The notes beneath the pieces are model-generated. The model made no database searches and was not told the origin of the DNA. It saw nothing but the letters and a program-made list of their open reading frames with translations. DNA of 64,000 nucleotides from Alloyangia mangrovi (GTDB lineage: Bacteria; Pseudomonadota; Alphaproteobacteria; Rhodobacterales; Rhodobacteraceae): contig NZ_NTHN02000018.1 of NCBI RefSeq assembly GCF_002300555.2, forward strand, positions 1 to 64,000, written 5' to 3'. Positions 1 through 64,000 of the stretch are shown piece after piece (positions within the stretch are counted from its first letter, which is position 1; the number at the start of each line of letters is the position of its first letter). A program made the position numbers and the translations under genes.

Positions 1-12
1 CCCTGATCGACG

Positions 13-255
13 ATGTACTTGATCAGGCTGTTCTGCGGCTTGAGATCGAGGATGTCCGCCGCGCAGCTGCTGCTCCGGGGGAGCGTCGCCGAGATCGCCG
101 CGCTCGTCGACGCGCCAGCGGACCAGATCGCGGATGGCTTGGTCCGGGCGGGCTTCACCGTCGACACCGAGGACGAGACCCTTTCGGCCATCGCCGAGGC
201 CTCGGGGCGCGACGAGGCGGCGATCCTCGCGGCGCTGGTCTCCGTAGCCCGCTGA
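13..255 (+). CDS. small hypothetical protein, possibly the tail of a broken gene
   Basis: The readable part is an alanine- and leucine-rich helical segment (LLLRGSVAEIAALVDAP near residue 19, then TLSAIAEASG near residue 56) ending at TGA 253-255. Its style recalls the helical C-terminal repeats of DUF4405-type membrane proteins of Rhodobacterales, but no membrane segment is present, so that link is inference. An in-frame TGA at 4-6 closes the frame on the left. ATG 13 and ATG 52 are both possible starts and neither has a convincing ribosome binding site. Bases 1-57 also read as a codon-biased protein on the minus strand, so the first residues may not belong to this gene. It could be a complete small gene, a frameshifted 3' end, or a contig-edge artefact. 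Confidence 0.4.
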   Translation: MYLIRLFCGLRSRMSAAQLLLRGSVAEIAALVDAPADQIADGLVRAGFTVDTEDETLSAIAEASGRDEAAILAALVSVAR

Positions 256-260
256 GGATC

Positions 261-289
261 GCCTCCGGCGGGCGTTTTGCAAAGAGAAG
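261..289 (+). repeat. companion half of the dispersed 3'-end element (copy a)
   Basis: GCCTCCGGCGGGCG, then a T-rich stretch and CAAAGAGAAG. The same block, inverted, is at 6601-6633. It is not found at the other five copies of the CCCCCGGGATATTT element, so it seems to be an optional partner. Confidence 0.6.
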
Positions 290-291
290 AG

Positions 292-320
292 GCCCGGAGC
301 GCGCTGCACCGGGCTTTCTT
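292..320 (+). terminator. possible intrinsic terminator
   Basis: Stem GCCCGG (292-297) with CCGGGC (309-314), an 11-nt loop and TTTCTT after it. It sits 36 nt after the stop of the edge gene. The stem is short and the T-run is interrupted. Confidence 0.45.
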
Positions 321-378
321 CTAGGCTCAAATATCCCGGGGGAGGCGCCGCGGCGGCGGCGGCGGGGGCGGAGCCCCC
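318..378 (-). repeat. dispersed 3'-end element, copy 1 (downstream of uvrD)
   Basis: Read on the minus strand: hairpin GGGGGC-loop-GCCCCC (364-378), then CCCCCGGGATATTT, a spacer and CCTAGAAG (318-342). It lies 17 nt after the uvrD stop in the direction of uvrD transcription, as all seven copies do relative to their upstream gene. A role as terminator or 3'-processing signal is inferred. Confidence 0.8.
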
Positions 379-394
379 ATCCAGCGCGGCAAGA

Positions 395-2842
395 TCAGAA
401 GGGCACGTCGCCCGCCGAATCCGCCGCCGCGACGAATCGCGCCACCACCTTCTTCACCCCGGCCTTCTCGAAATCGATCTCGAGCTTGTCGCCTTCGAGG
501 CCGATGATCTCGCCGTAGCCGAATTTCTGGTGGAAGATCCGCTCGCCCATCTCGAAGGCCGAGACCGCCTGCAGGTCGATCACCGTGTTGCGACTCTCGC
601 GCGGCTGGCTGACCGACCGGGCGCTCGACGAGCGCTCCTGCAGCCGCTTCCAGCCCGGCGAGTTGTAGACATTGGCCTCGGCTGCGCGGGTCTCCAGCCC
701 GGAGCCGCCACCGAAGCCGCCGCTCATGCCCGCCGCTCCGTAGCCGCCGCCGTAAAGCCCGGGCGGGGTGAGAATCTCGACGTGCGCCTCGGGCAGCTCG
801 TCAATAAAGCGCGACGGCAGGGCGGATTGCCACTGGCCGAAGACCCGGCGGTTCGCGGCGAAGGAGATGGTGCAGAGCTCCTCGGCGCGGGTGATGCCGA
901 CATAGGCGAGTCGCCGCTCCTCCTCGAGTCCCTTGAGCCCGCTCTCGTCCATCGAGCGCTGCGAGGGGAAGAGCCCGTCCTCCCAGCCCGGCAGGAAGAC
1001 CGCCGGGAACTCGAGGCCCTTGGCCGCGTGCAGCGTCATGATCGAGACCTTGGCGCCGGTCTCCTCGGTCTCGTTGTCCATGATCAGCGCGACGTGCTCG
1101 AGGAAGCCCTGGAGGTTGTCGAAGCTCTCGAGCGCTTTCACCAGTTCCTTGAGGTTCTCGAGCCGTCCCGGCGAGTCGGGGTTCTTGTCGAGCTGCCACA
1201 TCTCTGTGTAGCCGCTTTCATCGAGCATGGTCTCGGCCAGCTCCATGTGGCTGACTGCGCGGCTCAGCGGCTTGTCCTCGTCGATCAGCACAAGGTCGTC
1301 GTCGTCCTGCTGCACTTCCGAGGGCAGGCCGAGCTGCTGCCGGGCGATCTCGTGCCAGCGTTCGATCTGGTCGACGAAGGTGGCGAGCTTGGCCGCGCCC
1401 TTGCCGGTGATTTCCTTGTCGCGCAGCAGCAGCCGCGCGCCCACCAGCAGCGGCACGCCGTGTTCGCGCGCCTTCAGCTGGATCTTCTGCTGCGCCTTGT
1501 CGCCGAGCCCGCGCTTGGGAGTGTTGACGATGCGCTCGAAGGCAAGGTCGTCCTCGGGCGAGACCACCAGCCGGAAATAGGCCATGGCGTCGCGGATCTC
1601 GAGCCGCTCGTAGAAGCGCGGGCCGCCGATCACCCGGTAGGGCAGGCCGATGGTCAGGAAGCGGTCCTCGAAGGCGCGCATCTGGTGCGAGGCGCGCACG
1701 AGGATCGCCATGTCGTCCAGCGAGAAGGCGTGCATCCCGCGCGAGCCGCGCTGCGCAGCCTCGATCTCCTCGCCGATCCAGCGCGCCTCTTCCTCGCCGT
1801 CCCAATGGCCGATGAGGCGGACCTTTTCGCCGCCCTGCGCCTCGGTCCAGAGCTCCTTGCCGAGCCGGTTCTCGTTGCCGCGGATCACCGAGGAGGCGGC
1901 GGCGAGGATATGCGCGGTCGAGCGGTAGTTCTGTTCCAGCCGCACCACATGGGCGCCGGGGAAGTCCTTTTCGAAGCGCAGGATGTTGCCCACCTCGGCA
2001 CCGCGCCAGCCGTAGATCGACTGGTCGTCGTCGCCGACGCAGCAGATGTTGGTGTGGCCCTGTGCCAGCAGCCGCAGCCAGAGGTACTGGGCGACGTTGG
2101 TATCCTGGTACTCGTCCACGAGGATGAAGCGGAACCAGCGCTGGTATTGCTCCAGCACGTCGGCGTGCTGCTGGAAGATCGTCACCACGTGCAGCAAGAG
2201 GTCGCCGAAGTCGCAGGCGTTCAGCTCGCGCAGGCGGGTCTGGTACTGGGCATAAAGCTCGGTGCCGCGGTTGTTGAAGGCCGAGGCCTCCGACGCGGGC
2301 ACCCTGTCGGGCGTCCAGGCGCGGTTCTTCCAGTTGTCGATCAGCCCCGAGAGCTGCCGCGCGGGCCAGCGCTTTTCGTCGATGTTGTTGGCCGCGATCA
2401 CCTGTTTCAGCAGGCGGATCTGGTCGTCGGTGTCGAGAATGGTGAAGTTGGTCTTCAGCCCGACCAGCTCGGCGTGGCGGCGCAGCAGCTTGACGCAGAT
2501 CGAGTGGAAGGTGCCCATCCAGGGCATTCCCTCGACCGCATGGCCGAGAAGGCGGCCGACCCGCTCCTTCATCTCGCGCGCGGCCTTGTTGGTGAAGGTC
2601 ACCGAGAGGATCTCGTTCGGCCGCGCTCGTCCCGTCGTCAGCAGGTGCGCGATGCGGGAGGTGAGCGCCTTGGTCTTGCCGGTGCCCGCTCCCGCGAGCA
2701 TCAGCACAGGGCCATCGAGCCGCTCCACCGCCTCGCGCTGCGCCGGGTTGAGATCGTCGAGGTAGGGCGCGGGACGCGCCGCCATGGCCCGCTGCGACAG
2801 CGAGGCCCCCTCGAATGCATCCATGTCGTCGAAACTGCTCAT
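395..2842 (-). CDS. uvrD: ATP-dependent DNA helicase, UvrD/PcrA type
   Basis: An 815-residue superfamily 1A 3'-to-5' helicase used in nucleotide excision and mismatch repair and in clearing blocked forks. Visible motifs are Q-motif LNPAQREAV (31-39), Walker A AGAGTGKT (50-57), TFTNKAA (motif Ia), Walker B DEYQD (243-247), GDDDQSIYGWRGA (motif III), QNYRST (motif IV), TLHAAKGLEF (motif V) and VGITRA (motif VI). The C-terminal 45 residues (GERIFHQKFGYGEI onward) form the Tudor-like tail of PcrA/UvrD that binds RNA polymerase. The glycine-rich linker before it is typical. Start ATG 2840-2842 follows a GGGG stretch. A perfect SOS box lies 41 nt upstream at 2883-2897, so LexA control is expected. 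Rep is a less likely alternative because of the tail. Confidence 0.95.
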   Translation of the reverse strand: MSSFDDMDAFEGASLSQRAMAARPAPYLDDLNPAQREAVERLDGPVLMLAGAGTGKTKALTSRIAHLLTTGRARPNEILSVTFTNKAAREMKERVGRLLGHAVEGMPWMGTFHSICVKLLRRHAELVGLKTNFTILDTDDQIRLLKQVIAANNIDEKRWPARQLSGLIDNWKNRAWTPDRVPASEASAFNNRGTELYAQYQTRLRELNACDFGDLLLHVVTIFQQHADVLEQYQRWFRFILVDEYQDTNVAQYLWLRLLAQGHTNICCVGDDDQSIYGWRGAEVGNILRFEKDFPGAHVVRLEQNYRSTAHILAAASSVIRGNENRLGKELWTEAQGGEKVRLIGHWDGEEEARWIGEEIEAAQRGSRGMHAFSLDDMAILVRASHQMRAFEDRFLTIGLPYRVIGGPRFYERLEIRDAMAYFRLVVSPEDDLAFERIVNTPKRGLGDKAQQKIQLKAREHGVPLLVGARLLLRDKEITGKGAAKLATFVDQIERWHEIARQQLGLPSEVQQDDDDLVLIDEDKPLSRAVSHMELAETMLDESGYTEMWQLDKNPDSPGRLENLKELVKALESFDNLQGFLEHVALIMDNETEETGAKVSIMTLHAAKGLEFPAVFLPGWEDGLFPSQRSMDESGLKGLEEERRLAYVGITRAEELCTISFAANRRVFGQWQSALPSRFIDELPEAHVEILTPPGLYGGGYGAAGMSGGFGGGSGLETRAAEANVYNSPGWKRLQERSSSARSVSQPRESRNTVIDLQAVSAFEMGERIFHQKFGYGEIIGLEGDKLEIDFEKAGVKKVVARFVAAADSAGDVPF

Positions 2843-2882
2843 GCCCCAAATCTAGCGCGCCATGTTGCATTGCGAAAGGTGC

Positions 2883-2897
2883 GTTCTGTTTTTGTTC
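2883..2897. promoter_or_regulatory. LexA/SOS box in front of uvrD
   Basis: GTTC-TGTTTTT-GTTC, an exact match to the alphaproteobacterial LexA operator GTTC-N7-GTTC. It lies between the divergent uvrD (start 2842) and pyc (start 3062), nearer to uvrD, a classic SOS gene. Confidence 0.85.
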
Positions 2898-2947
2898 ATC
2901 ACTTTCCTTCAGGCTTTCGGACCCGCCGCCGCCGGCACGCGAGACAG

Positions 2948-2985
2948 TTTGCAAAGATTTGTGGCAGTAATGCTAAGTTTGCATA
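2948..2985. promoter_or_regulatory. TTTGCAAA-type motifs upstream of pyc
   Basis: TTTGCAAA (2948-2955) is followed by a degenerate TTTGTGG (2958-2964) and TTTGCATA (2978-2985), 77-114 nt before the pyc start. Short-chain fatty acyl-CoA regulators of the ScfR family (PccR of Rhodobacter sphaeroides) recognise repeated TTTGCAAA boxes. The spacing here does not match the published arrangement I recall, so this is only a candidate operator. Confidence 0.35.
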
Positions 2986-3061
2986 GAGACCTTGCGCTGC
3001 AACGCAGCATGGCGTTCACTCCACGTCACCCGGCCCGGCAGGCCAGTGACGGAGGAAAGAA

Positions 3062-6000
3062 ATGCCAGAGTTCCAGAAGATCCTCATCGCCAACCGTGGC
3101 GAGATCGCGATCCGCATCATGCGTGCGGCAAACGAGATGGGAAAGAAGACAGTTGCCGTCTACGCCGAAGAGGACAAGCTGGGGCTCCACCGTTTCAAGG
3201 CGGATGAGGCCTATCGCATCGGCGAGGGTCTGGGGCCGGTCGCGGCCTACCTTTCGATTCCCGAGATCATACGCGTGGCCAAGGAAAGTGGCGCCGATGC
3301 GATCCATCCGGGCTACGGTCTGCTCTCCGAGAACCCCGAATTCGTCGATGCCTGCGATGCGGCGGGGATCACCTTCATCGGCCCCAAGGCGGCGACCATG
3401 CGCGCGCTCGGCGACAAGGCCAGCGCCCGCAAGGTGGCGATGGAGGCCGGGGTGCCGGTCATCCCTGCAACCGAGGTGCTGGGTGACGATTTCGACGCCA
3501 TCGCCAAGGAGGCGGCGGAGATCGGCTACCCGCTGATGCTCAAGGCGAGCTGGGGCGGCGGCGGGCGCGGGATGCGCCCGATCGAGGGGCCGAAGGAGCT
3601 GAAGGAAAAGGTGCTTGAAGGCCGGCGCGAGGCCGAGGCCGCCTTTGGCAACGGCGAGGGCTATCTCGAGAAGATGATCACCCGCGCCCGCCACGTCGAG
3701 GTGCAGATCCTCGGCGACAAGATGGGCAATATCTACCACCTCTACGAGCGCGACTGCTCGGTGCAGCGCCGCAACCAGAAGGTCGTCGAGCGCGCCCCCG
3801 CGCCGTACCTCTCGGAGGCGCAACGCGAGGAGATCTGCGAGCTCGGCCGCAAGATCTGCGCCCATGTGAACTACGAATGCGCCGGCACCGTCGAGTTCCT
3901 GATGGATATGGACAGCGGCAAGTTCTACTTCATCGAGGTCAACCCCCGCGTGCAGGTCGAGCACACCGTCACCGAGGAGGTGACCGGCATCGACATCGTG
4001 CAGGCGCAGATCATGATCGCCGAGGGCAAGAGCCTTGCCGAGGCCACCGGCAAGGCCAGCCAGTACGACATCCGCCTCACCGGTCACGCGCTGCAGACCC
4101 GGATCACCACCGAGGATCCGACCAACAACTTCATTCCCGACTACGGACGGATCACCGCCTACCGCTCGGCCACCGGCATGGGAATCCGACTCGACGGCGG
4201 CACCGCCTACGCGGGCGGGGTGATCACCCGCTATTACGACTCGTTGCTGGTCAAGGTCACCGCCAAGGCGCCGACGCCGGAGAAGGCCATCGCCCGCATG
4301 GACCGCGCGCTGCGCGAGTTCCGCATCCGCGGCGTGAGCACGAACATCGACTTCGTGATCAACCTGCTCAAGCACCCGACCTTCCTGACCAACCAGTACA
4401 CCACCAAGTTCATCGACACGACGCCCGAGCTCTTCGACTTCAAGAAGCGCCGCGACCGCGGCACCAAGGTGCTGACCTACATCGCCGACATCACCGTCAA
4501 CGGGCACCCCGAGGTGCAGGGACGCCCCAAGCCCCATGCCGAGCTGAAGCCTGCCCGCGCGCCCCAGTTGCGCGCCGAGACGCCGCCGCCGGGCACCCGC
4601 ACGCTGCTGGAAGAGAAGGGCGCGCAGGCTGTGGCCGACTGGATGGCGGCACAGACACAGCTGCTGATTACCGACACCACCATGCGCGACGGCCACCAGT
4701 CGCTGCTGGCGACCCGCATGCGATCGCTCGACATGATCAAGGTGGCCCCGGCCTATGCGGCGAACCTGCCCGGCCTCTTCTCGGTGGAATGCTGGGGCGG
4801 CGCGACCTTCGACGTCGCCTACCGATTCTTGCAGGAATGCCCCTGGCAGCGGCTGCGCGACATCCGCGCCAAGATGCCCAACGTCCTGACGCAGATGCTG
4901 CTGCGCGCCTCCAACGGCGTCGGCTACACCAACTACCCCGACAACGTGGTGCAGAGCTTCGTCGCGCAGGCGGCCGAGAGCGGCGTCGACGTCTTCCGCG
5001 TCTTCGACTCGCTGAACTGGGTCGAGAACATGCGCGTCGCGATGGACGCGGTGATCGAGAGCGGCAAGATCTGCGAGGGCACGGTCTGCTACACCGGCGA
5101 CATCCTCGATCCGGCCCGCGCCAAGTATGACCTCAAGTACTATGTCGCCATGGGCAAGGAGCTCCGGGACGCGGGCGCGCATGTGCTCGGCCTGAAGGAC
5201 ATGGCCGGCCTGCTGAAGCCCTCGGCCGCCGGCGCGCTGGTCAGGGCGCTGAAGGAAGAGGTCGGCCTGCCGATCCACTTCCACACCCATGACACCTCGG
5301 GCGCCGCCATCGCCACCATCATGGAAGCCTCGAAAGCGGGCGTCGATGCGGTGGATGCGGCGATGGACGCGCTCTCGGGCAACACCTCGCAGCCCACGCT
5401 CGGCTCCATCGTCGAGGCGCTGCGCCACACCGAGCGCGACACCGGGCTCGACGTGGGTGTGATCCGCGAGGTCTCGAACTACTGGGAGGCGGTGCGCGGC
5501 CAATACGCGGCGTTTGAATCGGGCATGCAGGCGCCCGCCTCCGAGGTCTACCTGCACGAAATGCCGGGCGGGCAGTTCACCAACCTCAAGGCGCAGGCGC
5601 GCTCGCTGGGGCTCGAAGAGCGCTGGCACGAGGTCGCCAAGACCTATGCCGACGTCAACATGATGTTCGGCGATATCGTCAAGGTGACCCCGTCCTCGAA
5701 GGTGGTGGGGGACATGGCGCTGATGATGGTGAGCCAGGGGCTTTCCCGCGCGCAGGTCGAGGACCCGAAAAGCGACGTCAGCTTCCCCGACTCGGTGATC
5801 GACATGATGCGCGGCAACCTCGGCCAGCCGCCGGGCGGCTTCCCCGAGGGGATCGTCAAGAAGGTGCTGAAGGGCGAGACCCCGAACACCGAGCGCCCGG
5901 GCAAGCACCTGCCGCCCGCCGATTTCGCGAAACTCCGCGCCGAGCTGCAGGCCAAGTTCGAGGACGTCGAGTTCGACGACGAGGACTTCAACGGCTACCT

Positions 6001-6505
6001 CATGTATCCCAAGGTCTTCACCGACTACGTGGCGCGGCACGAGGATTACGGCCCTGTCCGGGTGCTGCCGACGCTGACCTACTTCTACGGCATGCAGCCC
6101 GGAGACGAGATCACTGCCGAGATCGACCCCGGCAAGACGCTGGAGATCCGCCTCATCACCGTCGGCGACACGCAGGACGACGGCGAGGTGCGGGTGTTCT
6201 TCGAGCTCAACGGCCAGCCGCGCACCGTGCGCGTGCCCGACCGCAAGGCCAAGGCTGCGGGCGGCGCCAAACCCAAGGCCGAGCCCGGCAACCCGAACCA
6301 CATCGGCGCGCCGATGCCGGGCGTCGTCGCCACCGTCGCGGTGCAGGCGGGGTTTAAGGTCAAGGAGGGCGATCTGCTCTGCACCGTCGAGGCGATGAAG
6401 ATGGAGACCGGCCTTCACGCCGAGCGCGACGCCACGATCAAGGCGGTGCAGGTGCTTCCCGGCGGCCAGATCGACGCCAAGGACCTGCTCATCGAGCTGG
6501 AGTGA
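3062..6505 (+). CDS. pyc: pyruvate carboxylase
   Basis: Makes oxaloacetate from pyruvate, bicarbonate and ATP, and so refills the TCA cycle. The single-chain 1147-residue form has all domains: biotin carboxylase (about 1-450, starting KILIANRGEIAIRIMRAA), carboxyltransferase (about 530-800, with TTMRDGHQS and the metal-ligand HFHTHDTSG), the pyruvate carboxylase conserved domain, and a biotinyl domain with AMKMETG in which Lys1113 is the biotin site. Length equals the family norm. ATG 3062 has a strong GGAGGA ribosome site at 3051-3056. It is transcribed divergently from uvrD across a 219-bp spacer holding an SOS box and TTTGCAAA motifs, and is followed by a copy of the dispersed 3'-end element. 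Confidence 0.98.
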   Translation: MPEFQKILIANRGEIAIRIMRAANEMGKKTVAVYAEEDKLGLHRFKADEAYRIGEGLGPVAAYLSIPEIIRVAKESGADAIHPGYGLLSENPEFVDACDAAGITFIGPKAATMRALGDKASARKVAMEAGVPVIPATEVLGDDFDAIAKEAAEIGYPLMLKASWGGGGRGMRPIEGPKELKEKVLEGRREAEAAFGNGEGYLEKMITRARHVEVQILGDKMGNIYHLYERDCSVQRRNQKVVERAPAPYLSEAQREEICELGRKICAHVNYECAGTVEFLMDMDSGKFYFIEVNPRVQVEHTVTEEVTGIDIVQAQIMIAEGKSLAEATGKASQYDIRLTGHALQTRITTEDPTNNFIPDYGRITAYRSATGMGIRLDGGTAYAGGVITRYYDSLLVKVTAKAPTPEKAIARMDRALREFRIRGVSTNIDFVINLLKHPTFLTNQYTTKFIDTTPELFDFKKRRDRGTKVLTYIADITVNGHPEVQGRPKPHAELKPARAPQLRAETPPPGTRTLLEEKGAQAVADWMAAQTQLLITDTTMRDGHQSLLATRMRSLDMIKVAPAYAANLPGLFSVECWGGATFDVAYRFLQECPWQRLRDIRAKMPNVLTQMLLRASNGVGYTNYPDNVVQSFVAQAAESGVDVFRVFDSLNWVENMRVAMDAVIESGKICEGTVCYTGDILDPARAKYDLKYYVAMGKELRDAGAHVLGLKDMAGLLKPSAAGALVRALKEEVGLPIHFHTHDTSGAAIATIMEASKAGVDAVDAAMDALSGNTSQPTLGSIVEALRHTERDTGLDVGVIREVSNYWEAVRGQYAAFESGMQAPASEVYLHEMPGGQFTNLKAQARSLGLEERWHEVAKTYADVNMMFGDIVKVTPSSKVVGDMALMMVSQGLSRAQVEDPKSDVSFPDSVIDMMRGNLGQPPGGFPEGIVKKVLKGETPNTERPGKHLPPADFAKLRAELQAKFEDVEFDDEDFNGYLMYPKVFTDYVARHEDYGPVRVLPTLTYFYGMQPGDEITAEIDPGKTLEIRLITVGDTQDDGEVRVFFELNGQPRTVRVPDRKAKAAGGAKPKAEPGNPNHIGAPMPGVVATVAVQAGFKVKEGDLLCTVEAMKMETGLHAERDATIKAVQVLPGGQIDAKDLLIELE

Positions 6506-6510
6506 GGGAA

Positions 6511-6570
6511 GGGGGCGCTGCCCCCTCGGCGCTGCGCGCCTCACCCCCGGGATATTTAACCCTAGAAGAA
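6511..6570 (+). repeat. dispersed 3'-end element, copy 2 (downstream of pyc)
   Basis: Hairpin GGGGGC-GCT-GCCCCC (6511-6525) starts 5 nt after the pyc stop. CCCCCGGGATATTT, spacer AACC and CTAGAAGAA follow (6544-6570). Confidence 0.85.
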
Positions 6571-6600
6571 CTTGGGGGGGAGGGTGCGCGTCCTCCCCTT

Positions 6601-6633
6601 CTTCTCTTTGAAAAATACGCCCGCCGGAGGCGG
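6601..6633 (-). repeat. companion half of the dispersed element (copy b)
   Basis: The inverted counterpart of 261-289: CTTCTCTTTG, an A-rich stretch, then CGCCCGCCGGAGGCGG. It is 30 nt beyond copy 2 of the main element. The rest of the 6571-6739 spacer holds no gene that I can see. Confidence 0.6.
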
Positions 6634-6739
6634 TCCTGCCCGTGCCGACGGTGCTTCGGCCGGCAGAAAGCTCCGGCGGCGGCGCGGAAATGCGCGGGCC
6701 TCTCTGGTGCGCGCCGCGCGGCTTTAGTAGGGTCGCGGC

Positions 6740-8278
6740 ATGACGGCGCCCGCGATCAGTTTCTCCGAGGATCAGGCCGAAGCCTGGGACCGCGTGGCCG
6801 AGATGCTGCGCGGCGCCGGCGTCGATCTGGATGAAGGCACCACCGAGCCCGCTCGCGAGGGGCTGTCGAAGGTCATGGCGCTGATGGGCAAAGCCGGCTC
6901 GGGCAAGACGCTGCTGCTGGCGGAGCTCAGCAAGGCGCTGCAGGAGGCGGGCTGCGAGGTGGTCTCGGGTGATTTCGAGAGCCGCAAGAAGCGCGAGAAG
7001 CGCACGCTGGCGATCCTCGCGCCGACCAACAAGGCGGCCTCGGTTCTTCGCATGCGCGGCGTGCCGGCGACCACCATCCACCGTATCCTCTATACCCCGG
7101 TTTATGATCCAGTCTACGAGCGTATCGCCGAATGGCTGATGGGCAACGAGGAACGGCCGGAGATCGACACGCTGACCCCCGAGGCGCTCGACCGCGCCTA
7201 TTCAGCCTACCAGAGCCACAGCTCGGTGCCGGCGGCGCTGGCGGCGGCGGGGCTGCGCGGCAGCGATTTCATCACCGGCTGGAAGCGCCGCGAGGAACCG
7301 CTCGACATCGGCTTCGTCGACGAGGCCTCGATGCTCGACGATCGGCAGTTCGAGGATCTCCAGGAGATCTTCCCCAACCTGCTGCTCTTTGGCGATCCGG
7401 CGCAGCTGGCGCCGGTGAACCAGTCGGGGAAGATGGTCTTCGACGCGGTGCCCGAGGACCGCAAGATGGAGCTGAGCCGCATCCACCGTCAGGAGGCCTC
7501 GAGCCCGATCCTCGATCTCGCACATGCGCTGGCCGACCCGGAGGTGGATTTCTACCGTTTCGAGCGGCTGGTCGAGGAGATGGCGGCCAAGGACGACCGC
7601 GTCGTCTGGGGCCAGCGGGTCGAGGTCGACCTGATGGCGCGCTCGCCGGTGCTGGTTTGGCGCAACGCCACGCGCATCCGGCTGATCAACGCCTTCCGGG
7701 CCGTGCATGGCGCCCCGGAGACCGAGCTTTTGCCCGGCGAGCCGCTGATCTGCGATGGCATCGAGCTGCCGCTCAAGCACCGAAAGAAGCGGCTCGATCT
7801 GGAAGCGCGCGGCCTCATCAAGGGCGCGCAGGTGGTCTACCTCGGGCCGGGGAAGAAGCCCGGTTTCTCGCGGCTGCACGTCATCGGCGCCCCCGACCCG
7901 CAGGTCTCGGCCGCCTCGATCGTGAAGATCGAGAAGCCCGACGAGGAAGAGCCCTTCATCCCCTTTGCCGCCCGCATGGGAGCGACTTTCCTGCACGGCG
8001 CGGCGGTGACCATCCACAAGGCGCAGGGCTCGCAGTGGGAGAACGTGCAGGTCTTCGGCCCCGACCTTTATGCCGCCGCGCGCATGGGCCGGGTCGAGGC
8101 CGGGCAGCCGCTGTGGAAGCGGCTTGCCTATGTCGCCGTCACCCGGGCCTCGGACCGGCTCTACTGGGTGGTACGCAACCGGCTCTCGCGCCCTTCGGGG
8201 CCGCTGCGAGTGGACGACCTGGGCGGCGCGCCGGTGCCGCTCGAGCTGGAGATGCAGGGCGAGGAGGCGGCTGGCTGA
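6740..8278 (+). CDS. RecD-like ATP-dependent DNA helicase (AAA family ATPase)
   Basis: A 512-residue superfamily 1B helicase resembling the motor half of RecD2/TraA. Motifs in order: Walker A GKAGSGKT (50-57), PTNKAASVLR and TIHRILY (motifs Ia/Ib), DEASMLDD (Walker B), GDPAQLAPV (motif III), SRIHRQ (motif IV), and VTIHKAQGSQW with YVAVTRASD at the C-terminus (motifs V and VI). It lacks the long N-terminal helix-hairpin-helix part of RecD2 (usually over 700 residues) and no recB or recC genes flank it, so it acts alone or with distant partners. The exact role is unknown and DNA repair is likely. The start at 6740 has only a weak ribosome site. Confidence 0.85.
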   Translation: MTAPAISFSEDQAEAWDRVAEMLRGAGVDLDEGTTEPAREGLSKVMALMGKAGSGKTLLLAELSKALQEAGCEVVSGDFESRKKREKRTLAILAPTNKAASVLRMRGVPATTIHRILYTPVYDPVYERIAEWLMGNEERPEIDTLTPEALDRAYSAYQSHSSVPAALAAAGLRGSDFITGWKRREEPLDIGFVDEASMLDDRQFEDLQEIFPNLLLFGDPAQLAPVNQSGKMVFDAVPEDRKMELSRIHRQEASSPILDLAHALADPEVDFYRFERLVEEMAAKDDRVVWGQRVEVDLMARSPVLVWRNATRIRLINAFRAVHGAPETELLPGEPLICDGIELPLKHRKKRLDLEARGLIKGAQVVYLGPGKKPGFSRLHVIGAPDPQVSAASIVKIEKPDEEEPFIPFAARMGATFLHGAAVTIHKAQGSQWENVQVFGPDLYAAARMGRVEAGQPLWKRLAYVAVTRASDRLYWVVRNRLSRPSGPLRVDDLGGAPVPLELEMQGEEAAG

Positions 8279-8411
8279 GCCGCTCGCCGGACGGGCGTTC
8301 GGGATTTGCACTTGCCATCGGCAGGGGCGATCCGCCACTCTGCCTCGGGATTTCGGACAGATCGGGAGACGGGATGCAGCGCGACAGAGCACTGGACGGG
8401 GGGGGCACGTC

Positions 8412-8858
8412 ATGCCGGCTGAGGCGATTCTCGAGATGGAGCCGAAGGTCTCGCGCTGGTTCACGCTCGACGCCGAGACCGTGGCCCGTTTCGGCGAGCT
8501 GACCGGAGATTTGAAGTTCTTCCATTCGGACCCGGAGCGCTCGGCCGATTTCCTGTTCGGTGCACCCGTCGCGCAGGGGTTCCTGACGCTCTCGCTGCTT
8601 TCGGCGATGTGCGCCGACGCGGTGCCGCCCTTTCCCGGGCAGATTGCCAACGTCAACTACGGTTTCGACCGGGTCCGCTTCGTCACCCCGGTGCCGGTGG
8701 GCTCGCGGGTGCGGGGGCATTTCACCGTCGGCGGGGTCGAGGAGGGCGACGAGCGGCTGACCGTGCATTGGGACGTGGAGATCGAGATCGAGGGGCAGGG
8801 GCGCGACCAGCCGGCGCTGGTGGCGCAATGGGTGACCTTCCTCGAGCTACGCGACTGA
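8412..8858 (+). CDS. MaoC-like hot-dog hydratase
   Basis: A 148-residue single hot-dog domain of the MaoC/R-hydratase family, which hydrates enoyl-CoA thioesters. The signature region reads FGELTGDLKFFHSDPE (about 29-44). The catalytic Asp and His are in place, but the Asn-Pro normally between them is replaced by Lys-Phe, so the substrate may not be a simple crotonyl-CoA. APVAQGFLTLSLLS follows, as in the family. The start at ATG 8412 is chosen because upstream codons do not resemble the family. It is followed 74 nt later by a PaaI-type thioesterase, also a hot-dog fold, which suggests a shared role in acyl-CoA handling. Confidence 0.82.
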   Translation: MPAEAILEMEPKVSRWFTLDAETVARFGELTGDLKFFHSDPERSADFLFGAPVAQGFLTLSLLSAMCADAVPPFPGQIANVNYGFDRVRFVTPVPVGSRVRGHFTVGGVEEGDERLTVHWDVEIEIEGQGRDQPALVAQWVTFLELRD

Positions 8859-8932
8859 CTGGACCGGGCGGCGCATGGCTTGACGCTGGGCGGCGCAGCG
8901 CCGAGAACGGCGCGACGCAGCAGGAGAGCCCC

Positions 8933-9349
8933 ATGGACAAGCACAGCGCGGAGATGCCCATCACCGAAACGCCCTCTGGGTACCTGTCGCACCTCGGCAT
9001 CGAGATGACCGGTTGGCGGCAGGATTTCGCGCGGTTCGAAGTGGTGCTTGGGCCGGAGCACCTCAACCGCCACGACAACCCGCATGGCGGGGTGCATGCC
9101 TCGATGCTCGACACGGCCATGGGCTACGCGGGCTGCTGGACCGGCGATCCGGACGACAGGCTGATGGCTCTGACGCTCTCGCTCAACGTCCAGTACCTGT
9201 CGCGGCCCAGGGGCGGCAGGCTCATCGTCGAGGGGGTGCGCACCGGCGGTGGCAAGAGCACCTTCTTCGCCGAGGCGACGGTCACCGATGAGACCGGAGA
9301 GCTGATCGCCAAGGGCTCGGGCGTGTTCCGCTACCGCCGCCGGGGCTGA
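8933..9349 (+). CDS. PaaI family (hot-dog) thioesterase
   Basis: A 138-residue acyl-CoA thioesterase of the PaaI/YdiI group. The core motif NPHGGVHASMLDTAMG (about 46-61) holds the HGG turn and the catalytic acidic residue on the following helix. The C-terminal strands (STFFAEATVTDETGELIAKGSGVFRY) are typical. Start ATG 8933 has an AGGAGAG ribosome site 5 nt upstream. It probably shares a transcript with the MaoC-like gene. The substrate (aromatic or medium-chain acyl-CoA) cannot be told. Confidence 0.88.
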   Translation: MDKHSAEMPITETPSGYLSHLGIEMTGWRQDFARFEVVLGPEHLNRHDNPHGGVHASMLDTAMGYAGCWTGDPDDRLMALTLSLNVQYLSRPRGGRLIVEGVRTGGGKSTFFAEATVTDETGELIAKGSGVFRYRRRG

Positions 9350-9361
9350 GCCGGCGCCCGT

Positions 9362-9964
9362 TCACTCGCCCGGACGCTTGAGCTCGAAGACGTCGCGGAT
9401 CACCGAATAGTCGCGGTAGCCGAGCCGGGTGAGCGGCTGGAATGTCGTCACGTCGAACCGCCCGTCCACAAGGCAGTCGTCGCGCATGTGCACGCCGGTG
9501 ACCTCGCCGAAGACCGCGAAATTGGCGGCACCCTCGAGCTTCACGATCTGCGTCACCTTGCATTCCAGCGAGGCCGGAGCGCCGGCGACGCGCGGGCAGT
9601 CGATGGTCTCGCACTCGGCCTTCCCGATCCCTGCGAGGGCAAACTCGTCCTCGCCCGCGGGCCAGGGGCCGGAGCTGAGGTTCATCACGTCGCGCGCCGC
9701 GTATTCCACGATATTCACGCAGAAAACACCGCTCTCGCGAATCTGCGCGACGCTGTCCTTCGTGCCCTCGCGGTCCTCCTTGGCGGAGGTCGACGCGAAC
9801 ATCACCTGCGGCGGCACATAAGCCACGGCATTGAAAAACGAGTAGGGCGCGAGGTTGTCCCCGAGGGTGCCACGGGTCGAAATCCAGCCGATGGGCCGGG
9901 GCGTGACGATGGCGTTGAACGGGTTGTGCGGCAGGCCGTGGCCGTCTTCGGGGCGATAGAACAT
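9362..9964 (-). CDS. flavin reductase family protein
   Basis: A 200-residue protein of the flavin reductase-like, FMN-binding split-barrel group (DIM6/NTAB type). The N-terminus reads FYRPEDGHGLPHNPFNAIV then PRPIGWISTRG, followed by NLAPYSFFNAVAYVPPQVMF, the usual FMN-binding region. Members reduce free flavin with NAD(P)H or bind flavin as partners of monooxygenases. No monooxygenase is adjacent, so the role is open. Its start codon (9962-9964) overlaps an ATG on the other strand. The acetyltransferase starting at about 10047 is transcribed divergently. Confidence 0.88.
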   Translation of the reverse strand: MFYRPEDGHGLPHNPFNAIVTPRPIGWISTRGTLGDNLAPYSFFNAVAYVPPQVMFASTSAKEDREGTKDSVAQIRESGVFCVNIVEYAARDVMNLSSGPWPAGEDEFALAGIGKAECETIDCPRVAGAPASLECKVTQIVKLEGAANFAVFGEVTGVHMRDDCLVDGRFDVTTFQPLTRLGYRDYSVIRDVFELKRPGE

Positions 9965-10046
9965 GCCTGTCCTCTCAGGTGTTTGCGCGACTGTCGGACC
10001 CGTGATAGGGCGGATTCGTCCGAAACGCCACGGGGAGAACGGGTCT

Positions 10047-10532
10047 CTGTACAGCTTGCACCAGGAACGCCCGGATGATCTCTGGGAAGTCGAGGCGCTC
10101 TATGACCTGTGCTTCGCGCCGGGTCGCGAACTCCTGTCCTCCTACCGCCTGCGCGATGGTGTGTCGCCGGTCTCCGAGCTCTGCCGGGTCGCCAAGGACG
10201 ACGGCGGCAGCATCGGCGGGGCGATCCGCTACTGGCCGGTGCGCGTCGGCTCGGCGCAGCTGCTGCTGCTGGGGCCGGTCGCGGTGCATCCCACGGCGCA
10301 GGGCGAAGGGCTGGGTGCGGCCTTGATCCGCGACACGCTGGAACGGGCGCGGGCGCTGGAATGGGGCCGGGTGCTGCTGGTTGGCGACGAGCCCTATTAC
10401 CGCCGCTTCGGATTTTCCAAGATCGAAGGGGTCCAGATGCCTCCGCCGACCAACCCCGAGCGGGTTCTGGCGCTGGAGCTGCACCCGGGCGCCTGGCAGG
10501 GTGTCACCGGCGAGGTCGCGCGCAAGGCTTGA
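10047..10532 (+). CDS. GNAT family N-acetyltransferase
   Basis: Acetyl-CoA-dependent acetyltransferase fold: LLLGPVAVHPTAQGEGLGAALIRDTL contains the Q-x-x-G-x-G/A pyrophosphate loop, and YYRRFGF is the usual C-terminal signature. About 161 residues. The start is uncertain. An in-frame ATG at 9963 would overlap the flavin reductase start and leave no promoter space. CTG 10047 is 9 nt after a GGGGAG site and begins the sequence that looks like the family start (YSLHQERPDD). TTG 10056 is the other option. The substrate is unknown, but the YjbC/YhbS-like C-terminus favours a small molecule or protein N-terminus. Confidence 0.82.
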   Translation: MYSLHQERPDDLWEVEALYDLCFAPGRELLSSYRLRDGVSPVSELCRVAKDDGGSIGGAIRYWPVRVGSAQLLLLGPVAVHPTAQGEGLGAALIRDTLERARALEWGRVLLVGDEPYYRRFGFSKIEGVQMPPPTNPERVLALELHPGAWQGVTGEVARKA

Positions 10533-10582
10533 ATTCCCGCCGGACGAGCCGATCTCTTAGGGAAGACCCTAGGAGGCCGCCC

Positions 10583-11347
10583 ATGACCGCACCCGTTTCC
10601 GGAACCCAGCTCGTTCCCCTCAGCATCGACGCCGAGATTGCTGCGCTGGCCCGTCGTCACCGCGCCGCGGGCGGGGTCGGGCTGCAGGTGCTCAACATCA
10701 TCGGCGGCAAGGCCGAGAACCTGCTCGAGCGGCTGCCCGACCGAGTCAAGGAGCGGCTCGAAGGCACAACGGCCAAGGCCCTGGAGCTGGCGCTGAAGGC
10801 CGCCTCGGGTTCGCGCCGGGCGGTGCCCGACCAGAAGGGCTGGCTGAACACCGCGCTTGCCACCGCCATGGGCGCGGCGGGCGGGGCAGGCGGGCTGCCG
10901 ACGGCCATGGCCGAGCTGCCGGTCACCGTGACCGTGCTGCTGCGGGCGATCCAGGGGATCGCGGCGGAATACGGCTTTGACCCCGAGATGCCCGAGATCA
11001 AGCGAGAATGCCTCAGCGTCTTTGCCTCGGCCGGGCCGCTCGAGGCGGATGACGGGGCGGAGCTTGGGTTCCTTGCCACCCGTGTCACGCTGACCGGCGC
11101 GACGGTCCACGGGCTGATCGGCAAGGTCGCGCCGCGGCTGGCAACCGCGATGGGTCAGAAGCTGGCGGCACAGACCGTGCCCGTGCTGGGCGCCGCAGCA
11201 GGGGCGGCGACAAATTACGCCTATACCAGCTATTACCAGCAGATGGCGCATGTGCATTTCGGCCTGCTGCGGCTCTCCGAGCAGACCGGGCGTCCGCGCG
11301 CCGAACTGGTCGCCGCGTTGCAGGAGAAGCTGGCGCTGCGCGCTTAA
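10583..11347 (+). CDS. EcsC family protein
   Basis: A 254-residue EcsC-like protein. The family is named after a gene beside the EcsAB transporter of Bacillus, and its biochemical role is not established. Visible features are a central alanine/glycine-rich hydrophobic stretch (ATAMGAAGGAGGLPTAMAELPVTVTVLLRAIQ cut at several points, about 91-122), which probably inserts into or packs on the membrane, and a second such stretch near 195-215. ATG 10583 has a perfect AGGAGG site (10571-10576). A small inverted repeat TAGGG-AAGA-CCCTA (10558-10571) ends at that site and could mask it. No partner gene nearby suggests a function. Confidence 0.8.
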   Translation: MTAPVSGTQLVPLSIDAEIAALARRHRAAGGVGLQVLNIIGGKAENLLERLPDRVKERLEGTTAKALELALKAASGSRRAVPDQKGWLNTALATAMGAAGGAGGLPTAMAELPVTVTVLLRAIQGIAAEYGFDPEMPEIKRECLSVFASAGPLEADDGAELGFLATRVTLTGATVHGLIGKVAPRLATAMGQKLAAQTVPVLGAAAGAATNYAYTSYYQQMAHVHFGLLRLSEQTGRPRAELVAALQEKLALRA

Positions 11348-11570
11348 CCACTTCGCAAGGTTAATGGTCTATCAGGTGCGCGGGGCGCGGTGAAATCCGC
11401 GCCGCAGCACCCGCGCAGAAGGCGAGGGAAGCGTCCCGTGTCAGAACGGCCGGAGATGCGCGCACGACCACTATCGCCCGGGGTGCGGGGGACCGATGCG
11501 CCGGGCGAGCCTGCTTGGCCTGACGGGCACCTGCACGGGCGCGAGGGCCCGGCGGGCGTTGAGCTCCGCC

Positions 11571-13838
11571 TTATCCCTGCCAGCGCATGTACTCCATGAC
11601 CGCGCCGCGCACCGACTGCTCGCCGCGCTCTCGCGCGTCGCAGATCACGTCGTAAAGCGCATCAAGGTCGGTACGCATGATCAGGCTCTTCACCGGCCCG
11701 ATCGAGGCCGGGCGCATCGACAGCCGGTGCAGGCCGATGGCCGCAAGGCAGATCGCCTCGATCGGCCGGCCCGCGTCCTCGCCGCAGAAGCTCAGCGGCG
11801 TGCCGGTGGCCGAGCAGCGCTGCACGATCTGCTCGAGGAAGGTGAGGAAACTGACGTTCAGCGTGTCGTAGCGCCGCCGCACCCGCTCGTTCTCGCGGTC
11901 GGCGGCAAAGAAGAACTGCTTGAGATCGTTGCCGCCGATCGAGACGAACTCGACCTCCTCGAAGAACTTGTTCGAGGCATAGGCGAGGCTCGGCGTCTCG
12001 AGCATTGTGCCGACCGAGATCTTCTCGGGGACCACGTGGCCGAGCTTGCGTTCGGTGGCGATGGCCTTGTCGACCTCGGCGCGGGCGGCGCGGAATTCTT
12101 CCCATTGCGCGACAAAGGGGAACATCAGCGTCAGCGGTCGCCCCTCGGAAGCGCGCAGCAGCGCCTGCAGTTGCATGCGCATGACGCCCGGCCGGTCGAG
12201 ACCGACGCGGATCGCCCGCCAGCCGAGCGCCGGGTTGGGCTCGTCCGTGGGCTTCATGTAGGGCAGCACCTTGTCCGAGCCGATATCGAGCGTTCGGAAG
12301 ATCACCGGCTTGCCGCCGGCGGCCTCGGCGGCCTCGATGACCCGCTTGTAGACAGCGACCAACTCGGTGCGCGAGGGCATCTTGTTGCGCACGAGGAACT
12401 GCAGCTCGGTGCGGAAGAGGCCCACGCCCTCGGCGCCGGAGTTCTCCAGCGAGGGCAGGTCGGCCAGCAGCCCCGCGTTCATGTAGAGGCTGATCCGCTT
12501 GCCGCAGAGCGAGACCGCGGGCTTCTGGCGGATCGAGGCGTAGCGCTCCTGCGCCTCGGCCTGCATGGCGATCTTGTCGCGGAAGGCGGTGACCACCGTA
12601 TCGTCGGGGCGCAGGTGCACCACGCCCTGATCACCGTCGACCATGATGTGATCGCCGTTCAGCGCCTCTGTGGTGATGCGCGGGGCGTTGATGACCAGCG
12701 GAATTGCCAGCGCGCGGGCGACCACGGCGGCATGGCTGCCGACCGAGCCTTCCTCGAGCACGATGCCGCGGAGCTGGCGGCCATAGTCCAGCAGTTCGCC
12801 GGGGCCGATGTTGCGCGCCACGAGGATGGGATCGGCGGGCATCGAGGCGCCGGTGTCCTTGCCCTGTCCGGTGAGGATGCGCAGCAGCCGGTTCGACAGG
12901 TCGTCGAGATCGTGCAGCCGTTCGCGCAGGTAATTGTCGGCGACCTGGCTCATCCGGGCACGGGCGGCGGATTGTTCCTTTTCCACCGCCGCCTCGGCGG
13001 AAAGCCCGCGCGAGATGTCTTCTTCCATGCGTCGCCGCCAGCCCTTGGAGTTGGCGAACATGCGGTAGGCCTCGAGCACCTCGAGCTGCTCGGCGTCCTC
13101 GACCGCGCCGGCGAGCAGCTCGTCGACGCTGACGCGCAGCTGTTCGATGGCGGTTGCGAGCCGCTCCAGCTCGCGCTCTGGATCGTCGGCGACGAGATTG
13201 GTGACCATCACTCGCGGCTCGTGCAGCCAGACGTGGCCCTCGGTGGTGCCTTCCTGCCCGGTGCCGCCGCGCAGCATGGTGGGCTGGGTGTGCCGCGCCG
13301 AGAGCGCCGCCGTGTCGCCTACGAAGGCGCCGAGCTCGGTCATCTCGGCCAGCACCATGGCGACCACTTCCAGCGCGTAGACCTCGTCGGAGGTGAACTC
13401 GCGTTTCTGCTTGGTCTGCACCACCAGCACGCCCAGCGTCTCGCCGAGGCGCTGGATCGGCACGCCGAGGAAGCTGGAGTAAATCTCTTCGCCGGTCTCC
13501 GGCATGTAGCGGAAGCCGCGCTCCGAGGGGGCGTCGGCGGTGTTGACCACCTTGCCGCTGCGCGCGACCCGGCCCACGAGGCCCTCGCCCATGCGCATGC
13601 GGGTCTGGTGAACGGCCTCTTTCTTGAGGCCCTCGGTGGCGCAGAGCTCGAGCGTGTCCTCGTCGCGGAAGAGGTAGATCGAGCAGACTTCGGAGCCCAT
13701 GGAATCGGCGGTCAGATGCATGATCTTGTCGAGGCGCGCCTGCCCGGCGGCATCCTCGGCCATCGTGTCCCTAAGCCGCCCCAGAAGCTTGCGGCTTTCG
13801 CTTTCCGTGCCATCCGGCATTTTCGTGCCCGTCTTCAT
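11571..13838 (-). CDS. ptsP: phosphoenolpyruvate-protein phosphotransferase of the nitrogen PTS (EI-Ntr)
   Basis: The first phosphocarrier of the regulatory PTS. It takes phosphate from PEP and passes it to NPr. Of its 755 residues, the first 170 or so form a GAF sensor domain (binds glutamine in studied homologues), then come the EIN domain with active-site GSVGSHAAVVARALAIP and the PEP-binding TIM barrel ending in SFCGEDAGRPI. No sugar-PTS genes are near. Placement next to lysC is conserved in many alphaproteobacteria. It is separated from lysC by 286 nt holding the lysC terminator, so it has its own promoter, although nothing clear can be read there. The 223-nt gap downstream (11348-11570) shows no gene. 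Confidence 0.95.
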   Translation of the reverse strand: MKTGTKMPDGTESESRKLLGRLRDTMAEDAAGQARLDKIMHLTADSMGSEVCSIYLFRDEDTLELCATEGLKKEAVHQTRMRMGEGLVGRVARSGKVVNTADAPSERGFRYMPETGEEIYSSFLGVPIQRLGETLGVLVVQTKQKREFTSDEVYALEVVAMVLAEMTELGAFVGDTAALSARHTQPTMLRGGTGQEGTTEGHVWLHEPRVMVTNLVADDPERELERLATAIEQLRVSVDELLAGAVEDAEQLEVLEAYRMFANSKGWRRRMEEDISRGLSAEAAVEKEQSAARARMSQVADNYLRERLHDLDDLSNRLLRILTGQGKDTGASMPADPILVARNIGPGELLDYGRQLRGIVLEEGSVGSHAAVVARALAIPLVINAPRITTEALNGDHIMVDGDQGVVHLRPDDTVVTAFRDKIAMQAEAQERYASIRQKPAVSLCGKRISLYMNAGLLADLPSLENSGAEGVGLFRTELQFLVRNKMPSRTELVAVYKRVIEAAEAAGGKPVIFRTLDIGSDKVLPYMKPTDEPNPALGWRAIRVGLDRPGVMRMQLQALLRASEGRPLTLMFPFVAQWEEFRAARAEVDKAIATERKLGHVVPEKISVGTMLETPSLAYASNKFFEEVEFVSIGGNDLKQFFFAADRENERVRRRYDTLNVSFLTFLEQIVQRCSATGTPLSFCGEDAGRPIEAICLAAIGLHRLSMRPASIGPVKSLIMRTDLDALYDVICDARERGEQSVRGAVMEYMRWQG

Positions 13839-14035
13839 CGTTCCGCTCTGGGATCAGCTATATGCGGTTTGCCCGGAGAAAGGAAACGGGATCAAATAGC
13901 ACGGTTGAATTCCGGCGCCTCTAGACGACCATTTGCCGCGCGTTTCCGCGCCTTTGAGAAGGGATCGCCGCGGCGGGAGGGCATTTCCGGGAAGATCGTC
14001 GCGCATATCGGCGCGGAAAAGAATTGGCGGCTTTA

Positions 14036-14071
14036 ACGAATAAAAGAAACGGCGCCCCGAGAGGCGCCGTC
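14036..14071 (-). terminator. intrinsic terminator of lysC
   Basis: On the minus strand, ACGGCGCC-TCTC-GGGGCGCCGT is followed by TTTCTTTTATT. The stem is strong with a good T-tract, 53 nt after the lysC stop. Confidence 0.85.
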
Positions 14072-14124
14072 ATACAAGATGTCTGGGGATCGCGCAGCAC
14101 CAGAAGGCCCCGGCGCGGGTCCGG

Positions 14125-15384
<1,260 letters not shown>

Positions 15385-15597
15385 GGCGCCTCCCCGGCAT
15401 GGTCCTTTGAATCAGCGGTGCTTTACTTGGGGGGGGCGGGGCTGCGCAAGGGGATTGCGCGCCCACCGCGAGCGATCGCTGCGTGAGCCGGAGGCATCGT
15501 GGCATTTTCGAAAAGATGAAAGCGCCGGGGCTTCGCAGTTGTTCATTCCCGCCTGTCCGAGGGTTGGGGCCCCGGGTTGCAGAGGTACGCCCGGCGC

Positions 15598-16242
15598 TCA
15601 ATAGGCGTGCGCGCGGCCATCCCAGGTCTCGAAGCAGCCGGTGGTCTCGAGGCTCAGCGCCTCGAGCCGGTCGGCGAGCCTTTCGGCGGATTGCTCGGGG
15701 GTCAGTTCGGCGCCGCTGCCGCCCATGTCGGTGGTCACCCAGCCGGGGTGGTAGATGCCCACGGCGATGCCCTGCGGGGTCAGCGCGGCGGCGAGATTGC
15801 TGCCGAGGTTCAGCGCCGCGGCCTTGGAGGCTCGGTAGATCAGCGCGTTGCCCTTGGCCAGCGCGTTCGACCCCATCTGCGAGGAGATGATCATGATCTT
15901 CGGGGTCTCGGCCCGCGCCAGCAGCGGCAGCATCGCCTGCACCGTCAGGAATACCCCGGTGACATTGACCGCGAACATCTCGGCCCACATCTCGGGCGGG
16001 TAGCCGGTGCCCAGCGGCTCGTGCCGGTCGAAATAGACCCCGGCGTTGCAGATCAGCGCGTCGAGCGTGGTCTGCCCGAGCTGCTCGGCCAGCGCCCTCG
16101 GCGACGCCGGGTCGCTCACGTCGAGCGGCAGCAGCCCGGGGGTGTTGCGCGCCGTGCCCAGCACCTCTTGCCCGCGCGCGGTGAGAGTCTTTGCAAGCGC
16201 CGCGCCGATGCCGCGGTTCGCGCCGGTGATCAGCAGGGTCAT
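15598..16242 (-). CDS. SDR family oxidoreductase
   Basis: A 214-residue NAD(P)-dependent short-chain dehydrogenase. TGANRGIG (6-13) is the nucleotide-binding turn, CNAGV matches the NAG motif, and YRASKAA holds the catalytic Tyr-x3-Lys. The substrate is unknown. ATG 16242 begins directly with the first beta-strand (MTLLITGA) and is preferred over an upstream in-frame start inside DUF1178. It lies 10 nt after the DUF1178 stop and is very probably co-transcribed with it. The 213-nt space to lysC (15385-15597) shows no gene. Confidence 0.88.
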   Translation of the reverse strand: MTLLITGANRGIGAALAKTLTARGQEVLGTARNTPGLLPLDVSDPASPRALAEQLGQTTLDALICNAGVYFDRHEPLGTGYPPEMWAEMFAVNVTGVFLTVQAMLPLLARAETPKIMIISSQMGSNALAKGNALIYRASKAAALNLGSNLAAALTPQGIAVGIYHPGWVTTDMGGSGAELTPEQSAERLADRLEALSLETTGCFETWDGRAHAY

Positions 16243-16252
16243 GGGAGCTCTT

Positions 16253-16702
16253 TCAGTTGGATTTTCGTGTCGGCATGAAGGGCAGGGGGGCCACCGGCAC
16301 ACCGTCCTCGATCAGCGCCTTGGCCTCGTCGCCGCGGGTCTCTCCCCAGATCGGGCGGTGCGGAGCGTCGCCGCTGTGCATGGCGCGCGCCTCGCGGGCG
16401 AAGTCGCGGCCAACGTAGTCCGAGGTCTTCTCGACATGCTCGCGCAGGGCGCGCAGCGCCTGCTCGGCGGGCGAAGACGGCTCGGACAGGTTGTGCTTTT
16501 CCTTGGCGGGTGCGGGCGCGCTCTCGGGGCGCGCGGCGCCGCTGTTCACGCGTGGGGCCATGAGCATCTTTTCCACCTTGGGCGAGCCGCAGACGGCGCA
16601 GGCCACCATGCCCGCAGCATGCAGCTTGTCGAAGGCGCTGGCCGATTGGAACCAGCTGTCGAAGCGGTGGTCATGCGTGCATTTGAGCGAGTATTGGATC
16701 AT
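16253..16702 (-). CDS. DUF1178 family protein
   Basis: A 149-residue protein of a family conserved in alpha- and betaproteobacteria with no assigned function. The N-terminus MIQYSLKC..HRFDSWFQS and the pair CAVCG with an earlier Cys suggest a small zinc-ribbon-like head. The middle is a charged, proline-rich linker and the C-terminal part (DYVGRDFAREARAMHSGD) is the most conserved block in the family. It is first in a two-gene operon with the SDR. Confidence 0.88.
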   Translation of the reverse strand: MIQYSLKCTHDHRFDSWFQSASAFDKLHAAGMVACAVCGSPKVEKMLMAPRVNSGAARPESAPAPAKEKHNLSEPSSPAEQALRALREHVEKTSDYVGRDFAREARAMHSGDAPHRPIWGETRGDEAKALIEDGVPVAPLPFMPTRKSN

Positions 16703-16762
16703 GCGGCTGTTCCGAAATGATCTCTTTTACCTAGTCAAATTCCGCGCAGGTTCAAGCCGATG

Positions 16763-17230
16763 TCAGTGCTTGAGGGAATAGGGGCGGAAGCCGAGCAACA
16801 GCTTGGCCAGTTCCGGGTGTTCGACCATCTCGGCGGCGCGCTTGGGGCTGACCCAGCGCTGCTTGCGTTCGCGCCGCTCGGGGAACTTCTTGTCGAGCTC
16901 CATCACTTCGAGCGGGTAGACCAGCGCGAGATGCGGCCGGTTCGAGCTGCGCTTCTGGTAGGTGTAGCCGCCGACGCAAAGCTCGTTTACGAGCCCCTTC
17001 ACCCCGGCCTCTTCCCAGGCCTCGCGCGCGGCGGCCCTGGCCGGGCTGCGGCCTTGCATCGGCCAGCCCTTGGGCAACGTCCAGCGTCTGCGGCCCCGGC
17101 TGGTGATGAGGAGGATCTGCATCTTGCCGTCGCGGACGCGATAGCAAAGCGCCGCATATTGCACGTGGGTGCGCTTGGGCAGGGTCCTGATGCCCGGTCC
17201 GCGAGAAACGATGTCCAGTGAAGCGCCCAT
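16763..17230 (-). CDS. NUDIX hydrolase
   Basis: A 155-residue hydrolase of nucleoside-diphosphate-linked compounds. The Nudix box runs from GWPMQGRSPARAAAREA to WEEAG (about 58-79) and follows G-x5-E-x7-REUxEExGU with Gly and the first Glu replaced (GRSPARA), while the catalytic REAWEEAG is intact. The preceding WTLPKGWP is typical of diphosphoinositol-polyphosphate-type and MutT-like members. Start ATG 17230. It lies 34 nt downstream of waaA and may be on the same transcript. Confidence 0.88.
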   Translation of the reverse strand: MGASLDIVSRGPGIRTLPKRTHVQYAALCYRVRDGKMQILLITSRGRRRWTLPKGWPMQGRSPARAAAREAWEEAGVKGLVNELCVGGYTYQKRSSNRPHLALVYPLEVMELDKKFPERRERKQRWVSPKRAAEMVEHPELAKLLLGFRPYSLKH

Positions 17231-17264
17231 CCTGTTGTCCTGCTCTTTTTCGAGGAGGATGCGC

Positions 17265-18479
17265 CTATTTGGATGCTGCGTCCATATGTTGTGTCAGTTC
17301 TGAGACAAGTTCGCCTGCCGATGCCTCCGGTTCGAGCAGCGCGCCCGCCGCGGCCCCGGCGCGCTGCTGGGACTTCTCGTCGGCCAGCGAAAGCAGCGCG
17401 GCGGCAAGGCCCGCGGCATCCTCGATGGGCAGGGCGGCACCGGCGTCGTCGAGCAGGCGGAAGGGCACCCGGAAGTTGCGCACGTCGGGGCCGTGGATCA
17501 GCGCGTCGCCAAAGGCCGCGGGTTCGTAGGGCGTATGGCCGCCGCGGTCGGTCAGCGTTCCTGCGATGAAGACGCGGCCGGCGAGGCGGTAGAAGAGCGC
17601 CATCTCGCCCAGCGTGTCGGCGAGATAGACATCGGCACCGCTCGGCGACTCGCCGAGGCTGCGGCGCGCGCAGCTCAGCCCTTGCGCGGCGGCAAGCCGG
17701 GCGATCTGCTCGGCCCGGCGCGGGTGTCGCGGAGCGAGAATCAGTCGCAGGCCGGGGTCCTGTTGCCGCGCTTCGGCATGGGCTGCGAGCACGGTCTCGT
17801 CCTCGCCCTCGTGGGTGGAGGCGGCGAGCCAGGTGCGGGCGCGGGGGAATTCGGCCTCGAGCGCGGCGTCGTGCTGCTCGGGCGGGGTGTAGAGCGCCTT
17901 GAGGTCGACCACTGGCCCCTGCGCCGCCTTGGGCAGCCCGGCGGCGACGAAGCGGTCGCGCGAGTCGGGGTCCTGCGCCGACAGGAAGGCGATGCGCCGC
18001 AGCACACGTGCCTGCAACCCGCCGAAGAGACGCCAGCCCTTGGCGGTGCTCTCGGTGAGCCGTCCGCCCAGCACCAAGACCGGACCGGGGCAGCTCAGCA
18101 GGCGGTTCGGCCAGAGCTCGGATTCCATGGTGATATGGCTGGTCACGTTCCAGCGGCGATGCATGCGCTTTGCGGCGCGCGCGAGGTCGAGTGGCGCGAG
18201 TCGCGCGCAGAGCCCCCAGCTTTGCGCCAGCGCCACACCCGACTCGGAGTTGCAGGTGACCAGCAGCTTCATCTCGGGCCGCGCGGCGCGCAGCGCTTCG
18301 ATCACCGGCTTCGCCGAGGCCAGTTCGCCGTTCGAAGCGGCGTGCAGCCAGACGTGCGCACCGGGCAGCGCCTTGCCGTGGCCGAGCCGCGCGCGAATCC
18401 CGTCCCAGTCGCCCTTGAGCGCGGCGCGGCCCAGCACGACGGCCGCGAAGAGGGACAGGAGCAGGCGGTAACGCAGCAT
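17265..18479 (-). CDS. waaA: 3-deoxy-D-manno-octulosonic acid (Kdo) transferase
   Basis: Adds Kdo to lipid A in the inner membrane, which starts the LPS core. 404 residues, glycosyltransferase family 30 fold. The N-terminal LRYRLLLSLFAAVVLGRAAL is a membrane anchor, HAASNGELASAKPVIEAL is the acceptor-side motif, and the C-terminal GGHTPYEPAAFGDALIHGPDVRNF (split here, about 340-365) is the CMP-Kdo domain. Start ATG 18479 is chosen because it begins the anchor. An upstream in-frame start would add 33 residues unlike the family. It is transcribed away from tRNA-Tyr. Confidence 0.93.
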   Translation of the reverse strand: MLRYRLLLSLFAAVVLGRAALKGDWDGIRARLGHGKALPGAHVWLHAASNGELASAKPVIEALRAARPEMKLLVTCNSESGVALAQSWGLCARLAPLDLARAAKRMHRRWNVTSHITMESELWPNRLLSCPGPVLVLGGRLTESTAKGWRLFGGLQARVLRRIAFLSAQDPDSRDRFVAAGLPKAAQGPVVDLKALYTPPEQHDAALEAEFPRARTWLAASTHEGEDETVLAAHAEARQQDPGLRLILAPRHPRRAEQIARLAAAQGLSCARRSLGESPSGADVYLADTLGEMALFYRLAGRVFIAGTLTDRGGHTPYEPAAFGDALIHGPDVRNFRVPFRLLDDAGAALPIEDAAGLAAALLSLADEKSQQRAGAAAGALLEPEASAGELVSELTQHMDAASK

Positions 18480-18623
18480 TGGCGGGACTGGGTCCTCAGG
18501 GCAGGATCGTGATATCAGAACGGCACTTAGGCCGAAGGGCCAAGCGCTGCAACACTCGGAGGCGCGGGACTGCCGCACTGCCGGAAGCTTGATATATAAG
18601 GAGATGTTTCCGAAGAGGGAAAG

Positions 18624-18707
18624 TGGTGGGCGACCCTGGAATCGAACCAGGCGTGCGTCTCCGCGAGGGAGTTACAGTCCCCTGCCACACCTTGCGGCCT
18701 GTCGCCC
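18624..18707 (-). tRNA. tRNA-Tyr (GTA)
   Basis: Acceptor stem GGGCGAC/GTCGCCC, discriminator A and encoded CCA (18624-18626). The anticodon loop CTGTAAC places GTA at 18673-18675. The long variable arm (CGCGGAGACGCACG) marks a class II tRNA, and the T arm CCTGG-TTCGATT-CCAGG is perfect. Position 8 reads A rather than the usual U in this alignment. Confidence 0.97.
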
Positions 18708-18860
18708 ACTTTCCGCCAGTCTCTGGCGTGCGGCGCCGTATGACCGGCGTCGTGGGGCGCTGACTACAAGCACTCAAAAGGGTCGTCAACAGGAAAATAT
18801 CTTGCAGCGCGTCACCGGGCGATGCAGAGACCGAAGCTCAGGAAAAAAAGGACGCGTGCC

Positions 18861-19641
18861 ATGGTCAAGAAACCGAAATGGGTGGTCGAGAAGGAACAGT
18901 CGAAGAAGGCCAAGGCGGCCGAGACCGTCTGGCTGTTCGGCCTGCATGCGGTGCGTGATGCGCTGATGAACCCCAAGCGCGAGAAACTGCGCTTGATCTT
19001 GACTTTAAATGCTAAAACCAAGCTCGAGGACGCGCTGGAGGCCGGCGGAATCGAGCCCGAGATCCACGATCCGCGGAAGTTCGGCGCACCGCTCGACCCG
19101 CAGTCCGTGCACCAGGGCGCGGCGCTGGAGGTGAAACCGCTGAACTGGGGCCGACTCGAGGATGTCGCGCTCGGAGATGGCGATACGCCCCCCCCGTCTG
19201 GTGGTTCTCGACCGGGTGACCGATCCGCATAACGTCGGGGCAATCCTGCGCTCGGCCGAGGTTTTCGGCGCGCAGGCAGTGATCGGCACGCTGCACCATT
19301 CGGCCCCCGAGACCGGCGCGCTGGCAAAGACCGCCTCGGGCGCGCTGGAGCGCCAGCCCTACCTGCGCGAGCGCAACCTCGCCGACACCATCGTGGCGCT
19401 GCAGGGGATGGGCTACATCGTGCTCGGCCTCGACGGTGAGGCCGAGGTCAGCATCGACACGGCGATGGAAGGCAAACGCGATCGCGCCGTGGCACTGGTG
19501 CTCGGCGCCGAGGGGCCGGGGCTGCGCCAGCGCACCAAGGAGACCGTCGACCAACTGGTGAAGATCGACTTCGCGCGCGGTTTCGGCTCGCTCAACGTGT
19601 CGAACGCGGCGGCGGTGGCCCTCTACGCCGCAAGGCCCTGA
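18861..19641 (+). pseudogene. rlmB: 23S rRNA 2'-O-methyltransferase (RlmB/TrmH family), frameshifted
   Basis: SPOUT methyltransferase that in E. coli modifies G2251 of 23S rRNA. The N-terminal half (MVKKPKWVVEKEQ, then VWLFGLHAVRDAL and the substrate-binding head) is in one frame, and the catalytic half (LVVLDRVTDPHNVGAILRSAE, LGAEGPGL, SLNVSNAAAVALY) is in another. The switch falls exactly at a run of eight C at 19188-19195. With seven C the frame would continue as DTPPRLVVLDRV, matching the family without a gap. A sequencing error, a real mutation or slippage could each explain it. The start at ATG 18861 is preferred over ATG 18822 on family resemblance. Catalytic motifs are intact, so the gene is probably functional if the run is a base-calling error. 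Confidence 0.9.
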
Positions 19642-19689
19642 TCCGGGGGCGAACTTGCGGGGCGGCAGCGGCGGACCCATATCGGGGGC

Positions 19690-20010
19690 ATGGTCCAGAC
19701 GATTGCCACCTGTTGCTACTGCGGAAGCCGCGCCGCCCTCGTGCTGAACGGCACACAGCGCCATGAACTCAGCTGCGCCTCCTGCGGGGCGCCGCTGCGC
19801 CAGCTGAAGAACCTCAAGTCCGAGACCGGGCGCGGCGCCACCGGTCCCGCCCCGGCGCAGGCGAGGCCGATGCCGCATCCCTCCAAAACGCAGCGCAAGG
19901 TCGAGAAGGCCGCGCGCAAGATGGCGAAGAAGCACCTCAGGAAACGGCGCTCTCCGGCGCAGCGGGCCGCCAAGGGGATCTTCGATCTGCTCGAGGACAT
20001 TTTCGACTGA
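19690..20010 (+). CDS. small zinc-ribbon-like hypothetical protein
   Basis: 106 residues. CCYCGS (8-13) and CASCGA (29-34) form a four-cysteine zinc ribbon. The C-terminal half is very basic (SKTQRKVEKAARKMAKKHLRKRR) and ends in an acidic amphipathic tail LLEDIFD. The combination suggests binding to RNA or DNA, but the family function is unknown. The gene lies between rlmB and ribB with its own start and no strong ribosome site. Confidence 0.75.
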   Translation: MVQTIATCCYCGSRAALVLNGTQRHELSCASCGAPLRQLKNLKSETGRGATGPAPAQARPMPHPSKTQRKVEKAARKMAKKHLRKRRSPAQRAAKGIFDLLEDIFD

Positions 20011-20118
20011 GGCGGCGCGCCCTGCCATGCACAGGCTGCAGCACAGTGCCGCACAAAAACCGGCCTAGTCTTTCTTGCCCTCCTGTCTTATTTGGCGGGG
20101 GACGAAATGCGAGGCGAC

Positions 20119-21240
20119 ATGGCGGATTACGAAAACCCGGGCCCGGTTGAAGAAAACTGGAAAGACGCGATTTCCTCGGTCGAGGAGATCATCGAGGATG
20201 CCCGCAACGGGCGGATGTTCATCCTCGTCGACCACGAGGACCGCGAGAACGAGGGTGACCTCGTGATCCCGGCGCAATGGGCGACCCCCGACGCGATCAA
20301 CTTCATGGCCACCCATGGCCGCGGCCTGATCTGCCTGTCGATGACCTCGAAGCGCATCGACGAGCTGGGCCTGCACCTGATGTCGGTCAACAACTCCTCG
20401 CGCCACGAGACGGCCTTCACCATCTCGATCGAGGCGCGCGAGGGCGTGACCACCGGCATCTCCGCTGCCGACCGGGCCAAGACCGTAGCCGTGGCCATCG
20501 ATGCCTCGAAGGGCGCGGCCGATATCGCCACCCCGGGCCACGTCTTCCCGTTGCGCGCCAAGGACGGCGGCGTGCTGGTGCGTGCCGGCCACACCGAGGC
20601 CGCGGTGGACGTCTCGCGCCTTGCCGGTCTGAACCCCGCGGGCGTGATCTGCGAGATCATGAACGAGGACGGCACCATGTCGCGCCTTCCCGAGCTGGTG
20701 GCCTTTGCCCAGAAGCACGGGCTGAAGATCGGCACGATCTCGGATCTCATCGCCTACCGCCGCCGCCACGACAACCTTGTGCGCGTGCGCTCCGAGGAGG
20801 TGATCCGCTCCGAGTTCGGCGGCGACTGGCACATGCGCATCTACACCGACCAGTCCCATGGCGACGAGCATATCGTGCTGACCAAGGGCGATATTTCCGG
20901 CCCCGAGCCGGTGCTGGTGCGGATGCATGCGCTCGACCCGATGCTCGACATCATCGGCACCGGCCACGGCGGTCGCTCGGACGAGTTCCGCGACTCGATG
21001 CAGGCGGTGGCCGAAGAGGGGCGCGGCGTGGTCGTGCTGCTGCGTGACACCTCGATGAAGCTTGAGTTGCATGACGACGTGTCTCCGCGCACCCTGCGTC
21101 AATACGGGCTCGGCGCGCAGATTCTCTCGTCGCTCGGCCTGTCGAAGATGGTGCTGCTGACCAATTCGCCCACCCCGCGCGTCGTCGGGCTCGAGGCCTA
21201 CGGGCTCGAGATCGTGGGCACCCGCAAGATCGGAGACTGA
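20119..21240 (+). CDS. ribB: 3,4-dihydroxy-2-butanone 4-phosphate synthase with degenerate GTP cyclohydrolase II domain
   Basis: Converts ribulose 5-phosphate to the four-carbon unit of riboflavin. The N-terminal domain (about 1-205) is complete, with DHEDRENEGDLVIPA (metal and substrate acids), GHVFPLRA and TEAAVD. The C-terminal part has the length and fold pattern of GTP cyclohydrolase II (RibA), but the zinc-binding SECLTGD..CDCG block is missing: the corresponding region reads TDQSHGDEHIVLTKGD and no cysteines follow. It should therefore lack cyclohydrolase activity. Start ATG 20119 (GAGG site) is preferred on family resemblance. ATG 20107 with a GGGGGA site is also possible. It is first in a tight ribB-ribH-nusB operon. 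Confidence 0.93.
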   Translation: MADYENPGPVEENWKDAISSVEEIIEDARNGRMFILVDHEDRENEGDLVIPAQWATPDAINFMATHGRGLICLSMTSKRIDELGLHLMSVNNSSRHETAFTISIEAREGVTTGISAADRAKTVAVAIDASKGAADIATPGHVFPLRAKDGGVLVRAGHTEAAVDVSRLAGLNPAGVICEIMNEDGTMSRLPELVAFAQKHGLKIGTISDLIAYRRRHDNLVRVRSEEVIRSEFGGDWHMRIYTDQSHGDEHIVLTKGDISGPEPVLVRMHALDPMLDIIGTGHGGRSDEFRDSMQAVAEEGRGVVVLLRDTSMKLELHDDVSPRTLRQYGLGAQILSSLGLSKMVLLTNSPTPRVVGLEAYGLEIVGTRKIGD

Positions 21241-21242
21241 CG

Positions 21243-21794
21243 ATGGCCTCGAGCGAAACCCATTACACCCTGCCGCGCGCCGAGTTCGACAAGCCGGTGA
21301 AAATCCTCATCGTCGTCGCGCCCTACTACAAGGATATCGCCGACGAGCTGATCGCCGGCGCCATCGCCGAGATCGAGGCGGCGGGCGGCTTCCACGAGAT
21401 CGTCGAAGTGCCCGGCGCGCTGGAAGTGCCGACCGCCATCGGCATCGCCGAGCGCATGTCGAACTTCGACGGCTACGTGGCGCTCGGCTGCGTGATCCGC
21501 GGCGAAACCACCCATTACGAAACCGTCTGCAACGACAGCTCGCGCGGGCTGACGCTGCTCGGCCTGCAGGGGCTCTGCATCGGCAACGGCATCCTCACCG
21601 TTGAGAACCACGAGCAGGCGCGGGTGCGTGCCGAATCGGCCGGCCAGAACAAGGGCGGCGGTGCCGCGGCTGCAGCCTTGCATCTTGTCGCGCTGGCCCG
21701 TAGGTGGGGCGGCGCCCGCAAGGGGGTGGGATTCGTGCCCGCCCAGGATGAATACCAGATCGCGGGCGCTTCCAAAGGAAAGCATAGCGCATGA
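21243..21794 (+). CDS. ribH: 6,7-dimethyl-8-ribityllumazine synthase
   Basis: Condenses the RibB product with the pyrimidine intermediate to give lumazine, the direct riboflavin precursor. 183 residues. VPGALEVPTAIG, ALGCVIRGETTHYE (with catalytic His) and GNGILTVENHEQARVRA are all present, as in icosahedral-type lumazine synthases. The C-terminus is about 25 residues longer than the E. coli enzyme. It starts 2 nt after the ribB stop and overlaps nusB by 4 nt (ATGA), so the three genes are translationally linked. Confidence 0.97.
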   Translation: MASSETHYTLPRAEFDKPVKILIVVAPYYKDIADELIAGAIAEIEAAGGFHEIVEVPGALEVPTAIGIAERMSNFDGYVALGCVIRGETTHYETVCNDSSRGLTLLGLQGLCIGNGILTVENHEQARVRAESAGQNKGGGAAAAALHLVALARRWGGARKGVGFVPAQDEYQIAGASKGKHSA

Positions 21795-22273
21795 CGACCC
21801 CGGTCCCTCCCTCCGGCAATCAGAAACGCCGTATGAAATCCGCATCCCGGCTCTACGCCGTGCAGGCGCTCTACCAGATGGAGCTCTCCGGCACGACGGC
21901 TGAGAAGACGATGCGCGAATTCCTCGACTACCGCTTCGGCGCGGAAGTCGAAGAGGGCGTGGAGCTGGTGGACGGGGACGTCGATCTCTTCGGCAAGATC
22001 ATCGGCGAGGCGGTCAACTGGCAGGCGAAGATCGACCAGATGACCGATCGCGCGCTGGTGGCGAAATGGCCGATCGACCGGATCGACCCGATCCTGCGCG
22101 CGCTGTTCCGAGCCGCGGGCGCCGAGATGATCGCGCTCGACACGCCGCCGAAAGTGGTGATCACCGAGTTCATCGACGTGGCCCGCGCCTTCTTCAACGA
22201 GGGCCGTGAGGTGCAGTTCGTGAACGCCGTGCTCGACCACATGGCGCGCGAGGCGAAGCCCGAGGCGTTCTGA
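21791..22273 (+). CDS. nusB: transcription antitermination factor NusB
   Basis: 160-residue all-helical protein that binds boxA RNA with NusE and supports rRNA antitermination. The sequence shows RLYAVQALYQMELSG near the start, IDRIDPILRALFRAAGAEM, and the conserved VVITEFIDVARAFFNEGREVQFVNAVLDHMA (broken here, about 118-148). The start overlaps the ribH stop. It is the last gene of the operon and is followed by dispersed-element copy 3 and then a strong terminator. Confidence 0.96.
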   Translation: MTTPVPPSGNQKRRMKSASRLYAVQALYQMELSGTTAEKTMREFLDYRFGAEVEEGVELVDGDVDLFGKIIGEAVNWQAKIDQMTDRALVAKWPIDRIDPILRALFRAAGAEMIALDTPPKVVITEFIDVARAFFNEGREVQFVNAVLDHMAREAKPEAF

Positions 22274-22287
22274 CGACTTGCGGGAAA

Positions 22288-22347
22288 GGGGGCGCTGCCC
22301 CCGCCGCGCTGCGCGCGACTCCCCCGGGATATTTGGACCTAGAAGAA
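22288..22347 (+). repeat. dispersed 3'-end element, copy 3 (downstream of nusB)
   Basis: GGGGGC-GCT-GCCCCC (22288-22302), GC-rich spacer, then CCCCCGGGATATTT-GGA-CCTAGAAGAA (22321-22347). It begins 14 nt after the nusB stop and leads straight into a conventional terminator. Confidence 0.87.
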
Positions 22348-22348
22348 A

Positions 22349-22381
22349 GGGCCGGTCGCGCGCGTCGTGACCGGCCCTTTT
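22349..22381 (+). terminator. intrinsic terminator of the rib-nusB operon
   Basis: GGGCCGGTC (22349-22357) pairs with GACCGGCCC (22369-22377), followed by TTTT. Confidence 0.85.
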
Positions 22382-22529
22382 GCGCCGGTGGCCGCTGCCC
22401 TGGCGGCAGCGGGGCTTGCGTTTCGCTTCGGCATCCCTAAATCTGAATGTGACGAAGCGGAAGTTTCCGCGGGTCTTGCGCTTTGGTGCGAGTCCGCTAC
22501 GCTTCATTCACCTGATGAAGGAGAGTCAC

Positions 22530-22841
22530 ATGCCGAAACTCGTCCGCCTCTACATCACCCAATGCGCGATCGGCTTCGGCCTGTCGGCAGGTTTCGTCGC
22601 GCTGCTGCTCTGGCAGAACGTCGCCAACCTGCAGCACCTGGTGACCCATAGCGACGCGGGCATGCTGGCAGTGTTTCTCCTGTGGCTGTTCAACGGCCTG
22701 GTCTTTGCCGGCGCGCAATTCGCGATGACCGTGATGCGCCTGTCTGGCGATGTCTCGCGTCCTTCGGGCGGCAAGCGCATGGCGCTCGAGCCGATGCCGG
22801 TTCGCATCCCCGTCGAGCAGAAGCCGCGCCGGCTTCTCTGA
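22530..22841 (+). CDS. small inner-membrane hypothetical protein
   Basis: 103 residues with two predicted membrane helices: about 10-29 (ITQCAIGFGLSAGFVALLLW) and about 46-67 (GMLAVFLLWLFNGLVFAGAQFA region). A short basic cytoplasmic tail (SGGKRMALE..PRRLL) follows. ATG 22530 has a strong AAGGAGAG site. No function can be assigned, although the family looks conserved in style with Rhodobacterales small membrane proteins. It is monocistronic, with its own terminator at 22867-22894. Confidence 0.78.
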   Translation: MPKLVRLYITQCAIGFGLSAGFVALLLWQNVANLQHLVTHSDAGMLAVFLLWLFNGLVFAGAQFAMTVMRLSGDVSRPSGGKRMALEPMPVRIPVEQKPRRLL

Positions 22842-22866
22842 GCGGACGACCGGATGAAATGAGTCG

Positions 22867-22894
22867 AAGCGCCTCCTCGCGGGGCGCTTTTTTT
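22867..22894 (+). terminator. intrinsic terminator
   Basis: AAGCGCC-loop-GGCGCTT followed by a run of T to 22894. It is 26 nt after the stop of the two-helix membrane protein. Confidence 0.88.
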
Positions 22895-23176
22895 CATGCG
22901 CGGCTCTCATGCGCGCGGTGCGGGGCGCACCGCTCATGCTGTCGATCATCTGGGGGTGGGAGCGGCGGGAACCGGTCCTTCCGTGGGGTTATCTCATTCC
23001 CGAGGACCTGTATATACAGGTGGGCGTCAGGTAACCGGACCAGGGCCCGGACAGAGCCAACTCCCTCGGAATTGCTTAAGGCCACCGGAATGCAACCATG
23101 CACGCAAAGGTCAGAACCCGCCTGAGCCGGAGATAGTGGCAGAGAGGCCCTTCGACAAGGGGTAAGCGGTGGTCTG
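22895..23176. other. gene-free spacer with a 16-bp palindrome; candidate structured RNA
   Basis: No codon-biased frame fits here, on either strand. It holds the perfect palindrome ACCTGTATATACAGGT (23006-23021), a TTATCTC/GAGATAG pair that could close a 150-nt domain (22989-22995 with 23130-23136), an inner ATTCC..CGAGG/CCTCGGAAT pairing (22996-23005 with 23064-23072), a TGCA-ACCA-TGCA hairpin (23091-23102), and CCCTT-CGAC-AAGGG at 23149-23162. None of the RNase P, tmRNA, 4.5S or riboswitch cores I know is recognisable. A small RNA or operator region is possible, but both are inference. Confidence 0.35.
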
Positions 23177-23917
23177 TCAGCTTTCCGCCGTCACGAATTT
23201 GTATCGGGCCAAGTCCTCGGGCAGCAGGATGTAGATCTGGTCGGCGGGTGTGGCGAGCGCGGGGCGCAGCAGCATCGGATCGATGCCCATTTCCTCGAGG
23301 TATTCCATAACCTCGCCCTGGCCGCGCTGGATCTGCTCGACCGCGATGAAGGCGGGCAGGATCGTGCTTTCGCCGAAATAGTGCTGGTGCACGCCGACCG
23401 AGGCGCCCTCGGCAATGTCCCGGGTTGTGCCCGAGGCGAGGAGGTAGGGGCAGGCGGAGTAGCAGAACTCGCCCTTCAGCATACGCGTCTGAAGTCCCAT
23501 CTGTCGAACGTGCCGTCCGATGGCAAGCGCGTCAGGCACCGAGCCGCCGGGGCTTTGCAGGACCAGCGACTCGAGTGGCGCGGCCTCGTCGAGCGCGGCG
23601 ATAATCCGCTCGGCGTCGCCCTCGGCGATGGTGCCTTCGAGCCGCCATGTCGCGCCGTCGCTTCGGGTCAGCGCCAGCCGGTTGGGCAGCTTGCCGGGAT
23701 CGCGCAGCGGCGAGAGCGGCGGCAGGTCGCGGTTCGGCGCAAAGGTGCGTCGCTGGTCACCGGGCTGCACCGGCTGCGACAGGCGCGGGGCGGAAGGGCC
23801 GAAGCGGGGCAGGGAAAAGTCGCTGCTGGTCAGGTCGCCCCAAACGAGGAAGGCGCCGAGCGCGATCTGCAGCACCAGCGCGCCGGTGAGGGCGCGGGCG
23901 ACGGTCAGGTGCCTCAT
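23177..23917 (-). CDS. ClpP/crotonase-fold periplasmic protein (COG3904-like)
   Basis: 246 residues. An N-terminal signal anchor (ALTGALVLQIALGAFLVW, about 9-26) and a proline-rich linker precede a ClpP-like core. LVLQSPGGSVPDALAIGRHV is the oxyanion-turn region, GEFCYSACPYLLASG carries the candidate nucleophile (the Ser in YSAC), and GVHQHYF supplies a His. This arrangement is seen in uncharacterised COG3904 proteins, and protease activity has not been shown for this gene. It overlaps the upstream coiled-coil membrane protein by 4 nt (ATGA), so the two are translationally coupled and probably act together at the envelope. Confidence 0.8.
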   Translation of the reverse strand: MRHLTVARALTGALVLQIALGAFLVWGDLTSSDFSLPRFGPSAPRLSQPVQPGDQRRTFAPNRDLPPLSPLRDPGKLPNRLALTRSDGATWRLEGTIAEGDAERIIAALDEAAPLESLVLQSPGGSVPDALAIGRHVRQMGLQTRMLKGEFCYSACPYLLASGTTRDIAEGASVGVHQHYFGESTILPAFIAVEQIQRGQGEVMEYLEEMGIDPMLLRPALATPADQIYILLPEDLARYKFVTAES

Positions 23918-25257
23918 GGCGTGCGCCCGGTAAAACGGGAGACCTCGGGGGTCTCCTCCGTCGCCGGGACCGGCGCGGATGCCGGGGCAGGGGGCGCCGG
24001 GTGCAGCGTGGTCTCGACATCGCGCATGGCGTGCAGCGCGGCGCGCAGCTCGGCGAGGGTCAGCGTGTCCTCGATCTCGGCGCCCTCGCGCCCGTGGCGG
24101 ATCGCACCATGGGTGACGGCGAGAATCAGCACAAGCACCGCAGGCAGCAGGTCGATGGCGATGGCCCCGGCCCAGGAGGGCACGAAATTGCGGGCGTACA
24201 TGATGACCGCGTCGGCGGCGGAGACCGGCGTGTAGGTGACCTCGGCGGCGGGCTGCAGCGCCAGCACGTTCTGCGCGGCGCGCTCCAGCGTGGTCGCGCG
24301 CTGGCCGAGCACTTCCAGCACCGAGGTGATGGTCGCCGCCTGGTTGCCGCGGTCGGCGTCGCTCTGGCCGTCGAGCTCTGGTAGCACCACCGAGGCGGCC
24401 AGGTCCTGCGCGGCGCGCTCGACCAGCGGTGCGACCGAGAGCTGGCGGAGTTGCGCGATGAGGCCCTGCAGCTCCACCGCGGCCTCGGAAAATTCCACCG
24501 AGCGCGGCTCCACCGGCCCTGGCTCGACGGTCAGCGCGCGCATGCGCGACAGGATGGCGTTGCCCTGGGCGAAGGCGCTGTCGACCAGCGGCGTCTGCTC
24601 GGCGATCTGCGCCTCGAGCGCCGAGAGTTCCGCCGCCTTTTGCCGCAGCACGCGGAACACGGCGCCGCGCCCGGCGAGGCCGGAAAGCGAGCCCTGCGCC
24701 TCCTGCTCGGAAAGATCCTCGAAGCTCTGCCGCACCCGTGCCACGTCGCGCTCGAGCGACTGGCCGGTGAGCGCGATTTCATGGGTGCGCTCCAGCGCGC
24801 CCTGGTAGTCCTGCACGGTCTTGGCGAGGTGCTGCTCGACCGCAGCCGAACCCGCCAGCGCCGCGGCGTTGAGCCAGGAGGACATGGCGATGATTGCCAG
24901 CGAGCCCAGGCCCATGGCCGCCAGCAGCCCGACGCGCGACCGGGTCGAGCGCATCGCCGGGAACAGCCGCATCAGGTAGGACCAGAAGACGAAAATGCCC
25001 ACCGAGACCGCCACCGAATAGGCGATGGCGGCAAAGACGGTGAAGGCGCCGCCCTCTTCGAGCAGCGACGACACCCCGAGATAGGTGTAGATGCCCGAGG
25101 CCACCGAGAGCACGCCGAGCGCCGTGCCCGAGAAGGTGTCGAGCCAGCCGAGGTGGGATTCGAGCTCGCGCGCGTGGCGGATGCCACGGGTCTTCGACTG
25201 GGCGGAGCGGGTGTCGTCGGTCTCGGCCGGCGCGGCGTCGGTCCGGGCGTCTGTCAT
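23914..25257 (-). CDS. multi-helix membrane protein with central coiled coil, unknown function
   Basis: 447 residues. Helices near 44-64 (FSGTALGVLSVASGIYTYLG), 72-95 and 106-130 are followed by about 200 residues rich in Ala, Leu, Glu and Gln (VQDYQGALERTHEIAL onward) that look like a periplasmic coiled coil. A last helix lies near 365-388 (AGAIAIDLLPAVLVLILAV) and a short proline-rich cytoplasmic tail ends the protein. The topology resembles signalling or scaffold proteins without a recognisable output domain. ATG 25257 is chosen since upstream codons are not family-like. It heads a two-gene operon with the ClpP-fold protein. Confidence 0.75.
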   Translation of the reverse strand: MTDARTDAAPAETDDTRSAQSKTRGIRHARELESHLGWLDTFSGTALGVLSVASGIYTYLGVSSLLEEGGAFTVFAAIAYSVAVSVGIFVFWSYLMRLFPAMRSTRSRVGLLAAMGLGSLAIIAMSSWLNAAALAGSAAVEQHLAKTVQDYQGALERTHEIALTGQSLERDVARVRQSFEDLSEQEAQGSLSGLAGRGAVFRVLRQKAAELSALEAQIAEQTPLVDSAFAQGNAILSRMRALTVEPGPVEPRSVEFSEAAVELQGLIAQLRQLSVAPLVERAAQDLAASVVLPELDGQSDADRGNQAATITSVLEVLGQRATTLERAAQNVLALQPAAEVTYTPVSAADAVIMYARNFVPSWAGAIAIDLLPAVLVLILAVTHGAIRHGREGAEIEDTLTLAELRAALHAMRDVETTLHPAPPAPASAPVPATEETPEVSRFTGRTP

Positions 25258-25340
25258 GGGCGGGGCCTCCTGCAACCATTTGACAGGAAATAGGCGCTGC
25301 GGCGGCGCAAAAAAGAGTGAGCGGCCTGCGGCTTGTCTTT

Positions 25341-25355
25341 GTTCACCCATTGTTC
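25341..25355. promoter_or_regulatory. LexA/SOS box in front of mmcB
   Basis: GTTC-ACCCATT-GTTC, an exact alphaproteobacterial LexA operator. It ends 11 nt before the ATG at 25367, so the operator covers the core promoter and the transcript must have a very short or no leader, or else translation starts later (ATG 25391). Confidence 0.87.
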
Positions 25356-25366
25356 ATACTGGGTGC

Positions 25367-25828
25367 ATGAGCATGCTGAGCGAAACACCGATGATGCCCG
25401 GCCAGGTGCTGGCGCGCGGCGTCTGCCGTCACCTGGCCAGCCTCGGCTTCGCGCCGGTCGAGGAATTCGTTCCCGAGCGCGGCCGTCGGGTCGACGTGAT
25501 GGCGCTGGGGCCGAAGGGCGAAATCTGGGTGGTCGAGTGCAAGAGCAGCCGTGCCGACTTCATGTCGGACGGCAAGTGGCAAGGCTATCTGGATTGGTGT
25601 GACCGCTATTTCTGGGCGGTGGACGAGGCGTTTCCCACCGATCTGCTGCCCGAGGGCACCGGGCTGATCATCGCCGACGCCTATGACGCGGAGATCCTGC
25701 GCATGGCGCCCGAGGCGAAGCTCAGCGGCGCGCGGCGCAATGCGCTGATCCGGCGCTTTGCCACCCATGCGGCGCGGCGGCTGCACGCGTTGAGGGACCC
25801 CGAGGCGCGGCTCGACGCCTGGGGGTGA
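25367..25828 (+). CDS. mmcB: MmcB family DNA repair protein
   Basis: 153 residues with a PD-(D/E)xK nuclease-like core: RRVDVMALGPKGEIWVVECKSSRADF has Asp43 and the Glu57-x-Lys59 pair, followed by WQGYLDWCDRYFWAVD. MmcB was described in Caulobacter as a LexA-controlled gene acting with the mutagenic ImuABC/DnaE2 pathway in response to mitomycin C. The perfect SOS box just upstream fits that regulation. No imuABC genes are in the window. ATG 25367 has no clear ribosome site, and ATG 25391 (MMPGQVLARGV) is an alternative. Confidence 0.9.
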   Translation: MSMLSETPMMPGQVLARGVCRHLASLGFAPVEEFVPERGRRVDVMALGPKGEIWVVECKSSRADFMSDGKWQGYLDWCDRYFWAVDEAFPTDLLPEGTGLIIADAYDAEILRMAPEAKLSGARRNALIRRFATHAARRLHALRDPEARLDAWG

Positions 25829-25847
25829 TGTCAGCAGGGCAGGCGGC

Positions 25848-26036
25848 TCAGCGCTTGACCTTGCGCGCGGTCGCGGCGGCGGCGCGCAGCTCCTCGGCGA
25901 TTTCCTCGGCTTCTTCGGGGTCGAAGTCCATCGGGATCTCGAGATCGCCGGCGTAGATGTAGAGGCGCACCATGCCCTGGTCGGTCGGGCCGATCTGCAG
26001 GTTGGCTTCGATGTCGCGTTCGGTGTTGATCCCCAT
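25848..26036 (-). CDS. DUF6324 family small protein
   Basis: 62 residues beginning MGINTERDIEANLQIG and ending in an acidic then basic helix (DPEEAEEIAEELRAAAATARKVKR). The whole chain matches a small conserved Rhodobacterales family of unknown function. The start at 26036 has a GGGGAC site 4-9 nt upstream. An in-frame ATG at 26048 has none. It is convergent with mmcB (19-nt gap) and divergent from the acetyltransferase at 26109. Confidence 0.82.
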   Translation of the reverse strand: MGINTERDIEANLQIGPTDQGMVRLYIYAGDLEIPMDFDPEEAEEIAEELRAAAATARKVKR

Positions 26037-26108
26037 GATCGTCCCCATGAAACTGGAATTGCGCGGGCTTAGACCCGTGGCGGATATATTGCAAGCGAGG
26101 GGGCCGGG

Positions 26109-26624
26109 ATGTCCATGTTGCAGACGGCGGAGGAGACCATCGAGCTGAGGCCCTACGGTCCCGGCGACCGGGACTGGCTGGTGCGTCAGCACGCCGAGCT
26201 CTACGCCCGCGACGAGGGTTTCGACGACAGCTTCGGTCCGCTGGTGGAGAGCATCCTGCGGGATTTCGAGGCGAAGCATGACCCGGTGCGCGAAGGCGGC
26301 TGGATCGCCTGGGAGGGTGGGGATCGACTCGGCAGCATCTTCTGCGTCGATGCGGGGGCGTGCGAGGGGGAGGCGCTTGCCAAGCTGCGGCTCTTCCTGC
26401 TGCTGCCGGAGGCGCGGGGCAGGGGTCTTGGGCAGCGCCTGCTGGAAACCTGCATGGGATTCGCGCGTGACGTCGGGTACACCCGGATGACGCTCTGGAC
26501 CCATGAAAGCCACCGCGCCGCCTGCGCACTCTATTTGAAAAACGGGTTTTCCCTTGTGTCCTCGGTACCTGTGACCAGCTTCGGGGTGCCGCTGGTCGAG
26601 CAGCATTGGGAGCGTGCAATTTAA
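26109..26624 (+). CDS. GNAT family N-acetyltransferase
   Basis: 171 residues. LRLFLLLPEARGRGLGQRLLE is motif A with R-G-x-G-L-G for acetyl-CoA binding, and LWTHESHRAACALYLKNGFSLV is motif B with the usual Tyr. The start of the chain (ELRPYGPGDRDWLVRQHAELYARDEGFDDSF, split) resembles the C-terminal half of MarR-GNAT fusion proteins, but no MarR domain precedes it here. The substrate is unknown. The gene is followed by tRNA-His. Confidence 0.87.
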   Translation: MSMLQTAEETIELRPYGPGDRDWLVRQHAELYARDEGFDDSFGPLVESILRDFEAKHDPVREGGWIAWEGGDRLGSIFCVDAGACEGEALAKLRLFLLLPEARGRGLGQRLLETCMGFARDVGYTRMTLWTHESHRAACALYLKNGFSLVSSVPVTSFGVPLVEQHWERAI

Positions 26625-26677
26625 CTCAGGATTGGGGCTTGCAATCGAAAATGGCTGGCGTTATTCCCCCCGAGCGT

Positions 26678-26754
26678 GCCGCCTTAGCTCAGTAGGTTAG
26701 AGCGCTTGATTGTGGATCAAGAGGTCTCCCGTTCGAACCGGGAAGGCGGTACCA
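26678..26754 (+). tRNA. tRNA-His (GTG), lacking G-1
   Basis: Acceptor GCCGCCT/AGGCGGT with a G1-U72 wobble, T8-A9, anticodon stem CTTGA/TCAAG with loop TTGTGGA (anticodon GTG at 26712-26714), T arm TCCCG-TTCGAAC-CGGGA, and encoded CCA at 26752-26754. The base before G1 is T and the discriminator is A, so the G-1:C73 pair found in most bacteria is absent. A subgroup of alphaproteobacteria is known for this, together with an altered HisRS. Confidence 0.97.
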
Positions 26755-26816
26755 TCTTCCTCCCTCGCAGTATGTGACAGGCCGAGAACGCCGGTTAACC
26801 TGTGCGGTGCCGGTTT

Positions 26817-26877
26817 GGGGCTCTGCCCCGTCCGCGCCGGCGCGGACTCCCCGGGATATTTTTTGCCTAGAAGAAGA
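26817..26877 (+). repeat. dispersed 3'-end element, copy 4 (downstream of tRNA-His)
   Basis: GGGG-CTCT-GCCCC (26817-26829) then CCCCGGGATATTTTTT-GCCTAGAAGAAG (26849-26876). It is the only copy behind an RNA gene, which suggests the element serves transcripts in general rather than mRNAs only. Confidence 0.8.
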
Positions 26878-26890
26878 CCCGCGTCGGCGA

Positions 26891-27214
26891 TTAGTCGGCG
26901 GGGGTGATCGCAATGGTCTGGCGGAGTTCCCGAGTCGCGCGGTCGAAGATCAGGATCTGGTTGTCCGTGGTGACCACGGCGTACCAGTCGCCACCCTGCG
27001 TGAAGGCCGAGGCCGTCGCGCCGGAGGGCAGGGTGATCTCGGCGGGCAGCGGTGCGGGAGGTTTTGTTGCCGCGGTGAAGCGGATGACAATCAGCGACAC
27101 AATGGCTACAAGCCCTGCGATCATCACCGCCGTGAGCACCGTGACCAGCCGCCGCAGGAAGCGCAGGTTGGCCGGTTCGGGCAGGATTTCGGGATCTTCA
27201 GGAGTATTGGACAT
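26891..27214 (-). CDS. DUF6476 family membrane-anchored protein
   Basis: 107 residues: a short cytoplasmic N-terminus, one membrane helix (about 25-50, LVTVLTAVMIAGLVAIVSLIVI), and a C-terminal outside domain of short beta-strands (WYAVVTTDNQILIFDRATRELRQT). It matches a small Rhodobacterales family of unknown function usually found beside rluD. Its start codon overlaps the divergent rluD start, and its AGAGG ribosome site lies inside rluD. Confidence 0.85.
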   Translation of the reverse strand: MSNTPEDPEILPEPANLRFLRRLVTVLTAVMIAGLVAIVSLIVIRFTAATKPPAPLPAEITLPSGATASAFTQGGDWYAVVTTDNQILIFDRATRELRQTIAITPAD

Positions 27215-28241
27215 GGAGCAGCCTCTGCGCGTCGTCATCGGGGAAGCCCCGCCGCCGCGTCTTGATAAGGCGCTGGCACGCGATGTGCCAGAGGAAGCCG
27301 CGCTGTCGCGCACCCGCCTTGCGAAACTCATCGCCGAGGGCGCGGTGATGCGCGCGGGCGAGGTGCTCTCGGATCCCAAGGCGAAGGTCGAGGAGGGCGA
27401 CGTGCTGGAAATCTCCGTGCCGCAGGCCGAGGAGAGCCATATCGGCCCCGAGGACATCCCGCTCGACATCGTCTGGGAGGATGACGACCTCGTGGTGGTC
27501 AACAAGCCCGCGGGCATGGTGGTTCACCCGGCACCCGGCACGCCCACGGGCACGCTGGTCAACGCGCTGCTGTTCCACTTCGGCGACAAGCTCTCGGGTG
27601 TTGGCGGGATGAAGCGGCCGGGCATCGTGCATCGGATCGACAAGGACACCTCGGGGCTGCTGGTAGTGGCCAAATCCGACCGGGCGCACCACGGGCTGGC
27701 GGCGCAATTCGAGAAGCACAGCGCCGAGCGCGCCTATCTCGCGCTGGTGCACGGCGTGCCCTCGACCGCCGATCCGCGGCTGCGCGGGGTGAAGGGCGTG
27801 TCGGTCGAGCCCGGAGAGGTGATCCGCATCCAGTCCGGGCTGGCGCGGCACAAGACCGACCGGCAAAAGCAGGCGGTCTACTTCGACGGGCAGGGGCGTC
27901 ACGCCACCACCCGCGCGCGGGTGCTCGAGACCTTCGGAGCGCCGCCGGCGCTGGCGCTGGTGGAATGCCGGCTGGAGACCGGGCGGACCCATCAGATCCG
28001 CGTGCACATGGCCCATGCCGGGCACGGGCTCATCGGCGATCCGGTCTACGGCGGGCGCCGCAAGATCGCCGCCAAGGCGCTGCCGCCGCAGGTGGTGGCT
28101 GAGGTCGACCGCTTCGATCGGCAGGCGCTGCATGCCGCGCTTCTGGGGTTCGAGCACCCGGTGACGGGCGAAGACCTGCGCTTTGAGGCGGAGCTGCCCG
28201 CGGACATGGCGCATCTGCTGCAGACATTGCGCGGCGAGTGA
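27213..28241 (+). CDS. rluD: RluA/RluD family pseudouridine synthase
   Basis: Probably isomerises uridines in helix 69 of 23S rRNA, as RluD does. 342 residues: an S4 RNA-binding domain (about 16-70, RLDKALARDV..LSRTRLAKLIAEGAV) and a catalytic domain with HRIDKDTSGLLVVAK (Asp143 the nucleophile) and TGRTHQIRVHMAHAGHGLIGDPVYG near the end. Assignment to RluD over RluA or RluC rests on the S4 domain and on its place in front of rpoH, which is common in alphaproteobacteria. The start overlaps the DUF6476 start on the other strand, and the AGGAG ribosome site (27200-27204) lies within DUF6476. Confidence 0.9.
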   Translation: MEQPLRVVIGEAPPPRLDKALARDVPEEAALSRTRLAKLIAEGAVMRAGEVLSDPKAKVEEGDVLEISVPQAEESHIGPEDIPLDIVWEDDDLVVVNKPAGMVVHPAPGTPTGTLVNALLFHFGDKLSGVGGMKRPGIVHRIDKDTSGLLVVAKSDRAHHGLAAQFEKHSAERAYLALVHGVPSTADPRLRGVKGVSVEPGEVIRIQSGLARHKTDRQKQAVYFDGQGRHATTRARVLETFGAPPALALVECRLETGRTHQIRVHMAHAGHGLIGDPVYGGRRKIAAKALPPQVVAEVDRFDRQALHAALLGFEHPVTGEDLRFEAELPADMAHLLQTLRGE

Positions 28242-28354
28242 CATATCCTTCGCATCTGCGTGAGATCGTCGAAATCCGGATCCGCGGAGCGGGACTATGC
28301 GTTAAATACGTGAAAACCTTGAACACCCCATGGTGCATCCCTGCACAGTGGAGT

Positions 28355-28384
28355 GGTTGAATTCCATCGAGGGGCTGCCCATAT
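28355..28384 (+). promoter_or_regulatory. candidate heat-shock (sigma-32 type) promoter of rpoH
   Basis: GGTTGAAT (28355-28362), a 14-nt spacer, then GCCCATAT (28377-28384), against the sigma-32 consensus CTTGAAA - 13-16 nt - CCCCATNT. The start codon is 37 nt downstream. If real, rpoH would be partly self-activated. A TTGAAT/CATATG housekeeping reading with a 17-nt spacer overlaps it. Confidence 0.4.
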
Positions 28385-28421
28385 GGCATGTTAACCCTCA
28401 TAACATTGGAGGAAGGGGCAC

Positions 28422-29318
28422 GTGAGCAACTACGCGAATCTGCCGGCGCCGTCGCCGGAAGCCGGCCTCAGCCGTTACCTGCAGGAGATCCGCAAGTTCC
28501 CGCTGCTGGAGCCGGAAGAGGAATACATGCTGGCCAAGCGCTGGGTCGAGGAGCAGGACGCCGCCTCGGCGCACAAGATGGTCACCAGCCACCTGCGTCT
28601 CGCGGCGAAGATCGCCATGGGGTACCGTGGCTACGGCCTGCCGCAGGCCGAGGTGATCTCGGAGGCCAACGTCGGGCTGATGCAGGCGGTCAAACGCTTC
28701 GATCCCGAAAAGGGCTTCCGCCTGGCAACCTATGCCATGTGGTGGATCCGTGCCTCGATCCAGGAATACATCCTGCGCTCCTGGAGCCTGGTGAAACTCG
28801 GGACCACCTCGGCGCAGAAGAAGCTCTTCTTCAACCTGCGCAAGGCGAAGAACCGCATCGGCGCGCTGGAGGAGGGCGACCTGCGGCCCGAGCATGTCGA
28901 GAGGATCGCCACCGACCTCGGCGTCTCCGAGGACGAGGTGATCTCGATGAACCGGCGCCTGTCGGGCGGTGACGCCTCGCTCAACGCCACCGTCGGCTCC
29001 GAGGGCGAAGGGTCCATGCAGTGGCAGGACTGGCTCGAGGATGAGGACGCCGACCAAGCGGCAGACTACGCCGAGCGCGACGAGATGGACGCGCGCCGCG
29101 CCATGCTGGCGCAGGCGATGGACGTGCTCAACGATCGCGAGAAGGACATCCTCACCCAGCGCCGCCTTGCCGAGCAGGCGGTGACGCTCGAAGAGCTTTC
29201 GGGCATCTACGACGTCAGCCGCGAGCGGATCCGGCAGATCGAGGTGCGCGCCTTCGAAAAGCTGCAGAAGCGCATGCGCGAGCTGGCGATGGAGCAGGGG
29301 ATGCTCACCGACGCCTGA
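28422..29318 (+). CDS. rpoH: RNA polymerase heat-shock sigma factor RpoH
   Basis: 298-residue group 3 sigma-32. The RpoH box QKKLFFNLR is at 132-140. Region 2 (HLRLAAKIAMGYRGYGLPQAEVISEANVGLMQAV and the RFDPEKGFRLATYAMWWIRASIQEYILRSW helix, both split here) and region 4 (TLEELSGIYDVSRERIRQIEVRAFEKLQ) are complete. It starts with GTG at 28422 after a strong GGAGGAAGG site. Rhodobacterales usually carry two rpoH genes. Position next to rluD suggests the main heat-shock copy, but one window cannot decide. A terminator follows at 29343. Confidence 0.96.
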   Translation: MSNYANLPAPSPEAGLSRYLQEIRKFPLLEPEEEYMLAKRWVEEQDAASAHKMVTSHLRLAAKIAMGYRGYGLPQAEVISEANVGLMQAVKRFDPEKGFRLATYAMWWIRASIQEYILRSWSLVKLGTTSAQKKLFFNLRKAKNRIGALEEGDLRPEHVERIATDLGVSEDEVISMNRRLSGGDASLNATVGSEGEGSMQWQDWLEDEDADQAADYAERDEMDARRAMLAQAMDVLNDREKDILTQRRLAEQAVTLEELSGIYDVSRERIRQIEVRAFEKLQKRMRELAMEQGMLTDA

Positions 29319-29342
29319 TCCGCTCCCGGCCAAGTCCTACGA

Positions 29343-29370
29343 ACGCCCGTCGCCCTGCGGCGGGCGTTTT
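29343..29370 (+). terminator. intrinsic terminator of rpoH
   Basis: ACGCCCG (29343-29349) pairs with CGGGCGT (29361-29367), followed by TTT. 24 nt after the rpoH stop. Confidence 0.8.
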
Positions 29371-29429
29371 GCTTGCGGGGGGGCGCTACGGGCGCTACCA
29401 TCGGGCGCGACACAGCAAGGGACAAGATC

Positions 29430-30404
29430 ATGGCTGACCACGTCAGATGGGGCATCCTCGGCGCCGCCAATTTCGCCAAGAACCACATGGGACCGGCGAT
29501 CCACGCCGCGCGCGGCGGTGCGCTGAGTGCCATTGCGACCTCGACGCCGGAGAAGGCCGCGCCCTTCGCCGAGTTTGCCCCGGGGCTGAAGGTGCACGAG
29601 AGCTACGAGGCGCTTCTTGCCGATCCCGAGATCGACGCGGTCTACATCCCGCTGCCGAACAGCCTGCACGCCGAGTGGACGCGCAAGGCCGCGCAGGCCG
29701 GCAAGCACGTTCTTTGCGAGAAACCCATCGCGATGCGAGCCGAGGAGATCGACGAGTTGATTGCTGTCCGTCAGGCGACGGGGAAGCTGGTGGCCGAGGC
29801 CTGGATGGTGGCGCATCACCCGCAGTTCGCCAAGGCGCGCGAGCTCTTGCAGGCGGGCGAGATCGGCGAGCTGGTGCGGGTCGACAGCACCCATAGTTTC
29901 TACAATGACGACCTCGGCAATATCCGCAATCAAGCGGATGTCGGGGGCGGCGCGCTGCGCGATGTGGGCGTCTATGCCTTCGGCTCGGTGCGGCTGATCA
30001 CCGGGCAGGAGCCGGGCGAGATCCTCGCCGCCGAGATCGATTGGCGGAACCAGGTGGATGCTTCGGCGCATGTCATGGCGCGTTTCCCGGGATTTCTCTA
30101 CACCGGCCGCGTCTCCACCCGCGCCGCGCCCTGGCAGGAAATCGTGCTGCATGGCACCCGGGCGGTGATGCGCCTGCCGGTGCCCTTCAATGTGCAGGTC
30201 TTCGGCGAGGCTAGGCTCGAGCTGCACGGGCCGGGGCTGGAAACTCGGACCTGGCGCTGGCCGGCCGAGAACCATTACGTGCTGCAGGTCGAGGCCTTCA
30301 ACCGGTCGGCGACGGGCGCGGCGGACTACCCGCTGCCGCTGGAGTTCTGTCGTGGCACCCAGGCCTTCGTCGACCGCATCTTCGCTGCGGCGCCGCGGGG
30401 CTGA
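29430..30404 (+). CDS. Gfo/Idh/MocA family oxidoreductase
   Basis: 324 residues. The N-terminal Rossmann fold starts VRWGILGAANFAKNHMGP. DAVYIPLPNSLHAEWTRKAAQAGKHVLCEKPIAM (split) holds the conserved EKP motif, and a C-terminal alpha/beta substrate domain follows (GGGALRDVGVYAF contains the usual D-x3-H-like region, here with Tyr). Members oxidise or reduce sugars, inositols or trans-dihydrodiols with NAD(P). The substrate is unknown and no sugar genes are adjacent. ATG 29430 is preferred because it starts the Rossmann strand and has an AAGGGA site. Confidence 0.9.
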   Translation: MADHVRWGILGAANFAKNHMGPAIHAARGGALSAIATSTPEKAAPFAEFAPGLKVHESYEALLADPEIDAVYIPLPNSLHAEWTRKAAQAGKHVLCEKPIAMRAEEIDELIAVRQATGKLVAEAWMVAHHPQFAKARELLQAGEIGELVRVDSTHSFYNDDLGNIRNQADVGGGALRDVGVYAFGSVRLITGQEPGEILAAEIDWRNQVDASAHVMARFPGFLYTGRVSTRAAPWQEIVLHGTRAVMRLPVPFNVQVFGEARLELHGPGLETRTWRWPAENHYVLQVEAFNRSATGAADYPLPLEFCRGTQAFVDRIFAAAPRG

Positions 30405-30448
30405 TGCTGCGCAGCATTTTACGGGCCGCGGCGCAGCAAAATTGCTGC
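30404..30448. promoter_or_regulatory. TGC-rich palindromes, candidate PhaR operators
   Basis: ATGCTGCGCAGCAT (30404-30417) is a perfect 14-bp palindrome, and GCAGCAA-AA-TTGCTGC (30433-30448) is a perfect inverted repeat. PhaR of Paracoccus binds CTGC-N3-4-GCAG type TGC-rich sites and represses its own gene. Both sites lie 96-140 nt upstream of phaR. The first could instead act as a weak terminator of the oxidoreductase gene, since TTT follows it. Confidence 0.55.
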
Positions 30449-30543
30449 CCGCGCTCGGCAAGTGCTAGTGAAACTGATGCTTTTCTTTTTTTTCTGCACT
30501 CGCATAGGCTTTTTCTCAACTCTGCGTGGAGGGAGGGTCCATC

Positions 30544-31101
30544 GTGGCTGACAAGGAAAAACCGCTGCTCATCAAACGCTACGCGAGCAGGCGGCTCTAC
30601 AATACCGAGACCAGCGACTACGTGACGCTCGAGGATATCTCGGGTTTCATCCGGGACGGGCGCGATGTGCAGATCGTCGATCTGAAGTCGGGTGATGATC
30701 TCACCCGGCAATACCTGCTGCAGATCGTTGCCGAGCACGAGAGCCGCGGCGAGAGCGTGCTGCCGATCAACGTGCTGACCGACCTCGTGCGCAGCTACAC
30801 CACGCAGGCGACCTCGGCGGTGCCGCAGTTCCTTGCTGCCAGCTTCGAGATGTTCCGCGAGAGCCAGAGCAAATGGGCGGACAGCATGAGCCACATGAAC
30901 CCCATGATGCCGAAGATCCCGGGGCTCGAGGCGATGCAGGCGCAGCAGGAGGCCTTTCTCAAGGCGATGGCCGGGAACATGGGTAAGAGCTGGTCTGGCC
31001 CCGAGAAGGAAGAGCCGAACGGCGAAAGCGAGGAAGACCTAGCGGCCATCAAGAAGCAGCTGGCCGAGTTGCAGCAGAAGCTCTCTAAAATGGACAAGTG
31101 A
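30544..31101 (+). CDS. phaR: polyhydroxyalkanoate synthesis repressor PhaR
   Basis: 185-residue regulator that binds both DNA and PHA granules and controls phasin and its own gene. The N-terminal domain (LLIKRYASRRLYNTETSDYVTLEDI split, about 8-32, and VQIVDLKSGDDLTRQYLLQII-like region) is the PhaR DNA-binding domain. FLAASFEMFRESQSKW is the PHB accumulation regulatory segment, and the tail is a coiled coil (AAIKKQLAELQQKLSKMDK). Start GTG 30544 has a GGAGGGAGGG site. No phaC, phaP or phaZ is in the window, so it acts in trans. Confidence 0.93.
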   Translation: MADKEKPLLIKRYASRRLYNTETSDYVTLEDISGFIRDGRDVQIVDLKSGDDLTRQYLLQIVAEHESRGESVLPINVLTDLVRSYTTQATSAVPQFLAASFEMFRESQSKWADSMSHMNPMMPKIPGLEAMQAQQEAFLKAMAGNMGKSWSGPEKEEPNGESEEDLAAIKKQLAELQQKLSKMDK

Positions 31102-31224
31102 TGCGGCGGGCCCTTCGGGGCCCGATGTGTTTCGGGGGACTCTGGACGCGCGACTTTCAGGGCCACCGGGACTTTGCGCAGGATTCGGATTTCCCCCGCC
31201 TGCGGCTTGCGGCAAAGGGAGGGC

Positions 31225-32166
31225 ATGGACACCGCATCTTCCCTCCGCATCGACCGCCGCTCGGCGCTGCTGCTGCTCACCCTGGCAACGCTCTGGGGCA
31301 GCACCTTCCTTTTTGCCGAGATCGCCCTGACCGAGCTTAGCCCGATGCAGGTGACACTGCATCGGGTGGTGATCGCGGCCTTCGCGCTCTGGCTGGTGCT
31401 GCGCCTGCGCGGGGTCAAGGTGCCGCGCTCGCCGCGGCTCTGGGGCGCCTACCTTGTCATGGGCGCGCTCAACAATGCCTTGCCCTTCACGCTGATCTTC
31501 TGGGGCCAGACCCATATCGAGAGCGGGCTGGCGGCGATCCTCAACGCCTCTACCGGCGTGCTGGGCGCGGTGGTGGCGGGGCTATTGCTGCGTGACGAGC
31601 GGCTGAGCTGGCGCAAGCTGGCTGGGGCGGGGCTCGGGCTCGCGGGGGTGGCAGTGGTGATCGGGCCGGACCGGCTGACCACGCTCGATCCGCGCAATCT
31701 GGGGCAGGGCGCGGTTCTGCTGGCGGCGCTGAGCTATTCGCTGGCCAGCGTCTGGGCCAAGCTGAGGCTCGCCGGGCAGCCGCCGCTGGCCAATGCCTTC
31801 GGCATGCTGGCGGGCGCTGCGGTGATCATGCTGCCGCTGGTGATCTGGCAGGACGGGCTGCCGACACTCGATTATTCGCCACGCGTCTGGGCCGCGTTGC
31901 TGGGCCTGTCGCTGCTGGCCACGGCGCTGGCCTTCATCCTCTACTTCGCGATCCTCGCCCGGGCGGGCGCGGCGAACCTGATGCTGGTGACGCTGCTGAT
32001 CCCGGCCTTCGCGATCCTCATCGGCCGCGTCGTCCTGGGCGAGCAGCTTCCGGCGGGGGTCTACCTCGGCCTCGCGATCATCGCCTCCGGGCTTGTGGTG
32101 ACCGACGGGCGGCTGCTCGCGCGTCTGCGACGCAAGCCGCCCGCCGAAGAGCCTCAGGTGCCGTAG
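31225..32166 (+). CDS. DMT superfamily (EamA) transporter
   Basis: 313 residues with about ten membrane helices in two EamA repeats (about 15-140 and 155-290). Typical starts are ALLLLTLATLWGSTFLFAEIAL and VLLAALSYSLASVWAKLRL. Members export amino acids, metabolites or drugs, and the substrate cannot be told. ATG 31225 has an AAAGGGAGGG site. Its last 13 nt overlap the end of the convergent DegT gene, so there is no room for a terminator between them. Confidence 0.87.
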   Translation: MDTASSLRIDRRSALLLLTLATLWGSTFLFAEIALTELSPMQVTLHRVVIAAFALWLVLRLRGVKVPRSPRLWGAYLVMGALNNALPFTLIFWGQTHIESGLAAILNASTGVLGAVVAGLLLRDERLSWRKLAGAGLGLAGVAVVIGPDRLTTLDPRNLGQGAVLLAALSYSLASVWAKLRLAGQPPLANAFGMLAGAAVIMLPLVIWQDGLPTLDYSPRVWAALLGLSLLATALAFILYFAILARAGAANLMLVTLLIPAFAILIGRVVLGEQLPAGVYLGLAIIASGLVVTDGRLLARLRRKPPAEEPQVP

Positions 32167-33365
32167 GCACGCAGCGGACCCATCACGCTTTCGGCGGCGC
32201 CCACCAGCACCTCGGCGACAGCCTCGCACTCTGCGAGGCTGAGCCGCGCAGGCAGGCGGGTGTCGCAGGCACGCTCGAGCATGGCGCGGGTCCGGGGCAG
32301 CTCGGGCACCTCCTCGAGGAAGCGCCAGTTCCAGAAGGCGCGGGCATTGTCGGACGAAAGCCCGAAGAGCTGCACCTTCACGCCGCCCGCCTCGGCGGCA
32401 GAGAGGAAAGCGCGCATCTCCTCGGCGCTCATCCCGGTGAGGTTGAACTGCAGCGAATCCGGCGCGCGCTCTTCCGGAACCAGCTTCTCGGGCACCTCGA
32501 TCCAGGGCGAGCGGTTGAGGATCGCCGCCACATGGTCATGGTTGCGCCGGCCGTCGCGGACACGGCGCGCGACATGCGCCAGCTGCGGGCGGATCACCGC
32601 GGCGGCAAGGTTCGACAGGCGCAGGTTGTAGAGCGGCAGCCGGTTCTGCCAGCGGGCAAAGGCCTCTTCCAGATCGGACGTATTGTCCCCCGGTGCCATG
32701 TGTTTCTTCCAATTGTGCTCGTAAGCGCCCGAGAGGATCACCGCCCGCGCCACGAACTCGGCGTCGTCGGTGATCAGGATGCCGCCCTCGCCGGCGTTGA
32801 CCAGCTTGTAGCTCTGGAAAGAGAAGCAGCCGACCCGGCCCAGCGTGCCGATGTTGCGCCCCGCCCATTTGGTGCCGAGCGAATGCGCGGCATCCTCGAT
32901 CACAGGCAGCCCGCGCGCGTCGCAGAGCGTCAGGATCGCGTCCATGTCCGAGGTGTGGCCGCGCATGTGGCTGATGATCACCGCGGCGACACCGTCCAGC
33001 TTGGCCTCGAAGTCGGCGATGTCGATGCGGTAGTTCTCGCCGACCTCGCAGAGCACCGGCACGCAATCCGCATGCACGATCGATGAGGGCACGGCGGCAA
33101 AGGTGAAGCCGGGGATGAGAACCTTGGCGCCGCGCGGCAGGTCCAGTGCCTTGAGCGACAGGAAGAGCGCCGCCGAGCAGCTCGACACCGCCAGCGCGTA
33201 TTTGGCACCCAGCAGCGCCGCGAACTCGCGCTCGAGCAGGGCGACGGGCGCATCCTCGGGCGCGGTGTAGCGAAAGAGATCGCCCGACAGCAGCAGGCGG
33301 TCGATCTCGGCGCGAGCCTCCTCGGGAATGGGCTCCGCATCATGCATGTTGGGAAGGCTGCTCAT
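32154..33365 (-). CDS. DegT/DnrJ/EryC1/StrS family aminotransferase
   Basis: 403-residue PLP enzyme of the sugar aminotransferase family. VSSCSAALFLSLKAL binds the cofactor phosphate, GFTFAAVPSSI follows, EDAAHSLGTKW holds the Asp (158) for the pyridine nitrogen, and FSFQSYKLVNAGEGG holds Lys187 for the internal aldimine. Such enzymes aminate keto-sugars for LPS, glycans or antibiotics. This one stands alone, with no nucleotide-sugar genes nearby, so amination of another substrate is equally possible. It is separated from puuB by a terminator. Confidence 0.88.
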   Translation of the reverse strand: MSSLPNMHDAEPIPEEARAEIDRLLLSGDLFRYTAPEDAPVALLEREFAALLGAKYALAVSSCSAALFLSLKALDLPRGAKVLIPGFTFAAVPSSIVHADCVPVLCEVGENYRIDIADFEAKLDGVAAVIISHMRGHTSDMDAILTLCDARGLPVIEDAAHSLGTKWAGRNIGTLGRVGCFSFQSYKLVNAGEGGILITDDAEFVARAVILSGAYEHNWKKHMAPGDNTSDLEEAFARWQNRLPLYNLRLSNLAAAVIRPQLAHVARRVRDGRRNHDHVAAILNRSPWIEVPEKLVPEERAPDSLQFNLTGMSAEEMRAFLSAAEAGGVKVQLFGLSSDNARAFWNWRFLEEVPELPRTRAMLERACDTRLPARLSLAECEAVAEVLVGAAESVMGPLRAYGT

Positions 33366-33423
33366 ATCACTAAACCCAAATTGTTTCTTCTGAAAAACTT
33401 AAACACCCGATCTGTGACAGCCA

Positions 33424-33454
33424 AGTGAAAAGGCCTCCCCGGGGGGGGAGGCCT
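33424..33454 (-). terminator. intrinsic terminator downstream of the PuuB-like oxidase
   Basis: On the minus strand AGGCCTCCCC pairs with GGGGAGGCCT across a short C-rich loop, followed by TTTTCACTT. It ends the amine cluster transcript. Confidence 0.85.
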
Positions 33455-33479
33455 CGCGGAAACTTGCCCGTCGCCGGTC

Positions 33480-34781
33480 TCAGACCCCGAGTCGATCGCG
33501 CAGCGCGTACCAGCTCATCGCCAGCGCCAGCAGCGGCGCGCGCAGCGCCGCACCGCCGGGGAAGCCGGGCACCGGCAGGGCCGCCATGGCGTCGAATCCC
33601 GCGGACTGCCCGCGCACCGCCTCGGCCAGCAGCCGCCCCGCGTGCACCGCGGTGCCGACCCCGTGGCCGGAGTAGCCCGAGGCGGTCAGCACGTTCGGCC
33701 CGAGCCGGGCCAGCAGCGGCAGGCGCTTCATGGTGATCGCCAGCGTGCCGCCCCAGGCGTAGTCGAGGCGTACGTCCTCGAGTTGCGGGAAGATCTCGAG
33801 CATCGGCTTGCGCACCAGCGCCTTTATGTCGTCAGGGAAGCGGTAGCCGTAGCTTTCGCCGCCGCCGAACAGCAGCCGCCCGTCGTGGCTGAGCCGGAAG
33901 TAGTTCACCACGAACTTCGAATCCGCCACCGCCACGTCGCGGGTCAGCACTTCGCGGGTGCGCTCTCCGAGTGGCTCGGTGGCGACGATGAAGTTGTTGA
34001 TCGGCATCACCTTTGCCGCGACCTTCGGCTCGAGCCCGCCGAGATAGCCGTTGCAGGCAAAGATCACCTGTCCGGCGCGCAGGGTGCCGCCGTTGGTGTG
34101 GATGAGCACCTCGCGGCCCTGCTCGACGCTTTCCACGTGGCTGGTCTCGTAGATCCGCGCCCCTGCGTCGGCGGCGGCCTTCGCCAGCCCCAGCGCGAAG
34201 CGCAGCGGGTGCAGATGCGCCGCGCCCATGTCCAGCACCCCGCCGCGGTAGTCGGGCGAGGGGCAGAGCGCGTGAAAGGCGTCGCGGTCCAGGGCCTCGA
34301 TCTCGTAGCCGTATGTCTCGCCCATGTGCGCGGCGTAGTGGTGCAGGTGCTCGACGTCGCCCTTGTTCGAGCCGCACCAGGCGACGCCGTCGCGCAGGTA
34401 GCAGTCGATCTCGTGCTTGGCGATCAGCTCGCGGCAGAGCCCCTTGGCCTCCTCGCCCAGATCCCACAGCACCCGGGCGTTGCCCTCGCCGACCATCTTC
34501 TCGAGGCTGACCTGGTCCTGCCGCTGCCCCGAGCCAAGCTGTCCGCCGTTGCGCCCCGAAGCGCCGAAGCCGACCCGATGCGCCTCGAGCAGCGCTACGT
34601 CCAGCCCCGCCTCGGCGAGGTGCAGCGCCGCCGAGAGCCCGGTGTAGCCGCCGCCGATGATGCAGACATCGGCGCGGGCCTCGCCCTCGAGCTTGGGGAA
34701 GGGCGGCAACATCTCCGAGGTCGCCGCGTACCAGCTCTGCGGATACTCGCCGCGCCGGTCGTTGGAGAACAGCAGGTCCAT
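33480..34781 (-). CDS. FAD-dependent oxidoreductase, PuuB-like
   Basis: 433 residues of the DAO/GlpO-fold family. DVCIIGGGYTGLSAALHLAEAG (about 38-59, split in family terms as GxGxxG) binds FAD, GASGRNGGQLGSGQ follows, and TASGYSGHGVGTAVHAGRLLAEAV is the C-terminal flavin-binding end. The best-known relative, PuuB, oxidises gamma-glutamyl-putrescine. Neighbouring genes on the same strand are two glutamine-synthetase homologues (PuuA-like) and a class I amidotransferase (PuuD-like function), which supports a gamma-glutamylated amine route. The amine itself is not determined by sequence. An 86-nt gap with dispersed-element copy 5 separates it from the upstream synthetase. Confidence 0.85.
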   Translation of the reverse strand: MDLLFSNDRRGEYPQSWYAATSEMLPPFPKLEGEARADVCIIGGGYTGLSAALHLAEAGLDVALLEAHRVGFGASGRNGGQLGSGQRQDQVSLEKMVGEGNARVLWDLGEEAKGLCRELIAKHEIDCYLRDGVAWCGSNKGDVEHLHHYAAHMGETYGYEIEALDRDAFHALCPSPDYRGGVLDMGAAHLHPLRFALGLAKAAADAGARIYETSHVESVEQGREVLIHTNGGTLRAGQVIFACNGYLGGLEPKVAAKVMPINNFIVATEPLGERTREVLTRDVAVADSKFVVNYFRLSHDGRLLFGGGESYGYRFPDDIKALVRKPMLEIFPQLEDVRLDYAWGGTLAITMKRLPLLARLGPNVLTASGYSGHGVGTAVHAGRLLAEAVRGQSAGFDAMAALPVPGFPGGAALRAPLLALAMSWYALRDRLGV

Positions 34782-34797
34782 CAGGCGTCTCCCGTGG

Positions 34798-34843
34798 TTT
34801 CTTCTAGGCGGAAATATCCCGGGGGTTCGGGGGCAGCGCCCCC
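34798..34843 (-). repeat. dispersed 3'-end element, copy 5
   Basis: Read on the minus strand: GGGGGC-GCT-GCCCCC (34829-34843), then CCCCCGGGATATTT-CCG-CCTAGAAGAA (34800-34825). It follows the glutamine-synthetase homologue ending at 34868 and may reduce read-through into the PuuB-like gene. Confidence 0.85.
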
Positions 34844-34867
34844 GATACCTTGGGCGTTAGGGCGTGC

Positions 34868-36232
34868 TCAGACGTTGAGCAGCAGGTGCTCGCGTTCCCA
34901 GGGCGAGATCACCGCGAGGAACTCCTCGTACTCTGTGCGCTTCACGATCGAGTAGACTCGGGCAAACTCCGGCCCCAGCACCTCGTGCAGCTTGGTGGCC
35001 TCGTCGAAGAGGTCGAGCGCCTGGCCGAGCACGCGCGGGATGTCACCCTCGCCCTCGTAGGCGTCGCCGCGGAACTGCTTGGAGGGGCGGCGCTCCTCCA
35101 TCAGCCCCAGGTAGCCGCAGGCCAGCGAGGCGGCGATGCCGAGGTAGGGGTTGCAGTCCATTCCGGCGAGCCGGTTCTCGACGCGCCGGGATTCCGGCCC
35201 AGAGATCGGGATGCGGATGCCGGTGGTGCGGTTGTCGCGGCCCCACTCGAGGTTGATCGGCGCCGCGCTGTCGCGCACGTAGCGGCGGTAGCTGTTCACG
35301 TAGGGCGCCAGCACCGCGATGGCCGCGGGAAGATAGGCCTGCAGCCCGCCGATGAAGTGGAAGAAGGCGTCGGTCTCTCCGCCGGCGGGGCCGGAGAAGA
35401 TATTGCGGCCGGTCTCGCGGTCCATCACCGAGTGGTGGATGTGCATGGCCGAGCCCGGCTCGTCGGCGATCGGCTTGGCCATGAAGGTGGCAAAGCAGTT
35501 GTGGCGCAGCGCCGCCTCGCGGATCAGCCGCTTGAAGTAGAAGATCTCGTCCGCCAGCTTCACGGGATCGCCGTGCTGGAGGTTGATCTCGAGCTGTCCG
35601 GCGCCGCCTTCCTGGGTGATGCCGTCAATCTCGAAGCCCTGCGCCTCGGCGAAGTCGTAGATGTCGTCGATCACCGGGCCGAATTCGTCGACCGCGGTCA
35701 TCGAATAGGCCTGGCGGGCGGCGGCGGGGCGGCCCGAGCGGCCCATCATCGGCTCGATCTCCTTGGCGGGATCGACGTTGCGCGCCACGAGGAAGAATTC
35801 CATTTCGGGCGCGACGATCGGATCCCAGCCCTGCTCCTCGTAGAGCTTGACCACACGTTTGAGCACGTTGCGCGGCGCGTTGGGGATCGGCTTGCCCTTG
35901 CGGTCGTAGGCGTCGTGGATGACCTGCAGCGTCCAGTCGGCGGTCCAGGGCGCGGCGGTGGCCGTGGTCATGTCGGGGCGCAGGATCATGTCGCGCTCGA
36001 TGAAGCCGACGGTCTCGTCGGCGGCTTCGCCCCAGTCGCCGGTGATGGTCTGGTAGAAGATCGACTCGGGCAGGTGGAAGTAATCCTGCCGGGCGAATTT
36101 CGACGCCGGCACCGCCTTGCCGCGGGCAATCCCGGGCAGGTCGGCGATCACGCATTCGACCTCGTCAAGCCGTCGCCCCTCCAGGTAGGCAGTGGCGGGG
36201 AGGGGAAGCTGGTTGGTCCAGTCTTCGGTCAT
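34868..36232 (-). CDS. glutamine synthetase family protein (gamma-glutamyl-amine synthetase type), copy 1
   Basis: 454 residues with the complete synthetase fold. VAPEMEFFLVAR holds the first metal Glu, QLEINLQHGD and GSAMHIHHSVMD carry metal ligands, and NLEWGRDNRTTGIRIP is the ATP/glutamate region. The adenylylation Tyr of GlnA is absent and the chain groups with GlnT/PuuA-type enzymes that join glutamate to amines. Its start overlaps the amidotransferase stop by 4 nt, so the two are co-translated. Together with the PuuB-like oxidase it suggests entry of an amine into gamma-glutamylation. The substrate is unknown. Confidence 0.88.
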   Translation of the reverse strand: MTEDWTNQLPLPATAYLEGRRLDEVECVIADLPGIARGKAVPASKFARQDYFHLPESIFYQTITGDWGEAADETVGFIERDMILRPDMTTATAAPWTADWTLQVIHDAYDRKGKPIPNAPRNVLKRVVKLYEEQGWDPIVAPEMEFFLVARNVDPAKEIEPMMGRSGRPAAARQAYSMTAVDEFGPVIDDIYDFAEAQGFEIDGITQEGGAGQLEINLQHGDPVKLADEIFYFKRLIREAALRHNCFATFMAKPIADEPGSAMHIHHSVMDRETGRNIFSGPAGGETDAFFHFIGGLQAYLPAAIAVLAPYVNSYRRYVRDSAAPINLEWGRDNRTTGIRIPISGPESRRVENRLAGMDCNPYLGIAASLACGYLGLMEERRPSKQFRGDAYEGEGDIPRVLGQALDLFDEATKLHEVLGPEFARVYSIVKRTEYEEFLAVISPWEREHLLLNV

Positions 36233-36915
36233 GCAAGAGCCTTTTGCTTGAAGAAATGTGCGAACTGATCGGCGAGGGCGCGCTGGTCGAGCGGGATGCC
36301 GAGGGCCTTGTCGGCGGCGTCGAGCCGCTCCTGCGGCACCACACCGGGGCCGCGGGTCTGGATCAGGGCGCGGGTGAAATCGTCATTGAACTCGGGGTGG
36401 GGCTGCACGGTGTAGGCGTGGCCCGGGTAGAGCAGTGCGGCGTAATCGCAGAAGTCGGAACTGGCCACGACCTCGGCGCCTTGCGGCAGCTCGGTGACCT
36501 GATCCTGGTGCCAGGCGTTGATCACCTTTTCCTGCCCGTCCTTGAAGCGGTAGGTGGTCGGCCCGACGACCCAGCCGCCGGGGTGTTTCTCGACCTTGCC
36601 GCCAAGCGCCTGCGCGATGATCTGGTGCCCGAAGCACACGCCGATCAGCGGCTTGCCGGCGGCGTAGATGTCGCGGATCAGCTGCTCGAGCGGCGGGATC
36701 CAGGCATGGTCCTCGTAGGCGCCGTGGCGCGAACCGGTGATCAGCCAGCCATCCGCCGCCTCGGGGCCTTCGGGGAACTCGCCGTTCACCACCGACCAGC
36801 TTTGGAAGTCGAACCCGTAGCCATCGAGGAGCCGGGCGAAGAATGCGGGGTATTCACCGGTCTCATCCGCGAGTTCCGCGGGGACGAGGCCGGTCTGCAG
36901 TATGCCGATTTTCAT
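36229..36915 (-). CDS. class I glutamine amidotransferase
   Basis: 228 residues. GVCFGHQIIAQALGG holds nucleophile Cys94, and QPHPEF holds His173 and Glu175, so the triad is complete. The sequence resembles GMP-synthase-like amidotransferases rather than E. coli PuuD. In this setting it probably hydrolyses a gamma-glutamyl bond (for example gamma-glutamyl-GABA or a related product) rather than supplying ammonia. That is inferred from its place between two synthetase homologues. It lies 63 nt downstream of copy 2. Confidence 0.85.
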   Translation of the reverse strand: MKIGILQTGLVPAELADETGEYPAFFARLLDGYGFDFQSWSVVNGEFPEGPEAADGWLITGSRHGAYEDHAWIPPLEQLIRDIYAAGKPLIGVCFGHQIIAQALGGKVEKHPGGWVVGPTTYRFKDGQEKVINAWHQDQVTELPQGAEVVASSDFCDYAALLYPGHAYTVQPHPEFNDDFTRALIQTRGPGVVPQERLDAADKALGIPLDQRALADQFAHFFKQKALA

Positions 36916-36978
36916 GGATCACACATGTGGTTTCTGGCCCGAAGGTAGTCTTGCCGCGACGGCGCGGCAAGGCCGTGG

Positions 36979-38322
36979 TCAGACCGTATCTAGGTAGATT
37001 TCGACCTGTTCGAGCGGCGAGAGCTCGGTCATGTAGAGCTGCTCCTGGCGCTTGGTCAGCAGCAGGTTGCGGATCAGTTCCTGCGGCAGGATGCGGGGCA
37101 TGATCTCGCTCGTCTCGAAGGCATCCATGGCTGAAACCCAGTCGGTCGGGATCAGCGGCAGGTCCTGCGCGTAGGCGTTGCCGGTGATCGGCTCGGGCGG
37201 CTCGATCTCGTCCTCGATGCCATTGAGCGCCGCGCCGAGGATCGTGGCCATCAGAAGATAGGGGTTCACGTCGCCGCCTGCCACGCGGTGCTCGATGCGC
37301 CGTGCCGCCGGGCTGCCCGAGGGCACGCGGATCGCGGCGGTGCGGTTCTCGTAGGCCCAGGAGATGCCGCAGGGGGCGTGGTTCTCGGGGATCAGCCGTT
37401 CGTAGGAATTGAGGTGCGGCGCGAAGATCAGCGTGCTGTCGTGCATCGCCTCGACGCAGCCGCCGATGGCATGGCGCAGCACGTCGGTACCCTTCGGCCC
37501 GCCATCGTCGAAGATGTTGTTGCCCTCCTCATCGAGCACCGAGAAGTGCATGTGCATGCCCGAGCCCGCGTAATCCTCGTAGGGCTTGGCCATGAAGGAG
37601 GCGGCAAAGCCGTGGCGGCGGGCCAGTCCCTTGAGCAGCATCTTGAACAGCCAGGCGTCATCGGCGGCGCGCAGCGCGTCGTCCTGATGCATCATGTTGA
37701 TCTCGAACTGACCCAGGCCCGCCTCGGAAATGGCGGTGTCGGCGGGGATGTCCATGTCCTCGCAGGCGTCGTAGAGATCGGTGAAGAAGATGTCGAAAGT
37801 GTCGAGTGCGCGGATCGAGAGCACCTCGGCGGCCTTTCGGCGCTTGCCCGAGCGCGGCGAGACCGGCACCTGCAGCTTCTTGGTGCTGTCGTCGATCAGG
37901 AAGAATTCCATCTCGAGCGCGACCACCGGGGTCAGCCCGTGGCGCTTGTAGCGGTTGACCACCTGCGCCAGCGCGTGGCGCGGGTCGCCCTCGTAGGGCT
38001 TGCCGCCCTCGTGGAACATCCAGATCGGCAGCAGCGCCGTCGGCGCCTCGAGCCAGGGCATCGGCACAAAGCCGCGCTCGGTGGGTTTCAGAACGCCATC
38101 GCGGTCGCCGGATTCGAAGACCAGCGGGCTGTCGTCGATGTCCTCGCCCCAGATGTCGAGGTTCAGCGCCGAGAAGGGGAAGCGGGTGCCGTCCTCGACG
38201 ACCTTGTGGGCGAAGCGGGAAGGGACGCGCTTGCCGCGCGGCTGTCCGTTGAGGTCGCATGCGGCCACACGGATGGTGCGGACCTGGGGGTTCTTGCGGA
38301 GCCAGGTTTTCGGGTCTGTCAT
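36979..38322 (-). CDS. glutamine synthetase family protein, copy 2
   Basis: 447 residues. VALEMEFFLIDD, GQFEINMMHQDD, GSGMHMHFSVLDEEG and YENRTAAIRVPSGS carry the metal and ATP residues. It is clearly a paralogue of copy 1 but well diverged, so the two may use different amines or form a mixed enzyme. The N-terminus (KTWLRKNPQVRTIRVAACDLNGQPRGKR split) has the G-x-x-R-G-K-R turn of GlnT/PuuA relatives. It appears to be the first gene of the catabolic operon. Its promoter should be in 38323-38457, between it and the ABC operon terminator. Confidence 0.88.
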   Translation of the reverse strand: MTDPKTWLRKNPQVRTIRVAACDLNGQPRGKRVPSRFAHKVVEDGTRFPFSALNLDIWGEDIDDSPLVFESGDRDGVLKPTERGFVPMPWLEAPTALLPIWMFHEGGKPYEGDPRHALAQVVNRYKRHGLTPVVALEMEFFLIDDSTKKLQVPVSPRSGKRRKAAEVLSIRALDTFDIFFTDLYDACEDMDIPADTAISEAGLGQFEINMMHQDDALRAADDAWLFKMLLKGLARRHGFAASFMAKPYEDYAGSGMHMHFSVLDEEGNNIFDDGGPKGTDVLRHAIGGCVEAMHDSTLIFAPHLNSYERLIPENHAPCGISWAYENRTAAIRVPSGSPAARRIEHRVAGGDVNPYLLMATILGAALNGIEDEIEPPEPITGNAYAQDLPLIPTDWVSAMDAFETSEIMPRILPQELIRNLLLTKRQEQLYMTELSPLEQVEIYLDTV

Positions 38323-38460
38323 TTTCTGTCCAAGAATTTGATCAAATTCAGCGTAGCGAGTCGGATGCAGGCTGGCAAGCGGGGGCAGGGGGGAAGAAAG
38401 CGAGTATTTTGGGAAAGCTGAAGGGATGGGCGGTGTCCGGCGCGGATCGCGGCAGGCAAG

Positions 38461-38491
38461 AAAAAAGCCGGGCGCGCAGGGCGTCCGGCTT
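38461..38491 (-). terminator. intrinsic terminator of the ABC importer operon
   Basis: On the minus strand AAGCCGG..CCGGCTT followed by a run of T (38461-38466 on plus is all A). It separates the importer from the synthetase genes, so the two blocks are transcribed separately. Confidence 0.85.
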
Positions 38492-38516
38492 TGGAATCTT
38501 GGTTCGCGGGCGGGGC

Positions 38517-39326
38517 TCAGCGCATCAGCAGCCGCGGGCGCATCCGCATCTTCTGGCGGCGCTCCTTCGGAAGGTGGCGGTTCAGCCGCTTGTTGATCAG
38601 CCCGAAGACCCCCACCACGCAGAGCGTCAGCAGGATGAAGAACCCCGCGAGGATCGGGTAGGGCACGAAGGGGTTGAAGGTCTTGTCGGCGAAGTAGTTG
38701 GCGTAATAGAGCGCGTCACCGCGCTGCTGCCAGGCCGGGAAGCCCGAGAAGAACACCAGCGTTGTTGCGTGGAAGAGGAAGATCGCCTCGTTGGTATAGG
38801 CGGGCCAGGCCAGCCGCAGCATGGTCGGCCAGACGATGCGCCTGAACCGGGGCCAGCCGGAGAAGCCGTAGGCATCCGCCGCCTCGACATCGCCTCGCGG
38901 CACCGACAGAAGCGCGCCGTAGAAGATCTCGCCGGTATAGGCCGCGGTATTGAGGAACAGCACCAGCGCCGCGCCCAGCCAGGCCGAGGTCAGCGGATCG
39001 AAGGCCGGCGACACGCTCTTGAGGCTGAGGAACAGGAAGTAGGCGAAGAAGAACTGGATGAACAGCGGCGAGCCGCGGAAGACGAAGATCACCCATTCCG
39101 CCAGCTTCCGCACCGGCGTGATCTTCGACGCCTTGCCGAGCGCCAGCGCAGTGGCCAGGAAGAAGCCGGTGACCAGCGCGACCACGCCGAAGTAGATGTT
39201 CCACAGCATGCCCGAGCCGATCAGCGTGACCTGCTGGCACAGGGTAAAATTGTCGCGCGGCAGCAGGCGCTCGCCGATGCCGATCGAGCGCAGCCCGTAG
39301 TCCGCGATGGTTTCCCAGCAGCTCAT
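38517..39326 (-). CDS. ABC transporter permease, polar amino acid type (HisM-like)
   Basis: 269 residues with about five membrane helices and the EAA-type loop DVEAADAYGFSGWPRFRRIVWP (about 145-166) that docks on the ATPase. It pairs with the permease encoded just upstream, whose gene it overlaps by 4 nt. The basic C-terminal tail (KRLNRHLPKERRQKMRMRPR) is cytoplasmic. Start ATG 39326. Family: histidine/lysine/arginine/ornithine importers. Confidence 0.9.
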   Translation of the reverse strand: MSCWETIADYGLRSIGIGERLLPRDNFTLCQQVTLIGSGMLWNIYFGVVALVTGFFLATALALGKASKITPVRKLAEWVIFVFRGSPLFIQFFFAYFLFLSLKSVSPAFDPLTSAWLGAALVLFLNTAAYTGEIFYGALLSVPRGDVEAADAYGFSGWPRFRRIVWPTMLRLAWPAYTNEAIFLFHATTLVFFSGFPAWQQRGDALYYANYFADKTFNPFVPYPILAGFFILLTLCVVGVFGLINKRLNRHLPKERRQKMRMRPRLLMR

Positions 39327-40204
39327 GAGGCCTTCCTCTGCGCTTCGCCGCCCATGGTGGCCTGCCCGTGGGTGAGCCGTTTCATGATGCGGTCCAGAAC
39401 GATTTCCGACACGCGGGTAAAGGCGAGGTAGAAGACCAGCAGCGCCAGGAAGTACCACATGCGCCAGTCGGGGTGCGGGTAGTCGGTGAACTTCGCGGTC
39501 TTCGCGCCGCCCAGCTCGCGCGCCCAGTAGACGATGTCCTCGACGCCCAGCAGGAACAGCAGCGGCGTCGCCTTGATCAGCACCATCCACAGGTTGGACA
39601 GGCCGGGCAGCGCATAGACCCACATCTGCGGCACGAGGATGCGCCAGAAGGTCTGGCGGCGGCTCATGCCATAGGCCTCGGCGGTCTCGAGCTGGGCGCG
39701 GGGCACGGCGCGCATGGCGCCGAAGAGCACGTTGGCGGCAAAGGCGCCGAAGACGATGGAGAAGGTCAGCACCGCGAGCGAGAAGCCGTAGGTCTCGTGC
39801 ACCCATTGGGCGGCGGTCGAGAGCGGCAGCTTGGCCTCGGGACAGACCACGAAATCATTGCCCTGGCGGATCGGCTGATCCCAGTCAGGGCATTTCACTT
39901 CGTGCCGTATCCACTCGAAGAACTGGTCGAGGGCGATCACGAAGAAAAGGAAGAAAGCGATGTCCGGCACGCCGCGCACGATGGCGATATAGGCCTTGCC
40001 GAGCCACGAGAGCGGCGGGAAGTGCGAGCGCGCCGCCATGGCGCCGCCGAAGCCAAAGGCCAGGGCGACCGGCGCGGTGATCGCCAGCAGCAACAGCACG
40101 GTGCCGACCGAGACATAGATCGACAGGTGCTTGCCCGTGGTCAGGTAGCAGCTCAGCCATGCCAGGCCGTCGATCGCGTTGGGGTCGGTACACCAGGAGA
40201 ACAT
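39323..40204 (-). CDS. ABC transporter permease, polar amino acid type (HisQ-like)
   Basis: 293 residues. It has a membrane helix near 25-50 (SVGTVLLLLAITAPVALAFGFGG), then a longer outside loop rich in Cys and Pro (VKCPDWDQPIRQGNDFVVCPEAKLP, split) not usual in HisQ, and the coupling loop LETAEAYGMSRRQTFWRILVPQ (about 200-221). The long loop explains the extra 60 residues over E. coli HisQ. It is translationally coupled to the second permease. Confidence 0.9.
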   Translation of the reverse strand: MFSWCTDPNAIDGLAWLSCYLTTGKHLSIYVSVGTVLLLLAITAPVALAFGFGGAMAARSHFPPLSWLGKAYIAIVRGVPDIAFFLFFVIALDQFFEWIRHEVKCPDWDQPIRQGNDFVVCPEAKLPLSTAAQWVHETYGFSLAVLTFSIVFGAFAANVLFGAMRAVPRAQLETAEAYGMSRRQTFWRILVPQMWVYALPGLSNLWMVLIKATPLLFLLGVEDIVYWARELGGAKTAKFTDYPHPDWRMWYFLALLVFYLAFTRVSEIVLDRIMKRLTHGQATMGGEAQRKAS

Positions 40205-40254
40205 GTCGTATCAGCCGTCGAGGGGGCCGCAGGGGCCCCCTCGTCTTGGGGCGC

Positions 40255-40977
40255 TCAGAACGAGGCGCCGATTTCCCATTTTTCGAGCAGCGCGTTGAGC
40301 GAGCCGTCGTCTTTCATCGACTGGATGGCCGCGTCGAACTTCTCTTTCAGCGCGGTGTCGCTCTGGCGCAGACCCATGCCGACGCCGCCGCCGATCAGCT
40401 CGTCCTTGTCGAGCAGCATCACGTCGTCGCTCTCGTCGGCCACCGGCACGAGGTAGCTCTTGTCTGCGAGCACCGCGTCCGCCTCGCCGTTGCGCACGGC
40501 GGCGACGGTCTCGTCGGGGGTGGCGTATTCGACCAGCGTCGCGCCCATCTCGGCGACGAAGGCCGCCTGGATGGTGCCGGTCTGCGCGGCGATCACCGCG
40601 CCTGCGAGGTCGATGCCGTCATTGCCGGTCAGCACCAGGTAGGCCGAGGGATCGGGTTGGGTGTAGTTCTGGGTGAAGGCGATGACCTCCGCACGGTCGG
40701 GCGTGATCGACATGCCGGCCATGATGGTGTCGTAGTTGCCCGACACGAGGTTGGGGATGATCGAATCCCAGTCGTTGGTCACCCACTCGCAGGTCACCTC
40801 GGCGCGGGTGCAGAGCTCGTCGCCCAGCTCGCGCTCGAAGCCGTCCACTTCACCCTTGTCGTTGATGAAGTTGTACGGAGGGTAGGCGCCCTCGGTGCCC
40901 ATGCGCACGACGTCCTGAGCCAGCGCCATCGAGGCGGTCATGGCCAGCGCGGCGGTGCCGAGAAGGATGGATTTCAT
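40255..40977 (-). CDS. ABC transporter substrate-binding protein (HisJ/ArgT-like)
   Basis: 240 residues with a signal peptide (KSILLGTAALAMTASMALAQD, cleaved near 21). The mature part has the cluster-F amino acid binding fold: YPPYNFINDKGEVDGFERELGDEL, then DWDSIIPNLVSGNYDTIMAGMSITPDRAE (split). The acidic and aromatic residues of cationic amino acid binders are present in part. A cationic amino acid or an amine is a reasonable ligand given the neighbouring amine catabolic genes, but this is inference. It is second in the importer operon. Confidence 0.9.
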   Translation of the reverse strand: MKSILLGTAALAMTASMALAQDVVRMGTEGAYPPYNFINDKGEVDGFERELGDELCTRAEVTCEWVTNDWDSIIPNLVSGNYDTIMAGMSITPDRAEVIAFTQNYTQPDPSAYLVLTGNDGIDLAGAVIAAQTGTIQAAFVAEMGATLVEYATPDETVAAVRNGEADAVLADKSYLVPVADESDDVMLLDKDELIGGGVGMGLRQSDTALKEKFDAAIQSMKDDGSLNALLEKWEIGASF

Positions 40978-41027
40978 TGGAGTTGCTCCCTGGTTAGGTA
41001 GATGTCCGGGGTGGTCTCTGCCGCCCG

Positions 41028-41810
41028 TCAGACGTGGCTGGTCGACCGCAGGAAGCCCTGCAGCCGTTCCGATTTCGGGGCGCCGAACAGCTCGGCCGGG
41101 GCGCCTTCTTCCTCGATGAGCCCCTTGTGGAGGAACACCACGTGATCGCTCACGTCATGGGCCATCTTCATGTCATGGGTGACGATGATCATGGTGCGCC
41201 CTTCGGCGGCGAGATCCTTGATCACCTTCACGACTTCCTGCTCGAGCTCGGGATCGAGCGCCGAGGTCGGCTCGTCGAAGAGCAGCGCCTCGGGTTCCAT
41301 GCAGAGCCCGCGTGCGATCGCCGCGCGCTGCTGCTGGCCGCCCGAAAGCTGCGCCGGCCAGGCGTCGGACTTGTCGCCGATGCCGACCTTGTCGAGGTAG
41401 CGCCGGGCTGCGGCCTCGACCTCGTCGCGCGGGCGGCCGAGCACGTGGATCGGCGCTTCCATGACGTTCTGCAGGATGGTCATATGGGCCCAGAGGTTGA
41501 ACTGCTGGAACACCATCGACAGGTTCGTGCGGATGCGCAGCACCTGCTTGGGATCGGCGGGGCGGCGGTGGTGGCCGCTGCCGTGCCAGCGCACCGGCTC
41601 GCCCTTGAACAGGATCTCGCCCTGCTGGCTGTCCTCGAGCAGGTTGCAGCAGCGCAGGAGCGTCGACTTGCCGGAGCCCGACGAGCCGATCAGAGAGACC
41701 ACGTCACCACGCTTGGCGGTGATGCTGACCCCCTTGAGCACTTCGAGCTCGCCGTAGGCCTTGTGCAGATCGCGGATCTCGATGACTGGAGCTTGGGCTG
41801 GATCGGTCAA
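41028..41810 (-). CDS. ABC transporter ATP-binding protein (HisP-like)
   Basis: 260 residues. Walker A GSSGSGKST (about 37-45), Q-loop VFQQFNLW, signature LSGGQQQRAAIARGL, Walker B LLFDEPTSALDPE and the switch VTHDM. The HisP-type loop with inserted Arg/His residues (VRWHGSGHHRRPADPKQVL) is present. It drives the two permeases encoded downstream and is first in the operon. The spacer 41811-41955 should hold the promoter. Confidence 0.94.
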   Translation of the reverse strand: MTDPAQAPVIEIRDLHKAYGELEVLKGVSITAKRGDVVSLIGSSGSGKSTLLRCCNLLEDSQQGEILFKGEPVRWHGSGHHRRPADPKQVLRIRTNLSMVFQQFNLWAHMTILQNVMEAPIHVLGRPRDEVEAAARRYLDKVGIGDKSDAWPAQLSGGQQQRAAIARGLCMEPEALLFDEPTSALDPELEQEVVKVIKDLAAEGRTMIIVTHDMKMAHDVSDHVVFLHKGLIEEEGAPAELFGAPKSERLQGFLRSTSHV

Positions 41811-41955
41811 GCCAAACCTTCTTGGGCAGTTGCTGATATTGGCGGCGAGAATGGGCGCAAAATGGCCCGATTGTCCATGCGCAAAACGGCGGCGGTCGAA
41901 CGCTTTGCGCGGCGTAAATCGGCATCTGCCCGGATTTCAGCCGCTGCGACGGGGT

Positions 41956-42396
41956 TCAGCCCGCGGCTTCCACCCGCTGCCGGGCCAGCGCCGAATCCCT
42001 GTCGTTGATGCCCAGAAGGTTCGACACCAGCCGAAGCACCGCGTCTTCCTCGTCGTCGCGGGTGCCGTCGGCGAGCGCCACCTGCCACAGCGCCTCGATC
42101 ACCGCGATGCGATCCTCATAAGCGACGGCGTCCTTGATCGCCCGGGTGAAGCGCACGGTGTCGGGGGCCTCGGCCTCCAGCGCCTCGGCATCACGGCGCA
42201 GCCGCGCGGCCTCGAAGGGCGAGAGCCCGTAGCGCGTGGCGGCGATGCGGTCTATCCGGTCCTGTTCGGACTGGTCGTAAGTCTCGTCGGCGCGCGCGAC
42301 GCGCACCAGCAAAGCGCAGAGCGCCAGCCGCGCATCGGCGTCGGGCAGGAGCTCGGGGCCGGGATCGACCAGCCGTTTGAGGAAATCAGCGAACAT
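41956..42396 (-). CDS. TerB-like family protein, copy 1
   Basis: 146 residues of the TerB (tellurite-resistance B) helical family. Two pseudo-repeats each carry an acidic loop typical of TerB metal binding: VRVARADETYDQSEQDRID (about 31-49) and WQVALADGTRDDEEDAVLR (about 104-122). Housekeeping TerB-like genes are common without any ter operon, and none is present here. A second, more diverged TerB-like gene lies just upstream. Confidence 0.85.
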   Translation of the reverse strand: MFADFLKRLVDPGPELLPDADARLALCALLVRVARADETYDQSEQDRIDRIAATRYGLSPFEAARLRRDAEALEAEAPDTVRFTRAIKDAVAYEDRIAVIEALWQVALADGTRDDEEDAVLRLVSNLLGINDRDSALARQRVEAAG

Positions 42397-42468
42397 GCGC
42401 CAGATATAGCCGCCTTGCGCCGCCGCGCCAACGCCCTGCGCGCGATCGTGTAGGGCCGCGCAGCGGAC

Positions 42469-42483
42469 GGGGGCAGCGCCCCC
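42469..42483. repeat. hairpin-only relative of the dispersed 3'-end element
   Basis: GGGGGC-AGC-GCCCCC, the same hairpin as in the seven full copies but without the CCCCCGGGATATTT part. It lies 7 nt after the stop of TerB-like copy 2. Confidence 0.65.
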
Positions 42484-42489
42484 GATGCC

Positions 42490-42969
42490 CTAGCCCGCCC
42501 GGCTCGCACCAAGATCGCAGGGCGCGACGAACAGCAAGTGCTCGGCAAGCCAGAGCGCGGTGTGCCGGGTGCCCGGGGCGGGATCGCTCCCGGCCATCAC
42601 CTCGCAGAGGCAATGCGCCAGCGCCAGGCGGTCGCGGTACCCCACGGCACGGGCGAGCATGGCGGCGAAACAGGCGGTGTCCGGGGCGCAGGCGGCGACC
42701 GCCTGGCAGGACAGCCGCATCTCGGCGGCCTCGCGCTGGGTCAACTCGTGGCGCCGCGCCAGCACGGCATCCACCAGCGCCACGCCGATCAGCGGCGGTG
42801 CGCCCTGTGCCTCGGCGGCGGCGCGCAGCAGCAGAGCCCCGAGCGCCAGCGGCACGTCGCAGGGTTCCAGCGGCGTAGCCTCGGGGGCCGCCATCCAGAA
42901 TTTCAGCCCGCGCGCCATGGCTGTCTCGGCCGGAGTGCGGGCGGGCGCTGCAGGAGGGGGGGGTGCCAT
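42490..42969 (-). CDS. TerB-like family protein, copy 2 (diverged)
   Basis: 159 residues. After a proline/alanine-rich head it shows the same repeat layout as copy 1 (ALGALLLRAAAEAQGAPPLIGVALVDAVLA near 45-74, ALAHCLCEVMAGSDPAPGTRHTALWLAEHLL near 120-150). The acidic metal-type residues are largely lost (AEAQGAP for ARADETY, MAGSDPAPGT for ALADGTRDDE), so metal binding is doubtful. ATG 42969 has a GGGAG site 5 nt upstream. A TTG at 42993 is the alternative. It is probably a tandem duplicate. Confidence 0.72.
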   Translation of the reverse strand: MAPPPPAAPARTPAETAMARGLKFWMAAPEATPLEPCDVPLALGALLLRAAAEAQGAPPLIGVALVDAVLARRHELTQREAAEMRLSCQAVAACAPDTACFAAMLARAVGYRDRLALAHCLCEVMAGSDPAPGTRHTALWLAEHLLFVAPCDLGASRAG

Positions 42970-43042
42970 CTGTCTCCCGTTGGCATGTGTCAACGGGGTT
43001 ACTCTGCGTCACCTTGCGGGTCTGGGCAATGGCAGAAAGCGG

Positions 43043-43831
43043 TCAGCCGAGGGCACCGGCATCGCGCAGCCGATCGGTGAGCTCGGCACCGGCCTCGGCG
43101 AGGCCCCAGGGCGGGTTCACGATGAACATGCCCGAGCCGATCATCCGGTGCCCCTCGCGCGCCGGCGGGAAGCGGATCTCGTGGCAGAGCGCCTCGGGGA
43201 AATCCTCTGATAGCTGGGCGATCATCGGCACATGCGCGGCGGAACTGAGGATCGGGTACCAGAGCGCCAGCACGCCGACGTTCCACTTCTTGGCGATCTG
43301 GCGGAAGAGCTTGGGCAGCTCGACGTAATCCTGCTTGAGCTCGTAGGGCGGGTCGACGAGCATCACGCCGCGGCGCGGATCGGGCGGGCAGAGACTCTGC
43401 GCCAGATCGAATCCGTCCTGCCGATGGATCGAGATATTGGGGGCGCGCAGCGCCCGGGTCAGCGCCTGATGCTCCTGCGGATGGAGCTCGGCGAGATGGA
43501 TCTTGTCCTGCGGGCGCAAGAGCTTGGCGGCGATCATCGGCGAGCCCGGGTAGGCATTGGGACCGTGCTCGCGGCGCACCTCGGCCAGCGCCCGCAGGTA
43601 GGGATGCCCGTCGCGGAAGATGCCCTGGTAGGCCTCGATCCCCTGCGCCGCCTCGCCGGTCTTTACCGCTTCCGCCGAGGTCAGGTCATAGAGCCCGCGC
43701 CCGGCGTGGGTCTCGATGTAGCTGAGCGGCTTGTCCTTCTTCGTCATGTAGAAGAGCAGCTCTGCCAGCAGCGCATGCTTCTGCAGGTCGGCGAGGTTTC
43801 CGGCGTGGAAGGCGTGTTGGTAGGACAGCAT
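43043..43831 (-). CDS. rlmJ: 23S rRNA (adenine-N6)-methyltransferase RlmJ
   Basis: Methylates A2030 of 23S rRNA in E. coli. 262 residues. The N-terminus MLSYQHAFHAGNLADLQKH is diagnostic of RlmJ, the DPPY catalytic motif is at 160-163 (MLVDPPYELK), and ETHAGRGLYDL (40-50) is the SAM-binding strand. ATG 43831 is chosen because it starts the diagnostic motif. Upstream in-frame codons are not family-like. It is monocistronic. Confidence 0.94.
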   Translation of the reverse strand: MLSYQHAFHAGNLADLQKHALLAELLFYMTKKDKPLSYIETHAGRGLYDLTSAEAVKTGEAAQGIEAYQGIFRDGHPYLRALAEVRREHGPNAYPGSPMIAAKLLRPQDKIHLAELHPQEHQALTRALRAPNISIHRQDGFDLAQSLCPPDPRRGVMLVDPPYELKQDYVELPKLFRQIAKKWNVGVLALWYPILSSAAHVPMIAQLSEDFPEALCHEIRFPPAREGHRMIGSGMFIVNPPWGLAEAGAELTDRLRDAGALG

Positions 43832-44178
43832 CGCGGCCTCGGCTGATGGTCGGATCGATGGATTGGCGGGGCAGGGGCCATGCGCATGACATGCACGCGT
43901 CCCGCGCATGCCGCCGCAAATAGCGCCTGGCGGGAGTGAAGTCGAGCGCAGCCGCGGGCGCTCGCCGAATGGGCGATTGCCTCGGTCCGCAGCGCCTCTG
44001 TGGCGCGAGTGCGCCGAGAGGGGCGCGGGGGGCAGTTGAGGCTTGCCGAACGCCGGTCCATGCGCGACCATCGTCGCTATTGTTCGAAGTGATATTCCAA
44101 CCTGTTCGCGCAGGCCCAGCAAAAGCGTGGGGCGTCGTCCCGTCGCGATAGCCCGGCCTTGTGCAAAGGAGTGACATA
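43832..44178. other. 347-bp spacer between rlmJ and the acyltransferase
   Basis: A divergent intergenic region with no codon-biased frame I trust. The GC content is as high as in coding DNA, with an imperfect inverted repeat around GCCATGCGC (about 43879) and GCGCATGCC (about 43905). The last 100 nt are less GC-rich (GCTATTGTTCGAAGTGATATTCC near 44075, split) and probably hold the acyltransferase promoter. Confidence 0.5.
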
Positions 44179-45312
44179 GTGACCATTGATGATTTGATGG
44201 CAGCGGCCCGGGGCCGGCCAAGCGGCTTCGATTACATGCGCCTGACCTTGTCTGTGCTGGTTCTGATGATCCACAGCGTGCAGATTGCCTACGGGCAGAA
44301 ACCCTACATGAACGCCGTCTGGGCGCATTTCCCGATCGATGGCCTCGCGATGACCGTGCTGCCGATGTTCTTCACCCTGTCGGGGTTCCTGGTGGCGGGC
44401 AGTCTCTACCGCTGCCGCACGCTGCTGAGCTTCATGGGGTTGCGCTTCATACGCATCTACCCGGCGCTGGCCGTCGAGGTGACAATCTCGGCGGTGCTGA
44501 TCGGCGGGCTGGTCACCAACCTGAGCTGGCCCGAGTATTTCACCAGCGAGGCGTTCTTGCGCTACCTGCTCAACGTCACCGGCCACGTGAGCAATGCCTC
44601 GCTCTACCTGCCGGGCGTCTTCGAGACCAATCCCGAGCCCGGCATGGCGAACGGCCAGCTCTGGACCGTGCCCTACGAGCTGATCTGCTACATCGGTCTG
44701 GGCGTGCTTGCGCTGGCCGGGGCGCGCAAGGACCGGCGCGTGCTTCTGGCCGGGTTGCTGGTCTTCATCGCCTTTTCGGTGATCAAGATGGGGCTACGGA
44801 CGGGCTGGCATTTCGATCCGTGGGTGGGGCCAGTGACCGGAAGGGCGCTGGTGATCGCGTTCCTCTTCGGCATCTGCCTGCATGCCTATCGAGACCGGGT
44901 GCAGGTCCATGGCTACCTCGTGGCCATCGCCGCGGTGGTGGCGGTCATCGCGTTCAGCATAAGCGGGCTGGGGCAGTACATCGGCCTTGTGGCCATTGCC
45001 TATGTCACCGTGGGACTCGGGGTCCTCGACCTGCCGCGCCTCTGGGTGCTGAAGAGCGCCGACCTGAGCTACGGCATCTTCCTCTATCATTTCATCATTC
45101 AGCAGTTGATCGCGCATCTGCTGCCCGGGATGCGCGAATGGTACTGGATCACCGCCATCTCGCTGCCGGTCACCATGCTGGTCGCGCATCTGTCCTGGGT
45201 GGGGATCGAGCGACCGGCGCTGAAGCTGCGCCAGCGCGTCTTTGCGCTGGAGTGCAGGATCATGCGCAGCCTGCCGGGTATGACCGGCTGGCACGCTTCG
45301 GCTGAGCGCTGA
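44179..45312 (+). CDS. acyltransferase 3 family membrane protein (OafA/YrhL type)
   Basis: 377 residues with about ten membrane helices. The N-terminus GFDYMRLTLSVLVLMIHSVQIAY holds the conserved R/K..H pair of acyltransferase-3 domains (Arg then His in the first helix), FTLSGFLVAGSLYR is the second signature, and RFIRIYPAL the third. Such enzymes O-acetylate LPS, peptidoglycan or exopolysaccharide sugars. The target is not known. Start GTG 44179 follows AAGGAG at 44166-44171 with a 7-nt gap, better than GTG 44161. It is convergent with pyrG. Confidence 0.88.
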   Translation: MTIDDLMAAARGRPSGFDYMRLTLSVLVLMIHSVQIAYGQKPYMNAVWAHFPIDGLAMTVLPMFFTLSGFLVAGSLYRCRTLLSFMGLRFIRIYPALAVEVTISAVLIGGLVTNLSWPEYFTSEAFLRYLLNVTGHVSNASLYLPGVFETNPEPGMANGQLWTVPYELICYIGLGVLALAGARKDRRVLLAGLLVFIAFSVIKMGLRTGWHFDPWVGPVTGRALVIAFLFGICLHAYRDRVQVHGYLVAIAAVVAVIAFSISGLGQYIGLVAIAYVTVGLGVLDLPRLWVLKSADLSYGIFLYHFIIQQLIAHLLPGMREWYWITAISLPVTMLVAHLSWVGIERPALKLRQRVFALECRIMRSLPGMTGWHASAER

Positions 45313-45337
45313 GCACGCAACGACCGGCGCCTTGAAC

Positions 45338-45368
45338 GAAAACGCCCCCGCGGTGATACGCTGGGGCG
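45338..45368 (-). terminator. intrinsic terminator of pyrG
   Basis: On the minus strand CGCCCC pairs with GGGGCG over a 14-nt loop, followed by TTTTCGTT. 25 nt after the pyrG stop. Confidence 0.75.
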
Positions 45369-45392
45369 CTTCTCATGTCGTAGGGTGGAGGC

Positions 45393-47036
<1,644 letters not shown>

Positions 47037-47207
47037 TGGCAGCGCGACCCCGTGATTTGCGTCAAAAAAGGAGGACACCCACGGCCCATCGAGCCGCAGC
47101 ATCACGGGAGTCCACGTATAAAGGATTCGGGCCGCACTGTCTAGCCAACCGCAAGATGCTGTTGCGGCTGACAGGCGGCCCTCAAGCTGTTGTTAGTCGA
47201 GCAGTTC

Positions 47208-47588
47208 TTAGTCGGCGCTCGGAACCATCGGCGCATCTGCGCCTGCGTCATTTCCGCCCGACGGCGGGGGCAGGAGCCCGTCGGTGTCCAGCGGAGCCGG
47301 TGCCGAGTTGTTCGTGTCGGTTGCCGGAGCGGAGCCTGAGAGACGGTCCATGACCGACACGCCGCTGGCATCGCTCGCCGCGAGCACCGTCAGGGTGATC
47401 GAGGTGATGATGAAGCCGATGGCCAGGCCCCAGGTGATCTTGCCCAGTGCGGTGGCAGCCGCACGCTGGCTCATGGCACCGCCGCCGCCGCCCATGCCGA
47501 GACCGCCGCCTTCGGAGCGCTGGAGCAGCACGACGCCGATCAGCGCGAGCGCGAGGAGGAGGTGCACGATAAGGATCACGTTTTCCAT
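47208..47588 (-). CDS. secG: preprotein translocase subunit SecG
   Basis: 126 residues. Two membrane helices (about 3-22 and 52-73) flank the glycine-rich loop LLQRSEGGGLGMGGGGG, the hallmark of SecG, which assists SecYE during export. The C-terminal 50 residues are a proline- and alanine-rich periplasmic or cytoplasmic tail common in Rhodobacterales. ATG 47588. The 280-nt space to the divergent DMT gene (47589-47868) shows no gene. Confidence 0.93.
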   Translation of the reverse strand: MENVILIVHLLLALALIGVVLLQRSEGGGLGMGGGGGAMSQRAAATALGKITWGLAIGFIITSITLTVLAASDASGVSVMDRLSGSAPATDTNNSAPAPLDTDGLLPPPSGGNDAGADAPMVPSAD

Positions 47589-47868
47589 GGGGCGTCTCAG
47601 GCATTCCGGCTGTGTTGAACGGGCGCTATGTAGGCCAAGGAGGATGCACACGCAACCCGGCTCTTGGCCGCGGGGGCAAAGGGCTGCGGCGCTGGTGCGG
47701 CGGGGCCGCGCCTCCCGCACCGCGCTTGGGTTTCCGCGCCCGGGAAAATTCCTGCAGGCCATCGACTTCGCCACACCGCAGACCCGGCAGGGCGGCGCCG
47801 AGCGGCGCCCTCAATGCGGAGGTGAGATTGTCTTGTGACGTCGCGGGGGCGCGGCTAGGCTGCGCGGC

Positions 47869-48810
47869 ATGGCTGGTGATCGTCCCCTTCTCGGTGTGCT
47901 CTTGATGTTCGGGTTCTGTATCGTGGCGCCCATGGGCGACGCGATGGCCAAGCTGCTGGGCGACAAGGTCTCCATCGGCCAGCTGCTGCTTTTGCGCTTT
48001 GCCATCCAGGCGATTGTGCTGATTCCCCTCGTGATCGCGACGCGCGGCGTCTGGCGCCTGCGTGGCCGGATGCTGGGGCTGACGGTGCTGCGCACGCTGA
48101 TGCACATGCTGGGCATCGCCATGATGTTCGCCGCGCTGCGCTACCTGCCGCTGGCCGATGCCGTTGCCATCGCCTTTGTCATGCCCTTCTTCACGCTGCT
48201 TCTGGGGCATTACGTGCTGGGCGAAGAGGTGGGCTGGCGCCGCATGGCAGCCTGCGGGGTGGGTTTCATCGGCACGCTGCTGGTGGTGCAGCCCGCCTTC
48301 GCCGAGGTCGGCTGGCCGGCGCTGCTGCCGCTGGGCGTCGCGCTCAATTTCTCGCTCTTCATGCTGGTCACCCGCCAGATCGCCCGCGAAGTGGATGCCA
48401 TCTCGTTGCAGGCCGTCTCAGGCGTGATCGCGGTGGTGCTCATGACACCCGTGCTGCTGCTGGTGCCGGGCGGGTGGGTGCCCGGGCTCGCGCTGAGCCA
48501 GCCGAGCGCGCCGGTCTGGGGGCTGATCTTCGCGATCGGGCTTTTGGGCACGTTGGCGCATCTGCTGATGACATGGTCGCTGCGCTTCGCGCCGGGCGCC
48601 ACGTTGGCGCCGATGCAGTACCTCGAGATTCCCTTCGCCACGATCATCGGCTTCGCGGTCTTCGGAGATTTGCCGAACGGGCTGGCGACGGTCGGGATCT
48701 GCATCACCGTCGCCTCGGGGCTCTACATCCTCATGCGCGAGCGGGCCATCGCGAAGGCGCTTCGAGAAGCGCCCGTTCCAACGCAGCCAGGGCCTGCACC
48801 GGCAGAATGA
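47869..48810 (+). CDS. DMT superfamily (EamA) transporter
   Basis: 313 residues with about ten helices in two EamA repeats. LLGVLLMFGFCIVAPMGDAMAKLLGD opens the first and PLGVALNFSLFMLVTRQIA the second. FAPGATLAPMQYLEIPFATIIGFAVFGDLP is typical of the RhaT/RarD-like group that exports amino acids or S-adenosylmethionine-like compounds. The substrate is unknown. Its last 80 nt overlap the end of thiN on the other strand. Confidence 0.87.
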   Translation: MAGDRPLLGVLLMFGFCIVAPMGDAMAKLLGDKVSIGQLLLLRFAIQAIVLIPLVIATRGVWRLRGRMLGLTVLRTLMHMLGIAMMFAALRYLPLADAVAIAFVMPFFTLLLGHYVLGEEVGWRRMAACGVGFIGTLLVVQPAFAEVGWPALLPLGVALNFSLFMLVTRQIAREVDAISLQAVSGVIAVVLMTPVLLLVPGGWVPGLALSQPSAPVWGLIFAIGLLGTLAHLLMTWSLRFAPGATLAPMQYLEIPFATIIGFAVFGDLPNGLATVGICITVASGLYILMRERAIAKALREAPVPTQPGPAPAE

Positions 48811-49420
48811 TCAGCATTTTCGGTGCATCGAGGCGCAGCATGACCCGCGGCGCATCGGTCTCGTTCGAGGTCCCCGTGACGAGGTCGGGGGTGAAGCGCA
48901 GCCCGTCGATCGGCCAGCGCAGGCCCCGGCTGGTCCCGCCGACCTCGGCCATCGGGTAGAGTGAGAAGCGGCTGCCGACCGGCAGATCGAGCGCCAGCTC
49001 AGGTGGGCAAAGGGCCACGACGTCCTCGCGCCCGACCAGCAGGCAAGGGCGGTCCGGGCGCCGCGCCAGCACGGTCATCGCAGCCAACTGGTGATCGAAC
49101 CGCGCACCGAGAAACCCCGCCGCGTAGATCAGCGGCGCCTCGATGGTGCGCAGGCACTTGTCGAAATCCGTGCTGTCCTGCTCGGCGATGCGGTGGATGC
49201 GCGCCGCAGGGATCCGGGCGCGGTGCTCCGGGGTCAGGGAGTCGAGATCCCCGATCACCGCGTCGGGAACAACGCCCGCCGACAGCAGCGCCGCGGCGCC
49301 GCCATCCGCGGCCACGCGGGTCTGCGTCCGGGCGAGCAGCGGCGCGAGCAGATCGGTTGGGCAATCGCCCCCGCCCACCAACAGGACAGGAGATTGTGAT
49401 CGGATCAGTCCGGGATTCAT
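48731..49420 (-). CDS. thiN: thiamine diphosphokinase
   Basis: Transfers pyrophosphate from ATP to thiamine to give the active cofactor. 229 residues. VAADGGAAALLSAGVVPDAVIGDLDSL (split) holds the DGG and GDxDS nucleotide motifs, EQDSTDFDKCL is the D-x-T-D-x-x-K/C catalytic block, and GARFDHQLA the substrate motif (G-R-x-D-H). The C-terminal barrel (LYPMAEVGGTSRGLRWPIDG) binds thiamine. The 3' end overlaps the convergent DMT transporter gene by 80 nt. Confidence 0.93.
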   Translation of the reverse strand: MNPGLIRSQSPVLLVGGGDCPTDLLAPLLARTQTRVAADGGAAALLSAGVVPDAVIGDLDSLTPEHRARIPAARIHRIAEQDSTDFDKCLRTIEAPLIYAAGFLGARFDHQLAAMTVLARRPDRPCLLVGREDVVALCPPELALDLPVGSRFSLYPMAEVGGTSRGLRWPIDGLRFTPDLVTGTSNETDAPRVMLRLDAPKMLIILPVQALAALERALLEAPSRWPARA

Positions 49421-49559
49421 GGCTTTTTAGTGGCTTTCCTGGAAAACGACCACAATCTGGTCATGAAATGATACTGCGAAAACCTCAGATTCGGTCAGCT
49501 TTGGTCTCCTAGTGGGTGGTAAACAAACTGTTGCAGATCGAGTGAAAAGTGAGCGGAAC

Positions 49560-51878
49560 ATGGTGAGTTCGAGCAAGATCCTGACGGTGTCCTACGGCAC
49601 TTTCTCCTGCACGGCGGAAGGCTTCGAGGATCCCCTTGGCGTGGTCAAGGACACGACGCAATTCTTCCGGGGGGTGGTGCGCGAGGACCGCTTCTTCGGG
49701 GCGGAGCCGCCGCAGTTCGACCCCGAGCTTGCCGCGCAGCTCCTTCAGGCCCAGCTGGATGCCGAGGCACAGGGCGGCCGCCTCGTGCTGCGCGGCCCGC
49801 TTGCCGATGTGGCCACCCCTGTCTCGCACTCCCCAGCACCCTCCGTCGCTGCCTCGGTTGCCCAGCCCGCCGCCGAGGTGATCGGCCCGGATGCGGACCG
49901 CGGCATGGAAGCGGCGCTGGCCGAAACCGCCGCCCGCGCCGCCGCTGAGGCCGAAGCCGCCGGGCCGAGGAACTCGGCCGGAGAGCGCCGAGCCCGAGTC
50001 CGATCTTCCGGCCGTCGACAGCCTTGCCGCCGAGGCCGCCTTCTTCGCCGCCGAGGCCGGGCAGGCCGCGGGCGACGAATATGACTATGAGGAAAGCGCC
50101 TTCGACGTCGCCGCAGCACCGGCGCCGCGTGCGGTGCCGTTGGAGGAGGCTCAGGATGAAGCCGCGGACAGCGTTGCCGCCAAGCTCCGCCGCATCCGCG
50201 CGGTGGTGTCGGGCGGGGCTGCCGCCTCTGCCGTCGCCGCGCAGGACGAGTCCGATCAGGATGACTCGGCACTGGAAGGCGCGGATACGGTGGCCGCCGT
50301 CTCCGCCATGCTGGGCAGCCTCGCCTCCGACGAGCCGGCCCCCGCCGCGCCCGAAGTCGAGGCTGGTGAGGATACCCTCGCCGCGAGCCTGATCGAAGCG
50401 GTCATGACCTCCGAGGAAGAGGACGTCGTCGCCGAGGCAGCGCCCGCGCCGGCACCGCTTGCGCTGACCTCCGAGTTTGCCGCCAAGCCCGAGGCCCTCG
50501 CCGAGGCACAGCCCGCCGAGCAGCGCCGCAGCCCGCGCCGTGTGCGCGTGGTCAAGGTGACCCGCGCCGCCTTCGACGCCGCTGTCGCCTCGGGGCAGCT
50601 CGAGCAGATGGACGAGCCCAAGCCCTCGAGCAGCCTCAGCGCCGAGGACGAGGCCGAGCTGGCCCGCGAGCTGGAGGCGGTGAAGGCCGAGTTGGCCGCC
50701 GGGCTCGAGAGCGAATGGGACGAGGTCGAGGATCTCGACGCGCTCTCCGCCGCGCCCGCCGCTGAAATCCCGGCGGAAGCCGAGCAGGTGCTCGCCGATC
50801 TCGAGGCAGAGACCGCCGAGGGCGCCCCGGCCGAAACCGCCGGGGACGACGAGGACTGGGACGACGAGGTTGGGACGACGAGGCTTGGGATGACGAAGAC
50901 CTCGACGACACCTCCTGGGAGTCGGAGGAGGACGCCGAGGCGGCCGAGCTTGACGATGAGGACGAGGATGAGGTCGAGCCCGAAGTCGCGGAGTACGACG
51001 ACGAGGATGAGGACGATTACGACGCCGAGGATGCTGCCGCCTTCGCCGCCGCCTTCGACGAGGCTCCCGAGGCGCAGGGTGCCGACCAGCAGGAGGACGA
51101 CCTCGAGGATGCCATCGCCCGCATGGCCCATGAGGACGTTCGCAAGGCGGTGAAACTGTCGAGCCCGGCGCGTGTCATGCTCACCGAGCAGAGCGTCGAG
51201 GACAATGATACCTCGCGCATCCTCGACGAGACCAACACCCAGATGGAGGAGCCCGAGGGCAACCGCCGGCGCAGTGCCATCGCGCATTTGCGCGCTGCCG
51301 TGGCCGCGACCCGCGCGGATCGGCTGCTGGGTCGCAAGAAGGACGCCGAGGCGCAGACCCAGCCCTACCGCGAGGATCTCGCCGACGTGGTGCGCCCGCG
51401 CCGCCCCGCCGCCCCGGCCCGCAGCGAACGCGCCGCCGAGGCTTCGGTCGAGACCTCCATCGATCCGCGCCCGGCGCCGCTCAAGCTGGTGGCCGAGCAG
51501 CGGGTGAACCTCTCCGCCGAGGCGGCCGCCACCCCGCTGCGCCCGCGCCGCGTGACGCTGGCCGATTTCGACGCGGCGGATGCCGACGCTTCGAGCGATT
51601 TCGCCGATTACGCGGACAGCGTCGGCGCCCACGACCTGCCCGAGCTGCTCGAGGCGGCGGCGGCCTACCTGTCCTATGTCGAGGGCCGCGAGCAGTTCTC
51701 GCGCCCGCAGCTGATGACCAAGGTGCGCCAGGTCGAGGGGCAGGACTCCAGCCGCGAGGACCGGCTGCGCAGCTTCGGCCAGCTGCTGCGCGACGGCAAG
51801 ATCGAGAAGACCGGCGGTGGGCGGTTCACCGTCTCCGAGCGGATCAGCTTCAAGCCTTCGGCCCGCGCCGTCGGCTGA
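49560..51878 (+). pseudogene. long acidic hypothetical protein of roseobacters, broken by frameshifts
   Basis: A single gene of about 770 codons is spread over two frames. The first part (ATG 49560, SSSKILTVSYGTFSCTAEGF, then FGAEPPQFDPELA) is a small conserved head. The middle is alanine- and acid-rich with low complexity. The C-terminal part (MAHEDVRKAVKLSSPARVM to LPELLEAAAAYLSYVEGREQFSRPQLMTKV and KTGGGRFTVSE, split) is well ordered. The frame changes once near 49960-49980 and back near 50869, where the first of three WDDE repeats lacks one C (GGT for GGCT), so the two changes cancel. Function unknown. The head/tail layout suggests a regulator or scaffold with a disordered acidic linker. 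Whether the indels are real or sequencing errors must be checked. Confidence 0.82.
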
Positions 51879-51903
51879 GCCGGAGATCATTTCCGAGAGA
51901 TGA

Positions 51904-51930
51904 GGGCGGGGGCGCGGCTCCCGCCCTTTC
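51904..51930 (+). terminator. intrinsic terminator
   Basis: GGGCGGG (51904-51910) pairs with CCCGCCC (51920-51926), then TTTC. 25 nt after the stop of the acidic protein gene. Confidence 0.75.
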
Positions 51931-52003
51931 TCGTCACCGGGGGGCTTGGCTGCGGCGATGGCAGAGGAGGCTCCGCCCCCACGCGTCCCTGCGGGGCCGC
52001 GCT

Positions 52004-52031
52004 CCCCCGGGATATTTCTGCCTAGAAGAAA
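52004..52031 (+). repeat. dispersed 3'-end element, copy 6
   Basis: CCCCCGGGATATTT-CTG-CCTAGAAGAA. It is downstream of the acidic protein gene and beyond its terminator. The hairpin before it is degenerate here. Confidence 0.82.
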
Positions 52032-52138
52032 GGGTCTTCGCCGGTGCCGGGGGCGTAGGGGCGGGCCGCACGGTATCATGCGAGAGTTCTTTTGACCTTC
52101 GTCTTGTCGTCGCGGTGGGGCGTGTCTACATCACCCGC

Positions 52139-52936
52139 ATGCAAATCCCGATCCCCTTCGTGAAATCAAAGCCCCTCGTCTCCGTCGTGCGCCTGCAGGG
52201 CGCCATCGGCACGCAGGGGCGCGGCGCGCTGAACGACGCGGCGCTGGCGCCGGTGCTCGAACGGGCCTTTCGCCGCGGCAAGCCGAAGGCGGTGGCGCTC
52301 GAGATCAATTCGCCCGGCGGCTCGCCGGTGCAGAGCTCGCTGATCGGCGCGCGCATTCGCCGCCTGTCAGAAGAGACCAAGGTACCGGTCTTCGCCTTCG
52401 TCGAAGACGTGGCGGCTTCGGGCGGCTACTGGATCGCCTCGGCGGCGGACGAGATTTTTGCCGACGAGAGCTCGATCCTCGGCTCGATCGGGGTGATCTC
52501 GGCGGGCTTCGGCGCGCAGGTCTTCCTCAATCGGCAGGGTATCGAGCGGCGGGTGCACACCGCGGGCAAGTCCAAGAGCATGCTCGATCCATTTCGCCCC
52601 GAGACGGAAGAGGACGTGGCACGGCTCAACCGCATCCTCGGCCAGCTGCACGAGACCTTCATCGCGCAGGTCAAGGCGCGGCGTGGGGCCAAGCTGAAGA
52701 ATGACCCGGACCTCTTCACCGGAGAGATCTGGATCGGCCGCTCGGCGGTCGAGGTCGGGCTCGCCGACGGCGTGGCGCATCTCGTGCCCGGGATGAAGGC
52801 GCGCTACGGCGACAAGGTTAAATTCCGCCGTTACGGCATGAAGAAGCGGTTGATCCCGCGGCTCGGGCTGAGCCTTGCGGAGGAGGCGCTGGGGCTGATC
52901 GAGGAACGCGCGGGCTACGCGCGCTTCGGGCTCTGA
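52139..52936 (+). CDS. S49 family peptidase (SppA-like)
   Basis: 265 residues. EINSPGGSPVQSSLIGARI is the oxyanion region, DVAASGGYWIASAADEIFAD carries the nucleophile Ser94, and TAGKSKSMLDPF carries Lys146, 52 residues later as in the Ser-Lys dyad of bacterial SppA. There is no clear membrane helix, so it may be soluble or peripheral. The family cuts signal peptides and other membrane fragments. Start ATG 52139 is preferred over GTG 52115. A 59-residue zinc-ribbon gene follows 1 nt later. Confidence 0.9.
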   Translation: MQIPIPFVKSKPLVSVVRLQGAIGTQGRGALNDAALAPVLERAFRRGKPKAVALEINSPGGSPVQSSLIGARIRRLSEETKVPVFAFVEDVAASGGYWIASAADEIFADESSILGSIGVISAGFGAQVFLNRQGIERRVHTAGKSKSMLDPFRPETEEDVARLNRILGQLHETFIAQVKARRGAKLKNDPDLFTGEIWIGRSAVEVGLADGVAHLVPGMKARYGDKVKFRRYGMKKRLIPRLGLSLAEEALGLIEERAGYARFGL

Positions 52937-52937
52937 C

Positions 52938-53117
52938 ATGCTGGCGAAGGTCGTCGCCCTGTTCCTGGTGGTCATCGCGGTGCTGGGAATCTTCGGCAAG
53001 CTGCGCATGCCTGGGATCGGGCGGCTGAGCCGCCGCGAGGCGGGAAGGAAATGTCCGCGCTGCGGCCGGTACAGGATCGGCAAGGGGCCGTGCCCCTGCG
53101 GCGAACGAAAGGTCTGA
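52938..53117 (+). CDS. 59-residue membrane-anchored zinc-ribbon protein
   Basis: MLAKVVALFLVVIAVLGIFG is one membrane helix. CPRCGRYRIGKGPCPCG (about 39-55) is a compact four-cysteine zinc ribbon. It starts 1 nt after the S49 peptidase stop and ends 1 nt before the antiporter start, so it is tightly embedded in a three-gene operon. Function unknown. A role as a small partner of the peptidase at the membrane is plausible but untested. Confidence 0.75.
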   Translation: MLAKVVALFLVVIAVLGIFGKLRMPGIGRLSRREAGRKCPRCGRYRIGKGPCPCGERKV

Positions 53118-53118
53118 A

Positions 53119-54078
53119 ATGGTATTTCTCTACGCGGCCCTCGGCCTTGTGATCCTGCTTCTGGCGGGGGATGCGCTGGTCAAGGGGGCGGTGAACCTGT
53201 CCTTGCGCATGGGCATCCCGGCGCTGATCGTCAGCCTCACCATCGTCGCCTTCGGCACCTCGGCACCCGAGTTGCTGATCTCGATCCAGGCCGCGCTCGA
53301 CGGGGTGCCTGGGATCGCGCTGGGCAACGTGGTCGGCTCGAACACCGCCAACGTGCTGCTGGTGCTGGGCATCCCGGCGCTGATCACGGTGATCCATTCC
53401 TCGACCCATGACACCCGCAAGAGCTACGCGATCATGCTTGGCGCGACGGTGCTGTTCATCGCGCTGGCCTTCCGTGGGGTCTTCGACTGGATCGCCGGGC
53501 TGACCATGCTGGCGGTGATGGCGGTGATCCTCTGGGATTCGGTGCGCGACGCGCTCTGCCACCGCAAGAACGGCAAGGAGGCGGCCTGCGAGGCCGACGA
53601 GCTCGAAGAGCCCGAGGGCGCGGACCCGGACATGCCGGGCTGGAAGATCGCGCTCTACCTGCTGCTGGGCCTTGTCGGCCTGCCGGTGGGGGCAAACTTG
53701 CTGATCGACAGCGCCACCGAGATCGCCGAGATGTTCGGGGTGCCGGACACGGTGATCGGTCTGACGCTGGTGGCCCTCGGCACCTCGCTGCCCGAGCTGG
53801 CGACGACCGTCATGGCGGCGATCCGCAAGCAGGCGGACGTGGCGCTCGGCAACGTGATCGGCTCGAACGTCTTCAACCTTCTGGCGATAATCGGCGTGGC
53901 CTCGCTGATCAAGCCGATGCCGGTGGACCCGCAGTTCCTCAGCTTCGATCTGTGGGTGATGCTCGGCGCCTCGCTTCTGCTCGTGCCCTTCGTCTTCCTC
54001 GGCCGGGACATCGGCCGGGTCTGGGGGGTGATCCTCTCGGCGCTCTACCTCGGTTACGTGGCAGCGGTTCTGATTTAA
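53119..54078 (+). CDS. calcium/sodium antiporter (CaCA family, YrbG-like)
   Basis: 319 residues with about ten helices and the two inverted alpha-repeats of cation/Ca2+ exchangers: VAFGTSAPELLISIQA..GNVVGSNTANVLLVLG in the first and VALGTSLPELATTVMA..GNVIGSNVFNLLAIIG in the second. The Glu in each GTSxPEL is the ion ligand. It expels calcium in exchange for sodium or protons. Its start is 1 nt after the zinc-ribbon gene. Confidence 0.93.
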   Translation: MVFLYAALGLVILLLAGDALVKGAVNLSLRMGIPALIVSLTIVAFGTSAPELLISIQAALDGVPGIALGNVVGSNTANVLLVLGIPALITVIHSSTHDTRKSYAIMLGATVLFIALAFRGVFDWIAGLTMLAVMAVILWDSVRDALCHRKNGKEAACEADELEEPEGADPDMPGWKIALYLLLGLVGLPVGANLLIDSATEIAEMFGVPDTVIGLTLVALGTSLPELATTVMAAIRKQADVALGNVIGSNVFNLLAIIGVASLIKPMPVDPQFLSFDLWVMLGASLLLVPFVFLGRDIGRVWGVILSALYLGYVAAVLI

Positions 54079-54099
54079 ACGGTTTCGGGGGAGAAACGC

Positions 54100-54888
54100 A
54101 TGGGACTCGAAAAACGCGCGCTGGTCACCGGCGCGGGCAAGCGGCTGGGCCGCGCAATGGCGCTCTACCTCGGTGAGCGCGGCTTCGATGTGGCAGTGCA
54201 TTACGGCGGCTCGGCAGAGGCGGCGGAAGAGGTGGCGCAGGCGCTCCGGGCCATGGGCCGCACTGCGGTCACGCTGCAGGCGGACCTGCTCGACGAGGCG
54301 CAGAGCGAGACCCTGGTGGCGCGCGCCGCCGAGGCGCTTGGTGGGCCGCTCGGGGTGCTGATCAACAACGCCTCGATCTTCGAGCATGACGACATTGCGA
54401 CCGCGACCCGCGCCAGCTGGGACCGTGCGATGGAGTCGAACCTGAGGGCGCCCTTCGTGCTGCTGCAGGGCTTCGCCGCCCAGGCCCCCGAGCCTGAGAC
54501 CGACTCGCGCGGCGAGCCGCGGGCGCGGGCGCTCTGCGTCAACATGCTCGACCAGCGGCTGCGCAAGCTGACGCCGGAGTTCATCAGTTATACGCTGGCC
54601 AAGTCGGCGCTCTGGACGCTGACCCAGACCGGCGCGCGGGCGCTGGCGCCGCAGGTGCGGATCAATGCCATCGGGCCTGGGCCGACGCTGCAGGGCGCCG
54701 ACCAGAGCGCCGAGGGCTTCGCCAAGCAACGCGCGGCGACGGTGCTGCAGCGTGGCTCCAATCCCGAGGACATCTGCGGCGCGCTGGGGTACTTCCTCGA
54801 CGCGCCGGGGGTCACCGGGCAGTTCCTCTGCACCGATGGCGGGCAGCATCTCGCCTGGGAAACGCCGGACACCTGCGACCGGGAATAA
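54100..54888 (+). CDS. SDR family oxidoreductase, pteridine-reductase-like (FolM/PTR1 type)
   Basis: 262 residues. TGAGKRLGRAMA (9-20) has the TGxxxRLG turn found in pteridine reductases in place of the usual TGxxxGIG, NNASIFEHDD follows, and YTLAKSALW holds Tyr-x3-Lys. The C-terminus (DICGALGYFLDAPGVTGQFLCTDGGQHL, split) is typical. A role in reducing dihydromonapterin or dihydrobiopterin is inferred from these motifs. No folate gene is adjacent in the window. It ends before the 352-nt uvrC spacer. Confidence 0.83.
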   Translation: MGLEKRALVTGAGKRLGRAMALYLGERGFDVAVHYGGSAEAAEEVAQALRAMGRTAVTLQADLLDEAQSETLVARAAEALGGPLGVLINNASIFEHDDIATATRASWDRAMESNLRAPFVLLQGFAAQAPEPETDSRGEPRARALCVNMLDQRLRKLTPEFISYTLAKSALWTLTQTGARALAPQVRINAIGPGPTLQGADQSAEGFAKQRAATVLQRGSNPEDICGALGYFLDAPGVTGQFLCTDGGQHLAWETPDTCDRE

Positions 54889-55240
54889 GGTCGCAGTTTG
54901 CCCTGCTTGGGGAGTCCTTGCGGCAGCCCCTCAGGGAGTCCCTGCGGCAAGTTGTACACGTGTCACAGTTGCTTCACAGATCCGTTAGGAAAGCGTCAAG
55001 CTTTCAAGGGTTTGGAGCTGGATTTTGAAATCTTTCCAGCAATATCAATGTGTTATTATTTAGCCTAAATATTGTGCAAATCAACGAAACCGCCCAGATA
55101 CAAGGGAAAATCAGCGAAGCCGGGATTTGACCCTCAGGGTTATCCACAGGAATGGTGGATGCATTCCTCCTTGATCTCGGGGGGCCGGCATTGCAGCGAG
55201 GCGCAGAATCAAGGCAATCCGTGAACAGACCGGAAACGAC
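54889..55240. other. 352-bp spacer upstream of uvrC with repeats, AT-rich tract and a DnaA box
   Basis: No gene is seen. It holds two 16-bp direct copies GGGAGTCC(T/C)TGCGGCA with a 24-nt period (54910 and 54934), the palindrome ACACGTGT (about 54955-54962), an unusually AT-rich tract (about 55015-55090) and a perfect DnaA box TTATCCACA (55140-55148) followed by the inverted repeat AGGAATG-N7-CATTCCT (55147-55167). The uvrC promoter must be here. Confidence 0.6.
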
Positions 55241-57190
55241 GTGATGGACGACGAAGCAGACATCCAGAAAACGGCACCGAAACGTGGCTACGAGGTGATC
55301 CAGGGTTACCTGCGGACGCTGGATTCGAGCCCCGGCGTCTATCGCATGCTCGATGACCAGAGCCGGGTGCTCTACGTCGGCAAGGCGCGCAACCTCAAGG
55401 CGCGGGTGTCGAGCTACTCGCGGCCCTCGGCGCAACACTCGCGGCGGATCACCCGGATGATCTCGGACACCGCCTCGATGATGTTCCTGACCACGCGCAC
55501 CGAGACCGAGGCGCTGCTGCTCGAGCAGAACCTGATCAAGCAGCTGAAGCCGAAGTTCAACGTGCTGCTGCGCGACGACAAGAGCTTTCCGAACATCCTC
55601 GTCACCACCGGGCACGACTTCCCGCAGATCAAGAAGCACCGCGGCGCGAAGACCGAGAAGGGCGCCTACTATGGCCCCTTCGCCAGCGCCGGGGCGGTGA
55701 ACCGCACGCTGACTCAGCTGCAGCGGGTGTTCCTGCTGCGCAATTGCACCGACTCGATGTTCGAGAGCCGCACGCGGCCCTGCCTGCTGTTCCAGATCCG
55801 CCGCTGCTCGGGGCCCTGCACCGGCGAGATCAGCCGCGAGGACTACGCCGAGTCGGTCGCCGATGCGCAGCGGTTCCTCTCGGGCAAGTCCACCGAGATG
55901 CAGGCGCGGCTTGCCGACCAGATGATGGCAGCCTCCGAGGCGATGGAGTTCGAGCGTGCCGCGGCGCTGCGCGACCGTATCCGGGCGCTCACGCAGGTGC
56001 AGTCGGTGCAGGGGATCAACCCGCAAGGGGTGGAGGAGGCAGACGTCGTGGCGCTGCACCTCGAGCACGGGCAGGCCTGCGTGCAGGTCTTCTTCATCCG
56101 CTCGGGCCAGAACTGGGGCAACCGCGACTTCTATCCGCGGGTCGGCGAGGACGTGGAGGAGGCCGAGGTGCTCGAGGCCTTCCTCGGCCAGTTCTACGAC
56201 AGCAAGGAGCCGCCGCGTCTGCTGCTGCTCAGCCACGAGATCGAGAACGCCGACCTGATGTCCGAGGCGCTCTCGGGCAAGCTCGGCCGCAAGGTCGAGA
56301 TCGCCGTGCCGAAGCGGGGCGAGAAGGCCGAGCTGATCGAGGGCGCGGCGCGCAATGCCCGCGAGAGCCTCGCCCGGCGCATGGCCGAGACTGCGACACA
56401 GGCCAAGCTGCTGCGCGGCGTGGCCGACGCCTTTGGCCTCGACGGGCCGCCGCAGCGCATCGAGGTCTACGACAACTCGCACATCATGGGCACCAATGCG
56501 GTCGGCGGGATGATCGTTGCCGGGCCGGATGGCTACATGAAGAACCAGTACCGCAAGTACAACATCCGCGGCGAGGAACTGGTGCCGGGCGACGACTTCG
56601 GCATGATGAAGGAGGTGCTGACGCGCCGCTTCACCCGGCTGTTGAAGGAGGACCCGGACCGCTCGAAGGGGCTCTGGCCCGACTTGCTGCTGATCGATGG
56701 CGGCGCGGGGCAGGTCTCGGCTGTCTGGGAGATCATGCAGGAGCAGGGGGTCGAGGACATCCCAATGATCGGCGTCGCCAAGGGTGTTGACCGCGACCAC
56801 GGCAAGGAAGAGTTCCACCGCATCGGCACGCGGCCCTTCGCGCTGCAGCGCAACGATCCGGTGCTCTACTTCATCCAGCGCCTGCGCGACGAGGCGCACC
56901 GCTGGGCCATCGGCACCCACCGTGCCAAGCGCGCCAAGGCGCAGATGGCCAACCCGCTCGACGAGGTGCCGGGCGTCGGCGCCGCGCGCAAGCGCGCGCT
57001 CTTGCAGCACTTCGGCTCGGCCAAGGCCGTCGCCCGGGCGAATCTGGCGGATCTCAAGGCGGTGGACGGCGTCAGCGAGGCGCTGGCCGAGCGCATCTAC
57101 GACTTGCTTCCACGAGGAAGGGGTAGGGGCGAGTTTCTTCGAAGAAACGTGCAAAGCCTCGAGCTTTGTCCGCGCGGGCGGCCGCCATAG
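55241..57190 (+). CDS. uvrC: excinuclease ABC subunit C, C-terminus apparently frameshifted
   Basis: The dual-incision nuclease of nucleotide excision repair. GIY-YIG domain near 29-60 ([21 protein letters not shown]), UVR motif ([21 protein letters not shown]), RNase H-like nuclease ([20 protein letters not shown] with the DNSH motif, [10 protein letters not shown]) and the helix-hairpin-helix end ([17 protein letters not shown]). Start is GTG 55241 or ATG 55244. After LAERIYD the chain ends in a basic 27-residue tail ending at 57190. Removing G57106 and one G of the run 57120-57123 would give YDFFHEEG and a stop, the normal UvrC ending. Catalytic parts are intact either way. Confidence 0.95.
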
Positions 57191-57248
57191 TTTATCTGCC
57201 ACGGCGTCTCTGCTATAGGGGCGCCAGATCTACCCAAGGAGAGAGGCC

Positions 57249-58190
57249 ATGGCCCACAAGGTGTTCATCGACGGCGAGGCTGGCACGACCGGTCTGCAGA
57301 TCCGCGAGCGGCTCGAGCAGCGCGCGGACATCACGCTCGTTCAGGTGGACCCGGCCCGACGCAAGGATGCCGGCGCGCGCTCCGAGGCGCTGGCCGAGGC
57401 CGATGTGGCCATTCTCTGCCTGCCCGACGATGCCGCCCGCGAGACCGTGGCACTGGCCGCGCCGCATGGCACGAAGATCATCGATGCTTCGACCGCGCAT
57501 CGCGTCGCCGAGGGCTGGGTCTTCGGCTTTGCCGAGATGGCCGAGGGGCAGCGCGACGCGATCGCCAGTGCCCAATACGTGTCGAATCCCGGCTGCTGGT
57601 CGACCTGCGCTATCGCGCTCATCCGCCCGCTGGTCGGCGCGGGGCTGATCGACCCGGCCTCGGCCCCGGCGATCTCGGGCGTCTCGGGCTACACTGGCGG
57701 CGGCAAGGGCATGATCGCCGAGTACGAGAACGGCGAAGTGGACGGCTCGTTCCTCTACGGCGCCTCGCAGGGCCACAAGCACCTGCCGGAGATCGTCAAG
57801 CACGGGCTGCTGAGCGCGGTGCCGGTCTTCGTTCCCTCGGTGGGGGCCTATGCGCAGGGTATGGCGGTGGCGGTGCAGCTGCCGGGCATGGGCGCGGACG
57901 GCGTCGCCGCAGCGGAGGCTGCGCTGAAGACCGCCTACGCCGGCGAACGCTTCGTGTCGGTGGTCGATGCCTCGGTTCACGAGCCGCGGGTCATGCCGCA
58001 GCGGCTGAACGGCACCAACGCGCTGGAGCTCTCGGTGCACGGCAACCCGGCGACGGGGGCTGTGACGCTGATGGCTGTGCTCGACAACCTCGGCAAGGGC
58101 GCCTCGGGTGCCGCGGTGCAGAACCTCAACATCATGCTCGGCTGTGACGAGGCGGCGGGGCTCGAGGCGGGGACCGCGGCGGCGGCCTGA
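57249..58190 (+). CDS. argC: N-acetyl-gamma-glutamyl-phosphate reductase
   Basis: Third step of arginine synthesis. The 313-residue short (type 2) form. [17 protein letters not shown] (6-22) binds [12 protein letters not shown] holds catalytic Cys116, and [18 protein letters not shown] and GHKHLPEI follow. The start ATG 57249 has an AGGAGAG site. It stands alone among repair and GTPase genes. Dispersed-element copy 7 and a terminator follow. Confidence 0.96.
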
Positions 58191-58206
58191 TCCTCCGGCG
58201 GGAGAA

Positions 58207-58267
58207 GGGGGCTCTGCCCCCGCCGCGCTGCGCGCGACTCCCCCGGGATACTTGGACCTAGAAGAAA
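58207..58267 (+). repeat. dispersed 3'-end element, copy 7 (downstream of argC)
   Basis: GGGGGC-TCT-GCCCCC (58207-58221), then CCCCCGGGATACTT-GGA-CCTAGAAGAA (58240-58266), one base different from the other copies (ATACTT for ATATTT). As at nusB, a conventional terminator follows at once. Confidence 0.86.
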
Positions 58268-58272
58268 GCGAG

Positions 58273-58302
58273 AGGCGCGGCCCGGTCGGGCGGCGCCTTT
58301 TT
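58273..58302 (+). terminator. intrinsic terminator of argC
   Basis: AGGCGC (58273-58278) pairs with GCGCCT (58293-58298) around a GC-rich loop, followed by TTTT. Confidence 0.75.
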
Positions 58303-58325
58303 CCTTGGGGGCGGCCTCGGCAAAG

Positions 58326-58355
58326 AAAAACGCGGCGCCCTTTCGGAGCGCCGCG
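58326..58355 (-). terminator. intrinsic terminator of ychF
   Basis: On the minus strand CGCGGCGC-loop-GCGCCGCG followed by TTTTTCTTTG. 28 nt after the ychF stop. It faces the argC terminator, 24 nt away. Confidence 0.88.
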
Positions 58356-58382
58356 CGTCTGTCTTTCAGCCTGATGGTCGGA

Positions 58383-59480
58383 TCAGGTGTTGAACAGGAA
58401 ATGCAGGACGTCACCGTCCTTGACCACATAGGTCTTGCCCTCGGCGCGCATCTTGCCCGCTTCCTTGGCGCCCTGTTCGCCCTTGTTGGCGATGTAATCG
58501 TCATAGGCGATGGTCTCGGCGCGGATGAAGCCACGCTCGAAATCGCCGTGGATCACCCCGGCGGCCTGCGGCGCCGCGGTGCCCTGCTTGATGGTCCAGG
58601 CGCGCGCCTCCTTGGGGCCGACGGTGAAATAGGTCTCGAGGTGCAGCAGCTCGTAACCGGCGCGGATGAGGCGGTCGAGACCGGCTTCCTCGAGGCCCAG
58701 CTCCGACAGGAACATCTCGGCTTCCTCGGCGTCGAGCTGGCTGATCTCTTCCTCGATCTTGGCGGAGATCACCACGTGGCTGTTGCCCTGCGCGGCGGCC
58801 ATCTCGGCGACCTTCTGCGACAGCGCGTTGCCGGTGGCAGCCTCGGACTCGTCTACGTTGCAGACGTAGAGCACCGGCTTGGAGGTCAGCAGCTGCAGCA
58901 TGCGCCACTGCTTCATATCCTCGGCATCGACCTCGACAAGGCGTGCCGGCTTGCCCTGCTCGAGCATCGCCATGGCGTCCTTCATCAGGCGTTCCTGCTG
59001 GACCGCCTCCTTGTCACCGCCGCGCACCTTGCGCACGATGTTCTGCAGGCGCTTCTCCAAGCTTTCCATGTCGGCGATGATCAGCTCGGTCTCGATGGTC
59101 TCGGCGTCCGAGACCGGGTCGACGCGGCCGTCGACGTGGGTGACGTCGTCATCCTCGAAGCAGCGCAGCACATGGGCGATGGCGTCGGTCTCGCGGATGT
59201 TGGCGAGGAACTGGTTGCCGAGGCCCTCGCCCTTCGACGCGCCCTTCACCAGGCCGGCAATGTCGACGAAGGTCATCCGGGTGGGGATGATCTGCTTCGA
59301 GCCGGCGATCTCGGCCAGCGTGTCGAGCCGCGGGTCGGGCACGGCCACGTCACCGACGTTGGGCTCGATCGTGCAGAAGGGGAAGTTGGCCGCCTGTGCG
59401 GCGGCGGTCTTGGTCAGGGCGTTGAACAGGGTCGATTTGCCCACGTTGGGCAGACCCACGATCCCCATGCGAAATCCCAT
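58383..59480 (-). CDS. ychF: redox-regulated ATPase YchF (Obg-like)
   Basis: 365-residue universally conserved OBG-family P-loop protein that binds ATP rather than GTP and interacts with ribosomes. GLPNVGKS (9-16) is Walker A, DIAGLVKGASKGEGLGNQFL (about 69-88) covers G3, and the G4 region reads CNVDE in place of NKxD, which explains ATP preference. The C-terminal TGS-like domain (YFTVGPKEARAWTI, then FERGFIRAETI) is complete. ATG 59480 has a GGAG-like site. It is monocistronic. Confidence 0.95.
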   Translation of the reverse strand: MGFRMGIVGLPNVGKSTLFNALTKTAAAQAANFPFCTIEPNVGDVAVPDPRLDTLAEIAGSKQIIPTRMTFVDIAGLVKGASKGEGLGNQFLANIRETDAIAHVLRCFEDDDVTHVDGRVDPVSDAETIETELIIADMESLEKRLQNIVRKVRGGDKEAVQQERLMKDAMAMLEQGKPARLVEVDAEDMKQWRMLQLLTSKPVLYVCNVDESEAATGNALSQKVAEMAAAQGNSHVVISAKIEEEISQLDAEEAEMFLSELGLEEAGLDRLIRAGYELLHLETYFTVGPKEARAWTIKQGTAAPQAAGVIHGDFERGFIRAETIAYDDYIANKGEQGAKEAGKMRAEGKTYVVKDGDVLHFLFNT

Positions 59481-59523
59481 GTCGTGCTCCTTGGCTCGGG
59501 CTTGGCGTATGATCGCGCCGCTT

Positions 59524-60909
59524 CTAGTCGCCGTCCGCGCCCCTTGCAAGCGCGAGCCCGGACAGATGCGGCACCTGGCGGTGCCAGAAGCGCCAGTAGA
59601 GCAGCACCGAGGCCAGTCCGAGGCCGAGGCTCAGCCCCATCCACACGCCGCCGGCGCCGAAGCCGAGCGGGAAGCCGAGCACATAGGCCACAGGCATGCC
59701 GACCAGCCAGTAGGAGATGGCGGCGATCAGCATCGGCGCGCGGGTGTCCTTCATCCCGCGCAGCACGCCGAGCACGATCACCTGGATCGAGTCGACCAGC
59801 TGGAAGACCGCGGCCATGGCCAGAAGCAGCGTGCCGAGGCGCAGGATCTCTGCGCGGTGCGGATCCTCCGCCGAGAGGAAGAGGCTGATCAGCTGCTCGG
59901 GGATGCCGAGAAAGAGAACGACTGTCACCACGACAATGCCCAGCGACAGCGTCTGCGCTGCCACCGTGCCGCGGGTGAGGAAGGACAGATCGCTGCGCCC
60001 CATGGCCTGGCCGGCGCGCACCGTGGCGACATTCGACAGGCCGAGGTGCATCATGAAAATCGCGCCCGAGAGCTGCATGGCGATGCCATGCGCCGCAAGC
60101 GGCACCGTGCCGAGCCAGCCGACCATCACCGCGGTCGCGGCAAAGAGTGCGACCTCAGCGAGCGTGGTCAGCCCGATCGGCCAGCCAAGGCTGAAGACCT
60201 CGCGCAGCATTTCCATGTCGGGGCGCCAGAAATGGAACCAGATTTGATGCTCGGGCAGGCGTAGCCGCGCGTAGACGATGACGCCCGCCAAGGCCGCGCT
60301 GTGGGCGCAGAGCGAGGCGATGGCGGCCCCGGTGATACCGAGTTCGGGCGCGCCCCAGTTGCCGAAGATCAGCGCGTAATTCGCGAGGCCGTTCACCAGC
60401 GCGGCGATGACGGTGATCCAGAGCACGGCGCGGGTGTGCTCGAGCGCGGCGAGGTAGCTCTTGAAGACCATGACACCGAGCGCCGGCAGCAGCCCGACAC
60501 CGGCGATGCGCAGGTAGGTCTGGGCGTTGGCGGCGACGAGCTCGGTCTGGCCGAGCAGCAGCAGCAGCGGCTTGGCGAACCAGAAGAGCGGCAGCGCCAG
60601 CAGGAAGAAGCCGGTCGAAAGCCAGAGCGCCATGCGCGCGGTGCGGCGCACGTGCATTTCGTCGCCGCGCGCGGCGTATTGCGCCACCATCGGCATGACC
60701 GCGAAGGCAAAGCCCGAGCCGAAGAGGAAGAGCACCGAGAAGACCGTCATCGACAGGCTGAGCGCCGCAAGCTCTGGCACCCCGTAGCGGCCCATCATCA
60801 CCGTGTCGGTGAGCCCGATGGACAGCTGCGCCAGATGGCCGCCGATCAGCGGCAGCCCCATCGCCAGAACGGCGCGAATGTGGGCGGAATAGGGGAGCAC
60901 TTGCGACAT
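59524..60909 (-). CDS. MATE family efflux transporter
   Basis: 461 residues with twelve predicted helices in two six-helix bundles, as in NorM. The opening GLPLIGGHLAQLSIGLTDTVMMGRYG is typical, as is the matching repeat in the second half (GWPIGLTTLAEVALFAATAVMVGWLG). Such pumps expel cationic drugs or metabolites using Na+ or H+ gradients. The substrate is unknown. No regulator is adjacent. Confidence 0.92.
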   Translation of the reverse strand: MSQVLPYSAHIRAVLAMGLPLIGGHLAQLSIGLTDTVMMGRYGVPELAALSLSMTVFSVLFLFGSGFAFAVMPMVAQYAARGDEMHVRRTARMALWLSTGFFLLALPLFWFAKPLLLLLGQTELVAANAQTYLRIAGVGLLPALGVMVFKSYLAALEHTRAVLWITVIAALVNGLANYALIFGNWGAPELGITGAAIASLCAHSAALAGVIVYARLRLPEHQIWFHFWRPDMEMLREVFSLGWPIGLTTLAEVALFAATAVMVGWLGTVPLAAHGIAMQLSGAIFMMHLGLSNVATVRAGQAMGRSDLSFLTRGTVAAQTLSLGIVVVTVVLFLGIPEQLISLFLSAEDPHRAEILRLGTLLLAMAAVFQLVDSIQVIVLGVLRGMKDTRAPMLIAAISYWLVGMPVAYVLGFPLGFGAGGVWMGLSLGLGLASVLLYWRFWHRQVPHLSGLALARGADGD

Positions 60910-60946
60910 ATTTTGGCTTTAGGAGGCAGCGGGGCTTCGCGCAACC

Positions 60947-61876
60947 TCAGAGTGAGCGGAGCAGCAATTGCCCTGCCAGGAGTGTGACCAAAGCGCCCGC
61001 CGCGGCCTCGAGCAGAGCCAGCGCACGGAGGGTGCCGGGCCCCGTGGCGAGCCGGCTCAGCGCGCCTTCGCGCAGGGTGACCGAGGCGAGGGCGACCACC
61101 AGCGTCACGCTGGCGGTGCCGAGGCCCATGGCAAAGGCGCCGAGGATGCCGGCACCGGCGATGCCCATGCGCCAGGTCAGGATCAGCAGGAAGAGCGCTC
61201 CGGTGCAGGGGCGCAGGGCAATGGCCCCGATCAGCAGCAGCGCGTCGCGCAGCGAGTGGACCTTTCGCGCCTGCTCGAGGCTCGGGCCATGGGCATGGCC
61301 GCAGCTCGGGCAGAGGCCATCGTGGTCATGGTCATGGTCATGGTCATGGTCATGGTCATGGTCGTGACGCGGATGCGGCTCGCGCGCCGTCCAGAGCCTG
61401 CGCGCGCCGCGCAGCAGCAGCCAAACTCCGATCGCGGCGATCGCGGCGTGGCTGGCCGGGGCGAACCACTCTTCGGCTGCCGTGGTCATCCGCTCGCGGC
61501 CCCAGCCCAGAAGGCCGACCCCGGCGTAGACCAGCAGCACCGCCGCGCCCGCCTGCGCGAGGCTCGAGGCCACCGCCAGCGCCGAGAGCCGCCAGAGGGC
61601 CACCCGCCGGCCGAGCCCGTAACCGCCGATCAGCAGCTTGCCATGGCCCGGCCCCGCGGCGTGGAAGAAACCGTAGCCGAAGCAGACCGTCATCAGCGCC
61701 AGGAGCGCGCCCGGCTCACCCGCGCGCAGCGCCCGCAGGCCCCTAGCCATGGCGTTCTGCGCCTCGCGCTGGCCTTCCATCGCCAGCAGGGTGACCCGGT
61801 CCGCGCCGCCGAAGCCCCAGAGCCATATGGCAAGCCCCAGAACCACCAGCGCAGCGGCGGTCAGGAGCCGTCGCAT
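60947..61876 (-). CDS. nickel/cobalt transporter of the NicO/RcnA family
   Basis: 309 residues, six to seven helices. [26 protein letters not shown] holds the H-x4-D-like and GPGHGK motif of NicO exporters, and [22 protein letters not shown] holds the second (RPCTGA). A cytoplasmic loop carries eight HD dipeptides followed by CPSCGHAHG, a metal-binding tract. It overlaps the upstream DUF1007 gene by 16 nt, a pair seen in many proteobacteria. Export of nickel or cobalt is likely, and zinc cannot be excluded. Confidence 0.9.
61321..61368. repeat. hexanucleotide tandem repeat encoding (His-Asp)8
   Basis: About eight units of GGTCAT/GTCATG phase, nearly perfect, in frame inside the NicO gene. 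Unit number could vary by slippage without breaking the frame. Confidence 0.9.
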
Positions 61877-62538
61877 GTCACCTCGATGCGGTCGGCAAAA
61901 TTCCGGCCGGGTTCGATTTCGAGGAACTGGTCCTCGGGGATCTGTGCCAGCTCGGCCTGCATCTTCTGCGCCGCCGCGTCGAGGTCGGGCTTGCGCACCG
62001 TGGCGCTGCAGGGGGCGGGCAGGGTGATCGGCAGGCTGGCCTCGAAGGCGATGTAATAGGTCGGATCATAGGGCTCGATCACCAGCCCCTCGGCGGGGGC
62101 AGGGGGCACGCTACGGCGGTGCACCGAGGTGATGCGCCCCTCGTCGATCGCGACGGAGACGAATTCGGGCGTGCCAAGCTCAAGCTTCCGGCCGCCCGAA
62201 TACATGTAGAGATCCCCTTCGAAGCCCTCGTACCAATTGTCGAGATCGAAGCGCTCCAGCGCGGTCAGCTCGGCGGCGGTCAGCGCGCCGTCGCCATCGG
62301 GATCGAGCCCCATGTCCTCGAGGATCAGCAGCGAAAAGAAATCATCGTAGCGCCAGGTGACCTCGACCGAGGTGATCCGGCGTTCGGCATCGAGGTCCAG
62401 CGCCAAGCCGACATTGGCGAACACATGAGGGTGTGCGAGCGCCGGAGCGGCAATGCAAATCCCGGCCAAGGTCGCGCAAAGCCGAGCGACTCCCCGAGGT
62501 TCGGCACAAAGGTTAAGCTTTGTTTTGCCTTGGGGCAT
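61861..62538 (-). CDS. DUF1007 family periplasmic protein
   Basis: 225 residues. A signal peptide ([21 protein letters not shown], cleavage near 38) precedes [15 protein letters not shown], the family signature, and [17 protein letters not shown], which looks like a single EF-hand-type loop. Family members are found with NicO metal exporters and are thought to present metal at the periplasmic side, but this is not proven. ATG 62538 has AGGAAAAGG upstream. ATG 62556 is an alternative. First of two genes. Confidence 0.87.
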
Positions 62539-62604
62539 GCCTTTTCCTGCGCTCATGTTAGGCTGGCCATATTTGAGACATGATTCCCTTGGGAAGTTTT
62601 TTTT

Positions 62605-63237
62605 ATGGCTAGTTTGATTGATCTGACGGCGTTCGCGCCTCAGGCCCGGCGTTTTCTGACCGAACTCGAGGCAAACAATGATCGCGCGTGGTTCAGCGCC
62701 AACAAGCAGCGCTACGACAGCGAGGTCAAGCGCCCGGCGGAACTGATGATCGCACAGCTCACCCCCGAGCTCGAGATCCTGAGCGGAGATCTGCCGAGGC
62801 CGAAACTGTTTCGTCCGCAACGCGACGTGCGCTACAGCGACGACAAGCAACCCTTTCACACCCATCTTCACGCGCTCTGGTCCCTGCCGGACGGGCGGGC
62901 CTGGTATTTCGCGTTGTCGAAGGATTACGCCACTGCGGGCGCCGGCATCCTCGGTTTCGATGGCCGGCGGATGCTGGCCTGGCAGGCGGCGTTGATGGGG
63001 CCGGAGGGCGACGAGCTGGAGCGGATCATCGCGCGCAGTGGGGCGCGGATCGATCCGGCGCCCAGCCCGGATACCGAGGTGCCGCCGGGGCCGCGCGCCG
63101 AGCTGATGCGCCGTCCGGGCTGCGTGCTCTGGCTGGATGGCCTCTACGACGAGCTGGCGCCCGACCCGGTGGCGACGCTTCTGAGCTGCTACACGCAGTT
63201 GCAGCCGCTGCAGGACTGGCTCGGCAAACGCCTCTGA
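62605..63237 (+). CDS. DUF2461 (TIGR02453) family protein
   Basis: 210 residues of a widespread family of unknown function. FLTELEANNDRAWFSANKQRYD is the signature N-terminus, RPQRDVRYSDDKQPFHTHLHAL (split) the central motif, and GILGFDGRRMLAWQAAL a later block. The start at 62605 is separated from GGGAAG by a run of eight T. It is divergent from DUF1007-NicO and convergent with ppk2 (9-nt gap). Confidence 0.9.
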   Translation: MASLIDLTAFAPQARRFLTELEANNDRAWFSANKQRYDSEVKRPAELMIAQLTPELEILSGDLPRPKLFRPQRDVRYSDDKQPFHTHLHALWSLPDGRAWYFALSKDYATAGAGILGFDGRRMLAWQAALMGPEGDELERIIARSGARIDPAPSPDTEVPPGPRAELMRRPGCVLWLDGLYDELAPDPVATLLSCYTQLQPLQDWLGKRL

Positions 63238-63246
63238 GAGCGCCGC

Positions 63247-64000
63247 TCAGGCGCTGCTGTTCGGCCCGGGTGTGGCGCCGAGGATGTGTTCGGAGCGGTG
63301 AATGACATGCCCCGCGCCGCCGACGATGAGCGGATCGGGCAGTGTGGCGATGCGATGGTCCTTGCCGGGGTAGTCCAGCGTCGACAGGAAATGCCGCATG
63401 CAGTCCAGCCGGGCGCGTTTCTTGTCGTCGGATTTGACCACGGTCCAGGGCGCGTCGGCGGTGTCGGTATAGAAGAACATCGCCTCCTTCGCCTCGGTGT
63501 ACTCGTCCCACTTGTCGAGGCTGGCCTTGTCGATGGGCGAGAGCTTCCACTGTTTTAGCGGGTCGGTCTCGCGGCTCTTGAAGCGGACCCGCTGTTCGTC
63601 GCGGGTGACCGAGAACCAGTACTTGTAGAGCCGGATCCCCGAGCGCACGAGCATCCGCTCCAGCTCGGGCGTCTGGCGCATGAACTCGAGGTACTCATTG
63701 GGCTCGCAGAAGCCCATGACCCGCTCGACCCCGGCGCGGTTGTACCACGAGCGGTCATAGAGCACGATCTCGCCGGCGGTGGGCAGATGCTCGACATAAC
63801 GCTGGAAATACCATTGCCCGCGCTCCTGCTCGCTGGGCTTGTTGAGCGCCACGACGCGGGCATGGCGGGGGTTGAGATGCTCGGTGAAGCGCTTGATCGT
63901 GCCGCCCTTGCCGGCGGCGTCGCGGCCCTCGAACAGCAGCACGAACTTCTGCCCGGTCTCTAGTGCCCAGAGCTGCACCTTCAGCAGCTCGGCCTGCAGC
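63247..64000 (-). CDS. ppk2: polyphosphate kinase 2, 5' end outside the window
   Basis: The last about 250 residues of a class I PPK2, which uses polyphosphate to phosphorylate nucleoside diphosphates (or the reverse). LLFEGRDAAGKGGTIKRF is Walker A, LYDRSWYNRAGVERVMGFC is Walker B with the Arg-rich lid, and YKYWFSVTRDEQRVRFKSR follows. The frame stays open to the window end with LQAELLKVQLWALETG, so the true start lies beyond 64000. Rhodobacterales often carry several PPK2 paralogues. Nucleotide preference cannot be read from this part. Confidence 0.95.
   Translation of the reverse strand, partial: LQAELLKVQLWALETGQKFVLLFEGRDAAGKGGTIKRFTEHLNPRHARVVALNKPSEQERGQWYFQRYVEHLPTAGEIVLYDRSWYNRAGVERVMGFCEPNEYLEFMRQTPELERMLVRSGIRLYKYWFSVTRDEQRVRFKSRETDPLKQWKLSPIDKASLDKWDEYTEAKEAMFFYTDTADAPWTVVKSDDKKRARLDCMRHFLSTLDYPGKDHRIATLPDPLIVGGAGHVIHRSEHILGATPGPNSSA

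Follow-up and report, generated by a model that had tools for sequence, protein, structure and literature searches.

The cluster and its conservation

The window, a 64,000-nucleotide stretch of the Alloyangia mangrovi genome, carries eight minus-strand genes of concern here, each of which is an open reading frame. Four encode an importer: an ABC ATPase of the HisP type (41028–41810; HisP profile 332.6 bits, cut-off 466), a periplasmic binding protein of the lysine/arginine/ornithine type (40255–40977), and two permeases, of the HisQ/ArtQ type (39323–40204) and the HisM type (38517–39326). The binding protein matches a LAO-family profile and the permeases match HisM/ArtQ-type profiles, with NCBIfam scores for the importer that lie below the model cut-offs. 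An intrinsic terminator ends the importer operon, and it is followed by a perfect palindrome, GAATTTGATCAAATTC (38334–38349), a predicted GntR operator located 11 bp ahead of the start of the first synthetase gene.

The four enzyme genes that follow are those of a synthetase termed GS1 (36979–38322), a class I glutamine amidotransferase (36229–36915), a second synthetase, GS2 (34868–36232), and a PuuB-type FAD oxidase (33480–34781). Profile matches to the class I GATase family and to the FAD-dependent DAO family support the classes given for the amidotransferase and the oxidase. The four genes are predicted to form a single minus-strand operon downstream of the terminated importer. The sequence-only reading, in which a PuuB-like oxidase, two synthetases, an amidotransferase and an importer share one orientation, is thus borne out in its gene content.

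Among the best 80 of at least 589 relatives' loci, where close relatives dominate and the genomes are not independent, the amidotransferase is kept on the same strand in 79, the oxidase in 71, GS1 in 61 and the binding protein in 55 (identity cut-offs applied, short contigs included). The cluster is conserved far more than expected by chance. GS2, the amidotransferase and the oxidase are retained without GS1 in several loci, e.g. L107, L133 and L144. PotF, PotH, PuuC, GntR and an aldehyde dehydrogenase of the type found on contig C55 (see below) had no match on either strand of these 80 loci, 55 of which reach at least 9 kb on both sides. PotG matches are uninformative, as they are just as numerous as the matches to the ATPase of the importer itself.

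The synthetases

GS1 and GS2 are predicted to be gamma-glutamyl-amine synthetases of the PuuA type. Each has a match to the glutamine synthetase catalytic domain (329.6 and 317.7 bits), and each is 35% identical to E. coli PuuA. In alignments of GS1 with 12 relatives and GS2 with 14 relatives, residues E129, E131, E212, E220, H269, R321, R339, R344, E357 and R359 are kept in both synthetases. The ammonium-pocket residues D50, S53, Y179 and E327 are replaced in both, and likewise in PuuA. These two patterns agree with the earlier description of the genes as a gamma-glutamylation operon. Loss of D50, E327 and Y179 is reported for PauA7 and GlnA3 in the available text of PMC5403932, and replacement of the same three residues, taken from that text as a criterion, is seen in GS1 and GS2. 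The residues for catalytic metal, glutamate and ATP are likewise those of a gamma-glutamylpolyamine synthetase, with the exception of GlnA N264, which is replaced by A or P in the two synthetases and by A in PuuA, possibly through an alignment slip; N264 is described as kept in PauA7 and GlnA3 (PMC5403932, available text). Against a cut-off of 650 bits for the gamma-glutamylputrescine synthetase profile NF045547 of NCBIfam, GS1 scores 195.7 and GS2 171.4, and therefore neither is filed as that equivalog.

The two synthetases belong to separate clades: GS1 groups with PuuA (support 0.986) and GS2 stands apart (0.973). Of the four ammonium-pocket positions, three carry different residues in GS1 and GS2. 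In spu-like loci elsewhere, the SpuB position is taken by a counterpart of GS2. In four family members (G026, G032, G034 and G248) a GS2 homologue adjoins Pot genes, and these homologues are 55–58% identical to the GS2 of the window. A closer copy lies elsewhere in the genome of G026 (71%) and of G248 (78%), and the two types may thus be unlike in substrate. In a sample from the phylum, 20 of 89 GS2 places were chosen for examination, 17 of them outside the family; all 20 lie near another polyamine-type gene, and 13 near a PotF homologue.

The oxidase, the amidotransferase and the aldehyde dehydrogenases

The oxidase is the top match to E. coli PuuB in the genome (43% identity, 350 bits; next best 178 bits), with homology over its full length. 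L-pipecolate oxidase was considered and rejected: AmaA heads the NCBIfam list with 204.6 bits against a cut-off of 600, and the alignment with E. coli PuuB shows 42% identity. In G020, G032 and G248 the GS1-like gene is adjoined by an oxidase closer to E. coli PuuB than to the oxidase of the window, and the window-type oxidase adjoins GS2. Thus GS1 may lack its usual oxidase partner in the window.

The amidotransferase has Cys94, His173 and Glu175 by motif and is a predicted gamma-glutamyl hydrolase. A blastp comparison with E. coli PuuD gave no match at E 1; the Peptidase_C26 profile matches weakly (30.3 bits), and the closest NCBIfam profile is the amidotransferase PRK05665 (150.1 bits, cut-off 309). 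The enzyme may work in a PuuD-like manner despite the absence of PuuD homology.

PuuC has 27 matches in the genome, and none is on C79, the contig of the cluster. The sequence-only reading regarded PuuC as missing, which holds for the cluster. The genome need not have lost it, and the search for a distant PuuC that this reading proposed yields two candidate genes. Contig C85 carries a 52% PuuC homologue that is absent from the list of operator sites described below. Contig C55 carries an aldehyde dehydrogenase that is 36% identical to PuuC and has the same palindrome ahead of it as GS1. The C55 enzyme could serve in a transaminase branch.

The adjacent amino acid importer

Alignment of the binding protein with 3i6v of Silicibacter (Ruegeria) pomeroyi, an entry whose title contains 'in complex with ly...', gives 69% identity, and the model of the binding protein (pLDDT 78) superposes on 3i6v with a Z score of 22.1 and an rmsd of 4.6 over 215 residues. 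The equivalents of R77, S72, D161 and Y14/F52 of the reference binding protein are R95, S90, D172, Y32 and W70, and these are identical in 12 orthologues. We take R77, S72 and D161 to be contacts to the alpha-carboxylate and alpha-amine, and Y14/F52 to form the sandwich around the ligand. Residues S69, S70 and T121 are replaced by A, G and I. These properties support placement of the importer in the cationic amino acid (LAO/HisJ) class, probably of the lysine type, in line with the class first assigned to it.

The terminator proposed for the importer is also found, at 38492–38464 on the minus strand. It has an 8-pair stem followed by T residues, and the 46-nt stretch folds with −18.6 kcal/mol (z −2.9), a value reached by 2 of 200 shuffled sequences. 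A consensus scan missed it owing to the scan's loop limit of 8. The importer has no palindrome site here and would lie outside the GntR regulon; it may feed the pathway indirectly, via decarboxylation of lysine, ornithine or arginine. Elsewhere the spacing differs. GS1 starts less than 70 bp after the importer permease in 28 of the 52 loci with a measurable gap (best 80 of at least 589; starts and ends extrapolated from alignments).

A palindrome shared by dispersed polyamine-type genes

The 12-bp palindrome core, ATTTGATCAAAT, occurs exactly four times in the 5.53-Mb genome, each time just ahead of polyamine-type genes, and the reversed pattern occurs zero times. The four sites precede GS1, a PotFGHI importer on contig C22, the C55 aldehyde dehydrogenase and a third PuuA-like synthetase. 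For PotF and the C55 gene a later possible start was taken, as the longest reading frames start right at the palindrome. The PotFGHI genes adjoin a transaminase gene and a GntR gene, whose product passes the cut-offs for the GntR DNA-binding (50.4 bits) and FCD (81.1 bits) domains. A fifth site, with two mismatches, was left out of the count; it falls within a predicted frame on C11, some 600 bp ahead of a glutamate-dehydrogenase-like gene.

The association of site and regulator extends through the family. When the 30 best family loci are scanned, 29 show a site with at most one mismatch no more than 400 bp from the GntR gene, and 23 show one on each flank of that gene; these loci contain 55 palindrome matches and none to the reversed pattern. 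In 110 family genomes, GntR and the site occur together in 48, GntR alone in 10, the site alone in 10 and neither in 42 (Fisher p 1.6e-11, which overstates the support because the genomes are not independent). The reversed control occurs once each in G070 and G132, two of these 110 genomes. Forty-two sites in other family genomes, chosen from at least 64, were examined and 34 adjoin polyamine-type genes: GS1 (7), PotF/GntR/SpuC (12), the C55-type aldehyde dehydrogenase (9) and a second class III aminotransferase (6). The other eight fall elsewhere; a single position within a dipeptidase (M19) gene accounts for three.

The 12-mer is not confined to the family: among 14 genomes from other families of the class, 6 contain it, and at three of the loci concerned (L176, L178 and L179) no polyamine gene adjoins the site. 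At L176, in G050, a GntR-FCD gene has the same palindrome directly upstream and adjoins a TonB-receptor-like gene. Out-of-family loci L306, L311, L312 and L313 show no operator at up to two mismatches, and L315 has two matches, one with one change and one with at most two. The operator precedes GS1 in only 27 of 61 loci (from the best 80 of at least 589 relatives), and the wiring therefore appears to be lineage-specific.

The GntR regulator on C22 probably joins the dispersed polyamine genes through this shared predicted operator. The papers listed in a literature search, those for TTTGATCAAA among them, show no such operator and no Rhodobacterales GntR polyamine regulator. A 2010 study by Mou of R. 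pomeroyi spermidine genes may already have recorded induction of these genes. The MocR regulon of PMC5320631, as far as its available text goes, involves a different type of regulator.

Proposed pathway and alternatives

It is quite probable that GS1, the amidotransferase, GS2 and the oxidase are the core of a gamma-glutamylation route for polyamines (putrescine, cadaverine and probably spermidine), with its genes dispersed and under GntR control. Gene content, the positions and conservation of the sites, and residue patterns are read directly from the DNA; substrates, activities, binding by GntR and the sign of regulation are predicted from them. Polyamines would enter through PotFGHI, and GS1 and/or GS2 would couple a primary amine to glutamate. 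The PuuB-type oxidase would then form the gamma-glutamyl aldehyde, to be oxidised by an aldehyde dehydrogenase encoded elsewhere, either the C55 enzyme with its shared operator or the C85 homologue of PuuC. The amidotransferase would free glutamate together with GABA or 5-aminovalerate, and class III aminotransferases would take the products onward. At its own locus the C22 regulator may bind AATTTGATCAAATT sites, and it would thus link the scattered genes.

In the relatives G032 and G248 a single stretch holds the amidotransferase, PuuB, a GS1-like gene, a second GntR, the oxidase, GS2, GntR and the Pot genes. That of G032 additionally has PuuC and an agmatinase (386 bits, cut-off 302), and agmatine may be a source of putrescine for the route there. 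The sequence-only reading had proposed a route for a different amine, with a doubled synthetase and an amino acid importer in place of the Pot type. Two synthetases are indeed present. Their value as a sign of another amine is lost, since Pseudomonas spuI/spuB also has two, and the Pot importer is not replaced, as PotFGHI-type genes lie on C22 behind the same palindrome. With candidate PuuC genes and PotFGHI-type genes elsewhere in the genome, and the same enzyme families in one stretch with PotFGHI in G032 and G248, the proposal of another amine is unsupported and such a substrate is not needed. Preference of GS1, GS2 or both for another primary amine, e.g. agmatine, ethanolamine or a monoamine, is unlikely, although the two differ in their ammonium pockets and substrates seem to vary among the seven P. 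aeruginosa PauA enzymes (PMC9397018, available text). The palindrome or neighbourhood common to PotFGHI, SpuC and PuuC-type genes argues against it. Nothing in the genes and loci covered pointed to ethanolamine or isopropylamine. Monoamines in particular were rejected as substrates of the cluster, as a GlnT-like synthetase gene and a sarcosine-oxidase-beta-like gene (678.8 bits, over the cut-off) lie side by side on C100, away from the cluster; these presumably constitute a methylamine-type set. A division of substrates between GS1 and GS2 within one pathway, e.g. diamines versus spermidine or aminopropyl ends, has about an even chance and would explain why a single oxidase and a single hydrolase accompany two synthetases. 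It fits the two clades and the loss of GS1 alone in L107, L133 and L144, but neighbourhood here sets neither synthetase apart.

A tentative and rather doubtful alternative is that importer and enzymes are one unit beside the Pot-fed route, in which imported lysine (or ornithine, arginine) is decarboxylated and the resulting cadaverine (or putrescine, agmatine) is gamma-glutamylated, so that the cluster would chiefly serve to turn amino acids into diamines for breakdown. The likeness of the binding protein to 3i6v, with its ligand contacts kept, and the short distance between permease and GS1 in many loci are consistent with this, as is the degradation of lysine via cadaverine shown by labelling in Phaeobacter inhibens (available text of PMC5653290). 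However, importer and GS1 are split here by terminator and palindrome, and a site precedes the ATPase gene in only 1 of 53 loci. Moreover, Paracoccus stretches (L146, L150, L151, L154, L155, L160 and L161) have GS2, the amidotransferase and the oxidase without the importer, and the importer of G028 lies some 128 kb off. The cluster itself has no decarboxylase gene. An Orn/Lys/Arg decarboxylase gene (PF01276, 481 bits) on C111, unlinked, is the remaining candidate. A PF02784 match on C22 was rejected as an ornithine/lysine decarboxylase, being the diaminopimelate decarboxylase LysA (400 bits, over the cut-off); for a second match, on C147, no NCBIfam profile reaches its cut-off. Very unlikely, finally, is a scheme in which GS1 of the importer-contiguous loci acts on imported lysine or ornithine itself and the oxidase deaminates the omega-gamma-glutamyl amino acid so made; in the Salipiger type, terminator and GntR operator would have broken the coupling and moved the enzymes into the polyamine regulon. 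With such a GS1 activity, cationic amino acids and not polyamines would be the substrates of gamma-glutamylation.

In the preferred reading, that of a dispersed polyamine route, the pathway is a known one with scattered genes and apparently new GntR wiring, and the regulon is undescribed in the literature as searched. The 'missing' PuuC and Pot importer are probably encoded elsewhere under one regulator. Polyamines are a share of the organic nitrogen used by marine Roseobacter-type bacteria, and scattering of the breakdown genes makes the pathway look incomplete at any single locus. The common palindrome accounts for the apparent gap, predicts the regulator and offers a direct means of finding the gene set across many genera. 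The lineages in which the same enzyme genes are joined to a lysine-type importer, and those in which they are separated from it, provide a natural contrast.

Comparison with known systems

The predicted chemistry is that of the E. coli Puu system (puuADRCBE), to which the oxidase (42% to PuuB) and both synthetases (35% to PuuA) are related. The cluster differs from it in that PuuC and transport are encoded elsewhere, the synthetase is doubled and PuuD is apparently replaced. In addition, no PuuR-type gene is seen within the cluster.

The spuABCDEFGH-spuI locus of Pseudomonas, compared by layout and description, likewise has two synthetases and a class I amidotransferase. We take spuI/spuB to be its two-synthetase pattern, by names that partly follow PMC10606097 in its available text. 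In the present genome a different contig carries the transporter and transaminase, so that transporter, transaminase and two synthetases do not form one locus, and the oxidase is inside the operon. The amidotransferase also differs in having no PuuD match, and control is predicted to be by a GntR protein with its own operator. Arrangements closer to spu exist: at L306, L308 and L321, Pot genes, SpuC, a GS2 homologue (50–51%) and PuuD are found with a divergent PuuA-type gene adjoining, and in G026 one GS2 homologue adjoins Pot genes and a SpuC-type gene.

The potFGHI genes of Ruegeria pomeroyi (SPO3466-3469) encode an experimentally supported importer of cadaverine, putrescine and spermidine, on all three of which mutants grow more poorly (PMC10130141, available text). 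The C22 operon is likewise of the Pot type, a likeness by profile class with scores below the cut-offs (PotF 463.6 bits against 636; PotG 450.7 against 613). From the same species comes 3i6v, the lysine-type binding protein to which that of the window is 69% identical.

Gene content and organization

The genes lie on contig C79, which carries the window, in a genome of 5.53 Mb. The minus-strand order is importer ATPase, binding protein, two permeases, a terminator, a PuuA-type synthetase (GS1), a class I amidotransferase, a second synthetase (GS2) and a PuuB-type FAD oxidase. The sequence-only reading had proposed this cluster of two synthetases, amidotransferase, oxidase and terminated importer, and every gene of it was found, on one strand and in the order given. 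The GS2 and amidotransferase genes overlap by 4 bp, as do the permease genes, and GS1 is separated from the amidotransferase gene by 63 bp and GS2 from the oxidase gene by 86 bp. The spacing from GS1 to the oxidase would be compatible with a single operon. GS2 of Salipiger mangrovisoli is 99% identical to that of the window.

Two further genes flank the cluster. A DegT/DnrJ-type aminotransferase gene (32154–33365, minus strand) follows the oxidase; among the 80 named loci (the best 80 of at least 589 relatives), 40 have a same-strand homologue of at least 60% identity. A TerB-domain gene (41956–42396, minus strand) precedes the ATPase gene and has homologues of at least 50% identity in 53 of the same 80.

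Enzymes of the cluster

GS1 and GS2 share 35% identity, and each is ∼35% identical to Escherichia coli PuuA. In a FastTree phylogeny of 187 sequences, with the root placed by choice on a synthetase of contig C77, GS1 groups with PuuA (support 0.986) and GS2 forms a separate clade (0.973). On alignment to E. coli GlnA, the metal, glutamate and ATP residues checked are kept in both, N264 excepted; D50, S53, Y179 and E327 are replaced in GS1, GS2 and likewise PuuA. The genome's own GlnA retains all checked residues. PMC5403932 takes loss of D50, E327 and Y179 as an argument for polyamine ligases and describes GlnA3 as active on putrescine. It also lists N264 among the residues that PauA7 and GlnA3 retain, unlike GS1, GS2 and PuuA in our alignment.

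The two synthetases share one operon oxidase, which is 42% identical to PuuB and is the top PuuB match in the genome. In the amidotransferase, C94, H173 and E175 form a Cys-His-Glu motif. E. coli PuuD gave no blastp match to it and the Peptidase_C26 profile matches it weakly, so it is a candidate for the PuuD step, probably a non-orthologous one. Its nearest profile is PRK05665, which we take to resemble Pseudomonas PauD2. In one relative (L070, 10545–11839), GS1 aligns as two overlapping same-strand pieces, as if the gene were disrupted.

The importer and its possible link to the enzymes

The closest comparison for the binding protein, at 69% identity, is with 3i6v of Silicibacter pomeroyi, an entry whose truncated title reads '...in complex with ly...'; we take the ligand to be lysine. 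In the LAO protein, R77, S72 and D161 hold the alpha-carboxylate and alpha-amine. Equivalents are present in the binding protein and 12 orthologues; S69, S70 and T121 are replaced. Because these contacts are kept, a cationic amino acid, and not a polyamine, is the expected ligand, in agreement with the importer class first assigned.

GS1 is preceded by 150 bp or more of sequence in 61 of the 80 named loci; the other 19 were dropped, and 9 of the 61 gave no measurement of the permease–GS1 gap. A palindromic operator upstream of GS1 is present in one of 28 loci with an estimated gap below 70 bp and in 20 of 24 with a gap of 70 bp or more; a site lies upstream of the ATPase gene in one of 53. The loci thus fall into two states, with the importer contiguous with the enzymes or the enzymes under their own operator. 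Where importer and enzymes are contiguous, the importer could plausibly be tied to the pathway in function, for instance via decarboxylation. The genome has one predicted OKR_DC-family ornithine/lysine/arginine decarboxylase (481 bits), unlinked on C111. In Phaeobacter inhibens lysine is degraded partly via cadaverine, according to PMC5653290.

A palindrome shared by dispersed genes

The perfect palindrome GAATTTGATCAAATTC is situated 11 bases upstream of the GS1 start. Five genome sites match it with up to two mismatches, and its reversed control has none at the same tolerance. The exact 12-bp core occurs four times: before GS1, a PotF gene on C22, an aldehyde dehydrogenase (ALDH) gene on C55 and a third PuuA-like synthetase gene on C77. 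On C22, a GntR-FCD gene (211 aa) with exact or near palindrome matches on both flanks sits between PotFGHI and a class III aminotransferase (PRK07480, 760 bits, exceeding the cut-off). At the C77 locus (L014, 5615–12665), perhaps a second amine route, the synthetase and its palindrome are accompanied by a separate ALDH, a 4-hydroxybutyrate-dehydrogenase-like iron alcohol dehydrogenase and, by reading, a TRAP transporter.

Each of the 20 genomes examined from the genus, this one among them, carries the 12-mer (1–6 copies), and so do 6 of 14 genomes of other families; the reversed pattern was absent from the 37 genomes of this search. For the other family genomes, 42 of at least 64 listed sites were inspected, comprising all listed sites of several genomes, with some GS1 sites skipped and five genomes omitted. 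These adjoin GS1 (7), PotF/GntR/SpuC (12), the C55-type ALDH (9), a second class III aminotransferase (6; PRK06105, 753.6 bits, one gene scanned) and other genes (8). Three of the last fall at the same conserved place within a gene for an M19 dipeptidase, one copy of which was matched to the profile. Histone-deacetylase-domain genes lie near the operator-linked second aminotransferase at L205 (1794–2948, 247.8 bits) and L216 (4288–5316, 256.9 bits); by resemblance they are perhaps acetylpolyamine amidohydrolases.

Among 110 Rhodobacteraceae genomes, a GntR orthologue (at least 184 bits) is present in 58 and the 12-mer likewise in 58; 48 have both and 42 have neither, and two contain a single copy each of the reversed pattern. 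Within 400 bp of the GntR gene, 29 of the 30 best loci carry a site with no more than one mismatch, 23 of them on both flanks; the 108,507 bases of these 30 loci contain 55 palindrome matches versus no reversed ones. The 2.48 Mb of family loci analysed, some overlapping and some selected by the site itself, yielded 133 exact 10-mers (119 distinct contexts) versus no reversed copies. Adjacency and co-occurrence support the C22 GntR protein as the predicted regulator acting at the palindrome.

In several genera a second site, TTTGATCAAA, is found between GS1 and the amidotransferase gene, near 9.29–9.30 kb (L092, L095, L109, L110, L113, L124, L125). In a genome of another family (G050), GATTTGATCAAATC lies immediately before a GntR-FCD gene (L176, 657–1513) whose divergent neighbour is a TonB-receptor-like gene. 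The palindrome may also serve other GntR regulators.

Proposed pathway and comparison with known systems

In the proposed route, PotFGHI would bring the polyamine in, GS1/GS2 would gamma-glutamylate it with ATP, and the PuuB-type oxidase would carry out oxidation. A dispersed ALDH would oxidize the aldehyde, the amidotransferase would hydrolyse the product, and transamination would come last. Candidates for PuuC are the C55 ALDH (36% identity to PuuC, operator present) and a C85 homologue (52%, absent from operator sites).

The sequence-only reading held the doubled synthetase to be unusual; judged by gene neighbourhoods it is nothing odd, as GS2 relatives recur beside polyamine-type genes, spu-like two-synthetase loci included. 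A sample of 299 Pseudomonadota genomes includes 71 with GS2 relatives (E ≤ 1e-110). Of the 89 places, 20 chosen by the analyst were inspected; each has a further polyamine-type gene close by, and 13 have a PotF homologue. Within the family, a 14-kb stretch of G032 (L074) holds the amidotransferase, agmatinase (386 bits, above the profile cut-off), PuuB, a GS1-like gene, GntR, PuuC, an oxidase, GS2, a second GntR, PotFGHI and part of a PuuE-like gene. G248 (L324) resembles it without a PuuC match; G026 (L068) groups PotFGHI, GntR, GS2, a SpuC-type gene and an oxidase; and PotFGHI adjoins GS2 in G034 (L076). These GS2 homologues are 55–58% identical to that of the window, and G026 and G248 each have a closer copy elsewhere; the Pot-linked homologues are therefore not simple orthologues of it. 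G020, G032 and G248 have two oxidases each, the better match to E. coli PuuB beside the GS1-like gene and the better match to the window oxidase beside GS2.

Three of the inspected places (L306, L308 and L321) combine PotF–I genes, SpuC, GS2 and a homologue of PuuD with an adjacent divergent PuuA homologue, the arrangement called spuABCDEFGH-spuI. The spu names come partly from PMC10606097. The pathway itself is already known. As far as searches of the searchable literature show, among the matches listed, the dispersed layout joined by a GntR palindrome is apparently undescribed.
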